A stretch of 64,000 nt of DNA from Telluribacter roseus (lineage in GTDB: Bacteria; Bacteroidota; Bacteroidia; Cytophagales; Spirosomataceae), in contig NZ_JAFEUV020000003.1 of NCBI RefSeq assembly GCF_017355915.2, positions 380,858-444,857 on the forward strand, in the 5' to 3' direction. Within the stretch, counting starts at the first letter, position 1, and each line of letters starts with the position of its first letter. This document shows, one piece after another, positions 1 to 64,000 of the stretch. The notes under the pieces are model-generated. The model saw only the letters and a program-made list of their open reading frames with translations. It searched no databases and was not told the DNA's origin. Made by a program: the position numbers and the translations under genes.

Positions 1-129
1 CTGGGTATACTGGTGTCCATCACGCTGCTGATGGGGATGACCTCTAACCTGATCCTGCTGCCGGCGTTCCTGATGTCGCTGGATAAGCGGATGCAGCGGC
101 GAGAGGCTCGTAAGAAGGCAGTGATTTAG
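1..129 (+). CDS. C-terminal end of an MMPL/RND-type exporter (partial)
   Basis: Frame 1 is open from the first base to a TAG at 127-129 and encodes 42 residues. It contains a hydrophobic helix followed by a short Lys/Arg-rich tail (DKRMQRREARKKAVI). A final membrane helix ending in a run like NLILLPAFLMSLDKR is typical of the last transmembrane segment of MMPL/SSD-domain RND exporters in Bacteroidota, so I call the family from that resemblance. The rest of the gene lies upstream of the window. A strong hairpin terminator follows 20 bases after the stop. Confidence 0.6.
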   Translation: MGILVSITLLMGMTSNLILLPAFLMSLDKRMQRREARKKAVI

Positions 130-148
130 GCTGTAACTAAGACTTAAT

Positions 149-184
149 AAAAGGGCAGGTACTCAAAAAAGAACCTGCCCTTTT
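149..184 (+). terminator. Intrinsic terminator of the exporter gene
   Basis: A perfect 12-bp stem (AAAAGGGCAGGT at 149-160 with its complement at 173-184) encloses a 12-base loop and ends in TTTT. It lies just after the stop at 129. Confidence 0.8.
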
Positions 185-241
185 ACTTGATAGAATATTT
201 AAAATAATTTAATAACTAAGTAATACTTCATAATAAATATC

Positions 242-249
242 TATTTTTG
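242..249 (+). promoter_or_regulatory. Candidate Bacteroidota -7 box (TATTTTTG)
   Basis: TATTTTTG matches the Bacteroidota -7 consensus TAnnTTTG and lies 75 bases before the hydrolase ATG at 324. No convincing TTG/TTTG -33 element is seen about 20 bases upstream, so the call is tentative. The rest of 130-323 is AT-rich and holds only the terminator. Confidence 0.3.
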
Positions 250-323
250 GAAAAGTACTCTCAGGTTACTACCTGATTTCTTACCACAGCTCTTAAACTC
301 TATCATTTTTCAAAATCAAGTAT

Positions 324-2786
324 ATGAAAAAGCAGTTACTGGTTTACTTACTGGTGCTTTTGGCCAGCACCAGCTATGTAAAAGCCCAGAAGACCCATTG
401 GTTTAGCGAAGGACTCGGGGCTGGCCCCTGCCACACGTACGGCCGGGAAGCCCTGTACACTGATCAGCTCGCGTACCAGCTCTACAACGGTACCCTGGCC
501 AAACCCGCCGAGGGAGCCGTACTACTCAACGACCAGCAGGGAAAGCCGGTTACGTGGCAGGCTGTGAAAGCCGATACCGCGCACCGCTTCCGGAGCAACG
601 CCTTCTCCAATGGCTATCTGTATCTCACCTATAACTCTCCCAAAGCGGAGACTGCCCTGCTTACCGTAACTGGCCATGATATGGTGTATGTCAATGGCGC
701 TCCCCGCGGGGGTGATATGTACCGCTACGGGTGGATGCACCTGCCGGTACAGCTCAAAAAGGGACAAAATGAGATCTATGTACGCGTAGCCCGCTACGGA
801 CGCTGGGGCGGTATCACCGCCCGGCTGGAGTTCCCGGAGAAGCCCGTTATGCTGAGCAAGGCGGATATGACTATCCCACACATAGTACCTTCTGAGTCCA
901 ACGACTCACTCTGGGTAGGTATGGTAGTGATGAATACCACTGACAAACCTCTAACGGGTCTGCAGGCGGTGAGTACTTTGCAGGGACGTGAGGTAGTAAC
1001 TACTCTGCCTGCCATAGCTCCCCTGACTACCCGTAAGGTAGGTTTCAAAGTCAACGCCAGCAATGCCCTCTCCGAAGGAAAGCATACCGCTACCGTGAGC
1101 CTGCGGCAGGGCGGCAAAGTAGTAGACCAGAAAGGATTCGAACTGGAGACCATAGAGAACGGCAAGCATTACAGCCGTACGTTCGTCAGCCACATCGACG
1201 GCAGCGTGCAGTACTACAGCGTGGCACCCCAGCAGAAGCCCGATGGGAAGGCACCGGCCTTGTTCTTCTCGGTACACGGGGCCGAAGTAGAGGCCATTAA
1301 CCAGGCCCGGGCTTACAAACCGAAGGACTGGGGCGTACTGGTAGCGCCTACCAACCGCCGTCCGCGCGGCTTCAACTGGGAGGACTGGGGCAGGCTGGAT
1401 GCGCTGGAAGTACTGGATATCGCCAAAAAGAAATTCAACCCCGATCCGTCGCGTATCTACCTGACGGGCCACTCCATGGGTGGACACGGTACCTGGTTCC
1501 TCGGCGCTACCTACCCTGGCAACTGGGCGGCTATAGCGCCCTCTGCGGGCTATCCGACCCTGGCTGCCTACGGCTCCCACGATGGACAGATACCCGATCA
1601 GGCCCGCTCACCGATGGAGGGTATTCTGCTGCGCGCCAGCAACCCTAGCAATGTACTGGCGCTGGCTACTAACTACAAGCCGCTGGGCGTGTACGTCGTG
1701 CACGGCGATGCCGACCCCGTAGTATCGGTAGAGTACGCCCGCCAGATGCGGAAGCTGCTTGGTACATTTCATACGGACTTTAGCTACTACGAGTACCCCG
1801 GTGGCTCGCACTGGTACAGCGATGAGAGTGTAGACTGGGCACCGCTCTTCCACTTCTTTAGCTGGCACCGCATTCCTAAAGATACCGCCGCTCTTGCGAT
1901 TGATTTTACCACGGCCAATCCGGGCATATCGGGTACCATGCGGTGGGCTACCGTCCACCAGCAGGCTTCGCCCCTGCAGTACAGCCGCATTCAGCTGAAC
2001 CGGGACAATAAGAAAAATACAATAACGGGTTCTACCCAAAATGTGGCCCTGCTGTCGCTCAACCTGAAAGGTTTTGCGCCAAGGGATACCGTAAAGGTGA
2101 CGCTGGATAGCCTGCAGACCATCAACTACGTAGTCAAATCAGCGGGAGAAACGCTTTACCTCAGGAAAGGCAGCCAGTGGCAGACTGCTACCGCGCCGGA
2201 TGCCCGTCAGAAGGGGGTACACCGCTACGGTACGCTAAAAGAGCCTTTTAAAAACCGAATGGTATTTGTTTATGGTACTTCGGGAACTAAGGAAGAAAAC
2301 GCCTGGGCCTTTAACAAAGCCCGCTACGATGCCGAGACATGGTACTTCCGCGCCAACGGAGCCATTGATCTGGTAGCTGATAAGGATTTCAACCCGGCCA
2401 ACTACCCTGACCGCGGTGTGATTATCTACGGCAATGCCACCAGTAACTCGGCCTGGAACAAGGTACTGGCGGATTGCCCGATCAAGGTACAGAAGGGAGA
2501 AGTAGTAGCCGGTAACACCCGCTTTACGGGCGACGACCTGGGTGCTTACTTCGCCTGGCCCCGCTCCGACAGCCGCACCGCTTCCGTAGCCGTGGTGGCG
2601 GGTACGGGTCTGAAAGGGATGCAGGCTGCCAACGCCAACCAGTACTTCAGCGGTGGTAGCGGCTTTGCTGATGTCATGATCTTTTCACTGGATATGCTCA
2701 AAGACGGGATCAAGGGCATCAAGATGGCCGGCTTCCTGGGCAACGACTGGTCGGTAGAGCAGGGCGAATTTGTAACGAACAAGTAA
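324..2786 (+). CDS. Secreted alpha/beta-hydrolase (prolyl oligopeptidase/esterase-like)
   Basis: This 820-residue protein starts with a Sec signal peptide (MKKQLLVYLLVLLASTSYVKA-Q). After a long beta-rich N-terminal region of about 300 residues comes an alpha/beta-hydrolase domain. The nucleophile elbow GHSMGGHGTW places the Ser at residue 384; candidate partners are Asp464 (HGDADPVV) and His496 (GGSHWYSD), in the right order and spacing. Such proteins cleave ester or peptide bonds outside the cytoplasm, but the substrate cannot be read from sequence. The C-terminal 300 residues form a further region I do not recognise. The gene stands alone between two terminators, so it is probably monocistronic. 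Peptidase S9-like and carbohydrate esterase-like are both possible. Confidence 0.8.
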   Translation: MKKQLLVYLLVLLASTSYVKAQKTHWFSEGLGAGPCHTYGREALYTDQLAYQLYNGTLAKPAEGAVLLNDQQGKPVTWQAVKADTAHRFRSNAFSNGYLYLTYNSPKAETALLTVTGHDMVYVNGAPRGGDMYRYGWMHLPVQLKKGQNEIYVRVARYGRWGGITARLEFPEKPVMLSKADMTIPHIVPSESNDSLWVGMVVMNTTDKPLTGLQAVSTLQGREVVTTLPAIAPLTTRKVGFKVNASNALSEGKHTATVSLRQGGKVVDQKGFELETIENGKHYSRTFVSHIDGSVQYYSVAPQQKPDGKAPALFFSVHGAEVEAINQARAYKPKDWGVLVAPTNRRPRGFNWEDWGRLDALEVLDIAKKKFNPDPSRIYLTGHSMGGHGTWFLGATYPGNWAAIAPSAGYPTLAAYGSHDGQIPDQARSPMEGILLRASNPSNVLALATNYKPLGVYVVHGDADPVVSVEYARQMRKLLGTFHTDFSYYEYPGGSHWYSDESVDWAPLFHFFSWHRIPKDTAALAIDFTTANPGISGTMRWATVHQQASPLQYSRIQLNRDNKKNTITGSTQNVALLSLNLKGFAPRDTVKVTLDSLQTINYVVKSAGETLYLRKGSQWQTATAPDARQKGVHRYGTLKEPFKNRMVFVYGTSGTKEENAWAFNKARYDAETWYFRANGAIDLVADKDFNPANYPDRGVIIYGNATSNSAWNKVLADCPIKVQKGEVVAGNTRFTGDDLGAYFAWPRSDSRTASVAVVAGTGLKGMQAANANQYFSGGSGFADVMIFSLDMLKDGIKGIKMAGFLGNDWSVEQGEFVTNK

Positions 2787-2810
2787 ACTATTCCTACCCC
2801 TATAACCAGG

Positions 2811-2841
2811 AAGGCGGCTCCCACGGGAGCCGCCTTCGCTT
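2811..2841 (+). terminator. Intrinsic terminator between convergent genes
   Basis: AAGGCGGCTCCC at 2811-2822 pairs with 2825-2836 and is followed by CGCTTTT. It ends the hydrolase transcript. The opposite strand lacks a T-run, so it is mainly a plus-strand terminator. Confidence 0.7.
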
Positions 2842-2864
2842 TTATCTGTATTCTAAACTTCTTA

Positions 2865-4379
<1,515 letters not shown>

Positions 4380-4601
4380 ACGTTATACGTAGAGTTTTCG
4401 GTTGATGAGTACGATTAGTTTTAAAAAATAAATGTTTGCAAGATAGGAATATTGGTCCAATATGTAAGCCGTACAGCATAGCCCGTCTGCTAGTATGCAC
4501 CCCTGTTCGTATACCCGGTAAGGAGTACTTTTAGATACATGTAAACGGCAACACGTTGGCATTTTGTGTAACTTGTGAGCCCAATGTCAATGCTCCCTCG
4601 A

Positions 4602-5279
4602 ATGAATCTACCTCTATTGCTCCAGAGCTATGCTTTCTTTGCTCCGGTTGTTCCCCTAAAGCCGTACCGTTGGCTCGATTTCACTGCCTCCAATGCTGAT
4701 CTTACTACTTTGGATCTTACTGATACTACTGCTTTTAACAGCTATGTGTTTGATCGTCTGCTCGCTGGCGGGCGGTACGTGGGGGTAGGCGGGTACAACG
4801 AACACCGTGTCATATACAGTCGGAGCGCCCACTTTGGTAAACTCGAAGAGGAGCCCCGCTGCATTCATCTGGGAGTGGATGTCTGGGATGAGGCCGGTAC
4901 TCCGGTAAGCGCTCCGCTGGCAGGTAAAGTACATAGTTTTGCTTTCAATGACAACTTCGGCGACTACGGTCCGGCCATTATCCTGGAGCATGAGCTGGAA
5001 GGAGTTCGCTTCTATACCCTGTACGGCCACCTGACACTGGCATCGTTAGGAGGGCTATACGAAGGCAAGGCCATTGCGGCCGGAGAGGTTTTCACCGCCA
5101 TTGGTCCCTATCCCGAAAATGGCCACTGGCCGCCCCATCTCCACTTCCAGATCATAGCCGATATGGGTACCTATAAGGGCGACCACCCCGGCGTATGTAC
5201 CCTTCAGGACCGGGAAAAGTACCTGGCCCTCTGTCCCGACCCGAATCTGATACTGCGGGTACCTATATCTAACCAGTAG
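4602..5279 (+). CDS. M23-family metallopeptidase, apparently unexported
   Basis: The core has all the zinc-peptidase motifs of M23/LytM: HLGVD near residue 90, YGHL near 140 and PPHLHFQ near 180. M23 enzymes normally cut peptidoglycan peptides outside the cytoplasm, yet no signal peptide is evident here. The sequence style (HLGVDVWDEAGTPVSAPLAG, then DYGPAIILEHEL) resembles the M23 module found inside kinase-M23-aminotransferase fusion proteins rather than NlpD/EnvC, which suggests a different, possibly small-molecule, role. The reading frame extends to a GTG at 4575 and ATGs at 4584 and 4590; I prefer ATG 4602 because the conserved part begins MNLPLLLQ. It may be co-transcribed with the next gene, about 50 bases downstream. 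Confidence 0.75.
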   Translation: MNLPLLLQSYAFFAPVVPLKPYRWLDFTASNADLTTLDLTDTTAFNSYVFDRLLAGGRYVGVGGYNEHRVIYSRSAHFGKLEEEPRCIHLGVDVWDEAGTPVSAPLAGKVHSFAFNDNFGDYGPAIILEHELEGVRFYTLYGHLTLASLGGLYEGKAIAAGEVFTAIGPYPENGHWPPHLHFQIIADMGTYKGDHPGVCTLQDREKYLALCPDPNLILRVPISNQ

Positions 5280-5330
5280 TCTCTTCTATTTCACACACTA
5301 CGAATGCCGGTTCGGAAACCGGACGAGCCA

Positions 5331-6581
5331 ATGCCCACACTCTTTCAGCGGATACTAACTATTTTCCTCCTCTATATAGTCTCCGTCACGGCGGTACTGG
5401 CGCAGGGGTACATCATCATTGGGGGGAAGGTTATTGATAAAGCTACTCAGCAACCTATTCCCTTCGCTCACATTGGTGTCATGACCAGAGGTACGGGTAC
5501 CATTGCCAACGAGAACGGTGAATTCTACTACCGCTTCCCCAGGATTGCCGCCGAGGAAGGGGTAGTTGTATCTGTAATGGGTTACAAGAACTACACCCGG
5601 AAGGGAGCTGATTTTACCCCCAATGACCGCAGTGTAGTCATAGAATTGGAAGCCGCTAAGCCGGTAGTGGTGGATGAAGCCTATGTCAAAAGCTTTAATG
5701 CGCGGGGCCTGGTGAGCGGAGCCCTTACAAAAGTACCCAGCAACTACTCCGATGCACCCGTTATGATGAACGGCTTCTATCAGGAGACCTTACAGCAGGA
5801 CGACGATTACGTGGATATACGCGAGGCGGTGCTGAAAGTAGAGAAAGACCCCCGCCCTAAGATAGAAATACCGGAGAAAGTACGCCTGATGCGTGGTCGC
5901 CGGTACCGGAGTACGGGCCGCTCCGGACTGCTGGAGGAGTACGAGTTTCCCAACGGTACGGCCATCGTGACCAAAAGTATTGATACCGGTCTGCCGGAGT
6001 ACCTGGCCGGTAGTAACCTATCCGACTACAGTTTCCAACTCGATGATACCATCACCTTCTACAACGACCGGGACGTGTACCGCATCCATTTCTCACCCGT
6101 CAGTGAATCCGTAAAAGCGGCGCGCAACGGGATGATCTGCATCAACCGGGCCGACTCGGCCATTGTACGTATCGAGTACGAGTTTACGCCAATGGGTATG
6201 AGTGATGTGTTCAAAACGTCGATGAAGAGTACTCTTGGCAAGGTACTAGGTAAGAGCCGCCACGAGGGCAAGCGCCTGAGCAGCTTTACCAACTACCTGC
6301 CTTATAACAACAAGTGGTACCTGCAGGACTCCCAACTCCTGATCAGCACGGATTTCAGGGATAAAACCGATACCCTCTCCGGCACCATCCGCCTGCACTT
6401 CGTGGCTAATGATATCCTGAAAAGCAACGGCAATGCCGTGCCTCCCTCTGATCAGCTATTGGATACGGCTCTGTTTGCTCCGCAACGCATCGCCAGGTAC
6501 GATGAAGTATACTGGTCTAATTTCAACCATATTATCCCGTCAGGCCCCATGCGCAGGATCGTGGACACTCTGAAAAAGTAA
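5331..6581 (+). CDS. Secreted carboxypeptidase-regulatory-like domain protein
   Basis: The protein has about 416 residues and a signal peptide (TIFLLYIVSVTAVLAQ). It then shows a beta-sandwich of the CarboxypepD_reg-like type over roughly the first 100 mature residues: GGKVIDKATQQPIPFAHIGV, then GTIANENGEFYYRF. In Bacteroidota this fold usually forms the N-terminus of TonB-dependent receptors, but here no plug or barrel follows. The remaining 280 residues are beta-rich and unassigned. An ATG at 5304 adds nine hydrophilic residues and is the alternative start; I prefer 5331 because the signal peptide then begins normally. The stop lies 3 bases from the stop of the convergent DUF4249 gene. Function unknown; surface or outer-membrane association is likely. 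Confidence 0.75.
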   Translation: MPTLFQRILTIFLLYIVSVTAVLAQGYIIIGGKVIDKATQQPIPFAHIGVMTRGTGTIANENGEFYYRFPRIAAEEGVVVSVMGYKNYTRKGADFTPNDRSVVIELEAAKPVVVDEAYVKSFNARGLVSGALTKVPSNYSDAPVMMNGFYQETLQQDDDYVDIREAVLKVEKDPRPKIEIPEKVRLMRGRRYRSTGRSGLLEEYEFPNGTAIVTKSIDTGLPEYLAGSNLSDYSFQLDDTITFYNDRDVYRIHFSPVSESVKAARNGMICINRADSAIVRIEYEFTPMGMSDVFKTSMKSTLGKVLGKSRHEGKRLSSFTNYLPYNNKWYLQDSQLLISTDFRDKTDTLSGTIRLHFVANDILKSNGNAVPPSDQLLDTALFAPQRIARYDEVYWSNFNHIIPSGPMRRIVDTLKK

Positions 6582-6584
6582 CGA

Positions 6585-7634
6585 TTACTGCCCCAGCCAG
6601 TTTAGCGGCGGCATCTCATCACCCTGGTAGAAAACCAAACGGCAGTCGCCGGGTATGACATACCTGAAGGTCTGGATCTTCAGGTAGGCATCGCTGATCG
6701 TATCGCCCGGTACCACCAGCCGTTTCTGACTGACTCCGGCTACTTCAAATACGCCCAGCGCCCGTTCGGTTGGATCGGCCGCGTTGTAGACATTGCCGTA
6801 GACGGGCGAAGGAATAGGGTCAAAAATGGTACCTATGCGTTGACGCTGCTCATTGAACCGGCGCCAGTACTGGTACGCCTCCCGCGTCAGGGAGTACTGC
6901 TGTACTTCCACAAAATGCTTCCCGACGATATACACCGGCGACCGGTACACATACTGCTCCCGGACGGGCTGCCCATCGGAGTAGGTATCAGCGTAGATAG
7001 ATATCATATTATCAAATACAGGCGTCCAGCAGAACTTATGGTTGTAGTTGCCGCCGAAGTCACGCACCCCGATGGACTCGCGGCGGATGACGCTACGGGC
7101 GGTCCAGCGGTAGTAATTGCGCTGACCGGGCTGGTCCTGGGTATTCAGGTAGATTTCGTAACCGAAAGGAGTATCGTTGGGCCGGGCGGAGATACTCGTA
7201 AAGCGGGCCGTGAGGCTCTCGACCGGTACTGGTTCGGGCATGGTCTCGGGTTCGGAAACAAACACCTTCCCGTCAGGCAGCTCAATCCGGACCCGGTACG
7301 ACTGACCGGCGCGAGCTACAAAGGTGCTATCCTGGCTCTGGTACAGGCCTGGCTGCTCATCCACGGGCAGCAGGTCCACCCGGCGGTCAGTGGTAGTTTC
7401 CAGTATTTGTACCCGGGCATCCGTTATGGCGGAGCCTTCATAAGAACCTGGACTATTGTAGTTGCCGCTGCGGCTAAGGCGCACTGTATAGGGGCCACGG
7501 GCGCTGGTGATGCGGCCTTCCACCACCAACTGCGGCTCGGTAGTTCGGATAGGTACCCGTACTTCTTCCACACAGCCGCTGAGGTAGGCTACGAGCAGGA
7601 AGAGCAGACTTTTATGTAAAACTTTATGATGCAT
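6585..7634 (-). CDS. DUF4249 lipoprotein
   Basis: This 349-residue lipoprotein has a short N-region, a hydrophobic stretch and the lipobox LSGC with Cys21. The following text (EPQLVVEGRITSARGPYTVRLSRSGNY) matches the DUF4249 pattern of a beta-sandwich near the N-terminus. DUF4249 genes commonly sit directly behind TonB-dependent receptor genes in Bacteroidota, and here the receptor stop is 2 bases upstream, so the two are surely co-transcribed. By analogy with SusD it may be a surface-exposed accessory lipoprotein of the receptor, but no biochemical role is established. It is the last gene of the operon that begins at 12458. Confidence 0.85.
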   Translation of the reverse strand: MHHKVLHKSLLFLLVAYLSGCVEEVRVPIRTTEPQLVVEGRITSARGPYTVRLSRSGNYNSPGSYEGSAITDARVQILETTTDRRVDLLPVDEQPGLYQSQDSTFVARAGQSYRVRIELPDGKVFVSEPETMPEPVPVESLTARFTSISARPNDTPFGYEIYLNTQDQPGQRNYYRWTARSVIRRESIGVRDFGGNYNHKFCWTPVFDNMISIYADTYSDGQPVREQYVYRSPVYIVGKHFVEVQQYSLTREAYQYWRRFNEQRQRIGTIFDPIPSPVYGNVYNAADPTERALGVFEVAGVSQKRLVVPGDTISDAYLKIQTFRYVIPGDCRLVFYQGDEMPPLNWLGQ

Positions 7635-7636
7635 GA

Positions 7637-9976
7637 CTAATAGTGGAAATTCCAGGTGACGGATGGAATGATACTCCCAAACACCGAAAGCTGGTACGAA
7701 CGGAAGTTCTGGAAATAGATGGAGTAGGGATTCCGGCGGGCGTAAAAGTTATAGACCGAAAAGGCCCAGATGCTGTACCGGGTTTGCTGGCGGGTGCGTC
7801 GGCTGTCGTAGCTGAACGACATATCCAGCCGGTGGTAGTCGGGCAGGCGGTCGCGGTTGCGCTGGGAATAGTTGATCATCGGAATGCCGTTCACGATGTA
7901 CTGGCCATCGGGATAGGTATTGGGGCGGCCGGTGGTATAGGTGAAGTTAGCTGAATAAGTCCAGCCCTTGCCCAACTGGTAGCTTCCCGTCAGGTTGGCC
8001 ATGTGGGGACGGTCAAACAACGTAGGGTACCACTCACCTCGGTTGATGGCCTCAATGGCAAATTCGGTACGGGTAGCCAGCAGCGAGCGGGAGTAAGTAT
8101 AGTTAAAAGTACTCGTTAGGCGGCCTTTGGTCTTATTCACGGCCAGTTCCACCCCATACGCTTTTCCCATAGCACGCAGCAGGGCCGTTTCCAGGTACGG
8201 ATTCAGGAGTAGTTCAGCACCGTTGCGGTACTCCACCAGGTTGGTGATGTCTTTGTAGTAAGCTTCTACAGACGTCTCGATACTATTGTCCTTCCAGTTG
8301 CGGAACAGCCCGATGGCGTACTGATCGGCTACCTGCGGGGGCACGAACGGATCGCTGAGCTTCCAGAAATCTACCGGTGAGATGGCGGTAGTATTGGAGA
8401 TCAGATGCAGAAACTGCCGTGAGCGGTTGTAGCTGAGCTTGACCGACTGCTGAGGACCCAGTCCGATCCGTAGCGCCAGGCGTGGCTCCCATCCCCCGTA
8501 CTGCTGTACCCGCTCGCCCCGGCCGTAGCTGATCGAGTCGGTGAGGGTTTCGGGGCTGCTGGGTACGCCAGCTTCGTAGAGGTAGCGGGTGTAGGGGCCG
8601 AGCGTATGGAAGCTCACGTACCGGAGCCCGGCGGTGAGGGTAAGGGCTCTGTTCAGCGTCCACTCTTCCTGTATGTACGCGCTCAGCTCCTGCCCTAGTT
8701 CGGTTTCGATGGACAGCGGACGAATGCTCGACTCGGCTGCCGCCGGGCGTAGTTGGCCGGGCTGGATCTGGTAGTGGATATAGCCGGCACCCGCTTCTAT
8801 GCGGTGGGAGGCATTGGGCGTAAAGGTAAATCCGGCATTGGCTTCGCGCTGGCGGATGTGGGAATGGAGCGAAAACTCGTAAAACGGCTTGGGACTATCG
8901 ACATCAAACTGGTAGGTACTTTGCAGGAGCGATACCTCGGTGGAGAGGGTAGGACTTAGCAGCGCATTCCACCGCAGGGTAGCGGTACCCGACTTCCAGC
9001 CGTAGGTAGTATCAGCCGGAAACTTGAAGCGGTCGGCACTCTGGTAGGCCGAGAGCGACACCCGGTGGCGGTCGTTGGGCTGGTAGGTGAGCTTGCCGTT
9101 CAAGTCATGGAAGGAGGCCCTGCTTCCTCTAAACAGGTCCGGAAACAGGCCGATGATCAGGTTGGGGTAGGCCAGCCGGCCTCCGGCCATGAGGGTTAGT
9201 TTATTGCCAAGTAAGGGGCCATCCACGACCAGCCGGCTGCTGATGGTACCCACGCCGCCCCTGATGTTCCAGCGGTCGGGACTGCCGCTGCGGGTGTTCA
9301 TGACCAGCGCCGAGGAGAGGCGGCCGCCGTAGCGGGCCGGAGGGGTACCTTTGTACAGCGTTACATCCTGGATCACGTCGGGATTGATGTTGGAGAAAAA
9401 GCCCAGCAGGTGCGAGGTATTAAACAGGGGAGCCCCATCCAGCAGTACCAGGTTCTGGTCTACCCGTCCGCCCCGGACGTTGAAGCCTCCGGCACCTTCA
9501 CCGACGTTACTGATACCCGGCTGCAGCATCAGCGAACGTACAATATCCGTTTCTCCGAATACAACCGGTATTTTCCTGAGCGTAGCCACATTTAGCCGTA
9601 CGATGCCCATATCGCTGCTCTGTACGTTGGCATCGTCCTTGCGGCCCTTTACTTCCAGTTCGTCCAGCTCGGTGATGGCAGGAGGTAGTTCCACATCCAG
9701 CGTCATGTCGTCCATAAGCCGGACGGCGCGGGTGACTTTATAGTGGCCCACGCCCGTAAAGCGGATGGTGTAGCTGCCTAGCGGAAGCGTCAGGGAGTAC
9801 TGGCCGTTTTCGTCGGTAGTGGCACCTTTCTGCAGCTCGAGTACATATACCGTAACCCCGGACAGGGGCGCCTTAGTGGCAGCATCCCGCACCGTACCGC
9901 TCAATACGGCACGGGCCCAGGTACTTCCGATCAGCCCCAACACAAGTACGATGGTGATTAGTAGCTTTGTCTTCAT
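7637..9976 (-). CDS. TonB-dependent outer-membrane receptor
   Basis: The protein has 779 residues from the ATG at 9976. The order is: signal peptide (LLITIVLVLGLIGSTWARA), CarboxypepD_reg-like domain to about residue 105 (SGTVRDAATKAPLSGVTVYV), plug domain at about 135-230 (VLLDGAPLFNTSHLLGFFSN, then GGRLSSALVMNTRSG), then a 22-strand-type barrel ending in an aromatic C-terminus (VTWNFHY). It imports a ligand across the outer membrane using TonB energy; the ligand is not predictable. A start at 10021 would overlap the upstream gene; 9976 has a purine-rich AAAGGGG upstream and leaves a 10-base gap. It is the middle gene of the MG2-plug / receptor / DUF4249 operon. Confidence 0.88.
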   Translation of the reverse strand: MKTKLLITIVLVLGLIGSTWARAVLSGTVRDAATKAPLSGVTVYVLELQKGATTDENGQYSLTLPLGSYTIRFTGVGHYKVTRAVRLMDDMTLDVELPPAITELDELEVKGRKDDANVQSSDMGIVRLNVATLRKIPVVFGETDIVRSLMLQPGISNVGEGAGGFNVRGGRVDQNLVLLDGAPLFNTSHLLGFFSNINPDVIQDVTLYKGTPPARYGGRLSSALVMNTRSGSPDRWNIRGGVGTISSRLVVDGPLLGNKLTLMAGGRLAYPNLIIGLFPDLFRGSRASFHDLNGKLTYQPNDRHRVSLSAYQSADRFKFPADTTYGWKSGTATLRWNALLSPTLSTEVSLLQSTYQFDVDSPKPFYEFSLHSHIRQREANAGFTFTPNASHRIEAGAGYIHYQIQPGQLRPAAAESSIRPLSIETELGQELSAYIQEEWTLNRALTLTAGLRYVSFHTLGPYTRYLYEAGVPSSPETLTDSISYGRGERVQQYGGWEPRLALRIGLGPQQSVKLSYNRSRQFLHLISNTTAISPVDFWKLSDPFVPPQVADQYAIGLFRNWKDNSIETSVEAYYKDITNLVEYRNGAELLLNPYLETALLRAMGKAYGVELAVNKTKGRLTSTFNYTYSRSLLATRTEFAIEAINRGEWYPTLFDRPHMANLTGSYQLGKGWTYSANFTYTTGRPNTYPDGQYIVNGIPMINYSQRNRDRLPDYHRLDMSFSYDSRRTRQQTRYSIWAFSVYNFYARRNPYSIYFQNFRSYQLSVFGSIIPSVTWNFHY

Positions 9977-9986
9977 CGGAGCCCCT

Positions 9987-12458
9987 TTACCGAATCTGGT
10001 ACCTTGCTGTACCGGTACCAAACTGACCCCTTGACATAGCCCCCTGAATCACCACCTCTACGGTAGTAGGGCTGCCCGAGTTCCAGTAGCTGACGGTGGC
10101 TTTACCATCCGGTCCTGTCTTGATGGAGGGAGCCCAGTGGAGGGTAGGACGGCGGTCCGGAAACTGTCCCGGCTTTACTACATCGTAGCGGGGCGCGTAA
10201 AACTCCCTCGCAATAGCGTAGCCGATGGTGTTGCGGGCACTGGAGCCGGTTTCAGGAGCCTCTTTTTCGTAGCGACGGGTCAGTACGTTGATAACGCCGT
10301 TGGAGCCGCGGGTTCCGAAGGCCGAGGCGGAGGGGCCTTTGAGTACATCAATAGCCTCCACGTCCCGTACCGATAGCGACAGTACGGTACCTTTGGAAGA
10401 AGGTATACCATCAATCAGGAACAGGGGCTCGGTAGAGCCCATAATGGTACTAATGCCACGTATCAGCACCTGATCCCCCGTGACCGTCACCCCGGGTACC
10501 CGGCCCTTCAGCACCTGTAGTACGTCCGAAAAACCGTTACGGATATTATCATCAAGCGGAAAGGAGGTGTCAGGAGCCCCGTAGGTATTGCGGCGGGGGT
10601 CTATACCCTGCCTCGGTTTTTTATTTCCGTTGTTTTTGCTTTGTCTTCCCCTTCGTGTACCCGATTCATCCTCCTGGTTGGCCCGGGCTGTCGCCACCCT
10701 CTGTTCTTCCTGCCTCATCAGCCCGATTACCTCCTGCCAGTTTTCCGCATTTTTCAGGAAGGTGCTATGGGAGGTAGAATGGGTACCGGTAGAGCGGACT
10801 GGTAGAGGTACCTGGGTAGGAGCAGGTACCGTCAGCGGGTCCAGCAGTACGTTCAGGTCCTGCTTCAGGTGCGTCTTGACTTGAAACTGCGTAGTGCTAT
10901 TATACACAGCGCCATCCGGTATCGTGAATTTGCCGCCCGCCCCGGTCATACTACTTAGTACCTGCTGCTGGCCGTTGGTGACGGCGAAGAGCGAGAAGTT
11001 GAGGTGTTCGGCTGGTTTGTTGCCGGGTAGTAGTATTCTGCCGCTCACCGGCAGGGCTGCCTGTATCGCATGCGTAGGGGGAGCGTATACATCACGTAGT
11101 ACCTCGCTCCACATAAAGCGGCGCCAGCCCTGCGTCATCATCAGCAGGTCCAGGTGCGGAAGGGCTTTTTCATTTGCCGGATCGAAATAGTAGTCCGGGT
11201 TCTCGATATGCCCCCGCAGGTCGGAAGTGAGCAGCAGATAGCTGTATATGCTCTGTCCTCCGGGCTGCCGGCTGCCGGGGGACCGGCCGCCAGGAGTAGC
11301 AGGTACTGCTCCGGCGTCGGTGGCCGCCAGGGACAGCTCGGTGGCTACGGGTTGGTTGTCTGCGTCTTTGACCGTTATAGCCAGATTTACCTTTTCGTGT
11401 GGCTGGTAAGCAGGTTTGTCGGGTTGTATTTCGATGGTAAGAGGCCTCCTGTTGGTATTGAACAGGACTCGCTCACTCAGCGGAACCATCTGCTTATTGA
11501 ATACCGTAAAGTGAATGGTACCTTCGTCGGGGAACAGCCTTCGGTTGATATAGAAGTAGGCGCTCCGCTCTTTGGGCAAGTCAGCCAGAAAACGTGCCTG
11601 TCCCCGAACGTGCCCTATCAGGTACAGCGACTGCGAGCCCGGATTGGATTCCGTAACCGATACCTTGATATTACCGGGTATGGAATTGTCAATGGTGAGT
11701 ACTACACCACTATCCAGCGCAGCAGGCAGGGTGAAGCGCTGCGAAACACCCTCCTCGCTCCGGATGGTAGCGACGTACTGCTTTCCCTTTTCGGGCTTTA
11801 ACAGAAACAGTCCCGTACCCGCGTGTTCGGAGCGAATAGGCGCTACTTCCTGTCCATCCGTCGTAGTGACCGCGCCTTCCACCTTTACCCCCAGCCCCGA
11901 CTGGTTGATGGCCTTGAAAGCTACCCGGCTCCGGATACCCGTCACGAGGTTACCTCCCTCAGGGAAGAACTGCACATCCAGCGCTGGTTTGGGAGCGGCG
12001 GAAGCCCGGGGCTCCTGTCGTGAATTGAGTACGCTTATCGTTTTGCGGAAGAAGAAATTGGGGCTACTGTTCAGCATCCAATTGGTAAAAGCCACCAGTT
12101 GGTACGGCCCGTCCGGCAGCGAATCATGGAGGGCAAAGTCGCCCCGGGCGTAGCCATGTTCGGCCCGGAGTACCCGCGTTTCCAGTACCGCCCCCTCCTC
12201 GTTGGTAAGCTGTACGTACAGGGTACCACTTACCGAGTCGGCCTGGTGCAGGATGCCGTCCACGAGGTAGGCTTTCAGCCAGATATTATCACCGGCAGCG
12301 TATATTTCGCGGTCGGTGTGCAGGTATACCTTCTCCGAAGGGTACGTATATAAGTAGTTGGCGAGCTGGTTGGCTATAATGCGCAGCGGGCCATCGTCCA
12401 GCGTCCGCAACGCCAGCAGGCCCAGACTCGCCCACAGTAGGAGGTATATCTTTTTCAT
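9987..12458 (-). CDS. MG2-type macroglobulin protein with embedded TonB plug domain
   Basis: An 823-residue exported protein. Residues 40-140 resemble an alpha-2-macroglobulin MG2 domain (SEKVYLHTDREIYAAGDNIW). Around residues 640-725 lies a complete TonB-receptor plug (LQVLKGRVPGVTVTGDQVLI, then PLFLIDGIPSSKG and GSNGVINVLTRR) but no barrel follows. The last 60 residues (HWAPSIKTGPDGKATVSYWN) look like another macroglobulin-type strand module. A basic, low-complexity linker (RRGRQSKNNGNKKPRQG) precedes the plug. Its stop is 10 bases from the start of a true TonB receptor, so the pair is co-transcribed. A plausible role is a periplasmic or surface partner that occupies or gates the receptor, but this is inference. 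The N-terminal export signal is weak. Confidence 0.8.
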   Translation of the reverse strand: MKKIYLLLWASLGLLALRTLDDGPLRIIANQLANYLYTYPSEKVYLHTDREIYAAGDNIWLKAYLVDGILHQADSVSGTLYVQLTNEEGAVLETRVLRAEHGYARGDFALHDSLPDGPYQLVAFTNWMLNSSPNFFFRKTISVLNSRQEPRASAAPKPALDVQFFPEGGNLVTGIRSRVAFKAINQSGLGVKVEGAVTTTDGQEVAPIRSEHAGTGLFLLKPEKGKQYVATIRSEEGVSQRFTLPAALDSGVVLTIDNSIPGNIKVSVTESNPGSQSLYLIGHVRGQARFLADLPKERSAYFYINRRLFPDEGTIHFTVFNKQMVPLSERVLFNTNRRPLTIEIQPDKPAYQPHEKVNLAITVKDADNQPVATELSLAATDAGAVPATPGGRSPGSRQPGGQSIYSYLLLTSDLRGHIENPDYYFDPANEKALPHLDLLMMTQGWRRFMWSEVLRDVYAPPTHAIQAALPVSGRILLPGNKPAEHLNFSLFAVTNGQQQVLSSMTGAGGKFTIPDGAVYNSTTQFQVKTHLKQDLNVLLDPLTVPAPTQVPLPVRSTGTHSTSHSTFLKNAENWQEVIGLMRQEEQRVATARANQEDESGTRRGRQSKNNGNKKPRQGIDPRRNTYGAPDTSFPLDDNIRNGFSDVLQVLKGRVPGVTVTGDQVLIRGISTIMGSTEPLFLIDGIPSSKGTVLSLSVRDVEAIDVLKGPSASAFGTRGSNGVINVLTRRYEKEAPETGSSARNTIGYAIAREFYAPRYDVVKPGQFPDRRPTLHWAPSIKTGPDGKATVSYWNSGSPTTVEVVIQGAMSRGQFGTGTARYQIR

Positions 12459-12581
12459 GGCAGAAAGACCTGAATCGAATACAGGTGATAGGATTAAATA
12501 AAGGTACTAATGTACTGCTCGAAGATCGTAATCCCAAGTACAGCCGTACCTATTCTTGGTTGATAAAGCTTTATTTTATCA

Positions 12582-13895
12582 TCAGGCTTTACCCAACCCT
12601 TCTTTGTATACTCTGAGGCAGCGTTCGCGGGCAAAAGCGTGGTCTACCATGGGGGCAGGGTAGTCCAGCGTGTTCAGCTCGGGTACCCAGTGCCTGATGT
12701 ACAGCTTTTGGGGATCAAAGCGGGTGGCCTGTGCCGTGGGGTTAAAGATCCTGAAGTAAGGAGCCGCGTCGGTACCCGATCCGGCGGCCCACTGCCAGCC
12801 GCCGTTGTTGGAGGCCAGGTCGTAGTCGAGTAGTTTGCCGGCAAAGTAGGCTTCGCCCCAGCGCCAGTCCATGAGCAGGTGCTTGACCAGAAAGCTGGCC
12901 GTTACCATCCGCACGCGGTTGTGCATGAAGCCCGTGGCATTGAGCTGCCGCATACCGGCGTCTACCAGCGGGTACCCTGTCCGCCCCTCGCACCATTTCT
13001 GAAATTCTTCCTCATCATTACGCCAGCGGATGCGATCATACTCGGGCCGGAAGGCTTCACCGCGGCCTACCTGAGGGAAGTTCCAGAGGATCTGCTGGTA
13101 GAAGTCGCGCCAGATCAATTCGCTAAGGAAGGTGGCGCTGTGCTGCTGCGCCTTCCGGACCAGTTCCCGGATGCTTACCGTACCAAAGCGCAGGTGTACA
13201 CCCAGTCTGGAGGTAGCGGGTGCAGCCGGGTAGTCGCGGAGGTCGTGGTACTTCTGAAGCAGTTCCTCCCGCACGCTCCTGACCGGAAACGGCTCACCGG
13301 TAGCTTTGAAGCCGATCTGTTCCAGCGTGGGAAGGAAGAGCGGAGCTGTTTTATAGAAATTGTTAAAGTACTTGTCGGTGGGGTAGGAGCCAGCATAAAA
13401 AGGGGTAAGCTGCTCTTTCCATTTCCGGCTGTACGGGGTGAATACGGTATAGGGTGTTCTCTGTCCGCTGAGTACTTCTTTTTTCTCGAAGATAACCTGG
13501 TCCTTGAAAGTCTTGAAGGCAGTACCTTTTTCCCGGAGCAGGTCCGCCACCGCTCTATCCCGCTCCTGGGCGTAGGGTTCGTAGTCGTGGTTGGTGTATA
13601 CTTCGGCTACCTCGTACTGATCCAGTACTTCTTTCCATACTTCCAGCGGGCTGCCATACTTTACAAGCAGGCTGCCGCCCATAGCCGCTAGTTCAGCCTG
13701 AAGACTCGTCAGAGTATTATGGATAAACTCCACGCGCCGGTCGTACGGGTGGTCCAGCGGGTCCAGGATTTTTTTATCGAAAATAAAAAGGGGTAGCACC
13801 GGGTGGCCCGGGCGCAGGGCGTGGTACAGGCCCGCGTTGTCGTGCAGGCGCAAGTCACGACGGTACCAGAAGATCGTGATAGGAGGGAGAGGCAT
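12582..13895 (-). CDS. phrB: Deoxyribodipyrimidine photolyase (class I type)
   Basis: This 437-residue flavoprotein uses blue light to split cyclobutane pyrimidine dimers. The N-terminal Rossmann-like antenna domain begins ITIFWYRRDLRLHDNAGLYH. The C-terminal FAD domain is complete, with WRDFYQQILWN, GYPLVDAGMRQLNATGFMHN and ASNNGGWQWAAGSGTDAAPY. The last string carries the conserved Asn/Trp residues of CPD photolyases rather than of DASH cryptochromes. Length and order are normal. A pair of perfect palindromes lies 36-74 bases upstream of the ATG and presumably controls expression. The gene upstream runs in the same direction but ends before the palindromes, so phrB probably has its own promoter. 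Other cryptochrome/photolyase subtypes cannot be fully excluded. Confidence 0.92.
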   Translation of the reverse strand: MPLPPITIFWYRRDLRLHDNAGLYHALRPGHPVLPLFIFDKKILDPLDHPYDRRVEFIHNTLTSLQAELAAMGGSLLVKYGSPLEVWKEVLDQYEVAEVYTNHDYEPYAQERDRAVADLLREKGTAFKTFKDQVIFEKKEVLSGQRTPYTVFTPYSRKWKEQLTPFYAGSYPTDKYFNNFYKTAPLFLPTLEQIGFKATGEPFPVRSVREELLQKYHDLRDYPAAPATSRLGVHLRFGTVSIRELVRKAQQHSATFLSELIWRDFYQQILWNFPQVGRGEAFRPEYDRIRWRNDEEEFQKWCEGRTGYPLVDAGMRQLNATGFMHNRVRMVTASFLVKHLLMDWRWGEAYFAGKLLDYDLASNNGGWQWAAGSGTDAAPYFRIFNPTAQATRFDPQKLYIRHWVPELNTLDYPAPMVDHAFARERCLRVYKEGLGKA

Positions 13896-13931
13896 ACAGT
13901 GGAAACAAATACAGTAGGCTAACTTCCCGAT

Positions 13932-13969
13932 GTTAAACTTTGTTTATATATAGTTAAACAAAGTTTAAC
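13932..13969. promoter_or_regulatory. Twin palindromic operator upstream of photolyase
   Basis: Two 13-bp palindromes of the form TAAAC-N3-GTTTA (13934-13946 and 13955-13967) have centres exactly 21 bp apart, two helical turns, so they face the same side of DNA. Together they form a perfect 15-bp inverted repeat (13932-13946 / 13955-13969) with an 8-bp AT spacer. This is the geometry of a site bound by two cooperating dimers. The regulator is unknown; photolyase genes are often light- or DNA-damage-controlled. Confidence 0.75.
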
Positions 13970-14002
13970 GTTGTAGTTATACTGGAACAGGCTGGATCCG
14001 GT

Positions 14003-15541
14003 TTACTCAGAAAGGGGCGGGTCAAGCAGGGCCGACAGGTCAGTTTCAAGTACGCTGTTATGGTGTATGGTATACAACTTGTTGCCAATAAGGGTGGATC
14101 TGCCGGAGCCTTCAAACTCCGCTACTTTTTCACCATCCTGATTAATAACAATACTCAGATTGTTTCGGCTAAGGAATCGGTAGCCCGATATAGTTTGATA
14201 GTATATCCAGGCATTAGCTGCCTCCTTAGTCTCAACATTTTCCAGATTTTCATCCAACCCTACTATACTTTTTTCTCTAGTGACGAGGTAAAGTCGGTCT
14301 GGATGAAGCCCGGTAATGCTTTGGTAGGTAGAGTCGTTTTGCTGTTCATAAATATGATCTCCCAGAAAAGAAAAACCTTCACTTTGGACAGACGTACTAC
14401 CTGTTTTGAGACCTGTATGGATAGAGTACCGCTCAATATTTTGCCCTGCGATATAGTAGAGGCTGCTATCCTGCACAGTGAAATCGCCAAAATCATTCTC
14501 CTTTTCCGTTTGCAGTGGATGGTTATAGATTTCTTCTCCGGTATTCGGGTCAAAGGCCGCCAGGAAGGGTTTTCCATAATCAAGCTTACGGTATCCCATG
14601 TAGGCAAATCCACTATTGACCAGTATAAGCCTTTTATTCCTGATAAAAAGGGTAGACTTACTGGTTGACTTTTCTGGTAGTGGTCCTGACCACATCATCT
14701 CGCCGTTCATGTCAAGACATACAATTTTATCCTTGGAAGCAAAGTATAATTTATCTTCATTCAGGAGTACGTTCGAGGCTACGTTACGTACTAGATCATG
14801 ACCCGTAGAAGTCATATATACTCCAGTAAGAAGGCCCGCGGCTATCCCTAACGCATTTTTAGCAATGGTACCTCCGTATTTTTTTTGACCGGTTACGGCG
14901 TGGTAGTCCCAGCCGGTGCCGCTTGGGACATGTATAGTATGCAGGCCTGCCGCTACAATCAGAAGAGTTGAGTCATTGAGGTAGTGTAAGTTATTCCAAC
15001 TATACTCCCGGTTGATTACCCGCTCCCATAGCTTTTGTCCGGTTGTAAGGTCAATGCCTTCCAGTACATTATCAGTGAGCGATTCGTAGCCCATTCCAAT
15101 ATTTGAAGGGGCATCTACATGGTAAAACATGTGTTTGACCTTAGCCATAGGTTCACCGGTTTCCCTGTTCAATAAGCGACTACCGGTAGCGCCGGACTTT
15201 ATCAGACTGGTACCTATCTGCTGATAGCCTTCTGTCTGATAGTTTACTTTCTTTGACCATCGGATTTGCGCAGTCTGTAAGTCCAATGCCATGATGGTAC
15301 CTCTGTTGTTGAGCCATTTTTCATTTCTCACTCCCCGTAGCTGTACCGTAAACAGGTTCAGCGTAGTGTCAAAGGAGGAGGTGTGAATCCTTTCGGAGAA
15401 AATAAATTCCCTGGCAGGCAATTCCTGTTGGGTTAATAGGGTTCTTCCAGGTTGTTTTTCAATAACTTGTACGGCAGATCCGGGGCTTTGCGCCAGTAGT
15501 TTTCCTGAAAGGATCAGTAGAGTTAGTACTAATTTTTTCAT
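14003..15541 (-). CDS. Secreted PQQ-like beta-propeller repeat protein
   Basis: This 512-residue protein has a signal peptide (MKKLVLTLLILSGKLLAQ). Repeated short blades follow, of the type GTIMALDLQTAQIRWSKKV, VLEGIDLTTGQKLWER and PFLAAFDPNTGEEIYNHPL: a beta strand, Asp-x-x-Thr-Gly, then an aromatic strand. That is the usual PQQ/pyrrolo-quinoline-type propeller repeat, without clear cofactor residues. No catalytic domain is visible, so a binding or assembly role in the periplasm is more likely than enzyme activity. It precedes phrB on the same strand, but the operator region lies between them. Base composition is somewhat more AT-rich than its neighbours, while GTAC sites are still frequent, so I treat it as resident. 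Confidence 0.7.
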   Translation of the reverse strand: MKKLVLTLLILSGKLLAQSPGSAVQVIEKQPGRTLLTQQELPAREFIFSERIHTSSFDTTLNLFTVQLRGVRNEKWLNNRGTIMALDLQTAQIRWSKKVNYQTEGYQQIGTSLIKSGATGSRLLNRETGEPMAKVKHMFYHVDAPSNIGMGYESLTDNVLEGIDLTTGQKLWERVINREYSWNNLHYLNDSTLLIVAAGLHTIHVPSGTGWDYHAVTGQKKYGGTIAKNALGIAAGLLTGVYMTSTGHDLVRNVASNVLLNEDKLYFASKDKIVCLDMNGEMMWSGPLPEKSTSKSTLFIRNKRLILVNSGFAYMGYRKLDYGKPFLAAFDPNTGEEIYNHPLQTEKENDFGDFTVQDSSLYYIAGQNIERYSIHTGLKTGSTSVQSEGFSFLGDHIYEQQNDSTYQSITGLHPDRLYLVTREKSIVGLDENLENVETKEAANAWIYYQTISGYRFLSRNNLSIVINQDGEKVAEFEGSGRSTLIGNKLYTIHHNSVLETDLSALLDPPLSE

Positions 15542-15813
15542 TTAAAAATGTATCAGATAAAGGGGGGTAGTTGCCTTTGAGCGGAGTCAATCATAGTATT
15601 TTCTACTATCACCACTGCACAGAGCAAGAATCATACTAAAAATGAGAGCAGGTACACTATAAGCTTAGTGATGGCAAGGTGATGGCAAGAGCAGGAATAC
15701 TAATTTAGCGGCGCTAAGTCAGGTAGTAAAACCGCTCTCAATGTCACAGTATTCGGCACTTTCTGCATTTTGAGTTATATTCAACATTAAATCCTGAACT
15801 AACTCATTACTGT

Positions 15814-18291
15814 ATGCAAAGAGTACTACTATCTGTGCTTACGCTCCTGCTTTTCTCCATGACCCTCAGTTTGGCTCAATCCCCCACGCCTACCGTTGAG
15901 AACTTTACCTCCGAGATGGAAAGGTACGAAGGTTTTTTACCATACTACTGGGATGCGAAGAGAGGAAAGATATGGCTGGAGATAGGCCGTCTGAACACGG
16001 AGCTGCTGTACTACCCTACGCTGGCGCAGGGAGTGGACTCCAACGACATCGGGCTGGATAGAGGCCGCCTGGGGGAGGAGCATATCATCCGGTTTGAGCG
16101 GGTGGGACCAAAGGTACTGATGGTGGAGCCTAACTACCGCTACCGTGCCCTGAGCCCTGATCCGCTGGAACGAAAGGCGGTGGAGGAGTCATTCGCCCGG
16201 TCTGTTCACTGGGGCTTTGACATAGTAGCGGAATCGTACGGACGGGTACTGGTAGACCTGACACCCTTCCTGATGCAGGATGCCGTAGGAGCCGCGCAGG
16301 CCATCAGCGAGACCAGACAAGGCAACTACCGGGTGGATGCTTCTCGTTCGGCCATGTACCCGGAGCGCACCAAAAACTTCCCCCGAAATACGGAGTTCGA
16401 GACCATTATCACGCTGGTAGGTGATAACGCGGGTAACTACCTACGCTCGGTGGTACCTACGCCTTCGGCCGTTACCATGCACCAGCACCATTCGTTTGTG
16501 GAGCTGCCCGACGCGGGCTACACCCCCCGGGCCTTTGATCCGCGGGCGGGGGTGAATGGGCTTGAGTTTTATGACTATGCTTCGCCCGTTGGGGAGCCGT
16601 TGGCCAAGCGGTACCTGGTCCGGCATCGCCTGCAGAAGAAAGATCCTGCGGCGGCCATGAGCGAAGCCGTGGAGCCGCTTGTCTACTACCTCGATCCCGG
16701 TACGCCCGAACCCATTCGCTCGGCCTTGCTGGAAGGCGCTTCCTGGTGGAATCAGGCCTTTGAGGCGGCAGGGTTTATTGATGGGTTTCAGGTCCGGATG
16801 CTGCCCGATACCGCCGATCCGATGGATATTCGGTACAACGTGATTCAGTGGGTACACCGCTCTACCCGGGGCTGGTCGTACGGAGCCAGTATAGTAGACC
16901 CTCGTACAGGCGAAATCCTGAAAGGAAAAGTAACGCTGGGCTCGCTGCGGGTACGTCAGGATTTCCTGATCGCGCAGGGACTGGTAGCCAGGTACGAAGA
17001 GGGACAGCCCGTATCGGATGAAATGATGCAACTGTCACTGGCCCGTCTGCGTCAGCTATCAGCTCACGAGATCGGACACACGTTGGGGTTGCCTCATAAC
17101 TACGTGGCCAGCGTGAGTGACCGCGCTTCGGTAATGGATTACCCGCATCCGCACGTAGAGATCAAAAACGACAGTACCCTCGACCTCTCCAATGCCTACA
17201 CGACTGGTATCGGCGAATGGGATAAAGTAGCCATCAGCTACGCATACCGCGACTTTCCGGAAGGGGTGAATGAGAGAGACTCACTGAACCAGATTATTAC
17301 GGACTACCTGCAGCGCGGCCTGGGCTTCCTGAGCGATCAGGATGCGCGTCCGGCTGGCAGTGCCCATCCGCAAACGCATATGTGGGATGGGGGCAGCAAT
17401 GCCGTGGATGAGCTGGAGCGAGTGATGAAGGTACGGCAGATTGCACTGAGTCAGTTTAAGGAGAACAAGATACCAGTAGGGATGCCGCTGGCTACGCTGG
17501 AAGAGGTACTGGTGCCCATGTACCTGTTTCACCGCTACCAGGTAGAGGCGGCCTCCAAGGTAGTAGGTGGAGCTACTTACAGCTATGCTCTGCGTGGCGA
17601 CGGCCAGACCATCTACAAACCCGTCGAGGGAGGGGAGCAGCGTCGCGCTCTGCGTACCCTGCTTACCACGATCCGCCCGGATGTACTGGCGTTGCCCCGG
17701 CCTGTACTGGCGTTGATCCCTCCGCGTCCGTACGGGTACAACGCTAATCCCAGAGAGGTATTTACACGGCGCACCGGCCTTACCTTTGATCCGTTGGCTC
17801 CGGCCGAGGCCGCTACCAATATGGTACTTTCGCTGGTGCTGAATGCCGAACGGGCCAGTCGCCTGGAAGCGCAGCGGGCCGTAGACACCTCGCTACCCGG
17901 ACTGGGTGAAGTCATAGATGGGCTCGTTGATGATACCTGGAAAAACCGGACGCCCACTCGTGAAAGCTACCAAGCCGCGATCCGCCGTCAGAACGAGCAA
18001 TTGATCCTGCAGTACCTGATTAGCCTGGCCGAAACAACTAACGCCTCACCGGCAGCCCGGGCCATGGCTCAGTTCAAGATCAACGACCTCAGGACCTGGA
18101 TTGACCAGAAGCAGTACGGTGTGGACGAGCAGCACCGGGCGCACTACCAGTTTGCACTACGCCGCATCGAATTGTTTGAAAAGGGTGAATCCCAGAACTT
18201 CCCGGCTCTGAAGACCAATCCGGTACCCGACGGTGCCCCCATTGACCCCGGTCAGGATTGGCTGGAACCGGTATGTGGTTGGGAGGAGTAG
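15814..18291 (+). CDS. Secreted zinc-dependent metalloprotease (DUF5117-type)
   Basis: The protein has 825 residues and a signal peptide (VLLSVLTLLLFSMTLSLAQ). The zincin motif HEIGHTLGLPH starts at residue 418, giving zinc ligands His418, His422 and His428 and catalytic Glu419. A Met-turn SVMDYPHPH follows about 20 residues later, so it is a metzincin-like peptidase. The long N-terminal half begins EGFLPYYWDAKRGKIWLEIG, typical of the DUF5118/DUF5117 region of these Bacteroidota proteases. The C-terminal part is helical. It probably works in the periplasm or outside the cell; no C-terminal T9SS sorting domain is evident. The gene is monocistronic, with 272 bases of upstream intergenic DNA and a bidirectional terminator behind it. 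Confidence 0.87.
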   Translation: MQRVLLSVLTLLLFSMTLSLAQSPTPTVENFTSEMERYEGFLPYYWDAKRGKIWLEIGRLNTELLYYPTLAQGVDSNDIGLDRGRLGEEHIIRFERVGPKVLMVEPNYRYRALSPDPLERKAVEESFARSVHWGFDIVAESYGRVLVDLTPFLMQDAVGAAQAISETRQGNYRVDASRSAMYPERTKNFPRNTEFETIITLVGDNAGNYLRSVVPTPSAVTMHQHHSFVELPDAGYTPRAFDPRAGVNGLEFYDYASPVGEPLAKRYLVRHRLQKKDPAAAMSEAVEPLVYYLDPGTPEPIRSALLEGASWWNQAFEAAGFIDGFQVRMLPDTADPMDIRYNVIQWVHRSTRGWSYGASIVDPRTGEILKGKVTLGSLRVRQDFLIAQGLVARYEEGQPVSDEMMQLSLARLRQLSAHEIGHTLGLPHNYVASVSDRASVMDYPHPHVEIKNDSTLDLSNAYTTGIGEWDKVAISYAYRDFPEGVNERDSLNQIITDYLQRGLGFLSDQDARPAGSAHPQTHMWDGGSNAVDELERVMKVRQIALSQFKENKIPVGMPLATLEEVLVPMYLFHRYQVEAASKVVGGATYSYALRGDGQTIYKPVEGGEQRRALRTLLTTIRPDVLALPRPVLALIPPRPYGYNANPREVFTRRTGLTFDPLAPAEAATNMVLSLVLNAERASRLEAQRAVDTSLPGLGEVIDGLVDDTWKNRTPTRESYQAAIRRQNEQLILQYLISLAETTNASPAARAMAQFKINDLRTWIDQKQYGVDEQHRAHYQFALRRIELFEKGESQNFPALKTNPVPDGAPIDPGQDWLEPVCGWEE

Positions 18292-18300
18292 GTGGTAGGG

Positions 18301-18342
18301 GTTAGCTTTTAGGTTTTAGCTGTTAGTTATTAGCTTGTTGAG
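18301..18342. repeat. Heptad-periodic repeat tract (NTTAGNT type)
   Basis: Six successive 7-mers run GTTAGCT, TTTAGGT, TTTAGCT, GTTAGTT, ATTAGCT, TGTTGAG. The first five share the core TTAG at the same phase. The tract begins 10 bases after the metalloprotease stop and ends before the terminator hairpin. Confidence 0.75.
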
Positions 18343-18354
18343 TTATAAAAACAG

Positions 18355-18382
18355 GAGAGGCTGGATGAACGTCCAGCCTCTC
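18355..18382. terminator. Bidirectional terminator between metalloprotease and GH144-type gene
   Basis: GAGAGGCTGGA at 18355-18365 pairs with 18372-18382. Reading the minus strand, the hairpin is followed by CTGTTTTTAT, a good T-run; the plus side has a weaker TCGCTTCT. Confidence 0.75.
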
Positions 18383-18396
18383 TCGCTTCTATTCAA

Positions 18397-19800
18397 CTAC
18401 TGCAACCACCCTCCGGTGAATCCGGCACGGATGAGTCCCTGCCGGATGTAAGGGTTTTTCTTCATCAGGTTCCATACAAACTCCGTACGCAGGTTTTCTG
18501 CCATCAGCAGGATGGGGCCCTGGTCTATGCCGAGGTAGTCTTTGTCAAACCAGCCCTCCTCATTGCCGGGGCCGAAGCGGTACGTCAGGTTGAAGGCGTC
18601 GCGGAAGCCGTAGCGGTCATATAACTTATTGCCAAAGCGGTACTTCATGGTACGCAGGGCGGGGACGCATACTTCGGGTGCAAAGGCCAGCGAGCCACCC
18701 GCCGCCGTGGGAGCGATGGTACCATCGTCAATAATACGCTGGGCGGAGGCACCCCGGGCGCTGTAGCTCATGAACTTCTTCAGCTCCTCGGTTTCGGGCA
18801 GGGAGTAGTCGCGGGGACCGTCGCAGGCGGTAAGCCCCCATACGTTAGGACCGTACCCTACCCAGCCACGCGGATTGGCTACGCAGTAGGCTCGGTTGGA
18901 GAGGGTAGCGCGGCGGGAGTTTTCGAAGTAGTCAATACCCCTCTGACGCATGTACGAATCCTGTATGTTGCGAAAATCTACCCAGATGTGGGAGTACTGG
19001 TGACCAAAGAGCGGTTCAAAGTTGACGTGAGGCTGGTCGTAAAAGGTAGCCCATTCGTAGGTACGGGTCCAGGCTTGCCAGCCATCCGGCTGGATGGAGT
19101 GCGTGGGCGAGCCCAGCGCCAGGATGTACAGCAGCATGGCTTCGTTGTAGCCCTGCCAGTGGGCCGTTATAAAACCGCTCTCAGGGTGCCATCCCATAGA
19201 TACCAGCGGGTGGTTCTTCTGAAACCAGGTCCAGTCGCAACGGCGGTAGATATCATCGGCCAGTTTACGGATTTCGGTTTCGGCGGCATTTTCCCCGTCA
19301 AAATAGGTCTGGCAGCTCAGGATTCCCCCCAGTAGCAGTACGGTATCAATGGTTGAAAGCTCAACCTGCTTGAAGCGGAGGCCGGTATTCATATCCAGGA
19401 AGTGATAAAAGAAGCCCTTGTAGCCGGTGGCATTGACCGGATCCGGACTTTGTGGTGCATTCCAGAAGAAACGTAGCGTATTCAGCACCCGCTCGGCGGC
19501 CTGCTGGCGGGTGATATACCCCCGCTCTATACCCACCAGGTAAGAGGTAAGGCCAAAGCCCACGGCCGCCACACTCGAAAAGGAAGGGCTGGGAGCCCGG
19601 TCAGGGATCAGCCCGTTCTGTGGATTAGCCAACTCCCAGAAGTATCCGAAGGTGTCCCTTTGTAAGCTATCCAGGAAAGCCTCGTCGGCCGAGGTAAGCC
19701 TATCGGTCTGGTTCTGGTTGAGCACGGTCTGCGGTGACTTACAACCAAGAGGAAGCAGCAGACTAACAGATAGTATACTTAGTGTAAGGAGTAGTTTCAT
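18397..19800 (-). CDS. GH144-type (glucoamylase-family) lipoprotein, probable beta-1,2-glucan hydrolase
   Basis: A 467-residue lipoprotein with lipobox LPLGC (Cys20). The body is an (alpha/alpha)6-toroid type protein: FLDSLQRDTFGYFWELANPQ, MGWHPESGFITAHWQGYNEA, FEPLFGHQYSHIWVDFRN and AAGGSLAFAPEV are the strings seen in the family annotated as glucoamylase (PF10091), now GH144. Characterised GH144 enzymes from Bacteroidota act on beta-1,2-glucans or sophorose-type oligomers, so I infer that substrate. It lies just behind a susC-susD pair on the same strand, but a terminator separates them, so its expression may be partly independent. A 7-bp-periodic repeat tract sits directly upstream of the ATG. 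Confidence 0.85.
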   Translation of the reverse strand: MKLLLTLSILSVSLLLPLGCKSPQTVLNQNQTDRLTSADEAFLDSLQRDTFGYFWELANPQNGLIPDRAPSPSFSSVAAVGFGLTSYLVGIERGYITRQQAAERVLNTLRFFWNAPQSPDPVNATGYKGFFYHFLDMNTGLRFKQVELSTIDTVLLLGGILSCQTYFDGENAAETEIRKLADDIYRRCDWTWFQKNHPLVSMGWHPESGFITAHWQGYNEAMLLYILALGSPTHSIQPDGWQAWTRTYEWATFYDQPHVNFEPLFGHQYSHIWVDFRNIQDSYMRQRGIDYFENSRRATLSNRAYCVANPRGWVGYGPNVWGLTACDGPRDYSLPETEELKKFMSYSARGASAQRIIDDGTIAPTAAGGSLAFAPEVCVPALRTMKYRFGNKLYDRYGFRDAFNLTYRFGPGNEEGWFDKDYLGIDQGPILLMAENLRTEFVWNLMKKNPYIRQGLIRAGFTGGWLQ

Positions 19801-19805
19801 GAGGT

Positions 19806-19840
19806 TGTTAGGTATAAGGTAGTAGGTGCTAGGTGGTCAG
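19806..19840. repeat. Heptad-periodic repeat tract (TNNTAGG type)
   Basis: Five successive 7-mers read TGTTAGG, TATAAGG, TAGTAGG, TGCTAGG, TGGTCAG on the plus strand. The tract starts 5 bases upstream of the minus-strand ATG of the GH144-type gene, so it occupies its leader. Confidence 0.75.
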
Positions 19841-19863
19841 GTTGTTATTGACCACCCGAAAAA

Positions 19864-19902
19864 AGAAAGCCCTTCCTAGGCTGGTGTCATGAAGGGCTTT
19901 CT
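19864..19902 (-). terminator. Intrinsic terminator after susD
   Basis: AGAAAGCCCTTC at 19864-19875 pairs perfectly with 19891-19902 around a 15-base loop. On the minus strand the hairpin is followed by six Ts. It lies 20 bases beyond the susD stop and before the GH144-type gene. Confidence 0.85.
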
Positions 19903-19922
19903 GATATGTGGAAATAGATTAC

Positions 19923-21425
19923 TTAGTAGTTTGGGTTTTGGGTAAGCGTTCCTCCACTCAGGTTGATCTGGTTTTGAGGAATCGGGAATACCTCATGCTT
20001 GCCTTTGACGAAAGGCTTTCCAAGTGCCTGAAACACCTCCGCCGCCCGTCCCTGTCGTACCAGATCAAAGTAGCGGTCGTGCTCCATAGCCAGCTCTACG
20101 CGTCGTTCGCGCCATATTCGTTCCCGTAGCGTAGCCTGGACGGTGGTAGTCACGGCGGGAAGAATTGTAGTACTGGTACCACGCGCCCGCGCCCTTACCC
20201 TATTAAGCATTTCAAGAGCCTGAGCAGTCATACCCAATTCGTTGGCCGCTTCGGCATTCATCAGTAGTACCTCGGCGTAGCGCAGGATGCGCATGTTCTT
20301 GTTGGTCTCCCAGTTGTTGCCACTGTACGACTCCTGCGTGCGGCTCACGTAGGCCTTGTAGTTGTAGCGTGGGTTGACCAGTTGAGGACTGGTTACGAAA
20401 CCATCCCACAGCGTATCGCCCCGGAAAATGATGGTTGATTCCCTTCGCGGATCGCCCGGCTCGTAGGCCTGTGCCAGATCCTGACTGGGCGTGTTGAAGC
20501 CCCATCCCCAGCCGCCGGGGCCACGGGCGCCCTGGGTTTCGTAGTAGCCCTCGATGCCCTGAGCAGGTACTACACCCCTTCCCTGTACTTCAAAAATGGA
20601 TTCAGGACCATTCTCCGATGATTCGCGCCAGATCTCCGCGTAGTTGGGGTGAAGCTGATACTGGTTAGACTGGATCACTTCGTTGGTCAGGCGCAGTACT
20701 TCCTGCCAGTTGCCCTGGTACATATTTACCTTGGCCAGCAGGGTCTTGGCGGCGCCTTTGGTGGCACGTCCCCGCTCTGACGCTTCGTACTGGCTCTTTT
20801 CCGGCAGGTTATCCACCGCAAACTGCAGGTCTGATTTAATGAAGTCATATACCTGTTCACGGGTGGCGCGGGTGCGGCCATTCATGATATCAGCCTCGTT
20901 GGTCGGGTCAGGTACACTTTCGATCAGGGGTACCCCGCCAAACATCCTGACCAGATTGAAGTAGAAGTAAGCCCGCAGGAAACGCGCCTCACCGATCAGA
21001 CGGTTACGGAACGACTCATCAATATTAAGCTGCGGCAGGTACTGCAGCGCCTGATTGGCCCGGGCTACTCCCTGATAAAAACCTACCCATACTTCATTAA
21101 AGGAAATGCTGGATGGGGTAAAGGTGAAGTTGTCCAGCTCGTGCTTGTCGGTACCGGTATCACCGGGGTCACTACCCTTGTCGGCGTCGTCAGTAATGAT
21201 ACTCGTTACTCCCAGCCACGAGAAGGAGTGCATATTCCAGTCGAGCATCTTGTTGTAGATGGCATTGACCAGGCGCGGAGCGGCCTCCGGATCACTGAAA
21301 AAGTCCGTAGGGGTCTGCTCTCCCTGAGGAGGTACATCCAGAAAGCTCTCCGAGCAGGATTGCATTCCGACCAGCCCCAGAGTGCCTAATAGTCCAATAG
21401 TTAGTATTTTTTTTGAACGGTTCAT
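19923..21425 (-). CDS. SusD/RagB-family nutrient-binding lipoprotein
   Basis: The protein has 500 residues with a lipobox ending MQSC (Cys24), then the family start SFLDVPPQGEQTPTDFFSDP. Helical TPR-like stretches follow (YFYFNLVRMFGGVPLIE, YDFIKSDLQFAVDNLP) and the conserved C-terminal ERRVELAMEHDRYFDLVRQG is present. SusD proteins lid the SusC barrel at the cell surface and bind oligosaccharides. It directly follows the susC gene with 39 bases between, and its transcript ends at the hairpin at 19864-19902. Ligand specificity cannot be read directly; the adjacent GH144-type gene suggests a beta-1,2-glucan. Confidence 0.93.
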   Translation of the reverse strand: MNRSKKILTIGLLGTLGLVGMQSCSESFLDVPPQGEQTPTDFFSDPEAAPRLVNAIYNKMLDWNMHSFSWLGVTSIITDDADKGSDPGDTGTDKHELDNFTFTPSSISFNEVWVGFYQGVARANQALQYLPQLNIDESFRNRLIGEARFLRAYFYFNLVRMFGGVPLIESVPDPTNEADIMNGRTRATREQVYDFIKSDLQFAVDNLPEKSQYEASERGRATKGAAKTLLAKVNMYQGNWQEVLRLTNEVIQSNQYQLHPNYAEIWRESSENGPESIFEVQGRGVVPAQGIEGYYETQGARGPGGWGWGFNTPSQDLAQAYEPGDPRRESTIIFRGDTLWDGFVTSPQLVNPRYNYKAYVSRTQESYSGNNWETNKNMRILRYAEVLLMNAEAANELGMTAQALEMLNRVRARARGTSTTILPAVTTTVQATLRERIWRERRVELAMEHDRYFDLVRQGRAAEVFQALGKPFVKGKHEVFPIPQNQINLSGGTLTQNPNY

Positions 21426-21464
21426 ATCGTTTCCAGCAAGTAGTCTTTTATTGATTCAGTTCTA

Positions 21465-24437
21465 TTAGAAGCCAACATTGATCCCCAGGGTGTAGATGGA
21501 GTTGACGGGATAGGCATTCAGCTCAATACCCGAACCGAGCGGTCCACCGGGTAACTCAGGCGAGAAGCCGGAGTACTTCTGCAGCGTAAGCGGATTCTGA
21601 GCCGAGGCGTACACCCGCAGTCGATTGGCCCGGATGGTTGATGCTACTCCCTCGGGCAGCGTATAGCCCAGCGTTACGTTGTTGATACGGAAGAAGTCGC
21701 CGGACTCAATGTAGTACGTTGACGAAATGGGTACTTCGTTGCTGGCCCGTGGTTCGGTATTAGACGGATTGGTAGGCGTCCAGCGGTCGGCCCGCGAAGC
21801 TTCGATGTTCTCGTTACCAAAGCGCTGCGCCTTCTTGCCGTTATAGATCTTGTTGCCGAAGTTGGCGTAGAAGTCAGCCGAGAGGTCCCAGCTACGGTAG
21901 TTGATGCTGGTGTTGATACCAAAGTACAGGCGGGGCTGGTAGGAACCTACGTACACCCGGTCGTTCTGGTCAATGCGGCCGTCGTTGTTTACATCTCTAT
22001 AACGAAAATCACCCGGCTTGGTATTGGCGATGACAGCGGTAGTGCGGTCGATCTCTTCCTGCGACTGGAATATACCGTCGGTCTGCCACACCCAGAAACT
22101 ACCAATGGGTTGTCCTACTTCGGTCTGGGTGGTAAACTGGCCGTTGCCGATTCCTCCCCCGATAATGGGCAAACCCCCGCTTACGTTTTCGATGCGGTTG
22201 CGGTTGGCCGTGAGGTTAAATCCGAAGTTATAGCTCAGGTCGTTATCAGTTGTATTGCGCCAGTTCAGAGCGAATTCCCAGCCCGTATTACGTACGTCGG
22301 CGGCATTGGTCAGGTAGCTGTCCGAGCCGAAAATGGCATCCAGAGGCCGGAAGATAAGAGCACCGGTAGTCAGCTTGTTGTAGTAGTCTATTTCACCCGT
22401 CAGGCGGTTGTTGAACATGCCAAACTCCACACCGAAGTCAGTACCCTGGGTGATCTCCCAGCGCAGGTTCAGGTCCTTGATGTCGCGCAGGGTATTACCC
22501 AGTGAGAGGCTCTGGTCGGGGCCCAGCGGGTAGTCCAGCCCGGGCGTAATCGTATATTGGAAAGCACCGGCCGGTATGGCGTCATTACCGGTCTTACCCC
22601 AGCTGGCACGCAGCTTCAATACATTGAACAGGGATTGATTCTTGAAAAACTCCTCCTCACTGATCACCCAGCCCAGACCCAGCGATGGGAATATGCCCCA
22701 GCGATTAGCCATCGGAAACTTGCTGGAACCATCGTAGCGAACGGTGGCTGTAAGCAGATAGCGGTCATCGTAGTTGTAGTTGAGGCGGCTCAGGTACGAG
22801 AGGCGGGTTTCGCGTCCCATGGTACTGAAGTTGGTAGCCGATGAGGCATCCCCTGTATTCAGTGTCCAGTAGTTGCTGGCGGCCGGCACTCCCTGGCGGG
22901 TACCCCCTATCCCTTCGTTAGTAAACTGCTCCGTAGTATATCCCACCAGGAACTTTACATTATGCTTGTCCGCATAGCTGTTCTCATAGGTAGCCGTATT
23001 GGTCCACACCCAGCGTGTAAAGTTGTTGCGGTTCAGTGCCAGCGAGCTGATGGGGTTACGCTGGTTGGATGATACTTCGTAGACGGGATTGTAAACAGTA
23101 CCTCTGTTCTGCCCGGTCTCGATACCAAAGTTGGAGTAGAGCGACAGGTGGTTAAAGAGATTAAGATTTCCGTAGAATCCCCCCTGGAACCGCATACCCC
23201 TCACGTTGTCGTTGGTGTAGTCCAGCTGCGCTACCGGATTGGCTACGTTGTTGCGGGTAGAGTAACCGTAAGCACCATTCACATCACGTACCGACACCAG
23301 CGGCGACTGACGATACGCATTGGTAAAGGCCGAAGCCGGGCGATTGTCTTTGTCTTCACTCGCCAGACTCAGGTTATGCCCCAGCTTGAAATCCTTGAAG
23401 ATCGTGTACTCGTTGTTGAGGCGAAGCGAGATACGGTCGTAGCGGCTGCCTTTCAGGACACCTTCTTCCTCCATGTAGCCGGCGCTGAAGAGGTAGGTGG
23501 TCTTTTCGGTACCCCCGGTGATCGATACGTTATGATTTTGCTGAAAGCCCGTGCGGGTAATAGCCGATAGCCAGTCCGTACTGCTGGTGGGTATGGTGTT
23601 GAGGTCGTAGGGGAGTGGCTGGTTATCGTACTGAGCCGCCTCGTTGGAGTACTGCGCAAACAGACGCGCATCGGCCATCCGTACCCGGTTGGTGAGGGTA
23701 CGTATCCCTACGTAGCCATCATAATTGACACTCATCTGGCCGGTGCGGCCCTTCTTGGTGGTGATCAGTACTACCCCGTTGGCAGCCCGTACCCCGTAAA
23801 TAGCCGTAGAAGAAGGGTCTTTCAGTACGTCAATAGAAGCAATATCGTTGGTATTGATGTTGCGGATATCTTCGGTAATGATACCGTCTACAACGTACAG
23901 TGGGTTTTCGCCCCCCAGCAGGGTACCCGTACCACGTATCCGCACCGAAGGGGTCTGGCCGGGTTCACCGGAGTTGATAACCTGTACCCCCGCCAGCTTG
24001 CTCTGGATGGCCTGCGTGGCGGTCAGGACCGGCTGGCGAACCAGATCTTCGCCTTTTACCTGCGACACCGCACCCGTTACGTCCAGTTTGCGCTGGGTAC
24101 CGTATCCCACTACCACTACTTCGTTGAGTGAGCGGGTATCTTCTGCCAGGGCTACGTTAACGGAGGTCTGATTTCCGACCGGCACCTCCTGCGATCCCAT
24201 GCCCAGCATCTGGAATACAAGTACTGAATTGGCATTGGGTACCTGTATCGTGTAGTTACCATCGGCATCAGTGGCGGTTCCGATGGTTGTACCTTTTACG
24301 AGCACATTCGCTCCCGGTAACGGACTGCCATCTTCCTGTGTGGTTACTCTTCCTGACACAGTTATCTGCTGCGCATTAGCGCCGGCTATGGATAGGATCA
24401 GAAAAAGCAGGTGAAACAATAGAATTTTTCTTTTCAT
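21465..24437 (-). CDS. SusC/RagA-family TonB-linked outer-membrane protein
   Basis: The protein has 990 residues from ATG 24437; an in-frame upstream GTG at 24494 adds residues that spoil the signal peptide. The order is: signal peptide (ILLFHLLFLILSIAGANAQ), CarboxypepD_reg-like domain (ISGRVT-type strand, GATVLVKGT-like turn), TonB-interacting stretch SLNEVVVVGYGTQRKLDVTG, plug (NPLYVVDGIITEDIRNINTN, SSTAIYGVRAANGVVLITTK) and a 22-strand barrel to the end (YTLGINVGF). It imports glycan fragments with its SusD partner. A TACTTTTG promoter box lies 55 bases upstream. First gene of the utilisation locus. Confidence 0.94.
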   Translation of the reverse strand: MKRKILLFHLLFLILSIAGANAQQITVSGRVTTQEDGSPLPGANVLVKGTTIGTATDADGNYTIQVPNANSVLVFQMLGMGSQEVPVGNQTSVNVALAEDTRSLNEVVVVGYGTQRKLDVTGAVSQVKGEDLVRQPVLTATQAIQSKLAGVQVINSGEPGQTPSVRIRGTGTLLGGENPLYVVDGIITEDIRNINTNDIASIDVLKDPSSTAIYGVRAANGVVLITTKKGRTGQMSVNYDGYVGIRTLTNRVRMADARLFAQYSNEAAQYDNQPLPYDLNTIPTSSTDWLSAITRTGFQQNHNVSITGGTEKTTYLFSAGYMEEEGVLKGSRYDRISLRLNNEYTIFKDFKLGHNLSLASEDKDNRPASAFTNAYRQSPLVSVRDVNGAYGYSTRNNVANPVAQLDYTNDNVRGMRFQGGFYGNLNLFNHLSLYSNFGIETGQNRGTVYNPVYEVSSNQRNPISSLALNRNNFTRWVWTNTATYENSYADKHNVKFLVGYTTEQFTNEGIGGTRQGVPAASNYWTLNTGDASSATNFSTMGRETRLSYLSRLNYNYDDRYLLTATVRYDGSSKFPMANRWGIFPSLGLGWVISEEEFFKNQSLFNVLKLRASWGKTGNDAIPAGAFQYTITPGLDYPLGPDQSLSLGNTLRDIKDLNLRWEITQGTDFGVEFGMFNNRLTGEIDYYNKLTTGALIFRPLDAIFGSDSYLTNAADVRNTGWEFALNWRNTTDNDLSYNFGFNLTANRNRIENVSGGLPIIGGGIGNGQFTTQTEVGQPIGSFWVWQTDGIFQSQEEIDRTTAVIANTKPGDFRYRDVNNDGRIDQNDRVYVGSYQPRLYFGINTSINYRSWDLSADFYANFGNKIYNGKKAQRFGNENIEASRADRWTPTNPSNTEPRASNEVPISSTYYIESGDFFRINNVTLGYTLPEGVASTIRANRLRVYASAQNPLTLQKYSGFSPELPGGPLGSGIELNAYPVNSIYTLGINVGF

Positions 24438-24909
24438 AGTAATACGGAATGGTGAAAAACAGTAGAAGTACTTGATGGTGCCGATTGTCACCAAAAGTAT
24501 ACCAGCCGCAGGGGGCGGAGGCCGACAGAAAAAGGCAGGACTGGAGAAAGTGCAACGAAAAGAGAAAACGTACTCAGGCTGCTATTGCTTTTGTACAAGT
24601 ACAGGTCAGGTGTATACAGGAAATAGACAGGCCGGTAAGAATATTATAGTAGTTTTGTACTATTGCCATAATTCCACAATGAAGGCGTCTCTACTTTTAC
24701 TAAAAATTATACCTCGCACTTTATGATCGGCCAGCGAGGCTATGAGCAGGGAGAAGTAGGGGATGGGGTGAATGTAAAAAGTCAGACCAATATTGTCAGT
24801 AGAAATGCCCGGTGGCCAGGCTCTGTTTAGTAACCTTTAATCTTTTTTTTAATTTTTGATTAGGGATATGATGCGCTTCGTGTGGCCCGTCAGCCCAAAA
24901 CTTCATCTT
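24438..24909. other. Divergent intergenic region between susC and porin
   Basis: This 472-base stretch separates susC (leftward) and the porin (rightward). It holds a minus-strand TACTTTTG box for susC and a plus-strand TAGTTTTG box at 24650-24657. Behind the latter is a 15-codon frame (24679-24726, MKASLLLLKIIPRTL) that I do not count as a gene. Poly-T/A stretches precede the porin ATG. No RNA gene or inverted-repeat operator is evident. Confidence 0.5.
24492..24499 (-). promoter_or_regulatory. Candidate -7 box of susC (TACTTTTG)
   Basis: On the minus strand TACTTTTG fits TAnnTTTG and lies 55 bases before the susC ATG. The -33 element is unclear. Confidence 0.4.
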
Positions 24910-26310
24910 ATGAAAAAAATAGTTTTTTTAGTACTTGCCCTATCATCAACTGCCTTTGCTCAAAACTCACCCACTGAACCGGCGGCCGCGGCCCCATCCA
25001 ACACTGATACCCGCAATGACATCCGGTACAACCTCAATCCGTCGGGTACTCACTACGTCAAAGCTACCTTTCTGAACCAGACCTGGCTGCGGCTTAATAA
25101 CAGTAACCCAGGTACTACCGTCCTGGGCGACCCGCGCGACGAGACGTTTGATATTGGCCTGCGCCGTACCCGTATGCAGTTGTTCGGTCAGCTGACGGAT
25201 CGGGTGTTTTTCTATACCCAGTTCGGGATGAACAACTTTAACCGGCTCAATGCTTTCCCCGGTTATAACAACAACGGTACGCCCAGCAACCGTAAGGTAG
25301 CGGCCTTTTTTCATGATGCTCTGGGCGAGTACGAGGTCCACCGCAAGGGTACCAGCTTTGTGCGTTTTGGAGGAGGATTAACCATCATGAATGGCTTATC
25401 ACGCTTTTCTCAGCCTGGTATCGGCTCTATTCTGACGATGGATGTACCTGTATTCGCTCAGGTCACGGTAGACCAGACCGATCAGTTTGCCCGGAAGCTC
25501 AGCGTGTACTCGCGGGGTCAGGTAGGCAAGCTCAACTACCGCATCATCGTAGCGGACCCGTTTCCTATCGAAACCAACGGAGCGGTACCACCGGCCCTGG
25601 GTGCCAACTCTACTTTTGCCCAGCGCAATCACCGCAAGCAGTTCAGCGGACTCTTTATTTATAACTTTTTCGATACCGAAGACAACACGACCCCCGGCTA
25701 CATGACCGGTACCTACCTGGGCCGCCGCAAGGTACTAAACCTGGAAGCTGGGTTCATCAATCAGAAAAATGCGACCTGGCGCAGAGAAGGTGCCGATACT
25801 ACCTACAGTGCGCTGAATCTGTGGTCAGTGGCCGCATACCTGGATATGCCCATTAACCGGGTGAAGGGAACGGCCGTGTCGTCGTACCTAGGGTATTTCC
25901 ATACCGACTACGGCCGGGGATACCTGCGCTACAACGGCCTGATGAATCCGGCCAGTGGTACTACCCAGCCGCTGCCGGGCGTAGGGGGTACGCAGGGCAA
26001 TGCCTTCCCGATGTTCGGTACGGGTAATGTAGTGTATGCTCAGGCTGGGTACAAGTTCCGTGACGGTCTGCTGGGTGAGCAGGGTACTCTGTTGCCGTAC
26101 GCCTCGCTGCAGCACGCTACCTATGACCGCCTGCAGGGAGGCATGAACGTATGGAACCTGGGTGTGAACTGGCTGATGAAAGGACATACCGGCAAGCTGA
26201 GCCTCAACTACGAGAACCGCCCCATCTACCAGGCCAGTACTACGGCTAACCTGCTGGCGCCTTCGGGACGGCGGGGCAATTGGGTACTGCAGTACCAGGT
26301 ATCCATTTAA
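24910..26310 (+). CDS. Outer-membrane porin, phosphate-selective OprO/OprP-like
   Basis: The 466-residue product begins with a signal peptide (MKKIVFLVLALSSTAFAQ). The mature part alternates polar and aromatic residues in barrel style: THYVKATFLNQTWLRLN, FDIGLRRTRMQLFGQLTDRV, FFYTQFGMNNFNRLN and the final GNWVLQYQVSI. The pattern (IGLRRTRMQLFG near residue 70) is that of the porin family annotated OprO/OprP in Bacteroidota. It allows diffusion of small solutes; the selectivity is not known here. A TTG at 24856 in frame gives an implausible hydrophilic extension, so I use ATG 24910. It is divergent from susC, so co-regulation is possible, and ends at a bidirectional hairpin. Confidence 0.75.
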   Translation: MKKIVFLVLALSSTAFAQNSPTEPAAAAPSNTDTRNDIRYNLNPSGTHYVKATFLNQTWLRLNNSNPGTTVLGDPRDETFDIGLRRTRMQLFGQLTDRVFFYTQFGMNNFNRLNAFPGYNNNGTPSNRKVAAFFHDALGEYEVHRKGTSFVRFGGGLTIMNGLSRFSQPGIGSILTMDVPVFAQVTVDQTDQFARKLSVYSRGQVGKLNYRIIVADPFPIETNGAVPPALGANSTFAQRNHRKQFSGLFIYNFFDTEDNTTPGYMTGTYLGRRKVLNLEAGFINQKNATWRREGADTTYSALNLWSVAAYLDMPINRVKGTAVSSYLGYFHTDYGRGYLRYNGLMNPASGTTQPLPGVGGTQGNAFPMFGTGNVVYAQAGYKFRDGLLGEQGTLLPYASLQHATYDRLQGGMNVWNLGVNWLMKGHTGKLSLNYENRPIYQASTTANLLAPSGRRGNWVLQYQVSI

Positions 26311-26339
26311 CCAGACAAGTACTTACCGGGTATTAGTAA

Positions 26340-26368
26340 AAGAGGCTGCCTTTCAGGGGCAGCCTCTT
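26340..26368. terminator. Bidirectional terminator between porin and CHRD gene
   Basis: AAGAGGCTGCC at 26340-26350 pairs with 26358-26368; the minus strand continues TTTACT. It serves both convergent genes. Confidence 0.75.
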
Positions 26369-26395
26369 CTGTTAGTAGGTGTATAGTATATAGCC

Positions 26396-27241
26396 TTAAA
26401 ACTCTATCTGTCCCCTGATCTCACCTCCCGGGTAGGTGGGGGTATGGATGTTGAAGTAGTACAGTCCGTTGAGCAGTTCCATTTCCTTGATCTTTACCTC
26501 ATCGACTAGTACTGAATTAGAAACAGCCCCGGAGGTAGCAGCAGGTAGCAGAGCGGTAAAGTCATGCTGAACCCCTGCATTAACGCCTCGTGGGGCCGTA
26601 CCATGGATGTGAGAGCCAACGGGATTTCCGGTCAGGTCCTTCCACGTAATGAAGTAGCTCAGCCGCTTCGTATTCTTGTTGTAGATGACATCCACACTGC
26701 CGGTTGCCGGAGTAGTACGTGGCGGCACCTCCTGTGATCCTTCCACCGGGAGCCCCTTCTTTACCACCATGAAAGGCTGATCATAAAACTCTATCTGTCC
26801 CCTGATCTCACCGCCCGGATTGGCGGGCGTATGGATATTGAAGTAGTACAGCCCGTTGAGCAGATCTTCTTCCTTAAGATTGACCCCATCTACCCGTACG
26901 GAGTTGGTAAAGGTACCTGACGTAGTCTTGGGAAGCGGAGCCGTGAAATCATGGAGAATACCTGCATTCGTGCCTCGCGGGGCCGGCCCGTGAATGTGCG
27001 ACCCGACCGGGTTGCCTGTCAGGTCCTTCCAGGTGAGCGTGTAGGTAAGCATTCGGGTAGTCTTGTCATACGATACAGTAGCCGTTCCCGTTGCCGGACT
27101 ATTCTTCTGAGGTACTTCCTGCAGGGGACTAAGGGCTAGTCCGCTCTGAGAAACAACATTGTTGGTCAACTCGTGATCTGTACATCCTGATAACCCGCCG
27201 ATCAGCAGGATTACCGCCAAAGACTTCCATTGATTTCTCAT
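26396..27241 (-). CDS. Lipoprotein with two CHRD domains
   Basis: This 281-residue lipoprotein (lipobox LSGC, Cys20) contains two consecutive CHRD domains of about 115 residues. Each has the same ordered motifs: LTYTLTWKDLTGNPVGSHIH then GLYYFNIHTPANPGGEIRGQ, and LSYFITWKDLTGNPVGSHIH then the matching C-end. The CHRD fold is found in chordin and in bacterial surface proteins; its ligand is unknown, though conserved His residues (SHIH) could bind metal. The two copies are also close at DNA level, offset by 387 bases, so the duplication is recent. An upstream in-frame start at 27283 adds 14 residues before the signal; I prefer 27241. Surface or periplasmic location is inferred. Confidence 0.85.
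   Translation of the reverse strand: MRNQWKSLAVILLIGGLSGCTDHELTNNVVSQSGLALSPLQEVPQKNSPATGTATVSYDKTTRMLTYTLTWKDLTGNPVGSHIHGPAPRGTNAGILHDFTAPLPKTTSGTFTNSVRVDGVNLKEEDLLNGLYYFNIHTPANPGGEIRGQIEFYDQPFMVVKKGLPVEGSQEVPPRTTPATGSVDVIYNKNTKRLSYFITWKDLTGNPVGSHIHGTAPRGVNAGVQHDFTALLPAATSGAVSNSVLVDEVKIKEMELLNGLYYFNIHTPTYPGGEIRGQIEF
26401..27174. repeat. Tandem in-gene duplication of the CHRD unit
   Basis: The text starting ACTCTATCTGTCCCCTGATC occurs at 26401 and again at 26788, and similarity continues along both copies. The offset of 387 bases equals 129 codons, so the frame is kept. Confidence 0.8.
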
Positions 27242-27420
27242 CGTGTGGATTGGTTTATTGTGGAAAAAGTGGTGAATGGGCAAAGGAAGAAAAGCTACTA
27301 ATCTGACGTATAAATATATTAAATAAATGGTTGATTGTTAGAGTACTAGAGAGTTTTGAGTAAAATGTAATCAGCGGATACAGCTAGATCTGTCGAGTGG
27401 TTGAATAGTGGTAAATAAGA

Positions 27421-27450
27421 AATCCCCCGCCGGAACACCGGCGGGGGATT
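27421..27450. terminator. GC-rich terminator hairpin, copy 1
   Basis: AATCCCCCGCCGG (27421-27433) pairs with 27438-27450 over an AACA loop; both sides carry short T-runs. The core hairpin recurs exactly at 29682-29705. Confidence 0.8.
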
Positions 27451-27498
27451 TTACAGTATTACTTAATAGTATATGCTAGTACAGGAGTATCTAGCTAA

Positions 27499-28362
27499 CT
27501 ATTGGTCCAAAAGGTCATCAATTAATACGTACGACTCTTTTTCAGAAGGGCGTGGTGCCCGGTTGACCTTAATTTTACCGGCTTTATCAACTAGTATGTA
27601 GTGAGGAATCCCACGCATGCGATATAGCTCATGAAGAGACGGTTTCTGTTTCTCGGGGTTATAGTTTACATGCATGCCCTTGGGTACCTTATTACTATTC
27701 ACAAATGATTTCCACTTTTGGGTATCTGTATCGGTAGAAACGAACAGGAATACTACCTTATCATTCCCGCGGTAATGCTCCACCATTTTCTTCGAGTGCG
27801 GAAACTCTGCCAGACAGGGAGCGCACCAGGTAGCCCAGGTGTCTACATATACTACTTTTCCTTTCAGGTCTGACAGACGTATCTCCTTTCCGTTAGGATC
27901 TATAGCTGTGAAGTCTTTGGCTTCTTTTCCTTCTCCTACTTCATAGTACTTATCAAATATCGCTTCAAGGGTGGGAGTGTAGGGAGAGTTGGGATATTCC
28001 TCCGTGAATTGGGTAAACTGCTGAATTACTGAAGGTCTTAGCCCATAGTCTGTGAGAGACAAGTGGGTATTCTTTGCCAGTAGGAACTCCCTGATCGGAG
28101 CCAGACGGGCATTGCTACGTATAGCTTTATCGATAAGTACAAGTAGCGTATCCTTATTTGTAGTTTTTCCGTCCTTCTCCAAAGTATAGTAGATCAACCC
28201 AGTCAGATTGTTACTAATTTCAAAGTCTATGACTCTTCTGTATGCATCCAGGTTTGCCTTTACGTAAGAAGCGTTAATCGGCAGTTCTTTTAGAAAGGAG
28301 GTGGCTTCATAGCTGCTTTCTTCCTTCAATTTCTTTATGTCGGGGCCTGCTAATGCCAACAT
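27499..28362 (-). CDS. Thioredoxin-domain C-terminal part of the split TlpA gene
   Basis: The part after the TAA can be read from ATG 28362 as 287 residues. A helical linker is followed by FTAIDPNGKEIRLSDLKGKV, the redox centre WATWCAPC, HSKKMVEHY, and the cis-Pro stretch RGIPHYILVDKAGKIKVNRA, so the thioredoxin fold is complete. Independent expression is unproven, and a cytoplasmic thioredoxin of this type would be unusual. Confidence 0.6.
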   Translation of the reverse strand: MLALAGPDIKKLKEESSYEATSFLKELPINASYVKANLDAYRRVIDFEISNNLTGLIYYTLEKDGKTTNKDTLLVLIDKAIRSNARLAPIREFLLAKNTHLSLTDYGLRPSVIQQFTQFTEEYPNSPYTPTLEAIFDKYYEVGEGKEAKDFTAIDPNGKEIRLSDLKGKVVYVDTWATWCAPCLAEFPHSKKMVEHYRGNDKVVFLFVSTDTDTQKWKSFVNSNKVPKGMHVNYNPEKQKPSLHELYRMRGIPHYILVDKAGKIKVNRAPRPSEKESYVLIDDLLDQ

Positions 28363-28410
28363 TCTCCACTGAACCAGCAGCTGATTATTGGCTATCAGTA
28401 AATCTTTTTG

Positions 28411-28968
28411 TTAGGGAGAAAGGCGGCTGTCATTTATAATAGTCTGGTGGAGTGGGACTAACTGCTTGTTAAACGACTCCAGTACCTTGTCCTGTTCCTC
28501 TTTGGTAAATTTACTGAATTGGCCCACTAACGCATTGGCCGTATCCCACACTTTATTAGTAATATTTCCGGATGCTACCAGGTACTCATTAACTACACTC
28601 AGCTGACCGGTGTAATGTACTTTATCATTCTTGATGGATAGTGTCAGCACCTGATCAGGCTCCAGGTAGAGATTATAGACTGAATCCTGCCCCAGAACGC
28701 CCGGTCCTATCGTAATGTAAGCGAATAAGGGATCGCTGACGGGAATAGTCAGCGAGGCTTGTCCGGCAGAGTCTGCCTGTGTTTTTTCAAGTAGAGTAAA
28801 ACCGTTAGAGAACGGGTCTGCTACGTTGGCTGCGACTTGCTGTCCAGCGCAATAGTTACAGTCAATGAGTACTTTGGCTGTGGGTTTCTGCTGGGCAACT
28901 ACAATGGTGAACTGACATGAGAAGAGAACGAAGAGAAACAGGGCCAGGCGGGTGTGAAGCTTTCTCAT
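28411..28968 (-). CDS. N-terminal part of the split TlpA gene
   Basis: This 185-residue product has a signal peptide (LALFLFVLFSCQFTIVVAQ) and a DUF4369-like beta-sandwich (DPLFAYITIGPGVLG, LYLEPDQVLTLSIKND), then stops before the redox domain. It could be secreted but would lack any catalytic centre. Confidence 0.6.
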   Translation of the reverse strand: MRKLHTRLALFLFVLFSCQFTIVVAQQKPTAKVLIDCNYCAGQQVAANVADPFSNGFTLLEKTQADSAGQASLTIPVSDPLFAYITIGPGVLGQDSVYNLYLEPDQVLTLSIKNDKVHYTGQLSVVNEYLVASGNITNKVWDTANALVGQFSKFTKEEQDKVLESFNKQLVPLHQTIINDSRLSP

Positions 28969-29117
28969 AAGGAAGTGTATGAGTGATGGATAAAGAAGTG
29001 CTCATAAGGTAAGCGGAAGTTGGAAGAAGTACTTTCTCTTTAACTTATTTTAACACGTTATCCTAAGAATTAGACTTAGGGACTATTTTAGCAACACATT
29101 GATATTGACCACTTGAA

Positions 29118-29531
29118 ATGAGATTTCTATATAGATATTACTACACCTTCTTTTCGCTGCACCTGAAGGATAATCAGGCTAGTACTAATAAGAGTTCAGC
29201 TTGGATAGCTGCTCTGTTTCAGGTAGGATTAGGTACCGGAGGCTTGTTGTTGAATATCTTCATGATAGCCGATCTTATAATCAATGGAGGTGATATTTTC
29301 GGGTCCCATCCCAATAAATTTATTGTTGGATTGATTGCAACTGCAATCCCAACCGCAATTATTTACTATCTGTTATTCAGCTATTATGGCGTTTCAAAGG
29401 ATGACGGTCTTACAGAGAAGGACTCTTTTGTTGTGACGGCAGGATTCAAATATTTTTTCTGGACTTTTTGGATCCTATCGACCCTTGGACTGGTACTGTT
29501 GGGGCGACTACTTAAAGTCAGTATGGTATAA
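29118..29531 (+). CDS. Hypothetical membrane protein
   Basis: The 137-residue product shows about three to four hydrophobic helices: AWIAALFQVGLGTGGLLLNI, FIVGLIATAIPTAIIYYLLF and YFFWTFWILSTLGLVLLGRL. No motif of a known family is recognisable. The base composition is AT-rich, but three GTAC sites suggest it is resident. It lies divergently from the tlpA-like gene and ends before a GC hairpin terminator. The ATG at 29118 gives a start with Arg/Tyr-rich residues typical of a cytoplasmic N-terminus. Function unknown. Confidence 0.6.
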   Translation: MRFLYRYYYTFFSLHLKDNQASTNKSSAWIAALFQVGLGTGGLLLNIFMIADLIINGGDIFGSHPNKFIVGLIATAIPTAIIYYLLFSYYGVSKDDGLTEKDSFVVTAGFKYFFWTFWILSTLGLVLLGRLLKVSMV

Positions 29532-29675
29532 CCTATTCCGGTATTGCGAAATGAGAACACTTTAAGTTTCGGAGGTTATCCAGTGGCAACGAGAACATTA
29601 GATAGAAACGAATGTATTTTCTACACCTTGGGCTGTGTCCCCACAGCCTATAAATAGTATCGCATCATTTCCAAA

Positions 29676-29711
29676 AACAAGCCCCCGCCGGAACACCGGC
29701 GGGGGCTTGTT
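29676..29711. terminator. GC-rich terminator hairpin, copy 2
   Basis: A perfect 16-bp stem (29676-29691 with 29696-29711) and AACA loop separate the membrane-protein gene and mdh (convergent). The central 24 bases equal those of the hairpin at 27424-27447. Confidence 0.85.
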
Positions 29712-29740
29712 ATATCAATAAGTTAGTTGATCAAGGTAAT

Positions 29741-30673
29741 CTACACGCTCAGGTTCAGGGCGGCGTTCATGTTACGAACGGCATCGGCCGACTTTTCGAA
29801 GGCGGCTTTCTCGGCATCGCTCAGGCGCAGGTTGATGATCTTCTCCCAGCCGTTGCGGCCTATCACCACGGGTACACCCATACAGATGTCCTTCTGGCCG
29901 TACTCGCCGTTGAGGTACACGCTGCAGGGCACAATCCGGCGCTGGTTGCGAACGATGCTCTCCACGATCATGGCCGAGGCCGCACCGGGAGCGTACCAGG
30001 CCGAGGTACCGATGAGCTTGGTCAGGGTAGCACCCCCCACCATGGTATCAGCGGCTATTTTTTCAAGTTTTTCGGCCGGCAGGAAACGGCTGACGGGAAT
30101 ACCGTTGTAGGTAGCCAGGCGGGTCAGCGGAATCATGGTCGTATCACCGTGGCCACCGATTACCATGCCGTGGATGTCATTGGGCGAAACGTCCATCTCC
30201 AGGGCAAGGTAGGTCTTGAAGCGGGCGCTGTCCAGCGCACCTCCCATACCGATGAGGCGCTTCTTGGGGATACCTGATTCTTTGAGGGCCAGGTAGGTCA
30301 TGGTATCCATCGGATTGGATACTACCAGAATGATAGCCTTGGGCGAATATTTCAGGATATTCTCCGTAACCGATTTGACGATGCCCGCGTTGATCCCGAT
30401 CAGCTCCTCGCGGGTCATACCGGGCTTGCGGGGCAGCCCCGAAGTAATCACCACTACATCCGAACCTTTGGTTTTTTCGTAATCATTAGTAGAACCAATG
30501 GGTTTGGTGTTGAAGCCCAGGAGGGCGGCCGTCTGGTACATGTCCAGTGATTTACCCTCACTGACCCCTTCTTTAATATCTAATAGTACTACTTCCTCAG
30601 CCAATTCACGACGAATGATGTTATCGGCAGTGGTAGCCCCAACGGCACCAGCCCCTACTACAGTTATTTTCAT
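29741..30673 (-). CDS. mdh: Malate dehydrogenase
   Basis: The 310-residue enzyme oxidises malate to oxaloacetate with NAD in the TCA cycle. The Rossmann motif VVGAGAVGATTAD is at the N-terminus. SGLPRKPGMTREELI carries the substrate-binding arginines, VSNPMDTMTY the Asn of the nucleotide site, and VIGGHGDTTM the catalytic His. The pattern (LPRKPG, with no LDH-type loop) and length are those of Bacteroidota type 3 (LDH-like) MDH. I chose ATG 30673; a longer frame to 30730 adds a non-conserved leader. A TATTTTTG -7 box lies 42-49 bases upstream. It is monocistronic. Confidence 0.95.
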   Translation of the reverse strand: MKITVVGAGAVGATTADNIIRRELAEEVVLLDIKEGVSEGKSLDMYQTAALLGFNTKPIGSTNDYEKTKGSDVVVITSGLPRKPGMTREELIGINAGIVKSVTENILKYSPKAIILVVSNPMDTMTYLALKESGIPKKRLIGMGGALDSARFKTYLALEMDVSPNDIHGMVIGGHGDTTMIPLTRLATYNGIPVSRFLPAEKLEKIAADTMVGGATLTKLIGTSAWYAPGAASAMIVESIVRNQRRIVPCSVYLNGEYGQKDICMGVPVVIGRNGWEKIINLRLSDAEKAAFEKSADAVRNMNAALNLSV

Positions 30674-30714
30674 GTTAAGTGATTTGTAAGAAGTTAAAAA
30701 AGTTCTATTCCGTC

Positions 30715-30722
30715 CAAAAATA
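30715..30722 (-). promoter_or_regulatory. Candidate -7 box of mdh (TATTTTTG)
   Basis: On the minus strand TATTTTTG fits the Bacteroidota consensus and sits just over 40 bases before the mdh ATG. The -33 element is not clear. Confidence 0.4.
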
Positions 30723-30856
30723 GGACACATTATTTGTTTTATCCATAGATAGGGATTTTTTTTGAAAGTAAATTGTTTGGATAAGTAGCGGACGCAATTT
30801 TTATTTGAAAATCATAGTTATATACCTAAACCTAATTACTTTTCACAATACACACC

Positions 30857-31288
30857 ATGGCAAACAGCTCACTGATTACCCGCGTATTACGTTCAATTTT
30901 TTTTAGTAAAGCCCTAGGCAAAGCTGGTCGTTTGAGTAAAAATAAGGCTGCAATGCTGCTGTTAGTACAGCAGGTTTTACAGAAGTCAAATCAAAAAGGT
31001 ATGCGTAACAGCCTCACGGATGCAATTGATCAGCTCCAGTTACTGGTACGAATGGTACGTTCTTACGCCAATGGTGAATACCGGGGTATAGCATCCAGCA
31101 GCTTTGTAAAGATAGTGGCCTGTTTGATTTATTTCGTGTCGCCCATTGACCTGATCCCCGACTTCCTGCCAATCATTGGTATTGCTGATGACCTGGCGCT
31201 GATGGGCTGGCTTTTCAAGACACTCGGCGGCGAGATCGACAAGTTCAGCCTGTGGGAGAGGCAGAAGCAGGTTATTAATATTGGATAA
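30857..31288 (+). CDS. DUF1232/YkvA-family membrane protein
   Basis: The 143-residue product has a basic N-terminus and the hallmark DUF1232 stretch IVACLIYFVSPIDLIPDFLP followed by IGIADDLALMGWLF, where the PIDLIPD motif is the core of the YkvA family. One or two hydrophobic segments suggest membrane association. The function of the family is unknown. It precedes tatA with 69 bases between, in the same direction, but a promoter box (TAAATTTG) lies just before tatA. Confidence 0.85.
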   Translation: MANSSLITRVLRSIFFSKALGKAGRLSKNKAAMLLLVQQVLQKSNQKGMRNSLTDAIDQLQLLVRMVRSYANGEYRGIASSSFVKIVACLIYFVSPIDLIPDFLPIIGIADDLALMGWLFKTLGGEIDKFSLWERQKQVINIG

Positions 31289-31324
31289 ATGTTTAAAAAT
31301 TCTTTCATCCTAAGAAAGAATCCC

Positions 31325-31332
31325 TAAATTTG
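31325..31332 (+). promoter_or_regulatory. Candidate -7 box of tatA (TAAATTTG)
   Basis: TAAATTTG fits TAnnTTTG and lies 26 bases before the tatA ATG. An inverted repeat ATTCTTTC / GAAAGAAT (31299-31306, 31314-31321) overlies the -33 region and could be an operator or a terminator of the preceding gene. Confidence 0.45.
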
Positions 31333-31357
31333 TAATCATAATAAAACAACAATAAGC

Positions 31358-31564
31358 ATGGAATTCGTATCGATTTTGGCATTTATGGGATTGGGAGGAC
31401 AGGAGATATTCCTGGTAGCCTTGTTCATTCTTTTGTTCTTCGGCGCCAAGAAGATTCCTGAACTGATGCGTGGTCTGGGCCAAGGCATTAAGGAGTTCAA
31501 GTCTGCTACCAAAGATGTGAAAGAGAATATCGAGAAGAGCATCGAAGACTCACCTGCTAACTAA
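31358..31564 (+). CDS. tatA: Twin-arginine translocase subunit TatA
   Basis: This 68-residue protein has an N-terminal transmembrane helix (GGQEIFLVALFILLFFGAKK), the hinge FGAKKIPELMRGLGQG and then an amphipathic and charged tail (KEFKSATKDVKENIEK). This is the standard TatA layout: membrane anchor, FGxKKxPEL hinge, amphipathic helix. TatA oligomers form the pore that exports folded proteins with RR signals. The oxidoreductase at 60734-61855 in this window has such a signal (STRRDF). It lies just before gatA but is separated by a hairpin with a T-run. Confidence 0.95.
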   Translation: MEFVSILAFMGLGGQEIFLVALFILLFFGAKKIPELMRGLGQGIKEFKSATKDVKENIEKSIEDSPAN

Positions 31565-31616
31565 TACCCTCGCGGGTATCTATAGCCTCTTACCTTAAGG
31601 TATTAAGATCTTATTT

Positions 31617-31664
31617 TTAAGGAGCCGTTTTTCGTAGACCAACTAAGAACGGCTCTTAGTTTTT
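31617..31664 (+). terminator. Intrinsic terminator between tatA and gatA
   Basis: GAGCCGTT (31622-31629) pairs with 31648-31655, followed by TTAGTTTTTTG. The T-run ends just before the first in-frame TTG of the gatA frame. Confidence 0.7.
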
Positions 31665-31690
31665 TGTGTAACCTTTCAACCTATCTGACT

Positions 31691-33136
31691 TTGAAAGAGT
31701 ACCTGACGCTGGCTGATATACAGTACGATCTGCGTGCAGGAATAACTACCTGTGAGGAATTAGTAGGGCAGTACCTGGCCCGAATCGAGGCGAACCGTCA
31801 TCTCAATGCATTTGTAGAAGTATATTCCGACGAGGCTCTGTCAAGAGCCCGTGAAGTAGATGCGCGTATCCGCGAAGGCCAGGCTGGCAAACTGGCCGGG
31901 ATGGTGCTGGGCGTGAAGGATGTACTTTGCCATACGGGTCATGGAGTGCAGGCGGGAAGCCGCATACTGGACGGCTATCGCTCCCCCTTTACGGCTACAG
32001 CCGTACAGCGTGTACTGGATGAAGATGCTATTATTATCGGCCGCCAGAACTGCGATGAGTTTGCGATGGGTTCCTCCAACGAAAGTTCCTATTTTGGTCC
32101 CGTCCGTAATGCTGCTGACCCTGACCGGGTACCTGGCGGGTCGTCGGGAGGCTCCGCCGCTGCTGTTCAGGCCGACCTGTGTCACGCTTCGCTCGGAAGC
32201 GACACTGGAGGTTCCGTTCGTCAACCTGCGGCATTCTGCAATGTCGTGGGACTTAAGCCTTCCTATGGGCGCATATCGCGCTGGGGACTCCTTGCTTATG
32301 CTTCTTCCTTTGATTGTGTCGGCCCTATCACCAAAAGTGTAGAGGATGCTGCCTTACTGCTGGAAGTAATGGCCGGAGCCGACGAATACGATAGTACCGT
32401 TTCTACCCGTGAAGTACCTGCCTACAGCCAGCAACTCCAGTGGAATACTACCGCCCGGATCGGCTACCTGCGTGAAGCGATCGAAAGTGAGGCCGTAGAG
32501 CCTGCCATTCGGGAGCGTACCCAGGCTGTACTCGATCAGCTTCGGGAACAGGGCCACGTAGTAGAGCCCATCGACATGCCCCTGCTTCGCTACTACCTAC
32601 CCACTTACTACATACTTACCACTGCGGAGGCTAGCTCTAACCTGTCGCGCTTTGATGGCGTACGGTACGGTTACCGCAGCCCCGAAGCGCAGGACCTTGA
32701 GAGCCTGTACAAGAAGTCCCGTACCGAAGGGTTTGGGGACGAAGTACGCCGTCGTATACTGCTAGGGACATTTGTTTTAAGTGCAAATTACTACGATGCA
32801 TACTATACGAAGGCGCAACGCGTTAGAGAATTAATAAAGAACGAAACCGAACGGTTACTTACGCAGTACGATTTCCTGGTTTCGCCGGTGACTCCCACCA
32901 CGGCTTTTCGCCTGGGTGAAAAAATGGATGATCCGTTACAGATGTATCTGGCTGACATTTTCACCGTACAAGCCAACGTCGTAGGAGCCCCTGCCATATC
33001 AGTACCTAACGGTACGGATGATGCCGGGCTACCCATTGGAATACAGCTGATGTCCCGTCCGTTCGCGGAGGACCATCTGCTGGCTTTCGCACACCACCTG
33101 ACCGATTTAATCAATACTGCTGAAAATGCGCAGTAA
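31691..33136 (+). CDS. gatA: Asp-tRNA(Asn)/Glu-tRNA(Gln) amidotransferase subunit A
   Basis: From TTG 31691 the product has 481 residues and starts KEYLTLADIQYDLRAG, the usual GatA beginning. GatA releases ammonia from glutamine for the GatCAB transamidation of Glu-tRNA(Gln) or Asp-tRNA(Asn). The amidase triad is present: Lys76 (LGVKDVLC), the cis-Ser in GGSSGGS (Ser151-152), and the nucleophile Ser175 in GSDTGGSVRQPAAF. The frame also opens from TTG 31664, but that lies in the T-run of a terminator, so I reject it. No ATG precedes the conserved start, so TTG initiation is real here. gatB and gatC are not in the window. Confidence 0.93.
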   Translation: MKEYLTLADIQYDLRAGITTCEELVGQYLARIEANRHLNAFVEVYSDEALSRAREVDARIREGQAGKLAGMVLGVKDVLCHTGHGVQAGSRILDGYRSPFTATAVQRVLDEDAIIIGRQNCDEFAMGSSNESSYFGPVRNAADPDRVPGGSSGGSAAAVQADLCHASLGSDTGGSVRQPAAFCNVVGLKPSYGRISRWGLLAYASSFDCVGPITKSVEDAALLLEVMAGADEYDSTVSTREVPAYSQQLQWNTTARIGYLREAIESEAVEPAIRERTQAVLDQLREQGHVVEPIDMPLLRYYLPTYYILTTAEASSNLSRFDGVRYGYRSPEAQDLESLYKKSRTEGFGDEVRRRILLGTFVLSANYYDAYYTKAQRVRELIKNETERLLTQYDFLVSPVTPTTAFRLGEKMDDPLQMYLADIFTVQANVVGAPAISVPNGTDDAGLPIGIQLMSRPFAEDHLLAFAHHLTDLINTAENAQ

Positions 33137-33200
33137 ATTTGATAAATTATAATTTTTTCAATAAACTAGTAACCAAAACTCATCCGTAACCTCTACACTG

Positions 33201-35264
33201 ATGCAAATCTTTAAGCGAGTACTATGGCTTTCTGCCATTACGGTGGGCTTGTGGAATGTACCTACGCAGGCAAGACCCCAACAAGAGTTAGAATTTGAGC
33301 CAGATACGATTGGTGTTCTTGATGAAATCAATACCCTGGACGTGGAAGTGATCACTGAAAGACCCGCAATTCCGGGGGATCTCCTGCGAGAACGTTTCGC
33401 AAAGCTGCAACGAGAAGTACCGCTTGTTTATCACAAAGCCTCCCATGAGTTTGTAGAGTACTTTATCTACACGAAGCCGCACTTTACGCGGCGCATGATG
33501 GAGCACTCCCCCCTGTACCTGCCTCTTTTTGAGCAATACCTTAAGAAATACAACCTGCCGACCGAGCTCAAGTACCTGTCTATGATTGAGTCCGGCCTGA
33601 ACCCCCGGATTATCTCGTACGCCAGTGCCGGAGGACTTTGGCAGTTTATGCCGGCTACGGGTCGTGAGTTTGGCCTGTACCAGGACAACTATATCGACGA
33701 ACGATTCGACCCTGTAAAGTCAACCGAGGCGGCCTGTAAGTACCTGCGCCAGCTGTACCGGATCTTTGGGGACTGGGAAATGGCACTAGCTTCGTATAAT
33801 ACCGGGCCCGGTAACGTTAGGCGCGCAATGCGCCGCTCGGGTGGTGACTCCTTCTGGACCATCTACAACGCGCTGCCGCAGCAAACCCGCTCTTATGTAC
33901 CTCAGTACGTAGCTATCACGTACATGATGCACTACGGTCACGATCACGGGATCGTACCTGTCAATCCGGAGTTCCCTATGGCATTTGATACGCTGCACAT
34001 CAACGGGCAGCTGGATCTTACCAGGTTTGCCCATTTCAGCGGAGTAAATATGGAGGAGATCGTGAAGTTGAATCCTCAGATTGTAGGTACCCAGATTCCG
34101 GGCCACTTCAGAAACTTTGTCCTCAAGGTACCTGCCGAAAAGTACGCCTACTTTAACTCCCACCGCTCTGCGATTATGGATTCGTGCCGGATGCAGTTAC
34201 AGCTTCCCGCAGGTGTAATGCTGGCGTCGGCCGAAGTACCCAGCGAACAAACTACGGTAACCTACCAGAAGCGTAAGATGACCCACATTGTGAAGCGGGG
34301 TGAAAACCTGAATACCATCGCGAATCGCTATGATGTGGATGTACAGGATATAAAAGGTTGGAATCACCTGCGCAAGAGTACCATTCAGCGCGGACAGAAG
34401 CTAATCGTGTACCGTGAAGTAGCTGTGAAGACTCCTGTTAACGCTACGTTGGCGGCAGCCAAAACACCTGCCTCTACCACGACAGTAGCTACAACTCAGG
34501 TAAGTACAGAAGCTCTGGCAGCCAACAAAGAGGTCCCGGCAGAAAAAGTGGAAGCAGCCCTGGCTCCCAAAACCACAACTACCATCCAGAAGCGCAAACT
34601 GACTCACGTAGTAAAGTCGGGTGATAACCTGATCGCCATTGCCAGGCGGTATAAGGTGGACGTAAGCGAAGTAAAAGACTGGAACCGTTTATCAAGAAAT
34701 GCCATCCAGCGCGGACAGAAGCTGGTGATCTATAAAGAAGAGGTAGTAAAAACACCTGTTAAGACTACCCTAGTGGCTTCGGCTTCACTCGCTCCGGCCA
34801 AGGCCAGCGAAGAGGCTCTGGCTTCTGCTAAGGAAGAGGTAGAGGAAGAAGCAGAAGAGACTGCCGCCGCTCCGACTACTTCGGCCGTAGCTTCCAGACG
34901 TAAGCAGACGCACGTGGTAAAAGCCGGAGATAATCTCTTTGCGATTGCCAAGCAGTATAATGTAGAGATGAGCGATCTGAAAGAGTGGAACCACCTGTCG
35001 GGCAGCGCCATCCAGCGCGGGCAGAAGCTGGTAGTCTACGGTGAGGGTGCCGAGGTAGCCAGCGTTGCTTCTGCCAGAGAGAAAGAGGCCAGACCAGCTA
35101 AAACCCAGAAAGCTCTTAAACTCCGCTACCATACCGTACAGAACGGCGATACCCTGTGGAACCTCTCCCAGCAGTATGGCCTGACCATCGACCAGATCAA
35201 AAAAGCCAACAATATCCGAGGTAATTCTCTCAAGCCCGGCCAGAAGCTGATTATCAATACTTAG
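33201..35264 (+). CDS. mltD: MltD-like lytic murein transglycosylase with four LysM domains
   Basis: The 687-residue exported protein has a signal peptide (VLWLSAITVGLWNVPTQA). A GH23 SLT domain follows, with catalytic Glu130 in MIESGLNPRIIS and the support strings SAGGLWQFMPATGREFGL and ALASYNTGPGNVRRAM. Four LysM repeats follow at about residues 360-405, 467-512, 569-613 and 641-687, each with the pattern (H-V-V-K-x-G-D-N-L ... G-Q-K-L). Three are near-identical, with Ala/Thr/Val/Glu-rich linkers between. It cleaves peptidoglycan glycan chains to 1,6-anhydro products and binds GlcNAc chains through LysM. It is alone between gatA and ruvA. Confidence 0.93.
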   Translation: MQIFKRVLWLSAITVGLWNVPTQARPQQELEFEPDTIGVLDEINTLDVEVITERPAIPGDLLRERFAKLQREVPLVYHKASHEFVEYFIYTKPHFTRRMMEHSPLYLPLFEQYLKKYNLPTELKYLSMIESGLNPRIISYASAGGLWQFMPATGREFGLYQDNYIDERFDPVKSTEAACKYLRQLYRIFGDWEMALASYNTGPGNVRRAMRRSGGDSFWTIYNALPQQTRSYVPQYVAITYMMHYGHDHGIVPVNPEFPMAFDTLHINGQLDLTRFAHFSGVNMEEIVKLNPQIVGTQIPGHFRNFVLKVPAEKYAYFNSHRSAIMDSCRMQLQLPAGVMLASAEVPSEQTTVTYQKRKMTHIVKRGENLNTIANRYDVDVQDIKGWNHLRKSTIQRGQKLIVYREVAVKTPVNATLAAAKTPASTTTVATTQVSTEALAANKEVPAEKVEAALAPKTTTTIQKRKLTHVVKSGDNLIAIARRYKVDVSEVKDWNRLSRNAIQRGQKLVIYKEEVVKTPVKTTLVASASLAPAKASEEALASAKEEVEEEAEETAAAPTTSAVASRRKQTHVVKAGDNLFAIAKQYNVEMSDLKEWNHLSGSAIQRGQKLVVYGEGAEVASVASAREKEARPAKTQKALKLRYHTVQNGDTLWNLSQQYGLTIDQIKKANNIRGNSLKPGQKLIINT

Positions 35265-35287
35265 TTACTATAAGGCCTGAATCATGC

Positions 35288-35326
35288 ATCACCCACACAA
35301 CCTTTCAGGAAGGTTTTGTGGGTGAT
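35288..35326 (+). terminator. Terminator after mltD-like gene
   Basis: A 17-bp stem with one mismatch (35288-35304 / 35310-35326) is followed by TGCTTTAG, a weak T-run. It separates the transglycosylase gene from ruvA. Confidence 0.6.
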
Positions 35327-35367
35327 TGCTTTAGTAGCTATCTTGCACCGAAAAACCTTCCCATACC

Positions 35368-35958
35368 ATGATTGCCTACGTTGAAGGAAAACTAGCTCAT
35401 AAGGATCCTGCATACGCCATAATTGATACCAACGGAGTCGGATACGAAGTGAAGATCTCGCTACAGACTTACGGTGCACTGCCCGAGCCTGGCCAGCGAT
35501 GCAAGCTGTTTACCTATCTGAATATCCGTGAAGATGCACATGTACTGTTTGGCTTTGCCGGGCCTGACGAAAAGCACTTGTTTCTGGACCTGGTAGGTGT
35601 ATCGGGAGTGGGGCCGTCTACTGCCCTGGTAATGCTCTCTTCACTATCTTCCTCCGAGATACGCCATGCTATTGCGAATGAAGACGTGCGGGTGGTACAG
35701 TCGATCAAAGGGATTGGTGCTAAAACCGCCCAACGGGTTATTCTGGAGCTGAAAGACAAAATGAGAAAGGAGTCCCTGACTTCACCGGTACCACTTATGG
35801 CTGGTGCCTCAGGTAATCAGGTACGCAATGAAGCTCTGGCTGCTCTGGTGACGCTCGGTATACCTAAGCCTACTGCCGAGAAAAGTATTGATACTATTCT
35901 GAAACGAGAAGGAGACGACATCACAGTAGAGCAGTTGATCAAGCTGGCTCTTCGCTAG
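35368..35958 (+). CDS. ruvA: Holliday junction branch migration protein RuvA
   Basis: The 196-residue product starts with the OB-fold N-terminal domain (MIAYVEGKLAHKDPAYAIID). Two helix-hairpin-helix motifs follow (FLDLVGVSGVGPSTALVML and SIKGIGAKTAQRVILELKDK), and a C-terminal RuvB-contact helix bundle ends the protein (EALAALVTLGIPKPTAEKSI). It binds Holliday junctions as a tetramer and drives branch migration with RuvB. The length is normal. ruvB and ruvC are not in the window. A hairpin directly after the stop suggests a single-gene transcript. Confidence 0.97.
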   Translation: MIAYVEGKLAHKDPAYAIIDTNGVGYEVKISLQTYGALPEPGQRCKLFTYLNIREDAHVLFGFAGPDEKHLFLDLVGVSGVGPSTALVMLSSLSSSEIRHAIANEDVRVVQSIKGIGAKTAQRVILELKDKMRKESLTSPVPLMAGASGNQVRNEALAALVTLGIPKPTAEKSIDTILKREGDDITVEQLIKLALR

Positions 35959-35968
35959 GCACTTTGCT

Positions 35969-36006
35969 AAAAAAAAACTTGCCCAGAAGAATATTGGCAA
36001 GGTTTT
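35969..36006 (+). terminator. Terminator after ruvA
   Basis: AAAAACTTGCC pairs with GGCAAGG-TTTT (CTTGCC at 35979-35984 with GGCAAG at 35996-36001) and ends in TTTT. A CTTTGC-AAAA-GCAAAG hairpin at 36018-36033 lies behind it, in the sprA leader. Confidence 0.6.
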
Positions 36007-36071
36007 AGACGTTGTGTCTTTGCAAAAGCAAAGGTTAGAAAACCGACCCCCTCAATTAAGTGTGATAGGCT

Positions 36072-39000
36072 TTGTCAGGAACAATTTACCAACTAATTTT
36101 CCGGTCAGTAACCGTATCGGCTGGAGCGTTGCTATTGGCAACAGCTTCAACGGATTATGTGCCTGTTAAGGATCCCGATAGTCAGTTTGTGACGTATTGG
36201 AAAGATACCTTAGGCACCGATACAACTGGCGATGGCCTCAAGCGTTCGGGACGCCAGACCCTGCTTCGCTGGCAGGACTATTATCGCAATAGATTTGCGG
36301 AACCGCGTCCCCGTTCTCCATTTTATTTAAAAGAACCGCCTAACGTTCGTACGGATATCCATCTGGATACGACCGGACGGGTAGTGATATCCGAAGAGGT
36401 AAAAACACCCACCGGAACCCTTGACTACCGCCCGGCCGAAAGCATGGACTTTCGCTCCTATAACGAGCTGCAGAACCGGCGCGTGATGCTGAGCCTGATG
36501 CGCGAGTATGCCGCCCGGCAGGATGGCAAAAGCGCCATGGGAGGGAGAGGCGTACTACCCAAGCTGGACCTGCCTCCAGCCCTGGACAAGCTGTTCGGGA
36601 GCGATCTGATGGACTTCCGGCCCAATGGCTTCGTTGCGCTTGACTTTGGTGTGATGCACCAGTTCATTGATAATCCGGCGGTGCCGGTACGGCAGCGGCG
36701 CAACACCAACTTTATATTCAATGAGCAGATTAATATAAACTTCAATGCCAAGCTGGGCGAACGGATGGGATTCCTGACCAACTTCGATACCAAAGCCAGC
36801 TTTAACTTTGAAAACGCCCTTCGCCTCAACTACAAAGCACCCGAAGAAAGTCTGGTACGTAAGATCGAGGCCGGAAATATCAACTGGCCGCTGAACAGCC
36901 AGCTGATCCCCGGTGTGCAGAACCTCTTTGGTCTGAAGACCGAGCTGCAGCTGGGACGTTTGCGGGCTACGGTAGTGGCGTCGCAGCAGCGTTCCCGTAA
37001 GGAACGTATTGTACTACGCGGAGGAGCTCAGACCAAAGACTTCGAGATTAGGGTAGACCACTACGACGAAAACCGACACTTCTTCCTGTCGCAGTACTTC
37101 CGCAATAACTACGAAGGCTCGCTCAAGAACCTGCCCATGATTACATCGGGCGTGACTATTACGCGCCTGGAAGTGTACGTTACCAACCGTACCACTACCA
37201 CTGAGTCGTTACGGAACATTGCCGGTTTTGCTGATCTGGGAGAACCGCGTCCTCACAACGCCGCCAATCCTAACCTGCAGCCTACTAATACCCGGCTCCC
37301 GGCCGATAACCAGGCCAATGCTCTGTATGCCAATCTGACGAACGGCGAAACCTTCCGGCAGGTAGACCAGACCAACTTCGAGCTGACCAACCGGCTGGGG
37401 CTGCAGAAAAGCATTGATTACGAAGTACTGCGTGGTGCCAAGAAACTGATCCTGGACCGTGAGTACAAGTTTCATCCCCAACTAGGCTATATCTCACTGA
37501 CGGTACCTCTGCGCAATGACGAGGTACTGGCCGTGGCGTACGAGTATACGCTGAATGGCCGGACCTACAAGGTAGGTGAGCTTACCGAAGATTACCAAAA
37601 TCGTAAGGATGATGAAGTAATAGCGCTGAAACTCCTTAAATCATCAACAATCCGCAACAACACCCAGCTGCCGATGTGGGATCTGATGATGAAGAACGTC
37701 TATACCTTAGGTACCAACCAGATAGACCGGCAGGGCTTCCAGCTGCGCGTTATTTACAAAGATGACCTCACCGGTATTGATAACCCCAACCTGCAGGAAG
37801 GACGGCTCCTTCAGAACCGGCCCCTGCTGCGCCTCGTAGGGCTGGACCGGCTGAACCCCGTCAACGACCTGCAGCCTGATGGTAACTTCGACTACGTAGA
37901 GGGCGTAACTATCGATCCCAAGACGGGCCGTATCTTCTTCCCGGTGCTGGAGCCCTTTGGTTCTAACCTGGCCCAGTACTTCGGATCGGACGAGGAGATC
38001 CTGAAAGACAAGTATGTGTTCCAGGAGCTCTACAACACTACCATGATTGATGCGCAGCAGATCAACGAAAAAAATAAGTACTACCTCAAAGGCTCCTACC
38101 AGTCGGCCGGTGGTACCGATGTGCAGCTGCCGTTTGGTGTATCAGAGGAGTCAGTGACGGTTACGGCCGGAGGTGTATCGCTGGCACCCGGACAGGACTT
38201 CGTGGTAGAGGCGCAGATCGGGCGGGTACGTCTGGTGAATCCCAGCGTACTAAACTCTGGTCGTGAGATCGTGATTGAGTATGAGCGCCCGGATATGTTC
38301 AACAACCAGATCCGGTCTCTGCTGGGTACCCGGATGGACTATGTCGTCAACAACGACATCAGCCTGGGTATGACTGCCATGCGTCATCGCGAGACGCCCG
38401 CCGGATTCCTGACGCGGGTAGCCATTGGCAATGAACCTACCAATAACACCATCGTAGGTTTTGATGCCAATATTCGTAAAGAATCCCCCTTCCTGACCAA
38501 GCTGCTCGACAAGCTGCCCCTGCTGCAGACCAAGGAGATGTCCAACATCCAGTTCCGGGGAGAAGTAGCGCAGCTATTCCCGGGCGTATCTCCACGGGTC
38601 AACAATCGCTCTCTGGTAGATGATTTTGAGGCGGCACGTACTATTTATGACCTAACCCGTCAGCCTACGCGCTGGCGCCTGGGTGCTACCCCACCGCAGT
38701 TTCCGCAGGGTACGCCCACCAACCCACTCGAGTACGGGTACCGACGGGCTCATATATCAGCCTATACCGTTGATAATATCTTTGGTACCAATGGTTTTGG
38801 GTTAGGACGTCAGCGTCCGACCAATCTAACCCCGGAGGACCTGGAAAACTACTACGAAAGACTGTTTCAACCACAGTGGCTCTTCCCTGGTCGTTCGGTA
38901 CCCCCGCTCAATCTGCCGCAGTCTATCCTGGATATAGCCTACTACCCCAGCGAGCGCGGGATGTATAACTACAACCCCGACTTGGACCCCAACGGCCGAC

Positions 39001-42000
39001 TCAAAGAAGCCAAGCGTAACTTCGGGGCCATCAGCCGGGCTATCACCTCAGATATTGATTTCGACAACGCCAATATCGAGAACATCGAGTTCTGGATGAT
39101 GGATCCTTTCATTCAGGGAGATAAAGGTATTATACGGGATGGATTCCTGAACCAGAACAATAACACGGGTGGTAAGCTGATGTTTAACCTGGGAGATGTG
39201 TCGGAAGATGTGATACCAGATGGCCGCTACAACTTTGAAAACGGGTTACCCATCAATGATACCCGTGCCGGGACTCAGATAGACTCCACGGCCTGGGGAA
39301 TCGTTACCAGGCAGCAGTACCTCATCAATGCCTTCAGCAATGAGCCCGGTGCCCGCGAGAAGCAGGATGTAGGTCTGGACGGACTGAGCAATGCGGAGGA
39401 GCGCCGTTACTTCCGGGAGCGCTTCCTGGACCTTTTGCCGGCTAATCTTACCGCCGAAGCCCGGGAACGTATTCTGGCGGATCCTTCCGGCGACGATTTT
39501 CAGTTTTACTTGGGCGAAGAGCTGGATGCTCAGGATATGAAGGTACTTGAGCGCTACAAGTACTACAGTGGTATGGAGCGCAACTCGCCCGAAAGCAACG
39601 CCCGCTCGGGGGATGTAACGCCTGCCGCTACCAATATACCCGACGCCGAAGACCTCAACATGGATAATACCATCAATGACAACGAGGCTTTCTACGAATA
39701 CGAAATTGATCTGAAGCCGGGAGGCCTGGATATCGGAAAGGGCTATATCGTGGATAAGACGGTAGCTAGCGGAGCCAACTGGTACCTGTTCCGGGTTCCG
39801 GTGAAGGAGTTTACCCGGAAGTTCGGTAATATCAATGGCTTTAAGTCCATTCGGTTTGTGAGGATGTACCTGACGGAGTTTGAGCAGCCGGTCGTACTGC
39901 GCTTTGCTCAGCTGCAGATGGTAGGGCAGCAGTATCGCAAATATACCGCTGATCTGGATGCTCCCGGCCTGCAGGAGGTACCCGAGCCGTACGATGCCCG
40001 ATTCACCGTAGGTACCGTAAGTATCGAAGAGAACAGCCAGGCCAATAATGCCGAGAAGAAGTACATCTACGCCGTACCTCCGGGCTGGCAACGCGATCAG
40101 GACTTTACGCAGCCCCAGGCCAACTTCCAGCTCAACGAGCAGGCCATGAGCCTTTGCGTAAGTGAGCTTCGCGACGGCGACTCACGGGCGGTATTCAAGA
40201 ACGTAAACCTGGACCTGCAGTTCCGTAAGCGCCTGCGCATGTACATTCACATGCACAACAACGACAACGAAAGCGGACAGGTAAGCGCCTTCCTGCGCCT
40301 GGGTACTGACAATACCCAAAACTACTACGAAATAGAGGTTGACAATCTGCAGGCCACACCTGAGAATGTGGGTCAGCCGGAAGCGGTGTGGCCGCTAGGG
40401 AATGAGCTGGATATTGCCTTTGATGAGCTGATACGGGCTAAGTCGGAGCGCAATAAAGCCAGCAACCGGGCCATTTCGCTCCCGTATACCATCACGACCA
40501 GAGACGGCCGCTACAGAGTAACGGTAGTAGGTAATCCTGACCTGAGTGCCGTGCGGGTAATCATGATCGGAATGCGTAACCCTAAGACTTCAGATGAGCG
40601 CTCCAGGGATTTCTGTATCTGGGTGAATGAGATGCACGTGGAGGGCTACGATCAGACGGCCGGGCAGGCCGCCATTGGGCAGCTTAACGCCAAACTGGCT
40701 GACTTTGCTACCGTAACGGCCTCCGGACGCATCGAAACCTTTGGCTTTGGTAACGTGCAGCAGAAGATCGGAGAGCGCTCAAGAGCTACCACTACGGAGT
40801 TTGGTATATCTTCCAACATAGCCCTGGATAAGCTGCTGCCGCAGCAGTGGGGATTCAGTATACCGATGTACGTCAACTACGACAGTCGCCGGATCGCCCC
40901 GCATTTCAACCCGCTTGATCCGGATATGCCGCTGTCCACTACGCTGGAAAACCTGGATAACTCCGGGGCCAGGGAGCGCTATCGCCGATTGGTCGAGGAT
41001 AATACCGTCCGGAGGGGGATCAACCTGTCCAATGTGCGCAAGACCAAGACCGCACCGGGGGCCAGGAGCCATTTCTATGACTTCGAGAACCTCTCGTTTA
41101 CCTACGCGTACAGCGACCTGACCCGTACCAACATCCTGACGGAGATGTACTCGCAGCGCATGTACCGGGCGGGGGTGGCCTATGCGTACGCCAGCCAGCC
41201 CAAGGCCATCGAGCCCTTCCGGAAGTGGGAGACCAACAGCCGGTACCTGGGCTTCCTGAAGGAATTTAATTTCACTCCGATGCCTACCTCGGTGGCCGTT
41301 CGGGGAGATATTGACCGGAGCTTTACCAAAACGCAGCTTCGCAATTCAGAGCTTACTACGGCCGGTATGGAGCCGATGTTCGAGAAGTACTTCTGGTTTA
41401 ACCGCTACTACGATATAACCTGGAACCTGACCCGGAATATCATCCTGACGTACAATACTGTAGCTAATGCCATTGTGGATGAGCCACGCGGAGATATTAA
41501 TACTACCCAAAAGCAGGACTCACTCTGGAATAACTTCAAGACGCTCGGACGGATCAAGAACTTCGACCAGCGCATACGGCTCACCTACCGTCTGCCACTC
41601 GACAAGCTGCCGCTGACTGATTGGATGGCTGCTGACTACAACCATACGATCGCGTACCAGTTCCAGGCCAACGCCCTGGGGCTTACCGATTCGCTGGGTA
41701 CTCCGTTCGGAAACATAATTCGTAACAGCCGCGAGCGGGGGATTACCGGCCGGGTTGACTTCGTAGCACTTTACAACAAGCTCAAGTACCTGCGCTTTGC
41801 CAACTCACCCTCGGCGCCGCGTAAGAACTTCGCCCGCAGCCCGGGTGATATAGAAGAAATAGAAGCCGGAAGCAGCCAGGTACTCAAGAACCTCACGCGG
41901 GTACTTATGACCGTACGGGGAATCAACGTGAGCTATACAATCCTAGAAACTACTGCTCTGCCCGGATACCTGCGTACGCCTACCTACTTTGGACTGGACA

Positions 42001-43238
42001 ACGCCAACGCGCCGGGGCTGCCTTTTGTACTGGGTAGTCAGAACCGGAATATTCACGTAAAGGCCGCTAACAATGGCTGGATTTCGCCCAGTACGGTCCT
42101 GAACCAGCCTTTCCAGCAGACGGTACAGAAGAACTTCAACATGCGAACTACCCTGGAACCGTTCAAAGACTTCCGGATGCAGATCGAAGCCCGACTAACC
42201 CGTCAGGATGCTTACCAGGAGTTTTACCGTCCGGAGTTTGCCGGAGGGCAGTTTATCAGCCAGAGCGCCGTGCGCAACGGTCAGTTCAGCATGTCGTTTA
42301 TGTCGTTCCGGACGGCCTTTACCAAGATGAACCGCGACAACTCTTCGCCGGTATTTGATAAGTTCAGAGCCTACCGCGAGATACTCCGCGAACGCCTCAA
42401 CCGAGAGAACCCGGCCGCAGGTGAGTACAACGAGAATTCGCAGGATGTACTTATTCCGGCCTTCTTTGCGGCCTATACCGGTAAAGATCCCAATACGGTA
42501 CGTATCTCGCCGTTCCTGGGCTTCCCGATGCCTAACTGGCGTATTGATTACAACGGTCTGTCGCAGCTGGCGCCGTTCAAGAAGCTGTTCAGTTCCTTTA
42601 CGCTGACGCACAACTACGTGTCTACGTACAGCGTGGGTAACTTTACTTCATCACTTGACTACGAAGCTCTGTACGTCAACCTGGCTGTGACGGGCTATCC
42701 GCTGTCGAGCCGGACCAACTACCTGGGGCAGTACGTGCCGGTGTTCGTGATGAGTACTATTACCATGTCGGAGAAGTTTGCGCCGCTGGTGGGTATCAAC
42801 TTCCGGACGCAGAGCCGCATCACGGGCCGCCTCGACTACAACCGCGACCGTACCGTAGCCCTGAACATGTCAAACGCACAGGTAGCGGAGCTATTCAACC
42901 AGGATCTGACGCTCAGCATTGGTTTTACCAAGAACAACGTGCCGATACCTTTCAAAGTAAACGGAGCCAAGCGAAAGCTCAAAAATGACCTCACAGTACA
43001 AATCGGCATGTCGTTCCGGGATACCCGGGCCATCCAGCGTAAGTTTGACGGACAGAATATTCCCATTGCCGGAAACATCAACTTCCAGCTAAGGCCTACT
43101 GTCAACTACGTGGTCAATAACCGCCTGAGCATGCAGTTCTACTTTGACCGTACCTTTAACGACCCGCTGGTGTCGAACTCGTTCTACCGTTCTACTACAT
43201 CAGGTGGGGTACAGCTGAAGTTTAACCTGGCGGAGTAG
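36072..43238 (+). CDS. sprA: T9SS translocon / gliding motility protein SprA
   Basis: A very large outer-membrane protein of 2388 residues. SprA forms the 36-strand barrel translocon of the type IX secretion system. The N-terminal part has typical sequence such as MDFRSYNELQNRRVMLSLMREYAARQ; long beta-rich stretches (NFIFNEQININFNAKLGERM, NYEGSLKNLPMITSGVTITR, MDYVVNNDISLGMTAMRHRE) repeat through the body; the C-terminus is FYRSTTSGGVQLKFNLAE. The length is normal for the family. The start is a TTG at 36072; a TAG two codons upstream (36066-36068) excludes any longer form, and a hydrophobic signal (SVTVSAGALLLATAS) follows. It stands alone. gldF is about 17 kb further right. Confidence 0.95.
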   Translation: MSGTIYQLIFRSVTVSAGALLLATASTDYVPVKDPDSQFVTYWKDTLGTDTTGDGLKRSGRQTLLRWQDYYRNRFAEPRPRSPFYLKEPPNVRTDIHLDTTGRVVISEEVKTPTGTLDYRPAESMDFRSYNELQNRRVMLSLMREYAARQDGKSAMGGRGVLPKLDLPPALDKLFGSDLMDFRPNGFVALDFGVMHQFIDNPAVPVRQRRNTNFIFNEQININFNAKLGERMGFLTNFDTKASFNFENALRLNYKAPEESLVRKIEAGNINWPLNSQLIPGVQNLFGLKTELQLGRLRATVVASQQRSRKERIVLRGGAQTKDFEIRVDHYDENRHFFLSQYFRNNYEGSLKNLPMITSGVTITRLEVYVTNRTTTTESLRNIAGFADLGEPRPHNAANPNLQPTNTRLPADNQANALYANLTNGETFRQVDQTNFELTNRLGLQKSIDYEVLRGAKKLILDREYKFHPQLGYISLTVPLRNDEVLAVAYEYTLNGRTYKVGELTEDYQNRKDDEVIALKLLKSSTIRNNTQLPMWDLMMKNVYTLGTNQIDRQGFQLRVIYKDDLTGIDNPNLQEGRLLQNRPLLRLVGLDRLNPVNDLQPDGNFDYVEGVTIDPKTGRIFFPVLEPFGSNLAQYFGSDEEILKDKYVFQELYNTTMIDAQQINEKNKYYLKGSYQSAGGTDVQLPFGVSEESVTVTAGGVSLAPGQDFVVEAQIGRVRLVNPSVLNSGREIVIEYERPDMFNNQIRSLLGTRMDYVVNNDISLGMTAMRHRETPAGFLTRVAIGNEPTNNTIVGFDANIRKESPFLTKLLDKLPLLQTKEMSNIQFRGEVAQLFPGVSPRVNNRSLVDDFEAARTIYDLTRQPTRWRLGATPPQFPQGTPTNPLEYGYRRAHISAYTVDNIFGTNGFGLGRQRPTNLTPEDLENYYERLFQPQWLFPGRSVPPLNLPQSILDIAYYPSERGMYNYNPDLDPNGRLKEAKRNFGAISRAITSDIDFDNANIENIEFWMMDPFIQGDKGIIRDGFLNQNNNTGGKLMFNLGDVSEDVIPDGRYNFENGLPINDTRAGTQIDSTAWGIVTRQQYLINAFSNEPGAREKQDVGLDGLSNAEERRYFRERFLDLLPANLTAEARERILADPSGDDFQFYLGEELDAQDMKVLERYKYYSGMERNSPESNARSGDVTPAATNIPDAEDLNMDNTINDNEAFYEYEIDLKPGGLDIGKGYIVDKTVASGANWYLFRVPVKEFTRKFGNINGFKSIRFVRMYLTEFEQPVVLRFAQLQMVGQQYRKYTADLDAPGLQEVPEPYDARFTVGTVSIEENSQANNAEKKYIYAVPPGWQRDQDFTQPQANFQLNEQAMSLCVSELRDGDSRAVFKNVNLDLQFRKRLRMYIHMHNNDNESGQVSAFLRLGTDNTQNYYEIEVDNLQATPENVGQPEAVWPLGNELDIAFDELIRAKSERNKASNRAISLPYTITTRDGRYRVTVVGNPDLSAVRVIMIGMRNPKTSDERSRDFCIWVNEMHVEGYDQTAGQAAIGQLNAKLADFATVTASGRIETFGFGNVQQKIGERSRATTTEFGISSNIALDKLLPQQWGFSIPMYVNYDSRRIAPHFNPLDPDMPLSTTLENLDNSGARERYRRLVEDNTVRRGINLSNVRKTKTAPGARSHFYDFENLSFTYAYSDLTRTNILTEMYSQRMYRAGVAYAYASQPKAIEPFRKWETNSRYLGFLKEFNFTPMPTSVAVRGDIDRSFTKTQLRNSELTTAGMEPMFEKYFWFNRYYDITWNLTRNIILTYNTVANAIVDEPRGDINTTQKQDSLWNNFKTLGRIKNFDQRIRLTYRLPLDKLPLTDWMAADYNHTIAYQFQANALGLTDSLGTPFGNIIRNSRERGITGRVDFVALYNKLKYLRFANSPSAPRKNFARSPGDIEEIEAGSSQVLKNLTRVLMTVRGINVSYTILETTALPGYLRTPTYFGLDNANAPGLPFVLGSQNRNIHVKAANNGWISPSTVLNQPFQQTVQKNFNMRTTLEPFKDFRMQIEARLTRQDAYQEFYRPEFAGGQFISQSAVRNGQFSMSFMSFRTAFTKMNRDNSSPVFDKFRAYREILRERLNRENPAAGEYNENSQDVLIPAFFAAYTGKDPNTVRISPFLGFPMPNWRIDYNGLSQLAPFKKLFSSFTLTHNYVSTYSVGNFTSSLDYEALYVNLAVTGYPLSSRTNYLGQYVPVFVMSTITMSEKFAPLVGINFRTQSRITGRLDYNRDRTVALNMSNAQVAELFNQDLTLSIGFTKNNVPIPFKVNGAKRKLKNDLTVQIGMSFRDTRAIQRKFDGQNIPIAGNINFQLRPTVNYVVNNRLSMQFYFDRTFNDPLVSNSFYRSTTSGGVQLKFNLAE

Positions 43239-43246
43239 GGGCAGTT

Positions 43247-43294
43247 AGTGACCATTGATTAGCTACCAGTGACCAATGAGAAGTGACCAATGTA
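43247..43294. repeat. Heptad-periodic repeat tract (AGTGACC type)
   Basis: AGTGACC occurs at 43247, 43268 and 43282, spacings of 21 and 14, multiples of 7. Between lie related 7-mers (ATTGATT, AGCTACC, AATGAGA). The tract begins 8 bases after the sprA stop. Confidence 0.75.
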
Positions 43295-43417
43295 AATAGG
43301 AGATTAAGGCAGTTGAAAATGCGCATTGCAGGAGCTGTTGCCAGGATATACAATACTAGTACCGAGGTAGTACGATAATGCCCACAATGGGCTATGCTCA
43401 TCCTACTGATCATGAAA

Positions 43418-43447
43418 AAAGGCCGGATCTGAGAAGATCCGGCCTTT
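43418..43447. terminator. Bidirectional terminator after sprA
   Basis: AAAGGCCGGATCT (43418-43430) pairs with 43435-43447 over a GAGA loop; the plus side gives GCTTTT and the minus side six Ts. It lies between sprA and a convergent lipoprotein gene. Confidence 0.85.
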
Positions 43448-43470
43448 GCTTTTATGCTTTGTCGCACACG

Positions 43471-44172
43471 CTACATTGACCCTTTGGAAATATAGAGAGT
43501 ACCATTCGCATCGTCACAGTACGAGAAGTCTGCTCCGCCCTCACATACCGGCGCGGAAGCGCATACATATAGTCGTGATTGCTTGTCACAGTAAAGGCTG
43601 CTTAGCTGATGTTTTAGAGGAAGATTGATTTCCTTACCCGTTGAGGAGATGATACCAACTGTTTCAATATAGTTAGCATCCTGGTATTTTACCTCTTTGT
43701 AGTTGATGGCGTACTCCGTGCCAGTGCCTGATTTAACCCGGTTCAAAGGTACCTTCACACTTTCATGATCATACCGTTGTTTGTAAGGCAGCCAGTTCAT
43801 CCCCTGATCCAGGCTGTAAAAGGAAGGAAGCATGGCGTAGGACCTGCTTTCGGTGGAATTGGACTTTTCGATTCTTTTGGTGCTAAGTACGATCAGGGTA
43901 TCACCACTTTCCATAAAGCCGAATAGCCCCACCTTTTCCTTATAGTTGGCTGTATGCCAGGTCTTGCCTTTATCCCTGGTCGTATATATCCGGGGGCCCG
44001 TAGTGATAACTAAGGTACCATCAATAGTACCGTGTACCGCCTCAATTGGGCGTGCCTCAGGAGCCGTGATCACATACCAGTCGGAGGGCTCAGCAACGAT
44101 CGTATCATCTATGGGGCCGACACATGCTGCGAGCGATAGCATCAGTAAACCCGTCAGGGTAGAAGTTTTCAT
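43471..44172 (-). CDS. Lipoprotein with BNR/Asp-box-like repeats
   Basis: The 233-residue lipoprotein (LSLAAC, Cys17) has two strings of the Asp-box type S/T-x-D-x-G-x-x-W: YTTRDKGKTWH and YSLDQGMNWL. These occur in beta-propeller proteins such as sialidases and photosystem assembly factors, so a partial propeller is likely. No catalytic residues can be assigned. The C-terminal part contains four Cys (LYCDKQ, YVCASAPVCEGG, SYCDD) that may form disulfides in the envelope. It is probably monocistronic, with a hairpin on its 3' side. The function is unknown; a short sequence-specific surface role is possible but unsupported. Confidence 0.6.
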   Translation of the reverse strand: MKTSTLTGLLMLSLAACVGPIDDTIVAEPSDWYVITAPEARPIEAVHGTIDGTLVITTGPRIYTTRDKGKTWHTANYKEKVGLFGFMESGDTLIVLSTKRIEKSNSTESRSYAMLPSFYSLDQGMNWLPYKQRYDHESVKVPLNRVKSGTGTEYAINYKEVKYQDANYIETVGIISSTGKEINLPLKHQLSSLYCDKQSRLYVCASAPVCEGGADFSYCDDANGTLYISKGSM

Positions 44173-44300
44173 GGCGGTAACTAGTTAGGTCTTCAATAGA
44201 ATGTTGAAATCTAGTTTCCACTACTAATATAATCTTTCTACACCTCATTATGAAATCATTAAGGATACTGCCACTGATTTAATTTCAGCATAACAGAGGC

Positions 44301-44675
44301 TTATTTTTCGATTGCCGCAGCAATGGGGTTGGGGCGCAGTAGTACTCTTCCCCATTGGTCTTCGGTATTCTTTAAGACCAACAGTTGATGGTACAGAAGT
44401 GACAGAGGATAGCGATTTCAACTATCAATCTTACCCTGACTGTTTACCCGGAAGTAGAACATAGTTAATTGGTCTTTGCAGCGATCAACGTTCTGATAAG
44501 CAAATACACCCTTCGCCAAAAAATGATTTAATGTGGTGTAATGCGGATATAACATAATAGCCTCCGGCCCCAGCGGCATTCTGAAATCAGGCCGCCAGCT
44601 TTGGGCATGGCTGCAGACTGAAAAGCTAAGAAGGAGTAGGGACAAAAGGATAGGTCTGAGTATACCTAAGGTCAT
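44301..44675 (-). pseudogene. Small secreted protein gene with in-frame TGA
   Basis: From ATG 44675 a signal peptide (LLSLLLLSFSVCSHAQ) leads into 85 codons ending YFRVNSQGKIDS then TGA at 44418. The same frame continues for 38 codons (NRYPLSLLYHQLLVLKNTED, then QWGRVLLRPNPIAAAIEK) to a TAA at 44301. The last part looks coding: an internal Trp after a Lys-Asn-Thr-Glu motif, as in the C-terminal strand of related small secreted proteins. So the TGA probably splits a gene of about 124 residues. The alternative is a genuine 85-residue protein. A longer N-terminus to 44720 is possible but breaks the signal peptide. Function unknown. Confidence 0.5.
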
Positions 44676-44834
44676 ACGTGATGTGGTTGGAGGTACTACC
44701 ATGAATCTAGGTGTAGGCAAGGCAACTTAGTAAATGTAGTGTAAAAGGCAATGCGTTCCTTACTCTGACGAGCGTTAGACTGGGCGGCGGAGCCAAAGCT
44801 CCCGTGCGTTACTACCCTGTAGTATAGCGCTATC

Positions 44835-44842
44835 CAAAAGTA
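44835..44842 (-). promoter_or_regulatory. Candidate -7 box (TACTTTTG) upstream of the 44675 gene
   Basis: On the minus strand TACTTTTG fits the consensus, but it lies 160 bases from the ATG at 44675. It overlaps the first copy of an 11-bp direct repeat on the plus strand. Confidence 0.25.
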
Positions 44843-44864
44843 TAGTACTTACGAAAGTATAGTA
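44837..44864. repeat. 11-bp direct repeat upstream of pirin
   Basis: AAAGTATAGTA occurs at 44837-44847 and 44854-44864, spacing 17 bp, roughly 85-110 bases upstream of the pirin ATG. It may be a regulatory site. Confidence 0.45.
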
Positions 44865-44947
44865 AAGGGGCGTACCTTTATTGTATTAATCACAACAGGC
44901 TATTACCACCTTCGAACGGATAGCCCCTGTACTAAAAAGCAATTACC

Positions 44948-45850
44948 ATGGAAACACTAGCAACAACACAAGCCAATCAGACAATATATCGTAAGCTGGA
45001 AGTAGTACAGACACCCCCGGCTCAACCGGGTTTTCTGGGACCTGACCATACGGCCCGGCCTGTCATACAAAGGGATTACTCAGATAGCGATCCCTTCATT
45101 GTGCTCATGGATGATTTTCTGGACAAACAGAATGGCGATCCGGTAGGTGGTCCACATCCCCATGCCGGATTCGAAACGGTTTCGCTCCTGATTGAGGGGG
45201 AGGTGGGCGATGCGGCTCATAAGATGAAAGGAGGCGATATACAGATCATGACGGCCGGGAGCGGTATCATTCATACCGAAACCATAGATACCAAAGCCAG
45301 GATGCGCCTGCTCCAGCTATGGCTTAATCTGCCTAAGAAGGATAGATGGGCGCTTCCCCGAGTACAGGACCTGCCCCTGGAAAGGGTACCGACAGTAGCT
45401 GCGGACGGAGTGACCATCCGGGTATACAGTGGAGCACTGGCCGGGGTGGCATCTCCCATGCAGAATTATGTGCCGCTTATTGTAGCCGATATTCAGATGC
45501 AGCCGGGTACTGCCACTATTCAGCAGATTCCGGCCCACTATACTACCTTTTTGTACGTACTGGAAGGTAGTGTCAGGGTGGGGGAAGAGAAGGAACTCCT
45601 GGAGCAGGACCAGGTCGGCTGGCTGGACAGGACCGATGCGGCTTCTCTAAGTGAACTTTCCCTGATAGCCGGGGAGTCGGGCGTTCGGGTGGTTATGTAC
45701 GCCGGAGAGCCGCAGCATGACCCTATTGTTTCGCATGGTCCCTTTATAGGTGATACTCCGGAAGACATCCGGCGCCTGTATCAGGAGTTCCGCCAGGGTA
45801 AGATGCAGCATATTTCAACGGTACCTGAGGCTCAACGACTGAGCTACTGA
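44948..45850 (+). CDS. Pirin-family protein
   Basis: The 300-residue product is a bicupin. The N-terminal cupin carries the metal-site strings PHPHAGFETVSLLIEGEVGD and GSGIIHTETI, where the pirin motif H-x-H and following His/Glu would bind Fe. The C-terminal pirin domain holds GPFIGDTPEDIRRLYQEFRQ. Pirins act as quercetinases or as redox-sensitive regulators; the role in this organism is unknown. It is transcribed away from the preceding gene. The ATG 44948 gives a short hydrophilic lead. The upstream 272 bases contain an 11-bp direct repeat and a strong hairpin follows the stop, so it is monocistronic. Confidence 0.92.
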   Translation: METLATTQANQTIYRKLEVVQTPPAQPGFLGPDHTARPVIQRDYSDSDPFIVLMDDFLDKQNGDPVGGPHPHAGFETVSLLIEGEVGDAAHKMKGGDIQIMTAGSGIIHTETIDTKARMRLLQLWLNLPKKDRWALPRVQDLPLERVPTVAADGVTIRVYSGALAGVASPMQNYVPLIVADIQMQPGTATIQQIPAHYTTFLYVLEGSVRVGEEKELLEQDQVGWLDRTDAASLSELSLIAGESGVRVVMYAGEPQHDPIVSHGPFIGDTPEDIRRLYQEFRQGKMQHISTVPEAQRLSY

Positions 45851-45870
45851 GCCCGTACTATTTGCTAAAT

Positions 45871-45909
45871 AACAGCGCGCCCCGATCGTGATAATCGGGG
45901 CGCGTTGTT
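45871..45909. terminator. Bidirectional terminator after pirin
   Basis: A near-perfect 16-bp stem (45871-45886 / 45894-45909) with one mismatch separates the convergent pirin and DUF1080 genes; it ends in TTGTTATTT. Confidence 0.8.
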
Positions 45910-45920
45910 ATTTAGAGGTC

Positions 45921-46628
45921 TTATATCTTTCTCACGCGGATGTTCTTGAAGTAAACCCGCTGTCCGTGGTGCTGGAACATGATGTGGCCTTCTTTGTCCG
46001 AGTGGTACTCGGGGTTTTCTTTGAATTTACTATTGACCAGCAGCGTTTCCATCTCCGGACTATACTTATCAAAGTCCAGTACCTTCTTGCCATTGAGCCA
46101 GTGCTCTACATGGCCATTGTTATAGATGAGCCGGGCCTGGTTAAACTCTCCGATCGGCTTCAGCTGCTTATTCGTAGGAACAATGAGATCATACAATGAC
46201 CCGGCCGACCGCACGGCCGCGGTATCATTGAAGTACTTGTCATCCAAAATCTGTATTTCAAAATTATCCAGCCAGTTGGGACTATTGCCGTTGCCTGCTT
46301 CCATGGCCAGATCTTCCTGTACATGAAAAAATATACCGGAGTTAGCGGCCGTATCAACCGCCCATTCGTACTCCAGTTCAAAGTTTTCGTATCGGTTTTT
46401 GGTAACCAGATCCCGATTGGCCGTATCAGGATTAGCGATCAGGGCGCCATTTTCTACGTACCAGACTCCCTCCGGAAACGTATCTATCCCGTATCCACGT
46501 AAAGCATCCGTAGAAGTACCATCAAATAAGGTCTCCCATGTATCTTCTTCCTGGCCGGAAGTTTCAGAGGAGTTGTTACAGGCGAGCATAAACAGGAGGG
46601 AGGCGGCAAAGAGTACTACTTTTTTCAT
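45921..46628 (-). CDS. DUF1080 lipoprotein (3-keto-disaccharide hydrolase family)
   Basis: The 235-residue lipoprotein has lipobox MLAC (Cys17). The body shows the DUF1080 jelly-roll pattern: ETLFDGTSTDALRGYG, GVWYVENGALIAN, LEYEWAVDTAANSGIFFHVQ, NFEIQILDDKYFNDTAAVRS and the closing HIMFQHHGQRVYFKNIRVRK. Family members (PF06439) have been shown to hydrolyse 3-keto-glycosides made by oxidoreductases of the Gfo/Idh/MocA type. No such oxidoreductase is adjacent; one lies at 60734-61855. It is monocistronic between the pirin terminator and the kefC-like gene. Confidence 0.88.
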   Translation of the reverse strand: MKKVVLFAASLLFMLACNNSSETSGQEEDTWETLFDGTSTDALRGYGIDTFPEGVWYVENGALIANPDTANRDLVTKNRYENFELEYEWAVDTAANSGIFFHVQEDLAMEAGNGNSPNWLDNFEIQILDDKYFNDTAAVRSAGSLYDLIVPTNKQLKPIGEFNQARLIYNNGHVEHWLNGKKVLDFDKYSPEMETLLVNSKFKENPEYHSDKEGHIMFQHHGQRVYFKNIRVRKI

Positions 46629-46709
46629 GAGAGGTTTTAAATAGGGGTTTTATAAAGCTGGATAGTTGTTGAGGCTACGGCCTCCTTCGGCTTTCTTTTG
46701 CATAAGATA

Positions 46710-48629
46710 TTACTCTTTCCGGGCCGAAACATCCGATGGAGTCAGGGGCTGTTCATCCGCCTGCAGCAGGTTGTCGCGAACGTAGGTACCGTCCCAGGAG
46801 TGGTCTTCGGACGAGAAGTTCTGCATGAGGTCGTCGTGCAGGAGTTTTTCCTGGTACTCGATCTGCTGCCGGGCGGTCATGATGTACTCACTCAGGTCGT
46901 GCCGGGATGAGGCCAGTTTGGTCAAACCCCTCTCATCGTACTGGATAAACTTCTGTCCCTGACGGGTGGCACTGTACTTGCGGAAGCCGAGCTGGCTCAG
47001 CGCATCCACGGCCAGGTGTACGGCAGTATAGAGCGTTTCGCGGTAGATGTTGGTGATGCCCATTTCCATCAGCTCATAGGCGTCGAACCGGTTGCGGGCC
47101 CGCGCCAGGACCTTCAGTCCCGGAAAATGCTTCGTCAGGGTATGGATTAGCTCCTTGTTGATTTCGGGGGAGTCAATAGCCGCAATGAACAGGGTAGCTT
47201 CGCCGGCTCCGGCTGCCTTCAGCAGGTCCAGGCGGGTGGCGTCGCCGTAGTAGACCTTAAAGCCCATCTTGCGCAGCAACTCCACCTGGTCGGAGTTATT
47301 GTCCAGAATGGTAGCCTCGACCCCGTTGGCCCGCAGCAGTCGCCCGATGGTACTGCCAAAGTGCCCGAAGCCCGCGATAATAACCCGATGGTGCTCTTCA
47401 ATGCTATCGGCTGCTTTTTCCTCAACTGCTTCTTTGGTACCAAAGTAAGGAGCAATGAACCGTTCGTTGATCAGCAGCAGCACGGGGGTCGTCATCATAC
47501 TGATGGCCGTAATGGCGGTGAGCTTACCGGTCCAGTCGGAATCCAGGATCTGGAGCTGACTGCTGAATGAAAACAGTACGAAGGCAAACTCACCTACCTG
47601 GCTCAGCCCCAGTGCAAACAGGAAGTTCTGATCATGTTTGAGTTTAAAGATTTTTCCGATGCTCAGCAGGACCAGAAGCTTAATCCCGATGATCAGGCTC
47701 ACGAGCATTGCAATCTGGGAGGGTGCCTCGGCCAGCAGCTGGAAGTTGATAGAGGCTCCTACCCCGATAAAGAACAGACCCAGTAGCAGGCCCTTAAAGG
47801 GCTCGATGTCGCTTTCAAGCTCGTGCCTGAACTCGCTGCTGGCCAGTACCATGCCAGCGACAAAGCTACCGAGCGCCGGGCTTAGCCCTACCTGCTGCAT
47901 CAGGAAAGCCACCGCGACCACCAGCAACAGCGAAGAAGCCGTAAACATCTCGCGCAGGCCGGTCTTGGCCACCAAGCGCAGCAGCGGTACCACTGCGTAG
48001 TTACCTACGGCGTAAATAGCCCCTACCGCCCCGATCACGAGGATGGTCTGGATCCAGCCAGGCTGGTCGTCTATGAGCGAGTGGTGGCCTGACTCGTGCG
48101 GCAGTACGGCCGTAGTAGCCAGGAGCGGCAGTATAGCCAGAATGGGAATAACAGCAATATCCTGAAAGAGCAGCACCGAGAAAGACGACTTCCCCGCAAT
48201 GGTGTTGGACAGGCCTTTTTCTTTCAAAGTCTGCAGAACAATGGCCGTAGACGACATGGACAGTGCCAGCGCCACGGCCAGCGCCATGGTCAGGGACCAG
48301 CCCAGGGCCATAAAAAGCGCCAGTAGCAGCAGGGTAGTACCTGCCAGTTGCGCGGTACCAAAGCCTACAATAGACCGGCGCATTTGCCAGAAGGCGGCAG
48401 GTTCCAGTTCCAGACCGATCAGGAAGAGCATCATGACTACCCCAAACTCTGCTACGTGCATAATGTCCTGCCCTTCCTGTCCGATAAAACCCAGTGCGTA
48501 GGGCCCAATGACAATGCCCGATAGCAGGTACCCCAGCACCGAGCTCATGCCGATTTTTTTGGCGATGGGAACGCAGAATACCGCCGCCGCCAGGTACACC
48601 AGGGCCTGAGCGAGAAAATCACCATTCAT
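46710..48629 (-). CDS. kefC: CPA2-family cation:proton antiporter with RCK/TrkA-N domain (Kef-type)
   Basis: The 639-residue membrane protein starts with 12 or so helices of the CPA2 fold (MMLFLIGLELEPAAFW holds the usual conserved acidic stretch, SMSSTAIVLQTLKEKGLSNT the helix-6 pattern). At about residue 413 an RCK N-terminal domain begins with the Rossmann motif HHRVIIAGFGHFGSTIG, then a helical, charged C-terminal tail. The protein exchanges K+ or Na+ for H+; glutathione gating as in E. coli is not certain here. Its start overlaps the stop of the upstream oxidoreductase gene by ATGA (48626-48629), so the two are translationally coupled, as with kefFC. The symbol is by family. Confidence 0.85.
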   Translation of the reverse strand: MNGDFLAQALVYLAAAVFCVPIAKKIGMSSVLGYLLSGIVIGPYALGFIGQEGQDIMHVAEFGVVMMLFLIGLELEPAAFWQMRRSIVGFGTAQLAGTTLLLLALFMALGWSLTMALAVALALSMSSTAIVLQTLKEKGLSNTIAGKSSFSVLLFQDIAVIPILAILPLLATTAVLPHESGHHSLIDDQPGWIQTILVIGAVGAIYAVGNYAVVPLLRLVAKTGLREMFTASSLLLVVAVAFLMQQVGLSPALGSFVAGMVLASSEFRHELESDIEPFKGLLLGLFFIGVGASINFQLLAEAPSQIAMLVSLIIGIKLLVLLSIGKIFKLKHDQNFLFALGLSQVGEFAFVLFSFSSQLQILDSDWTGKLTAITAISMMTTPVLLLINERFIAPYFGTKEAVEEKAADSIEEHHRVIIAGFGHFGSTIGRLLRANGVEATILDNNSDQVELLRKMGFKVYYGDATRLDLLKAAGAGEATLFIAAIDSPEINKELIHTLTKHFPGLKVLARARNRFDAYELMEMGITNIYRETLYTAVHLAVDALSQLGFRKYSATRQGQKFIQYDERGLTKLASSRHDLSEYIMTARQQIEYQEKLLHDDLMQNFSSEDHSWDGTYVRDNLLQADEQPLTPSDVSARKE

Positions 48630-49231
48630 AAGACTTTAGTTTCTTTGATCCATTCATTGAGGTAGGTATACTGGCTGAGCCGGGCTACATCCAGGGCCTC
48701 CTCCTGCAGGGTGCGCAGCAGGGAGGCGTACTCAGCGGACTGCGCCCGGATTTCCGCAGGCTGCAGACGGTGCGCACCGTGGACCACAAAAGGCGGCAGG
48801 TAGTGCATCCGGCACAGGCGGACCGTCTGCTCGAAGGGAGCCAGAAACTCCCGGATGGTGAAGCGGTTGTGCCCGCCGTGCTGGTAGGCGGCCTGAGGCC
48901 CTCCCGTACTCAATACCTGCATGACCACCTTATCCTGCAGGGCTGTACCTCCGGGGCCGTAGGCCCAGCCTACTTCCAGCACCATGTCGATCCATTGCTT
49001 CAGCAGGGCCGGGCAGCTGTACCAGTAAAAAGGATGGTTCCAGATGATGACGTCGTGCGCTAGTAGCAGCGCTTTTTCGGCTTCTACGTCAATATTGAAG
49101 TCCGGGTACAGTTCGTACAGGTCATGGAAAGTAATGCCCTCCTGCGAGGGTACCTGGCTCACCAGCTCCCGGTTTATGCGGGACTTCTCAAACAGCGGGT
49201 GAGCAAAGATGATAAGGACTCGGTTGAGCAT
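48626..49231 (-). CDS. kefF: NAD(P)H oxidoreductase, KefF/KefG-like flavoprotein
   Basis: The 201-residue product starts MLNRVLIIFAHPLFEKSRIN, the flavodoxin-like phosphate-binding beginning. WNHPFYWYSCPALLKQWID and GPGGTALQDKVVMQVLSTGG complete the NQO1/KefF-type fold. KefF proteins reduce quinones and are needed for full activity of the coupled antiporter KefC. The ATG is at 49231; a longer open frame to 49297 adds a Cys/Trp-rich leader with no support. Its stop overlaps the kefC-like ATG, strong evidence for functional coupling. Confidence 0.87.
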   Translation of the reverse strand: MLNRVLIIFAHPLFEKSRINRELVSQVPSQEGITFHDLYELYPDFNIDVEAEKALLLAHDVIIWNHPFYWYSCPALLKQWIDMVLEVGWAYGPGGTALQDKVVMQVLSTGGPQAAYQHGGHNRFTIREFLAPFEQTVRLCRMHYLPPFVVHGAHRLQPAEIRAQSAEYASLLRTLQEEALDVARLSQYTYLNEWIKETKVL

Positions 49232-49374
49232 GGGACAAGGTGGGCAGATCTGACTAACGCTGGACCACCGGCTCCATTGGAAGCCGGACTGCTGCAAAAT
49301 AGCAAAAACGGGCGAGAAATGGAAGCACTGGTGGGAGTGGGTAGGCTATTCCAGCTCTTTCATGAGCTCCTGAT

Positions 49375-49920
49375 TTATGTCTTTATCAGGCCCAAAGCCG
49401 CCAGTACTCCCATCAAACTCATAAGCACGATCAGGGATACCAGTGTGATAGCTACTATATCGACAATCTTTCTGGAGTACCTATACCACCCCCACATCAA
49501 CAGGGTGAATAGTGTCAGATAGAGAAGGGACTCGGGAAGCCCAATGAGGTGATACCTGAGTGGAATAGTGGTGTATACTACCCCTTCAAATGAACCGGGA
49601 GCCGCCGAGAGGGTAAGTAAGTAGCTAAGGCCAAAGGATAGGAGCCAAAATTTAATCCAGCCCTTTTCGGTTTCAAAAAAGATCGTTCGGAACGGGAATA
49701 AAAAGAAGGATAGAAGCACTCCCCTTATAACCTGTAATCCCGGACCGGCTGCCACCCAGTAGGAGGCGGTGGGACGCATAAAGGACAGGGCGCCAACCCC
49801 AAAAAAGGTATCATAATCCAGTAGTACTAGGGCAAAGATACCGGCAATGAAATAAGCCACTGTGTGCGTGGCTGTAATTCTCCATACAAAGGTCGCAAAA
49901 GTAGTTTTTTTCCTGTTCAT
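49375..49920 (-). CDS. Hypothetical membrane protein
   Basis: The 181-residue product has about five hydrophobic segments: HTVAYFIAGIFALVLLDYD, VIRGVLLSFFLFPFRTIFFE, WIKFWLLSFGLSYLLTLSA, LLYLTLFTLLMWGWYRY and IVAITLVSLIVLMSLMGVLA. No family is recognised. Its TTTF and SFFLFPFRT region has basic residues facing the cytoplasm. It lies upstream of the kefFC-like pair on the same strand but about 143 bases away, so a shared transcript is uncertain. Function unknown; membrane integrity or transport are guesses only. Confidence 0.6.
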   Translation of the reverse strand: MNRKKTTFATFVWRITATHTVAYFIAGIFALVLLDYDTFFGVGALSFMRPTASYWVAAGPGLQVIRGVLLSFFLFPFRTIFFETEKGWIKFWLLSFGLSYLLTLSAAPGSFEGVVYTTIPLRYHLIGLPESLLYLTLFTLLMWGWYRYSRKIVDIVAITLVSLIVLMSLMGVLAALGLIKT

Positions 49921-50148
49921 AAAGCATGACCTGAGTGTAGGGTAGGAAAGGAAGATGACAGCTCAAAAAGCAGGGACAGGCACAAATCTATCCGCTATGG
50001 TAGTTAAGAGTTGTACGGCAGTATATATACGTTTAGTGCAATTCCAGAGGAGTCGCCGTTTTCCTGAAAAACGCTGGAATAGTCTTTTTAAGATAAGAAA
50101 ACTACTGCCAGACTTTCTGGTCAAATTATATCTAAAATACAAAGCCTT

Positions 50149-50685
50149 ATGAATAGCATCAATCAGCAGCAACCGGAAAAGAATCACGAAGACCTGCACG
50201 GTACCGAAGCGGGTAAACGCATGAAAGAGCTGGCCGAAAAAAACAATACCTGCTTTTTCTGTACCTGTATCGGAACAGGCAACGCATTACAAGTACGCCC
50301 CATGTCGGTACAGAAAGTAGATGAGTCAGGTACCTTTTGGTTTTTGAGTGCCAGTGACAGCCATAAGAACCAGGAGATCAAGCAGGATAATATAGTCCAG
50401 CTGCTGTTCCAGGGAACGGCCCATTCTGATTTTCTGAGCGTCAATGGAGTCGCTACCATTTCAACCGATAAGACATTGATCAAGGAATTGTGGGATCCTA
50501 TTCTGAGAACATGGTTTACGGAAGGAATAGACGATCCCCGTATTACGGTTATAAAAGTGGAAGCCAGGGAAGGGTACTACTGGGACAACAAGCATGGCAA
50601 TGCCATAGCCTTCATGAAAATGACGGTAGGAGCCATGCTGGGTAAAACCTTGGATGACTCCATAGAAGGAGAACTGAAGGTGTAG
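50149..50685 (+). CDS. PNPOx-like general stress protein
   Basis: The 178-residue product has the split-barrel flavin fold of the pyridoxamine-phosphate-oxidase superfamily: CFFCTCIGTGNALQVRPMSV, GTFWFLSASDSHKNQEIKQD, VQLLFQGTAHSDFLSVNGVA and DPRITVIKVEAREGYYWDN. It matches the general stress protein 26-type group (PF16242) rather than PdxH, since the PLP-binding motifs of PdxH are not visible. It probably binds FMN or FAD; a role in stress is inferred. It lies divergent from the membrane-protein gene with 228 bases between, and is single. Confidence 0.85.
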   Translation: MNSINQQQPEKNHEDLHGTEAGKRMKELAEKNNTCFFCTCIGTGNALQVRPMSVQKVDESGTFWFLSASDSHKNQEIKQDNIVQLLFQGTAHSDFLSVNGVATISTDKTLIKELWDPILRTWFTEGIDDPRITVIKVEAREGYYWDNKHGNAIAFMKMTVGAMLGKTLDDSIEGELKV

Positions 50686-50723
50686 GTACTTGAAATAGGT
50701 AGGAGTCAAAGAACTGAATGAAA

Positions 50724-50759
50724 CAGCGCGGCCCGGGCAGAGATGCCCGGGCCGCGCTG
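50724..50759. other. Strong GC hairpin without a T-run
   Basis: A perfect 16-bp GC-rich stem (50724-50739 / 50744-50759) over GAGA follows the stress gene. The next bases are CTGATAACC, so it is not a standard intrinsic terminator; a processing or stabilising hairpin is possible. Confidence 0.6.
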
Positions 50760-50933
50760 GCTGATAACCTGAACCAGATTAACCAGCAGGTGGCCATGTG
50801 CTACGTTTCATACCGCTAATTCTACTAATGAAGAGCTTTTTTATTCAGATGAGTAATTTCTGCATAGGGCAGCCAGGGGCAACTCTCTTACTTTGTATCA
50901 GCAACATTCAATCTTTTTTTATTACTAATAGCC

Positions 50934-52271
50934 GTGAAAATCTCTACACTTTTGCCTCTGCTGATGCTCCTGGTAGCTACCAGCGCCTGCCACGAAAACT
51001 CCATTCCTGAACCCACCGAAGGCTCCACCACCGTCGAACCGATCAAAACAAGGCATGGGGCGCTGATGGGGGCGCCCGTTACCAAAGCCATCGGGCCCAG
51101 TGGTGGCGAACTACAAATGCCTGATAATAGCATCCGCCTCTCCGTACCTGCCGGTGCCGTAGGCGCTGCCACTACTTTCAGTATCCAGCAGGTCGAAAAT
51201 ACCTTCCCCGGCAGCACGGGCCGCTCGTACCGGCTGCTGCCCGAGGGAGTGAAGTTTAGCAAACCCGTTACGCTGACGCTTTCATACGAGGGTACTACCC
51301 TGCAGGGCGGTAATCCGGAGTTTCTGTACCTTACCTACCAGGATGCCGATGGCTTTTACCGGGTAGCTACGAACACTTTTCTAAACAAGGAAAGCAAGAC
51401 GCTGACGGTAGAAACCACCCATTTCAGTGACTGGACCTACTTTGAGACTATCCTGCTGGTGGCCGACAACAGCTACCTGAACAAGGGTGAATCCACTAAG
51501 CTCAAAGTAATGGAGTACATGAATTACGACCTGACCGGGGATGGCGATCCCAAGCTGGGCGTCCTGCAGGAATACAGCAATTCGCGCACGAAGTTTGACT
51601 GGTCCATCAACTACGGGGGAGGTACTGTAACCCCTGACAAGCCAGGTGCCGCTACCTTCAAAGCACCTGCCTCGGTACCTGAGGTAAATCCGGTAGGAGT
51701 AGGCGTGCGGCTAAGCAACTTCAACGTAATTGTAAACAAAAACGACCCTACCCGAAACTACGCAGGGAAGGATGTACTCCTGCTGCAAAAAGAGATACAG
51801 ATCGGGGGGGAGCAGTTCCTGGAATATACCCTCAATGGCGTGAAGCTCTTTAACCCCGGAGACTACGAGAATGGCAGCATCCGGGTAGATACCCGCAACA
51901 AGTTTAGTATTAGCTCCTACATGACCGGTAACCAAACCTTTGATCTTATGATCACCGGCCCGGAGGAGAAGGCGATAGGCGTGGGAACCTACTCTTTTGG
52001 CAATCAGGAAAAAGGACAGTTTGCTGCGGTTACGGTAAATACCGGTCATGCCAAAGGGAGTGAAAAGTACAGCAGCAGTTACCAGATCTGTACCGAGCGA
52101 GGGTGCGGCCTCAATACCCAATACACCGGCGGTACCGTCACCATTACCAAGTGGGCTCCCATCGGTGGATTTATAGAAGGAGAGATTTCGGCGAACCTGT
52201 TTATTACCGGAAAATTCGACCCACCGGCTAAGGAGTTCAAGGCCAAATTCAGGGTAAAGCGGGTGAATTGA
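50934..52271 (+). CDS. Lipoprotein with ZU5-like domain
   Basis: The product has 445 residues from a GTG at 50934. It has a lipobox ATSAC (Cys19). At about residues 53-130 a ZU5-like region is seen (IGPSGGELQMPDNSIRLSVP, then YRLLPEGVKFSKPVTLTLSY); ZU5 domains bind proteins at membranes in eukaryotes and occur in some bacterial surface proteins. The remaining 300 residues are beta-rich with no known motif, ending FKAKFRVKRVN. Surface location is inferred. The GTG is the best start; no ATG precedes the signal. A hairpin lies 35 bases after the stop. Function unknown. Confidence 0.65.
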   Translation: MKISTLLPLLMLLVATSACHENSIPEPTEGSTTVEPIKTRHGALMGAPVTKAIGPSGGELQMPDNSIRLSVPAGAVGAATTFSIQQVENTFPGSTGRSYRLLPEGVKFSKPVTLTLSYEGTTLQGGNPEFLYLTYQDADGFYRVATNTFLNKESKTLTVETTHFSDWTYFETILLVADNSYLNKGESTKLKVMEYMNYDLTGDGDPKLGVLQEYSNSRTKFDWSINYGGGTVTPDKPGAATFKAPASVPEVNPVGVGVRLSNFNVIVNKNDPTRNYAGKDVLLLQKEIQIGGEQFLEYTLNGVKLFNPGDYENGSIRVDTRNKFSISSYMTGNQTFDLMITGPEEKAIGVGTYSFGNQEKGQFAAVTVNTGHAKGSEKYSSSYQICTERGCGLNTQYTGGTVTITKWAPIGGFIEGEISANLFITGKFDPPAKEFKAKFRVKRVN

Positions 52272-52305
52272 TTTTCAGCCAATAAGACAGAAAATAGTAA
52301 AAAGC

Positions 52306-52333
52306 GCGGCCCGAGCATTTCTGCTCGGGCCGT
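52306..52333 (+). terminator. Hairpin terminator after ZU5-like gene
   Basis: GCGGCCCGAGCA (52306-52317) pairs with 52322-52333 over TTTC; the plus side continues AGCTGTTTTAT. The rest of 52334-52528 holds no recognisable feature. Confidence 0.65.
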
Positions 52334-52528
52334 AGCTGTTTTATATGTCTCCGTTGTGGCCGCTCGGCTGCGACGAGTGGTAATTATTTTGAAGCCCTCT
52401 GGGCGGTGGAAGATTAGGGTTTAATAGCAGAAGTATTGTTAGCTACGCGCCGGAGGTGCTATCGGATAGAGGTTGCTCGTCGAAGCCGGGCAACAGCAGG
52501 TTGAGATATATGCTTTGTTGTATCAATG

Positions 52529-53083
52529 CTATATATTCTGTCTCTCCCATCTTTCTTTGATGAAAACCCCTTCAATTAAATCTATATTGATTGGAACTGG
52601 CAGTTTTAATTTAGTTGCAAGTATCTCTCGTATCTCGTTCATGTCTGCTTGATGTGTGCTGTTATCATGAACTTTATACTCAAATCTTGTTTGGTAGTCT
52701 ATAATATCAACACCACCAAGATAATAAATACCCGGCTTGTCAATTTCGAAGCTATTCGTCAAATCCGAAGTTTTCATTTTTGCTTTAGCCTGTCCTGCAT
52801 CAAGTACTATTTCTTCAATTACATAAACACCTTTTGGAATGGAATAAAAGAATGTATAGGGCTTCTTCTTATATTCAACTTTGTAGCGTTGTCCAGTTTG
52901 GATGTTCTTTAAAACTGGTTTTGCAGCTCCTACGGCAATTGTTTTCTGGCCCATCTTTCCTATCCATTTACAGTTAACTGAAATAACTATGCTATCCCGA
53001 CTATGTGCTGATGGTAAAACTGCCCAGGCACAAAGGATGAAGAGAAAAAAGATGCTTAATGCTCCCAAAATTAATCGTTTCAT
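52529..53083 (-). CDS. Hypothetical secreted protein
   Basis: The 184-residue product has a signal-like start (ILGALSIFFLFILCAWAVLPS). It then shows a beta-rich region (IVISVNCKWIGKMGQKTIAV, YTFFYSIPKGVYVIEEIVLD) and a lysine-rich tail. No family is recognised. The gene is clearly more AT-rich than its neighbours and contains only one GTAC site in about 550 bases, versus the high local average, so it may be acquired. The start ATG at 53083 is backed by the signal peptide. Flanking 52.3-52.5 kb and 53.1-53.2 kb regions are non-coding. Function unknown. Confidence 0.55.
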   Translation of the reverse strand: MKRLILGALSIFFLFILCAWAVLPSAHSRDSIVISVNCKWIGKMGQKTIAVGAAKPVLKNIQTGQRYKVEYKKKPYTFFYSIPKGVYVIEEIVLDAGQAKAKMKTSDLTNSFEIDKPGIYYLGGVDIIDYQTRFEYKVHDNSTHQADMNEIREILATKLKLPVPINIDLIEGVFIKERWERQNI

Positions 53084-53173
53084 TGCTTTGTTTTAAGTAT
53101 TGCTAACATTGGTGTATACGAAACTACTTACTTTCACTGCCAAGCGGCATAAGTGCATCAGCCTACTAATAAA

Positions 53174-53206
53174 TATACGGCCAGATTATCCTAATCTGGC
53201 CGTATA
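53174..53206 (-). terminator. Terminator of the ThuA/dehydrogenase gene
   Basis: A perfect 15-bp stem (53174-53188 / 53192-53206) with a TCC loop lies 34 bases after the stop at 53240; on the minus strand it is followed by TTTATTAG. Confidence 0.7.
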
Positions 53207-53239
53207 CATTCTCAAAGATAATAGCTAACACCTATCCAC

Positions 53240-56200
53240 CTACTCTTTAAACTCAATCGTAGACAACGTAATAATGTTGTCGTTGGGCTTGGTGGGCTTC
53301 ATTACTACGAAATACACATCGTGCTTGCCAGTGATAGGTGTAGTGATTTCACCCGTGACAGTACCCGGCTTACCATCGGTAGGGGAGTAGGAGGCACGGC
53401 TAATCACGGGGCCCGCCTGCGAGTCGATCCGTACCCATATTTCACCTTGCTTGCCCGAGCTGTACTCGTACAGGAACTTCCGGATGTTGGTCAGATCAAC
53501 GTCTTTCAGCAGGATGTAGGCCTTATGGTTACCACCGCTCAGGCGGTTGCCCCAGCGCGGGAAGCCTACGTGCGCGTCGGCGTATACGGTCTGTACCTTA
53601 GCATTGCGTAGCGTCACTACATCGGTACCCGTCAGCGGTCCTATGGAGTTACCGCCCTTGTCGGTGTAGGTAGCCATTACCGTGTACTGGCCTCTTGGCT
53701 CATCCTTCTTGTGTTCGGTCAGCTTGACGACGCCCTGAGTCGGTAGGGTAGTCAGTTGCTTCTGAGGCTCACCCAACGACATGATGTACTTCACCATTTC
53801 GTTGGCATCCTGCGTAGATATCTGCGGGTGGGCGCTCATCACGTGCTCCTTACCCCAGTTGCCGCCCCCGCCGTTGATGATCTTGGCCGACAGCGAAGCC
53901 AGGGCGTTGGCTTGTCCCTTGTAGCGCTGCGCCACCGCGGTAAACGATGGTCCTACGGATACTTTATCTACGGTATGGCAGGCTTTGCAGTCGCTGTTGG
54001 CGATGAGGCTGCTACCCAGCGAAGCCGTTGCCACCGGAGCCTCGGGTTGGTGGCCGATAGGAGCCGTACCGGGAAGCGTACTGGGCTGAGGATTATAGCT
54101 GAAGTATACCTTTACCTTCTTCGGGTCAATCTTTTTATCTTCCTTATCGCTCACTTTTACCTCATAGGTAAAGGGCTTGTTCTCCCAGAAGAACGACTTG
54201 TTATTGGGAGTCGTAATCGCAACCTGGGGCAGGGCATTACCTACTTTCACAACGATGGTATCGGTACCTACGAGTCCGGCCTTGTCCGTTACTTTCAGGA
54301 CAGCGTGGTAGGTACCAGGCTTCGTGTAGGTGTAGGAAGCAATGGGGCGGGTAGAGCCTACGGTCTTCCCGTCAAACAGCCACTGGTAGGTGATCTCATC
54401 ATCATCGTCCAGGTCGGCGGTACCGCGGCTGCCAAACATCACACGTAGCGGAGCTTCACCGACGGCTTCTTTCTGGGTAGACACGTAGCGGTTTTCGGAG
54501 GTTAAATATACCCGCTTCGGTAGCTGCGCCGCCGCCGCCGAATCCATCACATAAGCCTTGGCAATAGGAGCCCGGTTGCCGGTGTTGTACTCAATCTTCA
54601 CCAGACGGGCATCTTCGTTGTCGGCACCGTATACCGAGCCGTACTCCAGCATGTACATCACGCCATCTTTACCAAAGGCCTGGTCAATCGGGCGACGGAA
54701 ATCGCCATTGGCGGTCATGAAAGGCTCCGCGCGCAGGAAGTTTTCGTCCTCGTCGAAGCGGAAGGCCATTACCCAGTTGCGCATCCAGTCGAAGGCAAAC
54801 AGGGTACCATCGTAGTAGGCGGGGAACTTGGTCTTGGAAGGGGAGTTTTTGTCGTAGGTATAGAACTCACCCACCATGGCGCTGCGACCACCCAGCCCCA
54901 GTTCGGGAAACTCCTTCGAGGCGGCGTAGGGGTAGTAGATCATCGCCGGTGTAGCGGGAGGCAGATTCGTCAGACCGGTATTGTTGGGTGAATTGTTGAC
55001 CGGTGCCTTAGGGTCGAACAGCGGACCGGCCTTCTGAGTAGCGAAGTCCCACTTGGTGTAGGCGTAGTTGTTGCCCACAAAGTACGGCCAGCCGTAGTTA
55101 CCGGCTTTCTTAGCCTGGTTAAATTCATCGTATCCGCGTGGACCCTGGATGCTATCCTTACCGGCGTCGGGGCCGATTTCGCCCCAATACAGTACCGAAG
55201 TCCTGGGATTAACGGCAATACGGTACGGGTTACGCAGTCCCATGGTATAGATCTCAGGGAGGGTCTTGGCCATACCTTTGGGGAACAGGTTTCCTTCGGG
55301 AATAGTGTACGTACCATCCGGCTGGGGCTTGATCCGCAGTATCTTTCCTTTCAGATCGTTGGTGTTGGCCGAGGAGCGCTGGGCATCCAGGCTAACGTAC
55401 TCCTGCCCGGGACGCTCATCAACAGGGGCGTAGCCATTGGATGGGAAAGGGCTGGAGCTGTCGCCGGTCGAGAGGTATAGGTTGCCTTCCTTGTCCCACG
55501 CCAGGGAGCCGCCGTGGTGCGCGCCGCTATTCTCCTGCACCGGTACCTGCAGCAGGACTTTCTCCGAAGCCAGATCCAGGGTATTATCATCTTTTACCGT
55601 AAAGCGGGACAGGTTGAATAGGATCGGCTCCTTGTCCGTAGGAGGGGAGTAGTAGAGGTAGATCCACTTATTCTTATTAAAGTTTGGGTCCAGGGTCACG
55701 CCTATTAGTCCGGTACCTCCTTTGGTGGCCACGTCAAAGCGATGTACTACCGAGTTCTGGTTGGTGCGGGTATTATAGACGTACAGGTTGGCCGAACGCA
55801 GCTCGGTGTAGAATACCCGGCCGTCGTCGGCTACGGCCAGCTCCATGGGGGTGTCCAGGTCATTGACCAGGATGGTCTTCACGAAGCGGTTTTCTTCGGG
55901 TACCGTTACGGCGTATGACTTGCTGTAGTCAAGGGGCTTGCCCTCACCCATGGCGTACCGGATGCCTCCCAGGATGTGCTGCAGGAACAGCGGCTCGTCG
56001 TAGCTCGTATCCATGTGGCCGCCGCCGGTATAGAAGGCGCGCCCTCCGTCAAACTCGTGGTACCAGGCTATGGGGTGATTGGCTCCGTTGGTACCGTTGT
56101 CGTAGGTGTTCTCATCCAGGTAGGCCAGTACGTTCAGGCCGGGGTAGAACGAGCGGTAGCTGTACCATTCGTCCTTACGTTCCCAGCGGTCAGGCAGGTG

Positions 56201-56803
56201 CGTTGTCGATGGGTGATTCTTGTTTACTACGTCGATAGAGGCTACACGTTCACCGGGGTTGAGTGGGTGATCGGCAAAGTGGGCCCCCATCAGCTTGGCG
56301 TACCAGGGCCACTCGTACTCGGTATCGGAGGCGGAGTGGATACCCACGTAGCCTCCGCCCGCCTGGATGTACCTTTCAAAAGCAGCCTGCTGCTCAGCAT
56401 TCAATACGTTGCCGGTGGTGCAGTTGAAGATAACGGCTGCGTAGTTGCGCAGGCTGTCGTCGGTAAAGTAAGCCGCATTCTTGGTTGTATCGACCCGGAA
56501 GTTATTCTCTCTGCCCAGCTTCTGAACGGCCGCATTACCAAACGGAATGGAGCTGTGCTTCCAGCCTTTGGTTTTGGAAAATACCAGTACCCGCGGTGGA
56601 GCGGCAGCCGATGCTGCGGCAGCCGACGCTGCGGCAGCCTGCACCTGGCTGACGGGCAGATTGCTATTGCTGGTGTTAGCAGGCTGTTTGCTGTTTGTGC
56701 AGGAGTAAATTCCTGCGGATACTCCCAGTGCGCAGAAGGTATAAAGCCACCATCGATGGGGCGTGGTAGACCGGGATTCGGACGAAAACAGGTTCAAATG
56801 CAT
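53240..56803 (-). CDS. Multidomain lipoprotein: ThuA, PQQ-type sugar dehydrogenase, PKD, cytochrome c, CBM-like
   Basis: From ATG 56803 the protein has 1187 residues. Lipobox IYSC (Cys35); an Ala/Ser linker; a ThuA-like glutamine amidotransferase-fold domain from about residue 71 (PRVLVFSKTKGWKHSS, VGIHSASDTEYEW); a beta-propeller of the glucose/sorbosone dehydrogenase type at about 310-720 (LAVADDGRVFYTELRSANLY, TMGLRNPYRIAVNPRT); a PKD domain at about 794-860; a class I cytochrome c centre CKACH near residue 937; then a beta-rich CBM6-like end. It probably oxidises sugars on the outer surface or periplasm and passes electrons through the haem. The frame to 56878 adds a poor leader. Confidence 0.85.
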   Translation of the reverse strand: MHLNLFSSESRSTTPHRWWLYTFCALGVSAGIYSCTNSKQPANTSNSNLPVSQVQAAAASAAAASAAAPPRVLVFSKTKGWKHSSIPFGNAAVQKLGRENNFRVDTTKNAAYFTDDSLRNYAAVIFNCTTGNVLNAEQQAAFERYIQAGGGYVGIHSASDTEYEWPWYAKLMGAHFADHPLNPGERVASIDVVNKNHPSTTHLPDRWERKDEWYSYRSFYPGLNVLAYLDENTYDNGTNGANHPIAWYHEFDGGRAFYTGGGHMDTSYDEPLFLQHILGGIRYAMGEGKPLDYSKSYAVTVPEENRFVKTILVNDLDTPMELAVADDGRVFYTELRSANLYVYNTRTNQNSVVHRFDVATKGGTGLIGVTLDPNFNKNKWIYLYYSPPTDKEPILFNLSRFTVKDDNTLDLASEKVLLQVPVQENSGAHHGGSLAWDKEGNLYLSTGDSSSPFPSNGYAPVDERPGQEYVSLDAQRSSANTNDLKGKILRIKPQPDGTYTIPEGNLFPKGMAKTLPEIYTMGLRNPYRIAVNPRTSVLYWGEIGPDAGKDSIQGPRGYDEFNQAKKAGNYGWPYFVGNNYAYTKWDFATQKAGPLFDPKAPVNNSPNNTGLTNLPPATPAMIYYPYAASKEFPELGLGGRSAMVGEFYTYDKNSPSKTKFPAYYDGTLFAFDWMRNWVMAFRFDEDENFLRAEPFMTANGDFRRPIDQAFGKDGVMYMLEYGSVYGADNEDARLVKIEYNTGNRAPIAKAYVMDSAAAAQLPKRVYLTSENRYVSTQKEAVGEAPLRVMFGSRGTADLDDDDEITYQWLFDGKTVGSTRPIASYTYTKPGTYHAVLKVTDKAGLVGTDTIVVKVGNALPQVAITTPNNKSFFWENKPFTYEVKVSDKEDKKIDPKKVKVYFSYNPQPSTLPGTAPIGHQPEAPVATASLGSSLIANSDCKACHTVDKVSVGPSFTAVAQRYKGQANALASLSAKIINGGGGNWGKEHVMSAHPQISTQDANEMVKYIMSLGEPQKQLTTLPTQGVVKLTEHKKDEPRGQYTVMATYTDKGGNSIGPLTGTDVVTLRNAKVQTVYADAHVGFPRWGNRLSGGNHKAYILLKDVDLTNIRKFLYEYSSGKQGEIWVRIDSQAGPVISRASYSPTDGKPGTVTGEITTPITGKHDVYFVVMKPTKPNDNIITLSTIEFKE
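56601..56639. repeat. 15-bp tandem repeat encoding an Ala/Ser linker
   Basis: The unit GCGGCAGCCGANGCT occurs at 56601, 56616 and partly at 56631. It encodes the poly-Ala/Ser hinge between lipobox and ThuA domain. Confidence 0.8.
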
Positions 56804-56977
56804 TGTTCTGATGGAATCTTTTCTGATGTACGGTATTAGAATGCAATTTTTTTTAAAAACTACTATACTGCTCTTCAAAAAAGAGGAAGAAATCTTATTT
56901 GGAAAATCCCCCTTACATCCTGAAATTTGCGGAGCTTAATTTTAGAGTCATACAAACTGAAAGATCAGATCTATTCT

Positions 56978-57358
56978 ATGCAATTCCCCGAAGAACTTAA
57001 ATATACCAAAGACCACGAGTGGATACGCCTCGAAGGTGACATTGCTGTGGTAGGTATCACCGATCACGCCCAGAACGAGCTGGGAGATATTGTATATGTA
57101 GATGTAACTACCGTAGGCGAAACTCTCTCAATCAATGACGTGTTCGGGTCGGTGGAGGCCGTCAAGACGGTATCCGATCTTTTCCTGCCGGTTTCGGGCG
57201 AGATTCTGGAACTCAATCCGGTACTGGATGCCGCTCCCGAAACGGTAAATAACGATCCTTACGGAGCGGGTTGGATGATTCGCCTGCAGGTATCTGATCC
57301 CAGTGAAGTGGACGGTCTGATGTCGGCTGAAGAGTACAGACAGTACATAGGCGCCTGA
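56978..57358 (+). CDS. gcvH: Glycine cleavage system H protein
   Basis: The 126-residue product starts MQFPEELKYTKDHEWIRLEG and carries the lipoylation site Lys63 in GSVEAVKTVSDL. GcvH shuttles the aminomethyl group of glycine between P, T and L proteins. A longer frame back to 56927 has no conserved residues, so ATG 56978 is the start. gcvP and gcvT are not in the window. A T-rich terminator follows. Divergent from the ThuA/dehydrogenase gene. Confidence 0.96.
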   Translation: MQFPEELKYTKDHEWIRLEGDIAVVGITDHAQNELGDIVYVDVTTVGETLSINDVFGSVEAVKTVSDLFLPVSGEILELNPVLDAAPETVNNDPYGAGWMIRLQVSDPSEVDGLMSAEEYRQYIGA

Positions 57359-57372
57359 TCAGCTTCCCTTTG

Positions 57373-57396
57373 AGCTCCGCGAGGAGCTTTTTTTTT
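57373..57396 (+). terminator. Intrinsic terminator of gcvH
   Basis: AGCTCC (57373-57378) and GGAGCT (57383-57388) form a short stem with GCGA loop, followed by nine Ts. Confidence 0.8.
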
Positions 57397-57447
57397 GAGT
57401 ATAACCAACAGGAGGTGTTGAAAAGCCATAGCGTTGTTTTAAGATAG

Positions 57448-58734
57448 ATGAAAGTACTACTACGTTCGGTTCGTATTATTGATAAGGCCTCTCCGCTGCA
57501 CGGACAGGTAAAGGATCTGCTACTTGAAAACGGTACCCTGGCTCAGATCGGGGATGGTCTCGCGGCCGATGGCGCTGAGGTCAAAGAAGGCAACGGCCTG
57601 TGCGTGTCGGCTGGCTGGATCGACATGCGCGTAGCCTCGCGTGACCCCGGTTACGAGCACAAGGAAAGCATAGAGTCGGTACAGGAAGCGGCCGCACGCG
57701 GAGGCTTTACCGAAATCGTACTGCTGCCTAACTCACGTCCGGTGGTGGACGCCAAGGATACCCTTAACTATGTCAGGAAAGCCGGTAACGGTGGGCCGGT
57801 AGTACTACACGCCGCGGCCGCCGTTACAAAAGGGGCAGAGGGCGTTGACTTCACCGAAATGATCGACCTGCATACGTCAGGAGCGGTAGCCTTTACCGAC
57901 GGGGAGCATCCCATCCAGAACGCCGATATTCTGCTGAAAGCGCTCCTGTACCTGAGTCCGCTGAACGCCCTGCTCATGAACCGCGCCGAGGATCGCCAGC
58001 TGACCTTGTTTGGGCAGATGCACGAGGGCGTATCCAGTACCTTACTGGGACTGAAAGGAATGCCGGCGCTGGCCGAAGAAATGATGCTGAGCCGCGACCT
58101 GAAGCTGCTGGAATACGCGCTGGAAAAAAGCACTACGCCGGCGACCGGACTACCGTTGCTGCACGTTTCGCTGGTGTCTACGGCACGAGCGGTGGAGCTG
58201 ATCCGGGAAGCCAAGGCCAAAGGACTGCCGGTATCGTGCGATGTGGCGGCACACCAACTTGCCTTTGAGGACCGCGATCTGATGGACTTTGATACCAACC
58301 TGAAGGTCAATCCTCCGTTCCGTAGTGCGGCCGATGCCCAGGCGGTACGGCAGGCCTTAGCGGATGGTACCATTGATGCCGTAGTGTCGGATCACAGTCC
58401 GCACGATGAGGAGAGTAAAAACCTGGAGTTTGATCATGCTGACTTTGGTATCACCGGGTTGGAAACGGCCTTTGCGCTCACCCAGATGCACAGTGGCCTG
58501 GCTCTGGAGGCGGTTATAGAGAAACTGACCAGTAGGCCGCGGCAAATCCTGCGTCTGCCTCAGGTCTCCCTTGAAGTAGGCAAACCGGGCAATCTGACTC
58601 TTTTTAAGCCGGATGCAGAGTGGAGTTTTGAGCGTACCTACTCAAAGTCAAAGAACACCCCTTTCCTGGGCAAGGTGCTGCGGGGACGGGTCTGTGGAGT
58701 AGTGAACCAGGGTAGTTTCCGCTGGTTTGAATAG
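57448..58734 (+). CDS. pyrC: Dihydroorotase-like protein with degraded metal site
   Basis: The 428-residue product has the amidohydrolase (dihydroorotase, multifunctional type) fold throughout: NGLCVSAGWIDMRVASRDPG, ARGGFTEIVLLPNSRPVVD, GTIDAVVSDHSPHDEESK, GNLTLFKPDAEWSF. In active enzymes the first metal-binding site is D-x-H-x-H; here residues 59-63 read DMRVA, so both His are lost (Arg61, Ala63). The catalytic-type Asp in VVSDHSPH is kept. Such inactive dihydroorotase homologues (as in the Pseudomonas PyrC' story) can be structural partners of aspartate carbamoyltransferase. The role here is inference. Downstream DUF4199 genes are codirectional with a short gap. Confidence 0.85.
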   Translation: MKVLLRSVRIIDKASPLHGQVKDLLLENGTLAQIGDGLAADGAEVKEGNGLCVSAGWIDMRVASRDPGYEHKESIESVQEAAARGGFTEIVLLPNSRPVVDAKDTLNYVRKAGNGGPVVLHAAAAVTKGAEGVDFTEMIDLHTSGAVAFTDGEHPIQNADILLKALLYLSPLNALLMNRAEDRQLTLFGQMHEGVSSTLLGLKGMPALAEEMMLSRDLKLLEYALEKSTTPATGLPLLHVSLVSTARAVELIREAKAKGLPVSCDVAAHQLAFEDRDLMDFDTNLKVNPPFRSAADAQAVRQALADGTIDAVVSDHSPHDEESKNLEFDHADFGITGLETAFALTQMHSGLALEAVIEKLTSRPRQILRLPQVSLEVGKPGNLTLFKPDAEWSFERTYSKSKNTPFLGKVLRGRVCGVVNQGSFRWFE

Positions 58735-58754
58735 CGGATCTTGTTAACTGTATT

Positions 58755-59321
58755 ATGAATTATATTTTAGATTTTTTCAGGAGACCCCTGCTCAAGGTAC
58801 CTCTTGCCTTTGGTGGCATTACGGGACTCCTGGCATTTATATTCTTTCTGGCCCTGTACTTTATAGGAGTAACACCGCTGGGTAATAAGAAGTCACTTGA
58901 TTTTGGTATTCATGTCATTATGATGGCGGCGGCCTGCTGGTACTACCGCAAGAACATCGGGAACGGGATGCTGCACCTGTGGGAGGCACTATCGATCTGT
59001 TACATTGTCAATACCCTGGCGGCTCTGGTCAATGGCTGGCTGATCTACTTCTTTATTACGTACGTTGATCCGGCCGTGTTTACGAACTACCTGGCCGAGA
59101 TGCACCAGCTCCTGATACAGGGCAAAGCCGAAATGGTCAAGAATATCGGCGAAGCCGAGTTTCAGAATATGCTCCGCAACGTAGCAGCTACCGAGCGATC
59201 AGAGGTTATTTCGGATGAGCTGAGTAAGAAAACGCTCATGGGGATACTACCCATTATTATCATTTCCATGATCCTGCGCCGCCAGAACTACAGTATCATG
59301 CAGGATCCCCGAAAGCAGTAG
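58755..59321 (+). CDS. DUF4199 membrane protein, copy 1
   Basis: The 188-residue product has about four transmembrane helices: PLAFGGITGLLAFIFFLALY, LDFGIHVIMMAAACWYYRK, SICYIVNTLAALVNGWLIYF and LMGILPIIIISMILRRQ. The G-x-x-L-W-E-A-L-S pattern after helix two is typical of DUF4199. Function unknown. It follows the pyrC-like gene by 20 bases, so it is likely co-transcribed. The paralogue at 59421 follows 99 bases on. Confidence 0.8.
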   Translation: MNYILDFFRRPLLKVPLAFGGITGLLAFIFFLALYFIGVTPLGNKKSLDFGIHVIMMAAACWYYRKNIGNGMLHLWEALSICYIVNTLAALVNGWLIYFFITYVDPAVFTNYLAEMHQLLIQGKAEMVKNIGEAEFQNMLRNVAATERSEVISDELSKKTLMGILPIIIISMILRRQNYSIMQDPRKQ

Positions 59322-59420
59322 CCTGCTCTCCGGCCAGAACCATTCGTCCAGATCTGGTATTGTAATAATGCAGGTTTTACTATATTGGCATCACTATTCA
59401 TAACCCTAAAACCTACCTGT

Positions 59421-59936
59421 ATGCAAGAGAATGTGTCTTCTGCGCGTGTTGCCCTGAAGTACGGGGTCATTACAGCGGTTGCTGTCATTGTATATTCAAC
59501 AGTTATCAACGTAAGTGGTCTGGCCCAGAACCGGGCACTGGCCTCCCTGTCATTTTTTATACTGATCGGGGGGATTGTATGGGCTATGAAAGACTACCGG
59601 GAGCAGAGCGGAGGGTTTATGACGTACGGGGAAGGCTTGAGTACCGGCTCGCTAGTGGCGGCCATCGTGGGGGTGCTGGCGGCTACCTTTACGATGTTCT
59701 ACATGGAATTTATTGATACGACCATCATGCAGCAGTCGCTGGATCGGGCGCGTGAAGAAATGGAAGGCCGTGGACTGGACGATGCCCAGATTGACCAGGC
59801 CATGGCGATCTCGCAGAAGTTTATGTCGCCGGGGATTATGTTTTTTACGGGTGTTATCACCTATCTGATCATTGGGTTTATCATTTCACTGGTGGTAGCG
59901 GCCGTCATGCGTAAAACCCGTCCGGTATTTGAATAA
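59421..59936 (+). CDS. DUF4199 membrane protein, copy 2
   Basis: The 171-residue product begins MQENVSSARVALKYGVITAV and has helices LASLSFFILIGGIVWAMKD, LVAAIVGVLAATFTMFYMEF and GIMFFTGVITYLIIGFIISL. FMTYGEGLSTGSLVA corresponds to the conserved DUF4199 loop. It is a diverged paralogue of copy 1, and its cytoplasmic loop (REEMEGRGLDDAQIDQAMA) is of the same type. The ATG at 59421 is preferred over an in-frame one at 59385. Function unknown. Confidence 0.82.
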   Translation: MQENVSSARVALKYGVITAVAVIVYSTVINVSGLAQNRALASLSFFILIGGIVWAMKDYREQSGGFMTYGEGLSTGSLVAAIVGVLAATFTMFYMEFIDTTIMQQSLDRAREEMEGRGLDDAQIDQAMAISQKFMSPGIMFFTGVITYLIIGFIISLVVAAVMRKTRPVFE

Positions 59937-60001
59937 GAAGAGGGGCGCTGTGTACGTTACTGCTTGTGTTCATGTTATTCCAATAACCAAAAGGAGCTTT
60001 T

Positions 60002-60730
60002 GTGTTTGCTATATTTCGTAAGGAAGTAAATAGTTTTTTTAATTCGCTGATCGCCTACATCGTCATGGCGGCTTTTCTGGTTGCAGTAGGGCTGATCGTG
60101 TGGGTTTTTCCGGATACCAGTGTACTCAACTACGGCTACGCCGACCTCAATACCTTTTTTACCCTTACCCCTTACGTACTGTTGTTCCTGATTCCGGCCA
60201 TTACCATGCGCTCGGTGGCGGAGGAAATCCGCAACGGTACTATCGAACTACTACTTACCAAACCCCTGACCGACGGGGCGCTGGTAGGGGGTAAGTTCCT
60301 GGCCAACTGGCTGCTCGTAGCGCTTACCCTGCTGCCTACCTTGCTGTACTACCTCAGTGTGTACTGGCTGGGCAATCCGCCCGGCAATATCGATTCGGCG
60401 GCGGTAGTGGGTTCGTACATCGGGCTTCTGCTGCTGAGCGGAGTACTGGTAGCCATGGGCTTGTGGGCCTCTTCGCTCAATGACAACCAGATCGTGGCTT
60501 TTGTGCTGGGGGTATTCCTGGGCTTTGTGTGGTACGTAGGCTTTAGCGCTCTGTCACAGCTACTCGGGAGCAGTAGCCTGGCTTCCGTGTTTTCGTGGAT
60601 AGCCCTGGACGAGCAGTACCAGGCCCTCGGACGGGGCCTGGTCGACTCGCGCAATGTAGTGTATCTGCTCAGCCTGACGGCTTTTTTTCTCTATCTGACG
60701 TACTGGCGGATAGGCCGGTTGAGGAGGTAA
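60002..60730 (+). CDS. gldF: Gliding-motility ABC transporter permease GldF
   Basis: The 242-residue permease has six helices and the GldF/ABC-2 signature TMRSVAEEIRNGTIELLLTK, with VVGSYIGLLLLSGVLVAMGL and FVWYVGFSALSQLLG. GldF with GldG and GldA forms an ABC transporter needed for gliding in Flavobacterium. It starts with GTG 60002 behind an AAGGAG Shine-Dalgarno 6 bases upstream, rare in this window. gldG, normally next, is absent: the following gene is convergent and ends 3 bases away. gldF stands as a single copy here. Confidence 0.88.
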   Translation: MFAIFRKEVNSFFNSLIAYIVMAAFLVAVGLIVWVFPDTSVLNYGYADLNTFFTLTPYVLLFLIPAITMRSVAEEIRNGTIELLLTKPLTDGALVGGKFLANWLLVALTLLPTLLYYLSVYWLGNPPGNIDSAAVVGSYIGLLLLSGVLVAMGLWASSLNDNQIVAFVLGVFLGFVWYVGFSALSQLLGSSSLASVFSWIALDEQYQALGRGLVDSRNVVYLLSLTAFFLYLTYWRIGRLRR

Positions 60731-60733
60731 GGC

Positions 60734-61855
60734 TTATACCTTGGCAATGTTGATCTTCTTGCCGCCCTGCCGGATCGATTCGTAGATGGCATCAACTACC
60801 ACCATATCTTTCAGTCCTTCGACACCGGTCATGTTCGGGTCGGGCTTGTTGTTCAGGATACAGTCGGCGAGGCCATCCATCTGGGCAGTCTGGTGCGTTA
60901 CTACGGGCTGTTTGAGTTCTCCTTTGTGGGTACGCCCTTTGATAGGTCCGTAGCCGAAAGCCGGATCCAGTTCTGCAAAGCCTTTTTCACCCACCAGGTA
61001 CAGCCGCCCGATGTGGTTGAAGTTGTAAGTAGTAGAGCAGTTGGCAATAGCTCCACTTGGGAAGCCCATCTGGAAAGTAATGGTTTCGTCTACTTCCTTA
61101 AACTTTACCGGATCGGTCTTGATCTCCTGCGCTGTTACCCATATCGGCTCTTCACCCGTAGCGTAGCGGGCTCCGTTGATATTATAGACCCCCACATCCA
61201 TCAGCGCACCGCCACCGGCCAGGGCCTTTTTGAGCCGCCACTGGGTTGGGTCGCCTATCTTGAAGCCGCAGGTGTTATCTACAAACATGATTTTACCGAA
61301 TTCACCTCCTTCGCGCATGCTGATTACCTCACGGGTGTGGGGCTCGAAGTGAAGGCGGTACCCTACGTATAACTTCACACCAGCCTTATTACAGGCAGCA
61401 ATCATTTCGCGGGCCTGCTTGGCGTTGTCAGCTAATGGCTTTTCGCAGATTACGTGCTTGCCGGCATTGGCTACCTGTATCACGTGCTTGTGGTGCAGCG
61501 AGTTGGGTGTAATTACGTACACTACGTCTATGTCCGGATTGTTTTTAATCTGGCTGACGGTATCGTAGGTATAGATATTCTTGTCAGCAATGTTGTACTT
61601 CTTCTTCCAGGCTTCGGCCTTGGCGGGCGTACCGGTGACAATACCAGTCAACTCGGCCATTTCGCATTTTTCCATGGCCTCGGCCACGCGGGTACCGTAG
61701 CTGCCCAATCCCATAATAGCCACGCGCAGCTTGCGGGCAGGTTTTTGTTTGGAAGGTGCGGGAGAAGCGGTAGCCGGGGAAATAAGACTTTGGGCCACGG
61801 CCGTAAAGCCTACACCCAAAGTTAGATTCTGTAAAAAGTCACGACGGGTTGACAT
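60734..61855 (-). CDS. Tat-exported Gfo/Idh/MocA-family oxidoreductase
   Basis: The 373-residue product starts with a twin-arginine signal (STRRDFLQNLTLGVGFTAVA). The NAD-binding Rossmann motif LRVAIMGLGSYGTRVAEAM, the EKPLADNAKQAREM stretch with the catalytic-type Lys, and the C-terminal sheet (GRLYLVGEKGFAELDPAFGY) complete the glucose-fructose-oxidoreductase fold. Members oxidise or interconvert sugars, some making 3-keto sugars, with tightly bound NAD(P) exported with the protein. The ATG is 61855; a longer frame to 61921 is not supported. The gntP-like permease lies upstream on the same strand by about 100 bases, which may be an operon. Confidence 0.9.
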   Translation of the reverse strand: MSTRRDFLQNLTLGVGFTAVAQSLISPATASPAPSKQKPARKLRVAIMGLGSYGTRVAEAMEKCEMAELTGIVTGTPAKAEAWKKKYNIADKNIYTYDTVSQIKNNPDIDVVYVITPNSLHHKHVIQVANAGKHVICEKPLADNAKQAREMIAACNKAGVKLYVGYRLHFEPHTREVISMREGGEFGKIMFVDNTCGFKIGDPTQWRLKKALAGGGALMDVGVYNINGARYATGEEPIWVTAQEIKTDPVKFKEVDETITFQMGFPSGAIANCSTTYNFNHIGRLYLVGEKGFAELDPAFGYGPIKGRTHKGELKQPVVTHQTAQMDGLADCILNNKPDPNMTGVEGLKDMVVVDAIYESIRQGGKKINIAKV

Positions 61856-61959
61856 ACAAAATAGTGTTGATTGGTTTAGTGATAATAAAGAATGGGTGAA
61901 AGTAAAATTACTTTCGAACAAATAAAACTTTGGAGGAAGGCTGAGCCGCGCAGGATGCT

Positions 61960-63291
61960 TTATACCTGTAAGAGCAGATACAGGAGCAGCACCGTTATGA
62001 TGCTGACGAGGCCCTGCAGGAGGGTCTGTATTGTAAAGCTGCGGTAGGCGTCGCGGCTGTTCAGGCCACTAAATTGCGATACAACCCAGAAGTAGGAGTC
62101 GTTGGCGTGGGAGGCGACCATACCCCCGCTGCCTACGGCGGCTACCAGTAGGGCCAGTTCCAGACCGGTATCAAAGCCGGCCTGCACGGCAAACGGAGCC
62201 AGCAGAGAAGAGGTAATGACCAGCGATGAGGTAGTAGAGCCCTGCGCGGTTTTGAGAAAGGCGGCAGTACAAAACGCAAAGAGGAGTAATCCCACGCCAC
62301 TCAGCGCTTCGCCCCCCAGCCACCCGCTGACTACCTCCGCCAGGGGAGTGGCTTTCAGTACCGCACCAAAGGCGCCTCCGGCTCCCGTAAGTACCAGGAT
62401 AGGCCCGGCCTGAACAATGCCTTCTGAAATGGCTTGTGTTAAGGTACTATTTGTTGAATGACGAAGTAGTGGGACACAAAGAAATACTGCCAATAGCAGG
62501 GCAATGAGCGGATTGCCCAGAAAAGAAACCGGACCAGCCAGCGACTCAGGTAAACCCAGCAGGCTCCCAAAAGAAGCTACCGTAATAAGCAGCAGGGGTA
62601 CCAGAATAGGAATCATCGAAGCCGAAAGAGAGGGTAGTTGGGTGGTGGATTCAGCCGTATCCTTTTCGGGAAGAGACAGCGTGAGCGAGCTCCCGGCTCG
62701 CCGGGCCCACCAGGTGATCAGCAGGATATTGGGGAGCATGATGACTAAGCCTAAGCCTATAATAATACCCAGATAAGGCTCCGCACCAAGATTGCCTGCC
62801 GCTGCAATGGGACCGGGTGTAGGAGGTACCAGGGTATGCGTCGTGTACAGGCCGCCGGCTAGTCCCAGCGACGTGACCGCAGGACTTACTCCCGTACGTT
62901 TGGCAACGTGCTGGCTCAATTTGGAAAGGATGATAAAGCCCGAGTCACAGAATACAGGTATACCTACCACCGCACCGATGGAAGCCATAGCCAGAGCCGG
63001 ACGTTTCTCGCTGAATAAGCGGAGTACCGCGTCGGCAATGCGCTGTGCCGCACCCGACTGTTCCAGTACTACGCCTACTACACTCCCCAATACTACCACC
63101 AGCCCAATAGCACCCAGCAAGTCACCAAAGCCCCGGCCGATGGTTCTGATCAGATCAGTGGCCGGTTGTCCGGTAGCCAGTCCCACACCCAATGCGGCCA
63201 GTAACAGCAGCAGTAGGGGATGCTGCTTGAACCGGGCGGTACCTACTACGATGAAGAGGATACTCAGCAGGATAACGGCTATGAGGTACAT
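61960..63291 (-). CDS. gntP: GntP-family gluconate:proton symporter
   Basis: The 443-residue polytopic protein has 12 or more helices. The family strings are MASIGAVVGIPVFCDSGFII, TTHTLVPPTPGPIAAAGNLG and QGSTTSSLVITSSLLAPFA, the first two being GntP signatures around residues 100-165. It imports gluconate or related sugar acids with protons. It probably supplies or takes products of the oxidoreductase that follows on the same strand 105 bases on. A 200-base AT-rich intergenic region lies upstream. Exact substrate unknown. Confidence 0.88.
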   Translation of the reverse strand: MYLIAVILLSILFIVVGTARFKQHPLLLLLLAALGVGLATGQPATDLIRTIGRGFGDLLGAIGLVVVLGSVVGVVLEQSGAAQRIADAVLRLFSEKRPALAMASIGAVVGIPVFCDSGFIILSKLSQHVAKRTGVSPAVTSLGLAGGLYTTHTLVPPTPGPIAAAGNLGAEPYLGIIIGLGLVIMLPNILLITWWARRAGSSLTLSLPEKDTAESTTQLPSLSASMIPILVPLLLITVASFGSLLGLPESLAGPVSFLGNPLIALLLAVFLCVPLLRHSTNSTLTQAISEGIVQAGPILVLTGAGGAFGAVLKATPLAEVVSGWLGGEALSGVGLLLFAFCTAAFLKTAQGSTTSSLVITSSLLAPFAVQAGFDTGLELALLVAAVGSGGMVASHANDSYFWVVSQFSGLNSRDAYRSFTIQTLLQGLVSIITVLLLYLLLQV

Positions 63292-63492
63292 GTAGGAAAT
63301 TGTGCGAGTATCTTGTATAAGTTTATTAGGGGAGTGGGATAAACTCTCAAAATAGATGATGTAATTAAAAGCGATGCCTCAGTCCATAACCATAAGCCAA
63401 GTTCAGATACGAGCCATATAAGGGGAGTAGTTATACTGATTACTGACTCTGCTTGCTGCGATAAAACTGAGGAGTAAATAATAGAAATTTTA

Positions 63493-64000
63493 TTAGAATC
63501 CAATAGGTTTCCCTTCTGTGTCTTGATCAATTTCAGTTAGTATACTATTCATTTCATCCTCACTTATTATCTTTATTCTCTTTAAATATTCAATTTGACT
63601 CTTTTTTACTTCTAAGGGAGTATTATCTTCCCAAGTTAGGTATGCTGCTTTATGAGCTTTTTTTATATTTTTTATTATCTCTTCGATAAAGTAATCTACT
63701 GCTGCTTGATTAGGGCTTTCCTGAAAGAGTTCTAAAACTTTCTGGCCTCCTGATAAATAGATCATTTTCTTCTTGGAGCTGAACCTAATTACAAGATAAA
63801 CGCCTAAAAAGAAGGCGCTTGCCAGTGACCAGAAAGCTAATTTTTGCAGTTCAGGCTCAAAGAGTAATGTGTATATTAACATACCGAACTCTAAAAAGAA
63901 GAAAGCTGAGATGAATAATTCTCCCAAGATAGTCGAATCAGATTTCTTGAATACTTTTACCCCGAGCTCTAAGTAGTCAATTGAGTAAAGGACTTCCTCG
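63493..64000 (-). CDS. Hypothetical membrane protein, cut by window end
   Basis: The frame is open to the right edge of the window. Residues before the first TTG (63927) still read as protein (EEVLYSIDYLELGVKVFKKS), so the gene starts beyond 64000 and the TTG is not the start. Two adjacent helices are visible (ISAFFFLEFGMLIYTLLFEP, FWSLASAFFLGVYLVIRFSS), followed by a hydrophilic helical part (DYFIEEIIKNIKKAHKAAYL). No family recognised. AT-rich, with no GTAC site in about 500 bases, so it may be foreign. Confidence 0.6.
   Translation of the reverse strand, partial: EEVLYSIDYLELGVKVFKKSDSTILGELFISAFFFLEFGMLIYTLLFEPELQKLAFWSLASAFFLGVYLVIRFSSKKKMIYLSGGQKVLELFQESPNQAAVDYFIEEIIKNIKKAHKAAYLTWEDNTPLEVKKSQIEYLKRIKIISEDEMNSILTEIDQDTEGKPIGF

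Follow-up and report, generated by a model that had tools for sequence, protein, structure and literature searches.

What reads the DNA in front of the photolyase gene phrB in Telluribacter roseus? In the window, by which we mean the whole 64-kb stretch analysed here, an initial annotation had pointed to twin palindromes upstream of this gene and had suggested that two dimers bind them cooperatively, possibly those of a light- or damage-responsive regulator. The reading that we favour, and hold to be fairly probable, is that the site belongs to the phrB promoter, as its upstream half. A two-part, promoter-like dyad would be read there by an ECF sigma factor whose gene is linked to carotenoid (crt) genes, and the -35 element would be overlapped by an operator that merR and crtB also carry, its most likely regulator being a CarH/LitR-like MerR protein with a B12-binding domain. 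The features concerned are the following:

12582..13895, minus strand: phrB, DNA photolyase of 437 aa (Pfam DNA_photolyase and FAD_binding_7)
13920..13923, minus strand: predicted -10 element GTTA, from the de novo dyad motif
13932..13969, no strand: whole 15-nt inverted repeat with an 8-nt gap (repeat I10; arms 13932-13946 and 13955-13969, 100% complementary)
13934..13946, no strand: palindrome TAAACTTTGTTTA, reading TAAACAAAGTTTA on the phrB strand; holds the predicted -35
13940..13945, minus strand: predicted -35 element AAACAA, lying within the phrB-proximal palindrome; the AAAC-to-GTT spacing is 22 bp, the commoner class
13941..13960, no strand: inner inverted repeat TGTTTA-N8-TAAACA; overlaps the -35 and is a candidate operator, common to phrB, merR and crtB
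13955..13967, no strand: palindrome TAAACAAAGTTTA, upstream of the -35; phrB of the same genus lacks a counterpart
14003..15541, minus strand (the same as phrB): gene of a PQQ_2-domain protein (Pfam PQQ_2), upstream of phrB

The best NCBIfam matches of phrB are photolyases, with scores under the curated cut-offs. About 2 kb that include the PQQ_2 gene (13898-15872) are found here, where the other genome of the genus that was compared (G015) has about 170 bp, and the PQQ_2 protein had no tblastn match in the G015 phrB locus.

Palindromes, promoter-like dyad and inner repeat in front of phrB

Two perfect TAAAC-N3-GTTTA palindromes are indeed present at 13934-13946 and 13955-13967, with centres at 13940 and 13961 and therefore 21 bp apart, and the 15-nt perfect inverted repeat to which they belong has its last base separated from the phrB ATG (13895) by 36 bp, as had been described. 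The two cooperative dimers read from this geometry find no backing in conservation. Two exact copies at 21-bp spacing occur in one of 200 family genomes, that of T. roseus itself, which rules out the twin palindrome as a conserved unit, and no such palindrome lies before phrB of G015, whose phrB is 86% identical. With up to one mismatch, TAAAC-N3-GTTTA is not rare in the window (two sites versus a shuffle mean of 1.64), and perfect inverted repeats of 15-16 nt are not uncommon there (three more, I4, I5 and I12). Spacer-3 palindromes were found in five of 152 phrB upstream regions versus 0.13 in shuffles, three of the five coming from one genus. A single TAAAC-N3-GTTTA is placed at the phrB -35 in three genomes of another genus, g22, and another lies far upstream of phrB, at -162, in a single genome from a different family. 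The twin pattern in its exact form is a local feature, and the predicted promoter below it recurs in related bacteria.

This promoter-like element came out of a de novo search by expectation-maximisation in 90 phrB upstream regions as a two-part motif, AAACA(A/T)TT followed by GTT. Its general form is AAACA(A/T)-N15/16-GTT, the distance from AAAC to GTT being 21 or 22 bp, and its usual place in the same 90 regions is 40-85 bp ahead of the start codon. The dyad scores at least 8.5 in 75 of 110 family phrB upstream regions, as against 0-2 in each of 20 dinucleotide shuffles and none on the opposite strand; 90 of the sequences scored had also served to train its weight matrix. These 110 (30 given loci and 80 chosen ones) were drawn from the 145 of 150 family genomes with a match, leaving out contig-edge matches, most of genus g13 and some others; the last 20 were chosen once the result on the ECF gene was known, with six ECF-less genomes among them on purpose. 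In T. roseus the phrB dyad is ATAAACAAAG-tttaaca-TCGGGAAGTTAGC, and with a score of 11.1 it is the best site on both strands of the window, so that the -35 half falls within the phrB-proximal palindrome. A conserved AAC in the -35 is a form that suits an ECF promoter, and the dyad has the further marks of one: a two-part -35/-10 structure, fixed spacing, an upstream position and strand specificity. G015 retains the dyad at a near-equal distance from phrB (-56 versus -52 in T. roseus) between flanks that differ, which argues for function. Comparison of the relatives' phrB upstream regions thus goes against the twin geometry, which is not conserved, but not against the promoter dyad beneath it.

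At the level of the whole genome, a loose dyad pattern is not enriched (68 sites versus 62 for the control; 50 of the 68 were annotated by eye), and a regulon list therefore cannot be derived from it. The second photolyase gene, of the DASH type, has no upstream dyad of at least 8.5 (L020).

The better unit, in place of the twin palindromes, is a single inverted repeat with the sequence TGTTTA-N8-TAAACA, of which the phrB-proximal arm overlaps the -35. This inner form is also rarer. In the T. roseus DNA searched (about 487 kb or some 8% of the genome, in part selected around these genes) it has three distinct places, namely upstream of phrB, upstream of merR and between crtI and crtB; in the same DNA all other spacers from 0 to 20 gave one site in total (N19), and there was no site with one mismatch. 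The repeat is also present before phrB of G024 and before merR of G015. At merR the repeat and the 3' end of the CruF gene overlap, and coding constraint may help to preserve this copy. The copy in the crtI-crtB gap was found in none of 59 relatives and is accompanied by a weak dyad only (4.3), and the repeat is absent from the 30 upstream regions of ECF genes that were searched. We read it as a putative operator, specific to this lineage, that lies over the -35.

It is conceivable that the symmetry arose by chance, AT-rich DNA around a genuine AAACA -35 having become palindromic in this species, which would be compatible with the promoter part of our explanation. The palindromes are not conserved in G015, and immediately upstream the two species differ by about 2 kb of DNA, as could be expected in that case. 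However, TGTTTA-N8-TAAACA is confined to phrB, merR and crtB in the 487 kb, and spacer-3 palindromes exceed their shuffled number in front of phrB, though mainly through one genus. We regard chance alone as unlikely.

The crt-linked ECF gene and its association with the dyad

In T. roseus a gene for an ECF sigma factor directly precedes crtI, which is followed by crtB. Among 82 family genomes, the dyad is found before phrB in 56 of the 70 that have an orthologue of this ECF gene and in none of the 12 that lack it (Fisher 1.2e-7), counts that are not independent by descent. These genomes account for 82 of the 110 phrB upstream regions, the remaining 28 being outside the table, and the 12 ECF-less genomes represent four genera plus one g22 genome. 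Counted by genus, the dyad is present in 24 of 27 with the ECF gene and in 0 of 4 without it (p 0.001), the ECF-less genome of the mixed genus g22 being left out. Fourteen of the 70 ECF-bearing family genomes have no dyad at the threshold used. Outside the family, within the order, the association is weak, with figures of 12/36 and 0/6 (p 0.16) from 42 of 94 genomes with a match, and one of the ECF-less genomes scores 8.2. In this comparison ECF matches of 43-48% identity (G298, G230, G217 and G259) were scored as absent; that of G217 is itself part of the merR-crt-phrB cluster, which makes the 0/6 hinge on counting such matches as absent.

Losses of the ECF and MerR genes coincide in part. 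Three genomes, G045, G046 and G010, retain the ECF gene (70, 61 and 77% identity) together with the dyad (15.3, 10.4 and 11.2), and their best MerR matches are poor: diverged in G045 and G046 (42 and 40%), weak and partial in G010, a genome that is 88% complete. Thus, the dyad tracks the ECF gene and not the MerR gene.

The dyad also occurs upstream of merR, where it scores 11.6 in T. roseus; of 30 orthologues, 12 reach 8.5 or more, with 0-2 in each of 20 shuffles and none on the opposite strand; the 30 were taken from 77 genomes with a match. The neighbourhood of the ECF gene was compared in the best 80 loci of at least 561 relatives. In these 80, crtI follows in 61, crtB is present in 58, MerR in 19 and CruF in 18; CruF and merR stand before ECF-crtI in 18, 17 of which also have crtB, and phrB is found in none. 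Among the matches listed, the nearest ECF records are from Rhabdobacter, Larkinella and Spirosoma. In G217, which belongs to another family, merR, ECF, crtI, crtB, nudix, phrB and the photolyase-related DPRP follow one another in one row on one strand; its ECF protein is 48% identical to that of T. roseus, and its phrB has no dyad of its own.

The ECF gene itself has no upstream dyad of at least 7.0 in T. roseus (plus strand of L174), and one of 30 orthologues has one of at least 8.5, so there is no sign of autoregulation. A cognate ECF gene that shares the promoter of its regulon is common, not universal. Upstream of the ECF start, most of the 30 orthologues (L190-L219) have TTGTYTAA and TTCAACA blocks, which are a candidate MerR operator or promoter. 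The 160-bp gap between ECF and crtI in T. roseus contains no dyad at the search threshold and no listed gene. A dyad lies between the two genes in 8 of 61 loci, against 0 in one mononucleotide shuffle, and in five of them (three Siphonobacter, one Spirosoma and one Cytophagales MAG) it is 46-78 bp before crtI, which is only a hint.

Could another sigma factor use the dyad as its promoter, or an activator as its binding site, with the crt-ECF link reflecting shared ancestry only? Besides the crt-linked ECF gene, the genome has 43 further PF08281 matches, mostly of ECF size, the co-occurrence signal, whose counts lack independence by descent, weakens outside the family, and the ECF gene lacks a dyad of its own, all of which would fit. 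A dyad scan before all 44 matches (30 as loci at a threshold of 8.5, 14 as stretches at 7.0) gave few dyads, and the nearest of three that were checked (L130, 8.5) ends at least about 170 bp before the ECF start. Against this alternative stand the absence of the dyad from every one of the 12 ECF-less family genomes, spread as these are over several genera, and the links to merR and the gene cluster; we consider it improbable.

The MerR-B12 gene, a proposed working and known systems

The second component of the explanation favoured here, in which the crt-linked ECF factor would read the dyad, is the MerR protein. The merR gene of T. roseus lies beside a CruF-like carotenoid gene and encodes a MerR HTH and a B12-binding domain. 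W-x9-EH and the lower-ligand His motif (E/D)-x-H-x-x-(G/S), with S as its last residue in many, are present in 30 of 30 orthologues. PF02310 is unmatched in the T. roseus protein and matched in that of G217, and with 88.8 bits the former is far under the cut-off of 400 for the NCBIfam CarH equivalog.

From these elements we infer a light switch. In the dark, the MerR-B12 protein would hold the ECF gene down, where the TTGTYTAA/TTCAACA blocks may be its site of action, and would cover the phrB -35 by binding the inner repeat. In the light it would be released and the ECF sigma factor made, which would then read the dyad at phrB and merR, with transcription of the photolyase gene, the carotenoid genes and merR. 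The light- or damage-responsive regulator once proposed for the twin site finds partial support, as comparison links the site to a light and carotenoid gene set with MerR-B12 and ECF genes; its two-dimer geometry finds none.

The CarH/LitR regulons of Myxococcus, Thermus and Bacillus likewise combine a MerR HTH, a B12 domain with W-x9-EH and a link to carotenoid genes. CarH operators are described as tandem 11-bp direct repeats, nAnnTnnACAn (PMC8156234), in contrast to the inverted TGTTTA-N8-TAAACA found here. By eye, the TAAACA half fits the TnnACA of this consensus, with single units forming an inverted pair at phrB; at merR there are two TAAACA 11 bp apart, their nature as CarH-type units being judged by eye only. 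For CarH, the papers examined describe no inverted operator with an N8 spacer fused to an ECF -35.

According to the sections consulted of a study on Pseudomonas, phrB is among the light-induced genes of the class II LitR regulon (PMC9758184). The situation in T. roseus resembles it in the joint presence of a photolyase gene and a litR-type gene and in a site that overlaps the -35, light control being the feature of Pseudomonas. However, Pseudomonas uses a sigma70-type promoter with TGTACA-N12-TGTACA (PMC9758184), whereas here the dyad is of the ECF type and the regulator retains its B12 motifs. In Myxococcus, the ECF sigma factor CarQ drives the carotenoid gene crtIb in the light, as summarised in part of PMC8156234, so that there too an ECF gene is tied to a carotenoid gene; in T. 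roseus it precedes crtI. CarQ is held by the anti-sigma factor CarR (PMC8156234), whereas no gene is listed in the 160 bp between ECF and crtI of T. roseus.

Closer to T. roseus, a merR-rpoE-crt cluster has been reported in Echinicola marina, with the same gene set of merR, an rpoE-type sigma gene, crtI and crtB; in the text available of that paper the word photolyase is absent and no promoter site is described (PMC8683446). In a Chryseobacterium, going by excerpts of the report, a LitR-like gene was speculated to act in light-induced carotenoid synthesis (PMC7064467). A literature search at the level of titles and abstracts, with subscription papers mostly outside it, found no paper joining an ECF promoter to a photolyase in Bacteroidota.

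It is possible, and we put it forward tentatively, that Cytophagales have a light regulon not yet described, where a CarH-like B12 photoreceptor controls an ECF factor and through it photolyase and carotenoid genes, and that in this lineage the photoreceptor would also bind an inverted TGTTTA-N8-TAAACA fused to the ECF -35. For the light control of DNA repair in a group of Bacteroidota with carotenoid genes, this locus offers candidates for both the sigma factor and the photoreceptor, together with a short promoter that can be tested.

Other palindrome and dyad-like sites in the genome and its relatives

The T. roseus genome has nine distinct exact TAAAC-N3-GTTTA sites, versus three for the reversed control pattern. 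A genome search for this palindrome, from which hits at light-related genes had been hoped for, returned none at the loci of merR, the crt genes or the second photolyase; of the seven sites other than those at phrB, three are grouped around a tetR gene and the efflux genes downstream. As a genome-wide light-regulon motif the palindrome is ruled out, there being none on the contig stretches of the DASH photolyase or of merR.

A TetR-family repressor, either the regulator of this tetR/efflux locus on contig C13 or a paralogue, could bind the palindromes at phrB and repress the gene. Three TAAACANTGTTTA sites stand around tetR and the efflux genes, each phrB palindrome is one mismatch away from TAAACANTGTTTA, the phrB palindromes of the three g22 genomes fit this form exactly, and a pair 21 bp apart would suit two dimers. 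However, the central triplets differ, being AAA/TTT at phrB, and no light or repair gene was seen by eye among the ORFs listed around tetR. Moreover, the twin is not conserved, and the inner repeat is common to merR and crtB, two loci without the 13-bp palindrome. We give such a repressor a small chance of acting at phrB.

That the inverted repeat is merely a transcription end or RNA hairpin of the PQQ-domain gene, whose stop lies 33 bp away on the same strand, has hardly any chance of being right, as the 106-nt stretch over the 15-nt repeat does fold as an RNA hairpin (z -3.84), but with an AT-rich stem, no T-run after it and no place among the terminator-like structures listed, and it overlaps the dyad that G015 keeps without the PQQ neighbour.

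The C13 locus itself has its three TAAACANTGTTTA palindromes at L014:7721, 8773 and 9181, around tetR (with a TetR_N domain), a small gene and the efflux genes, an arrangement from which it is likely that the locus is TetR-autoregulated.

Some dyad-like sites were seen in other contexts. Two similar 76-aa proteins (L266:1501 and L272:77) have AAACAW-N-GTTA about 25 bp before the start, and at L012:10785 a site scoring 9.5 lies about 40 bp before a gene that by eye resembles a short-chain dehydrogenase. In Algoriphagus, Cyclobacterium, Mariniradius and a MAG, the gene that follows crtB has dyad-like sites at its end, and these precede a gene that by eye is ispH-like (L364:11543, L369:5698 and L359:11549), with similar positions in L362, L367 and L368; the ORFs were viewed in three of these six loci, and the site is a possible internal promoter.
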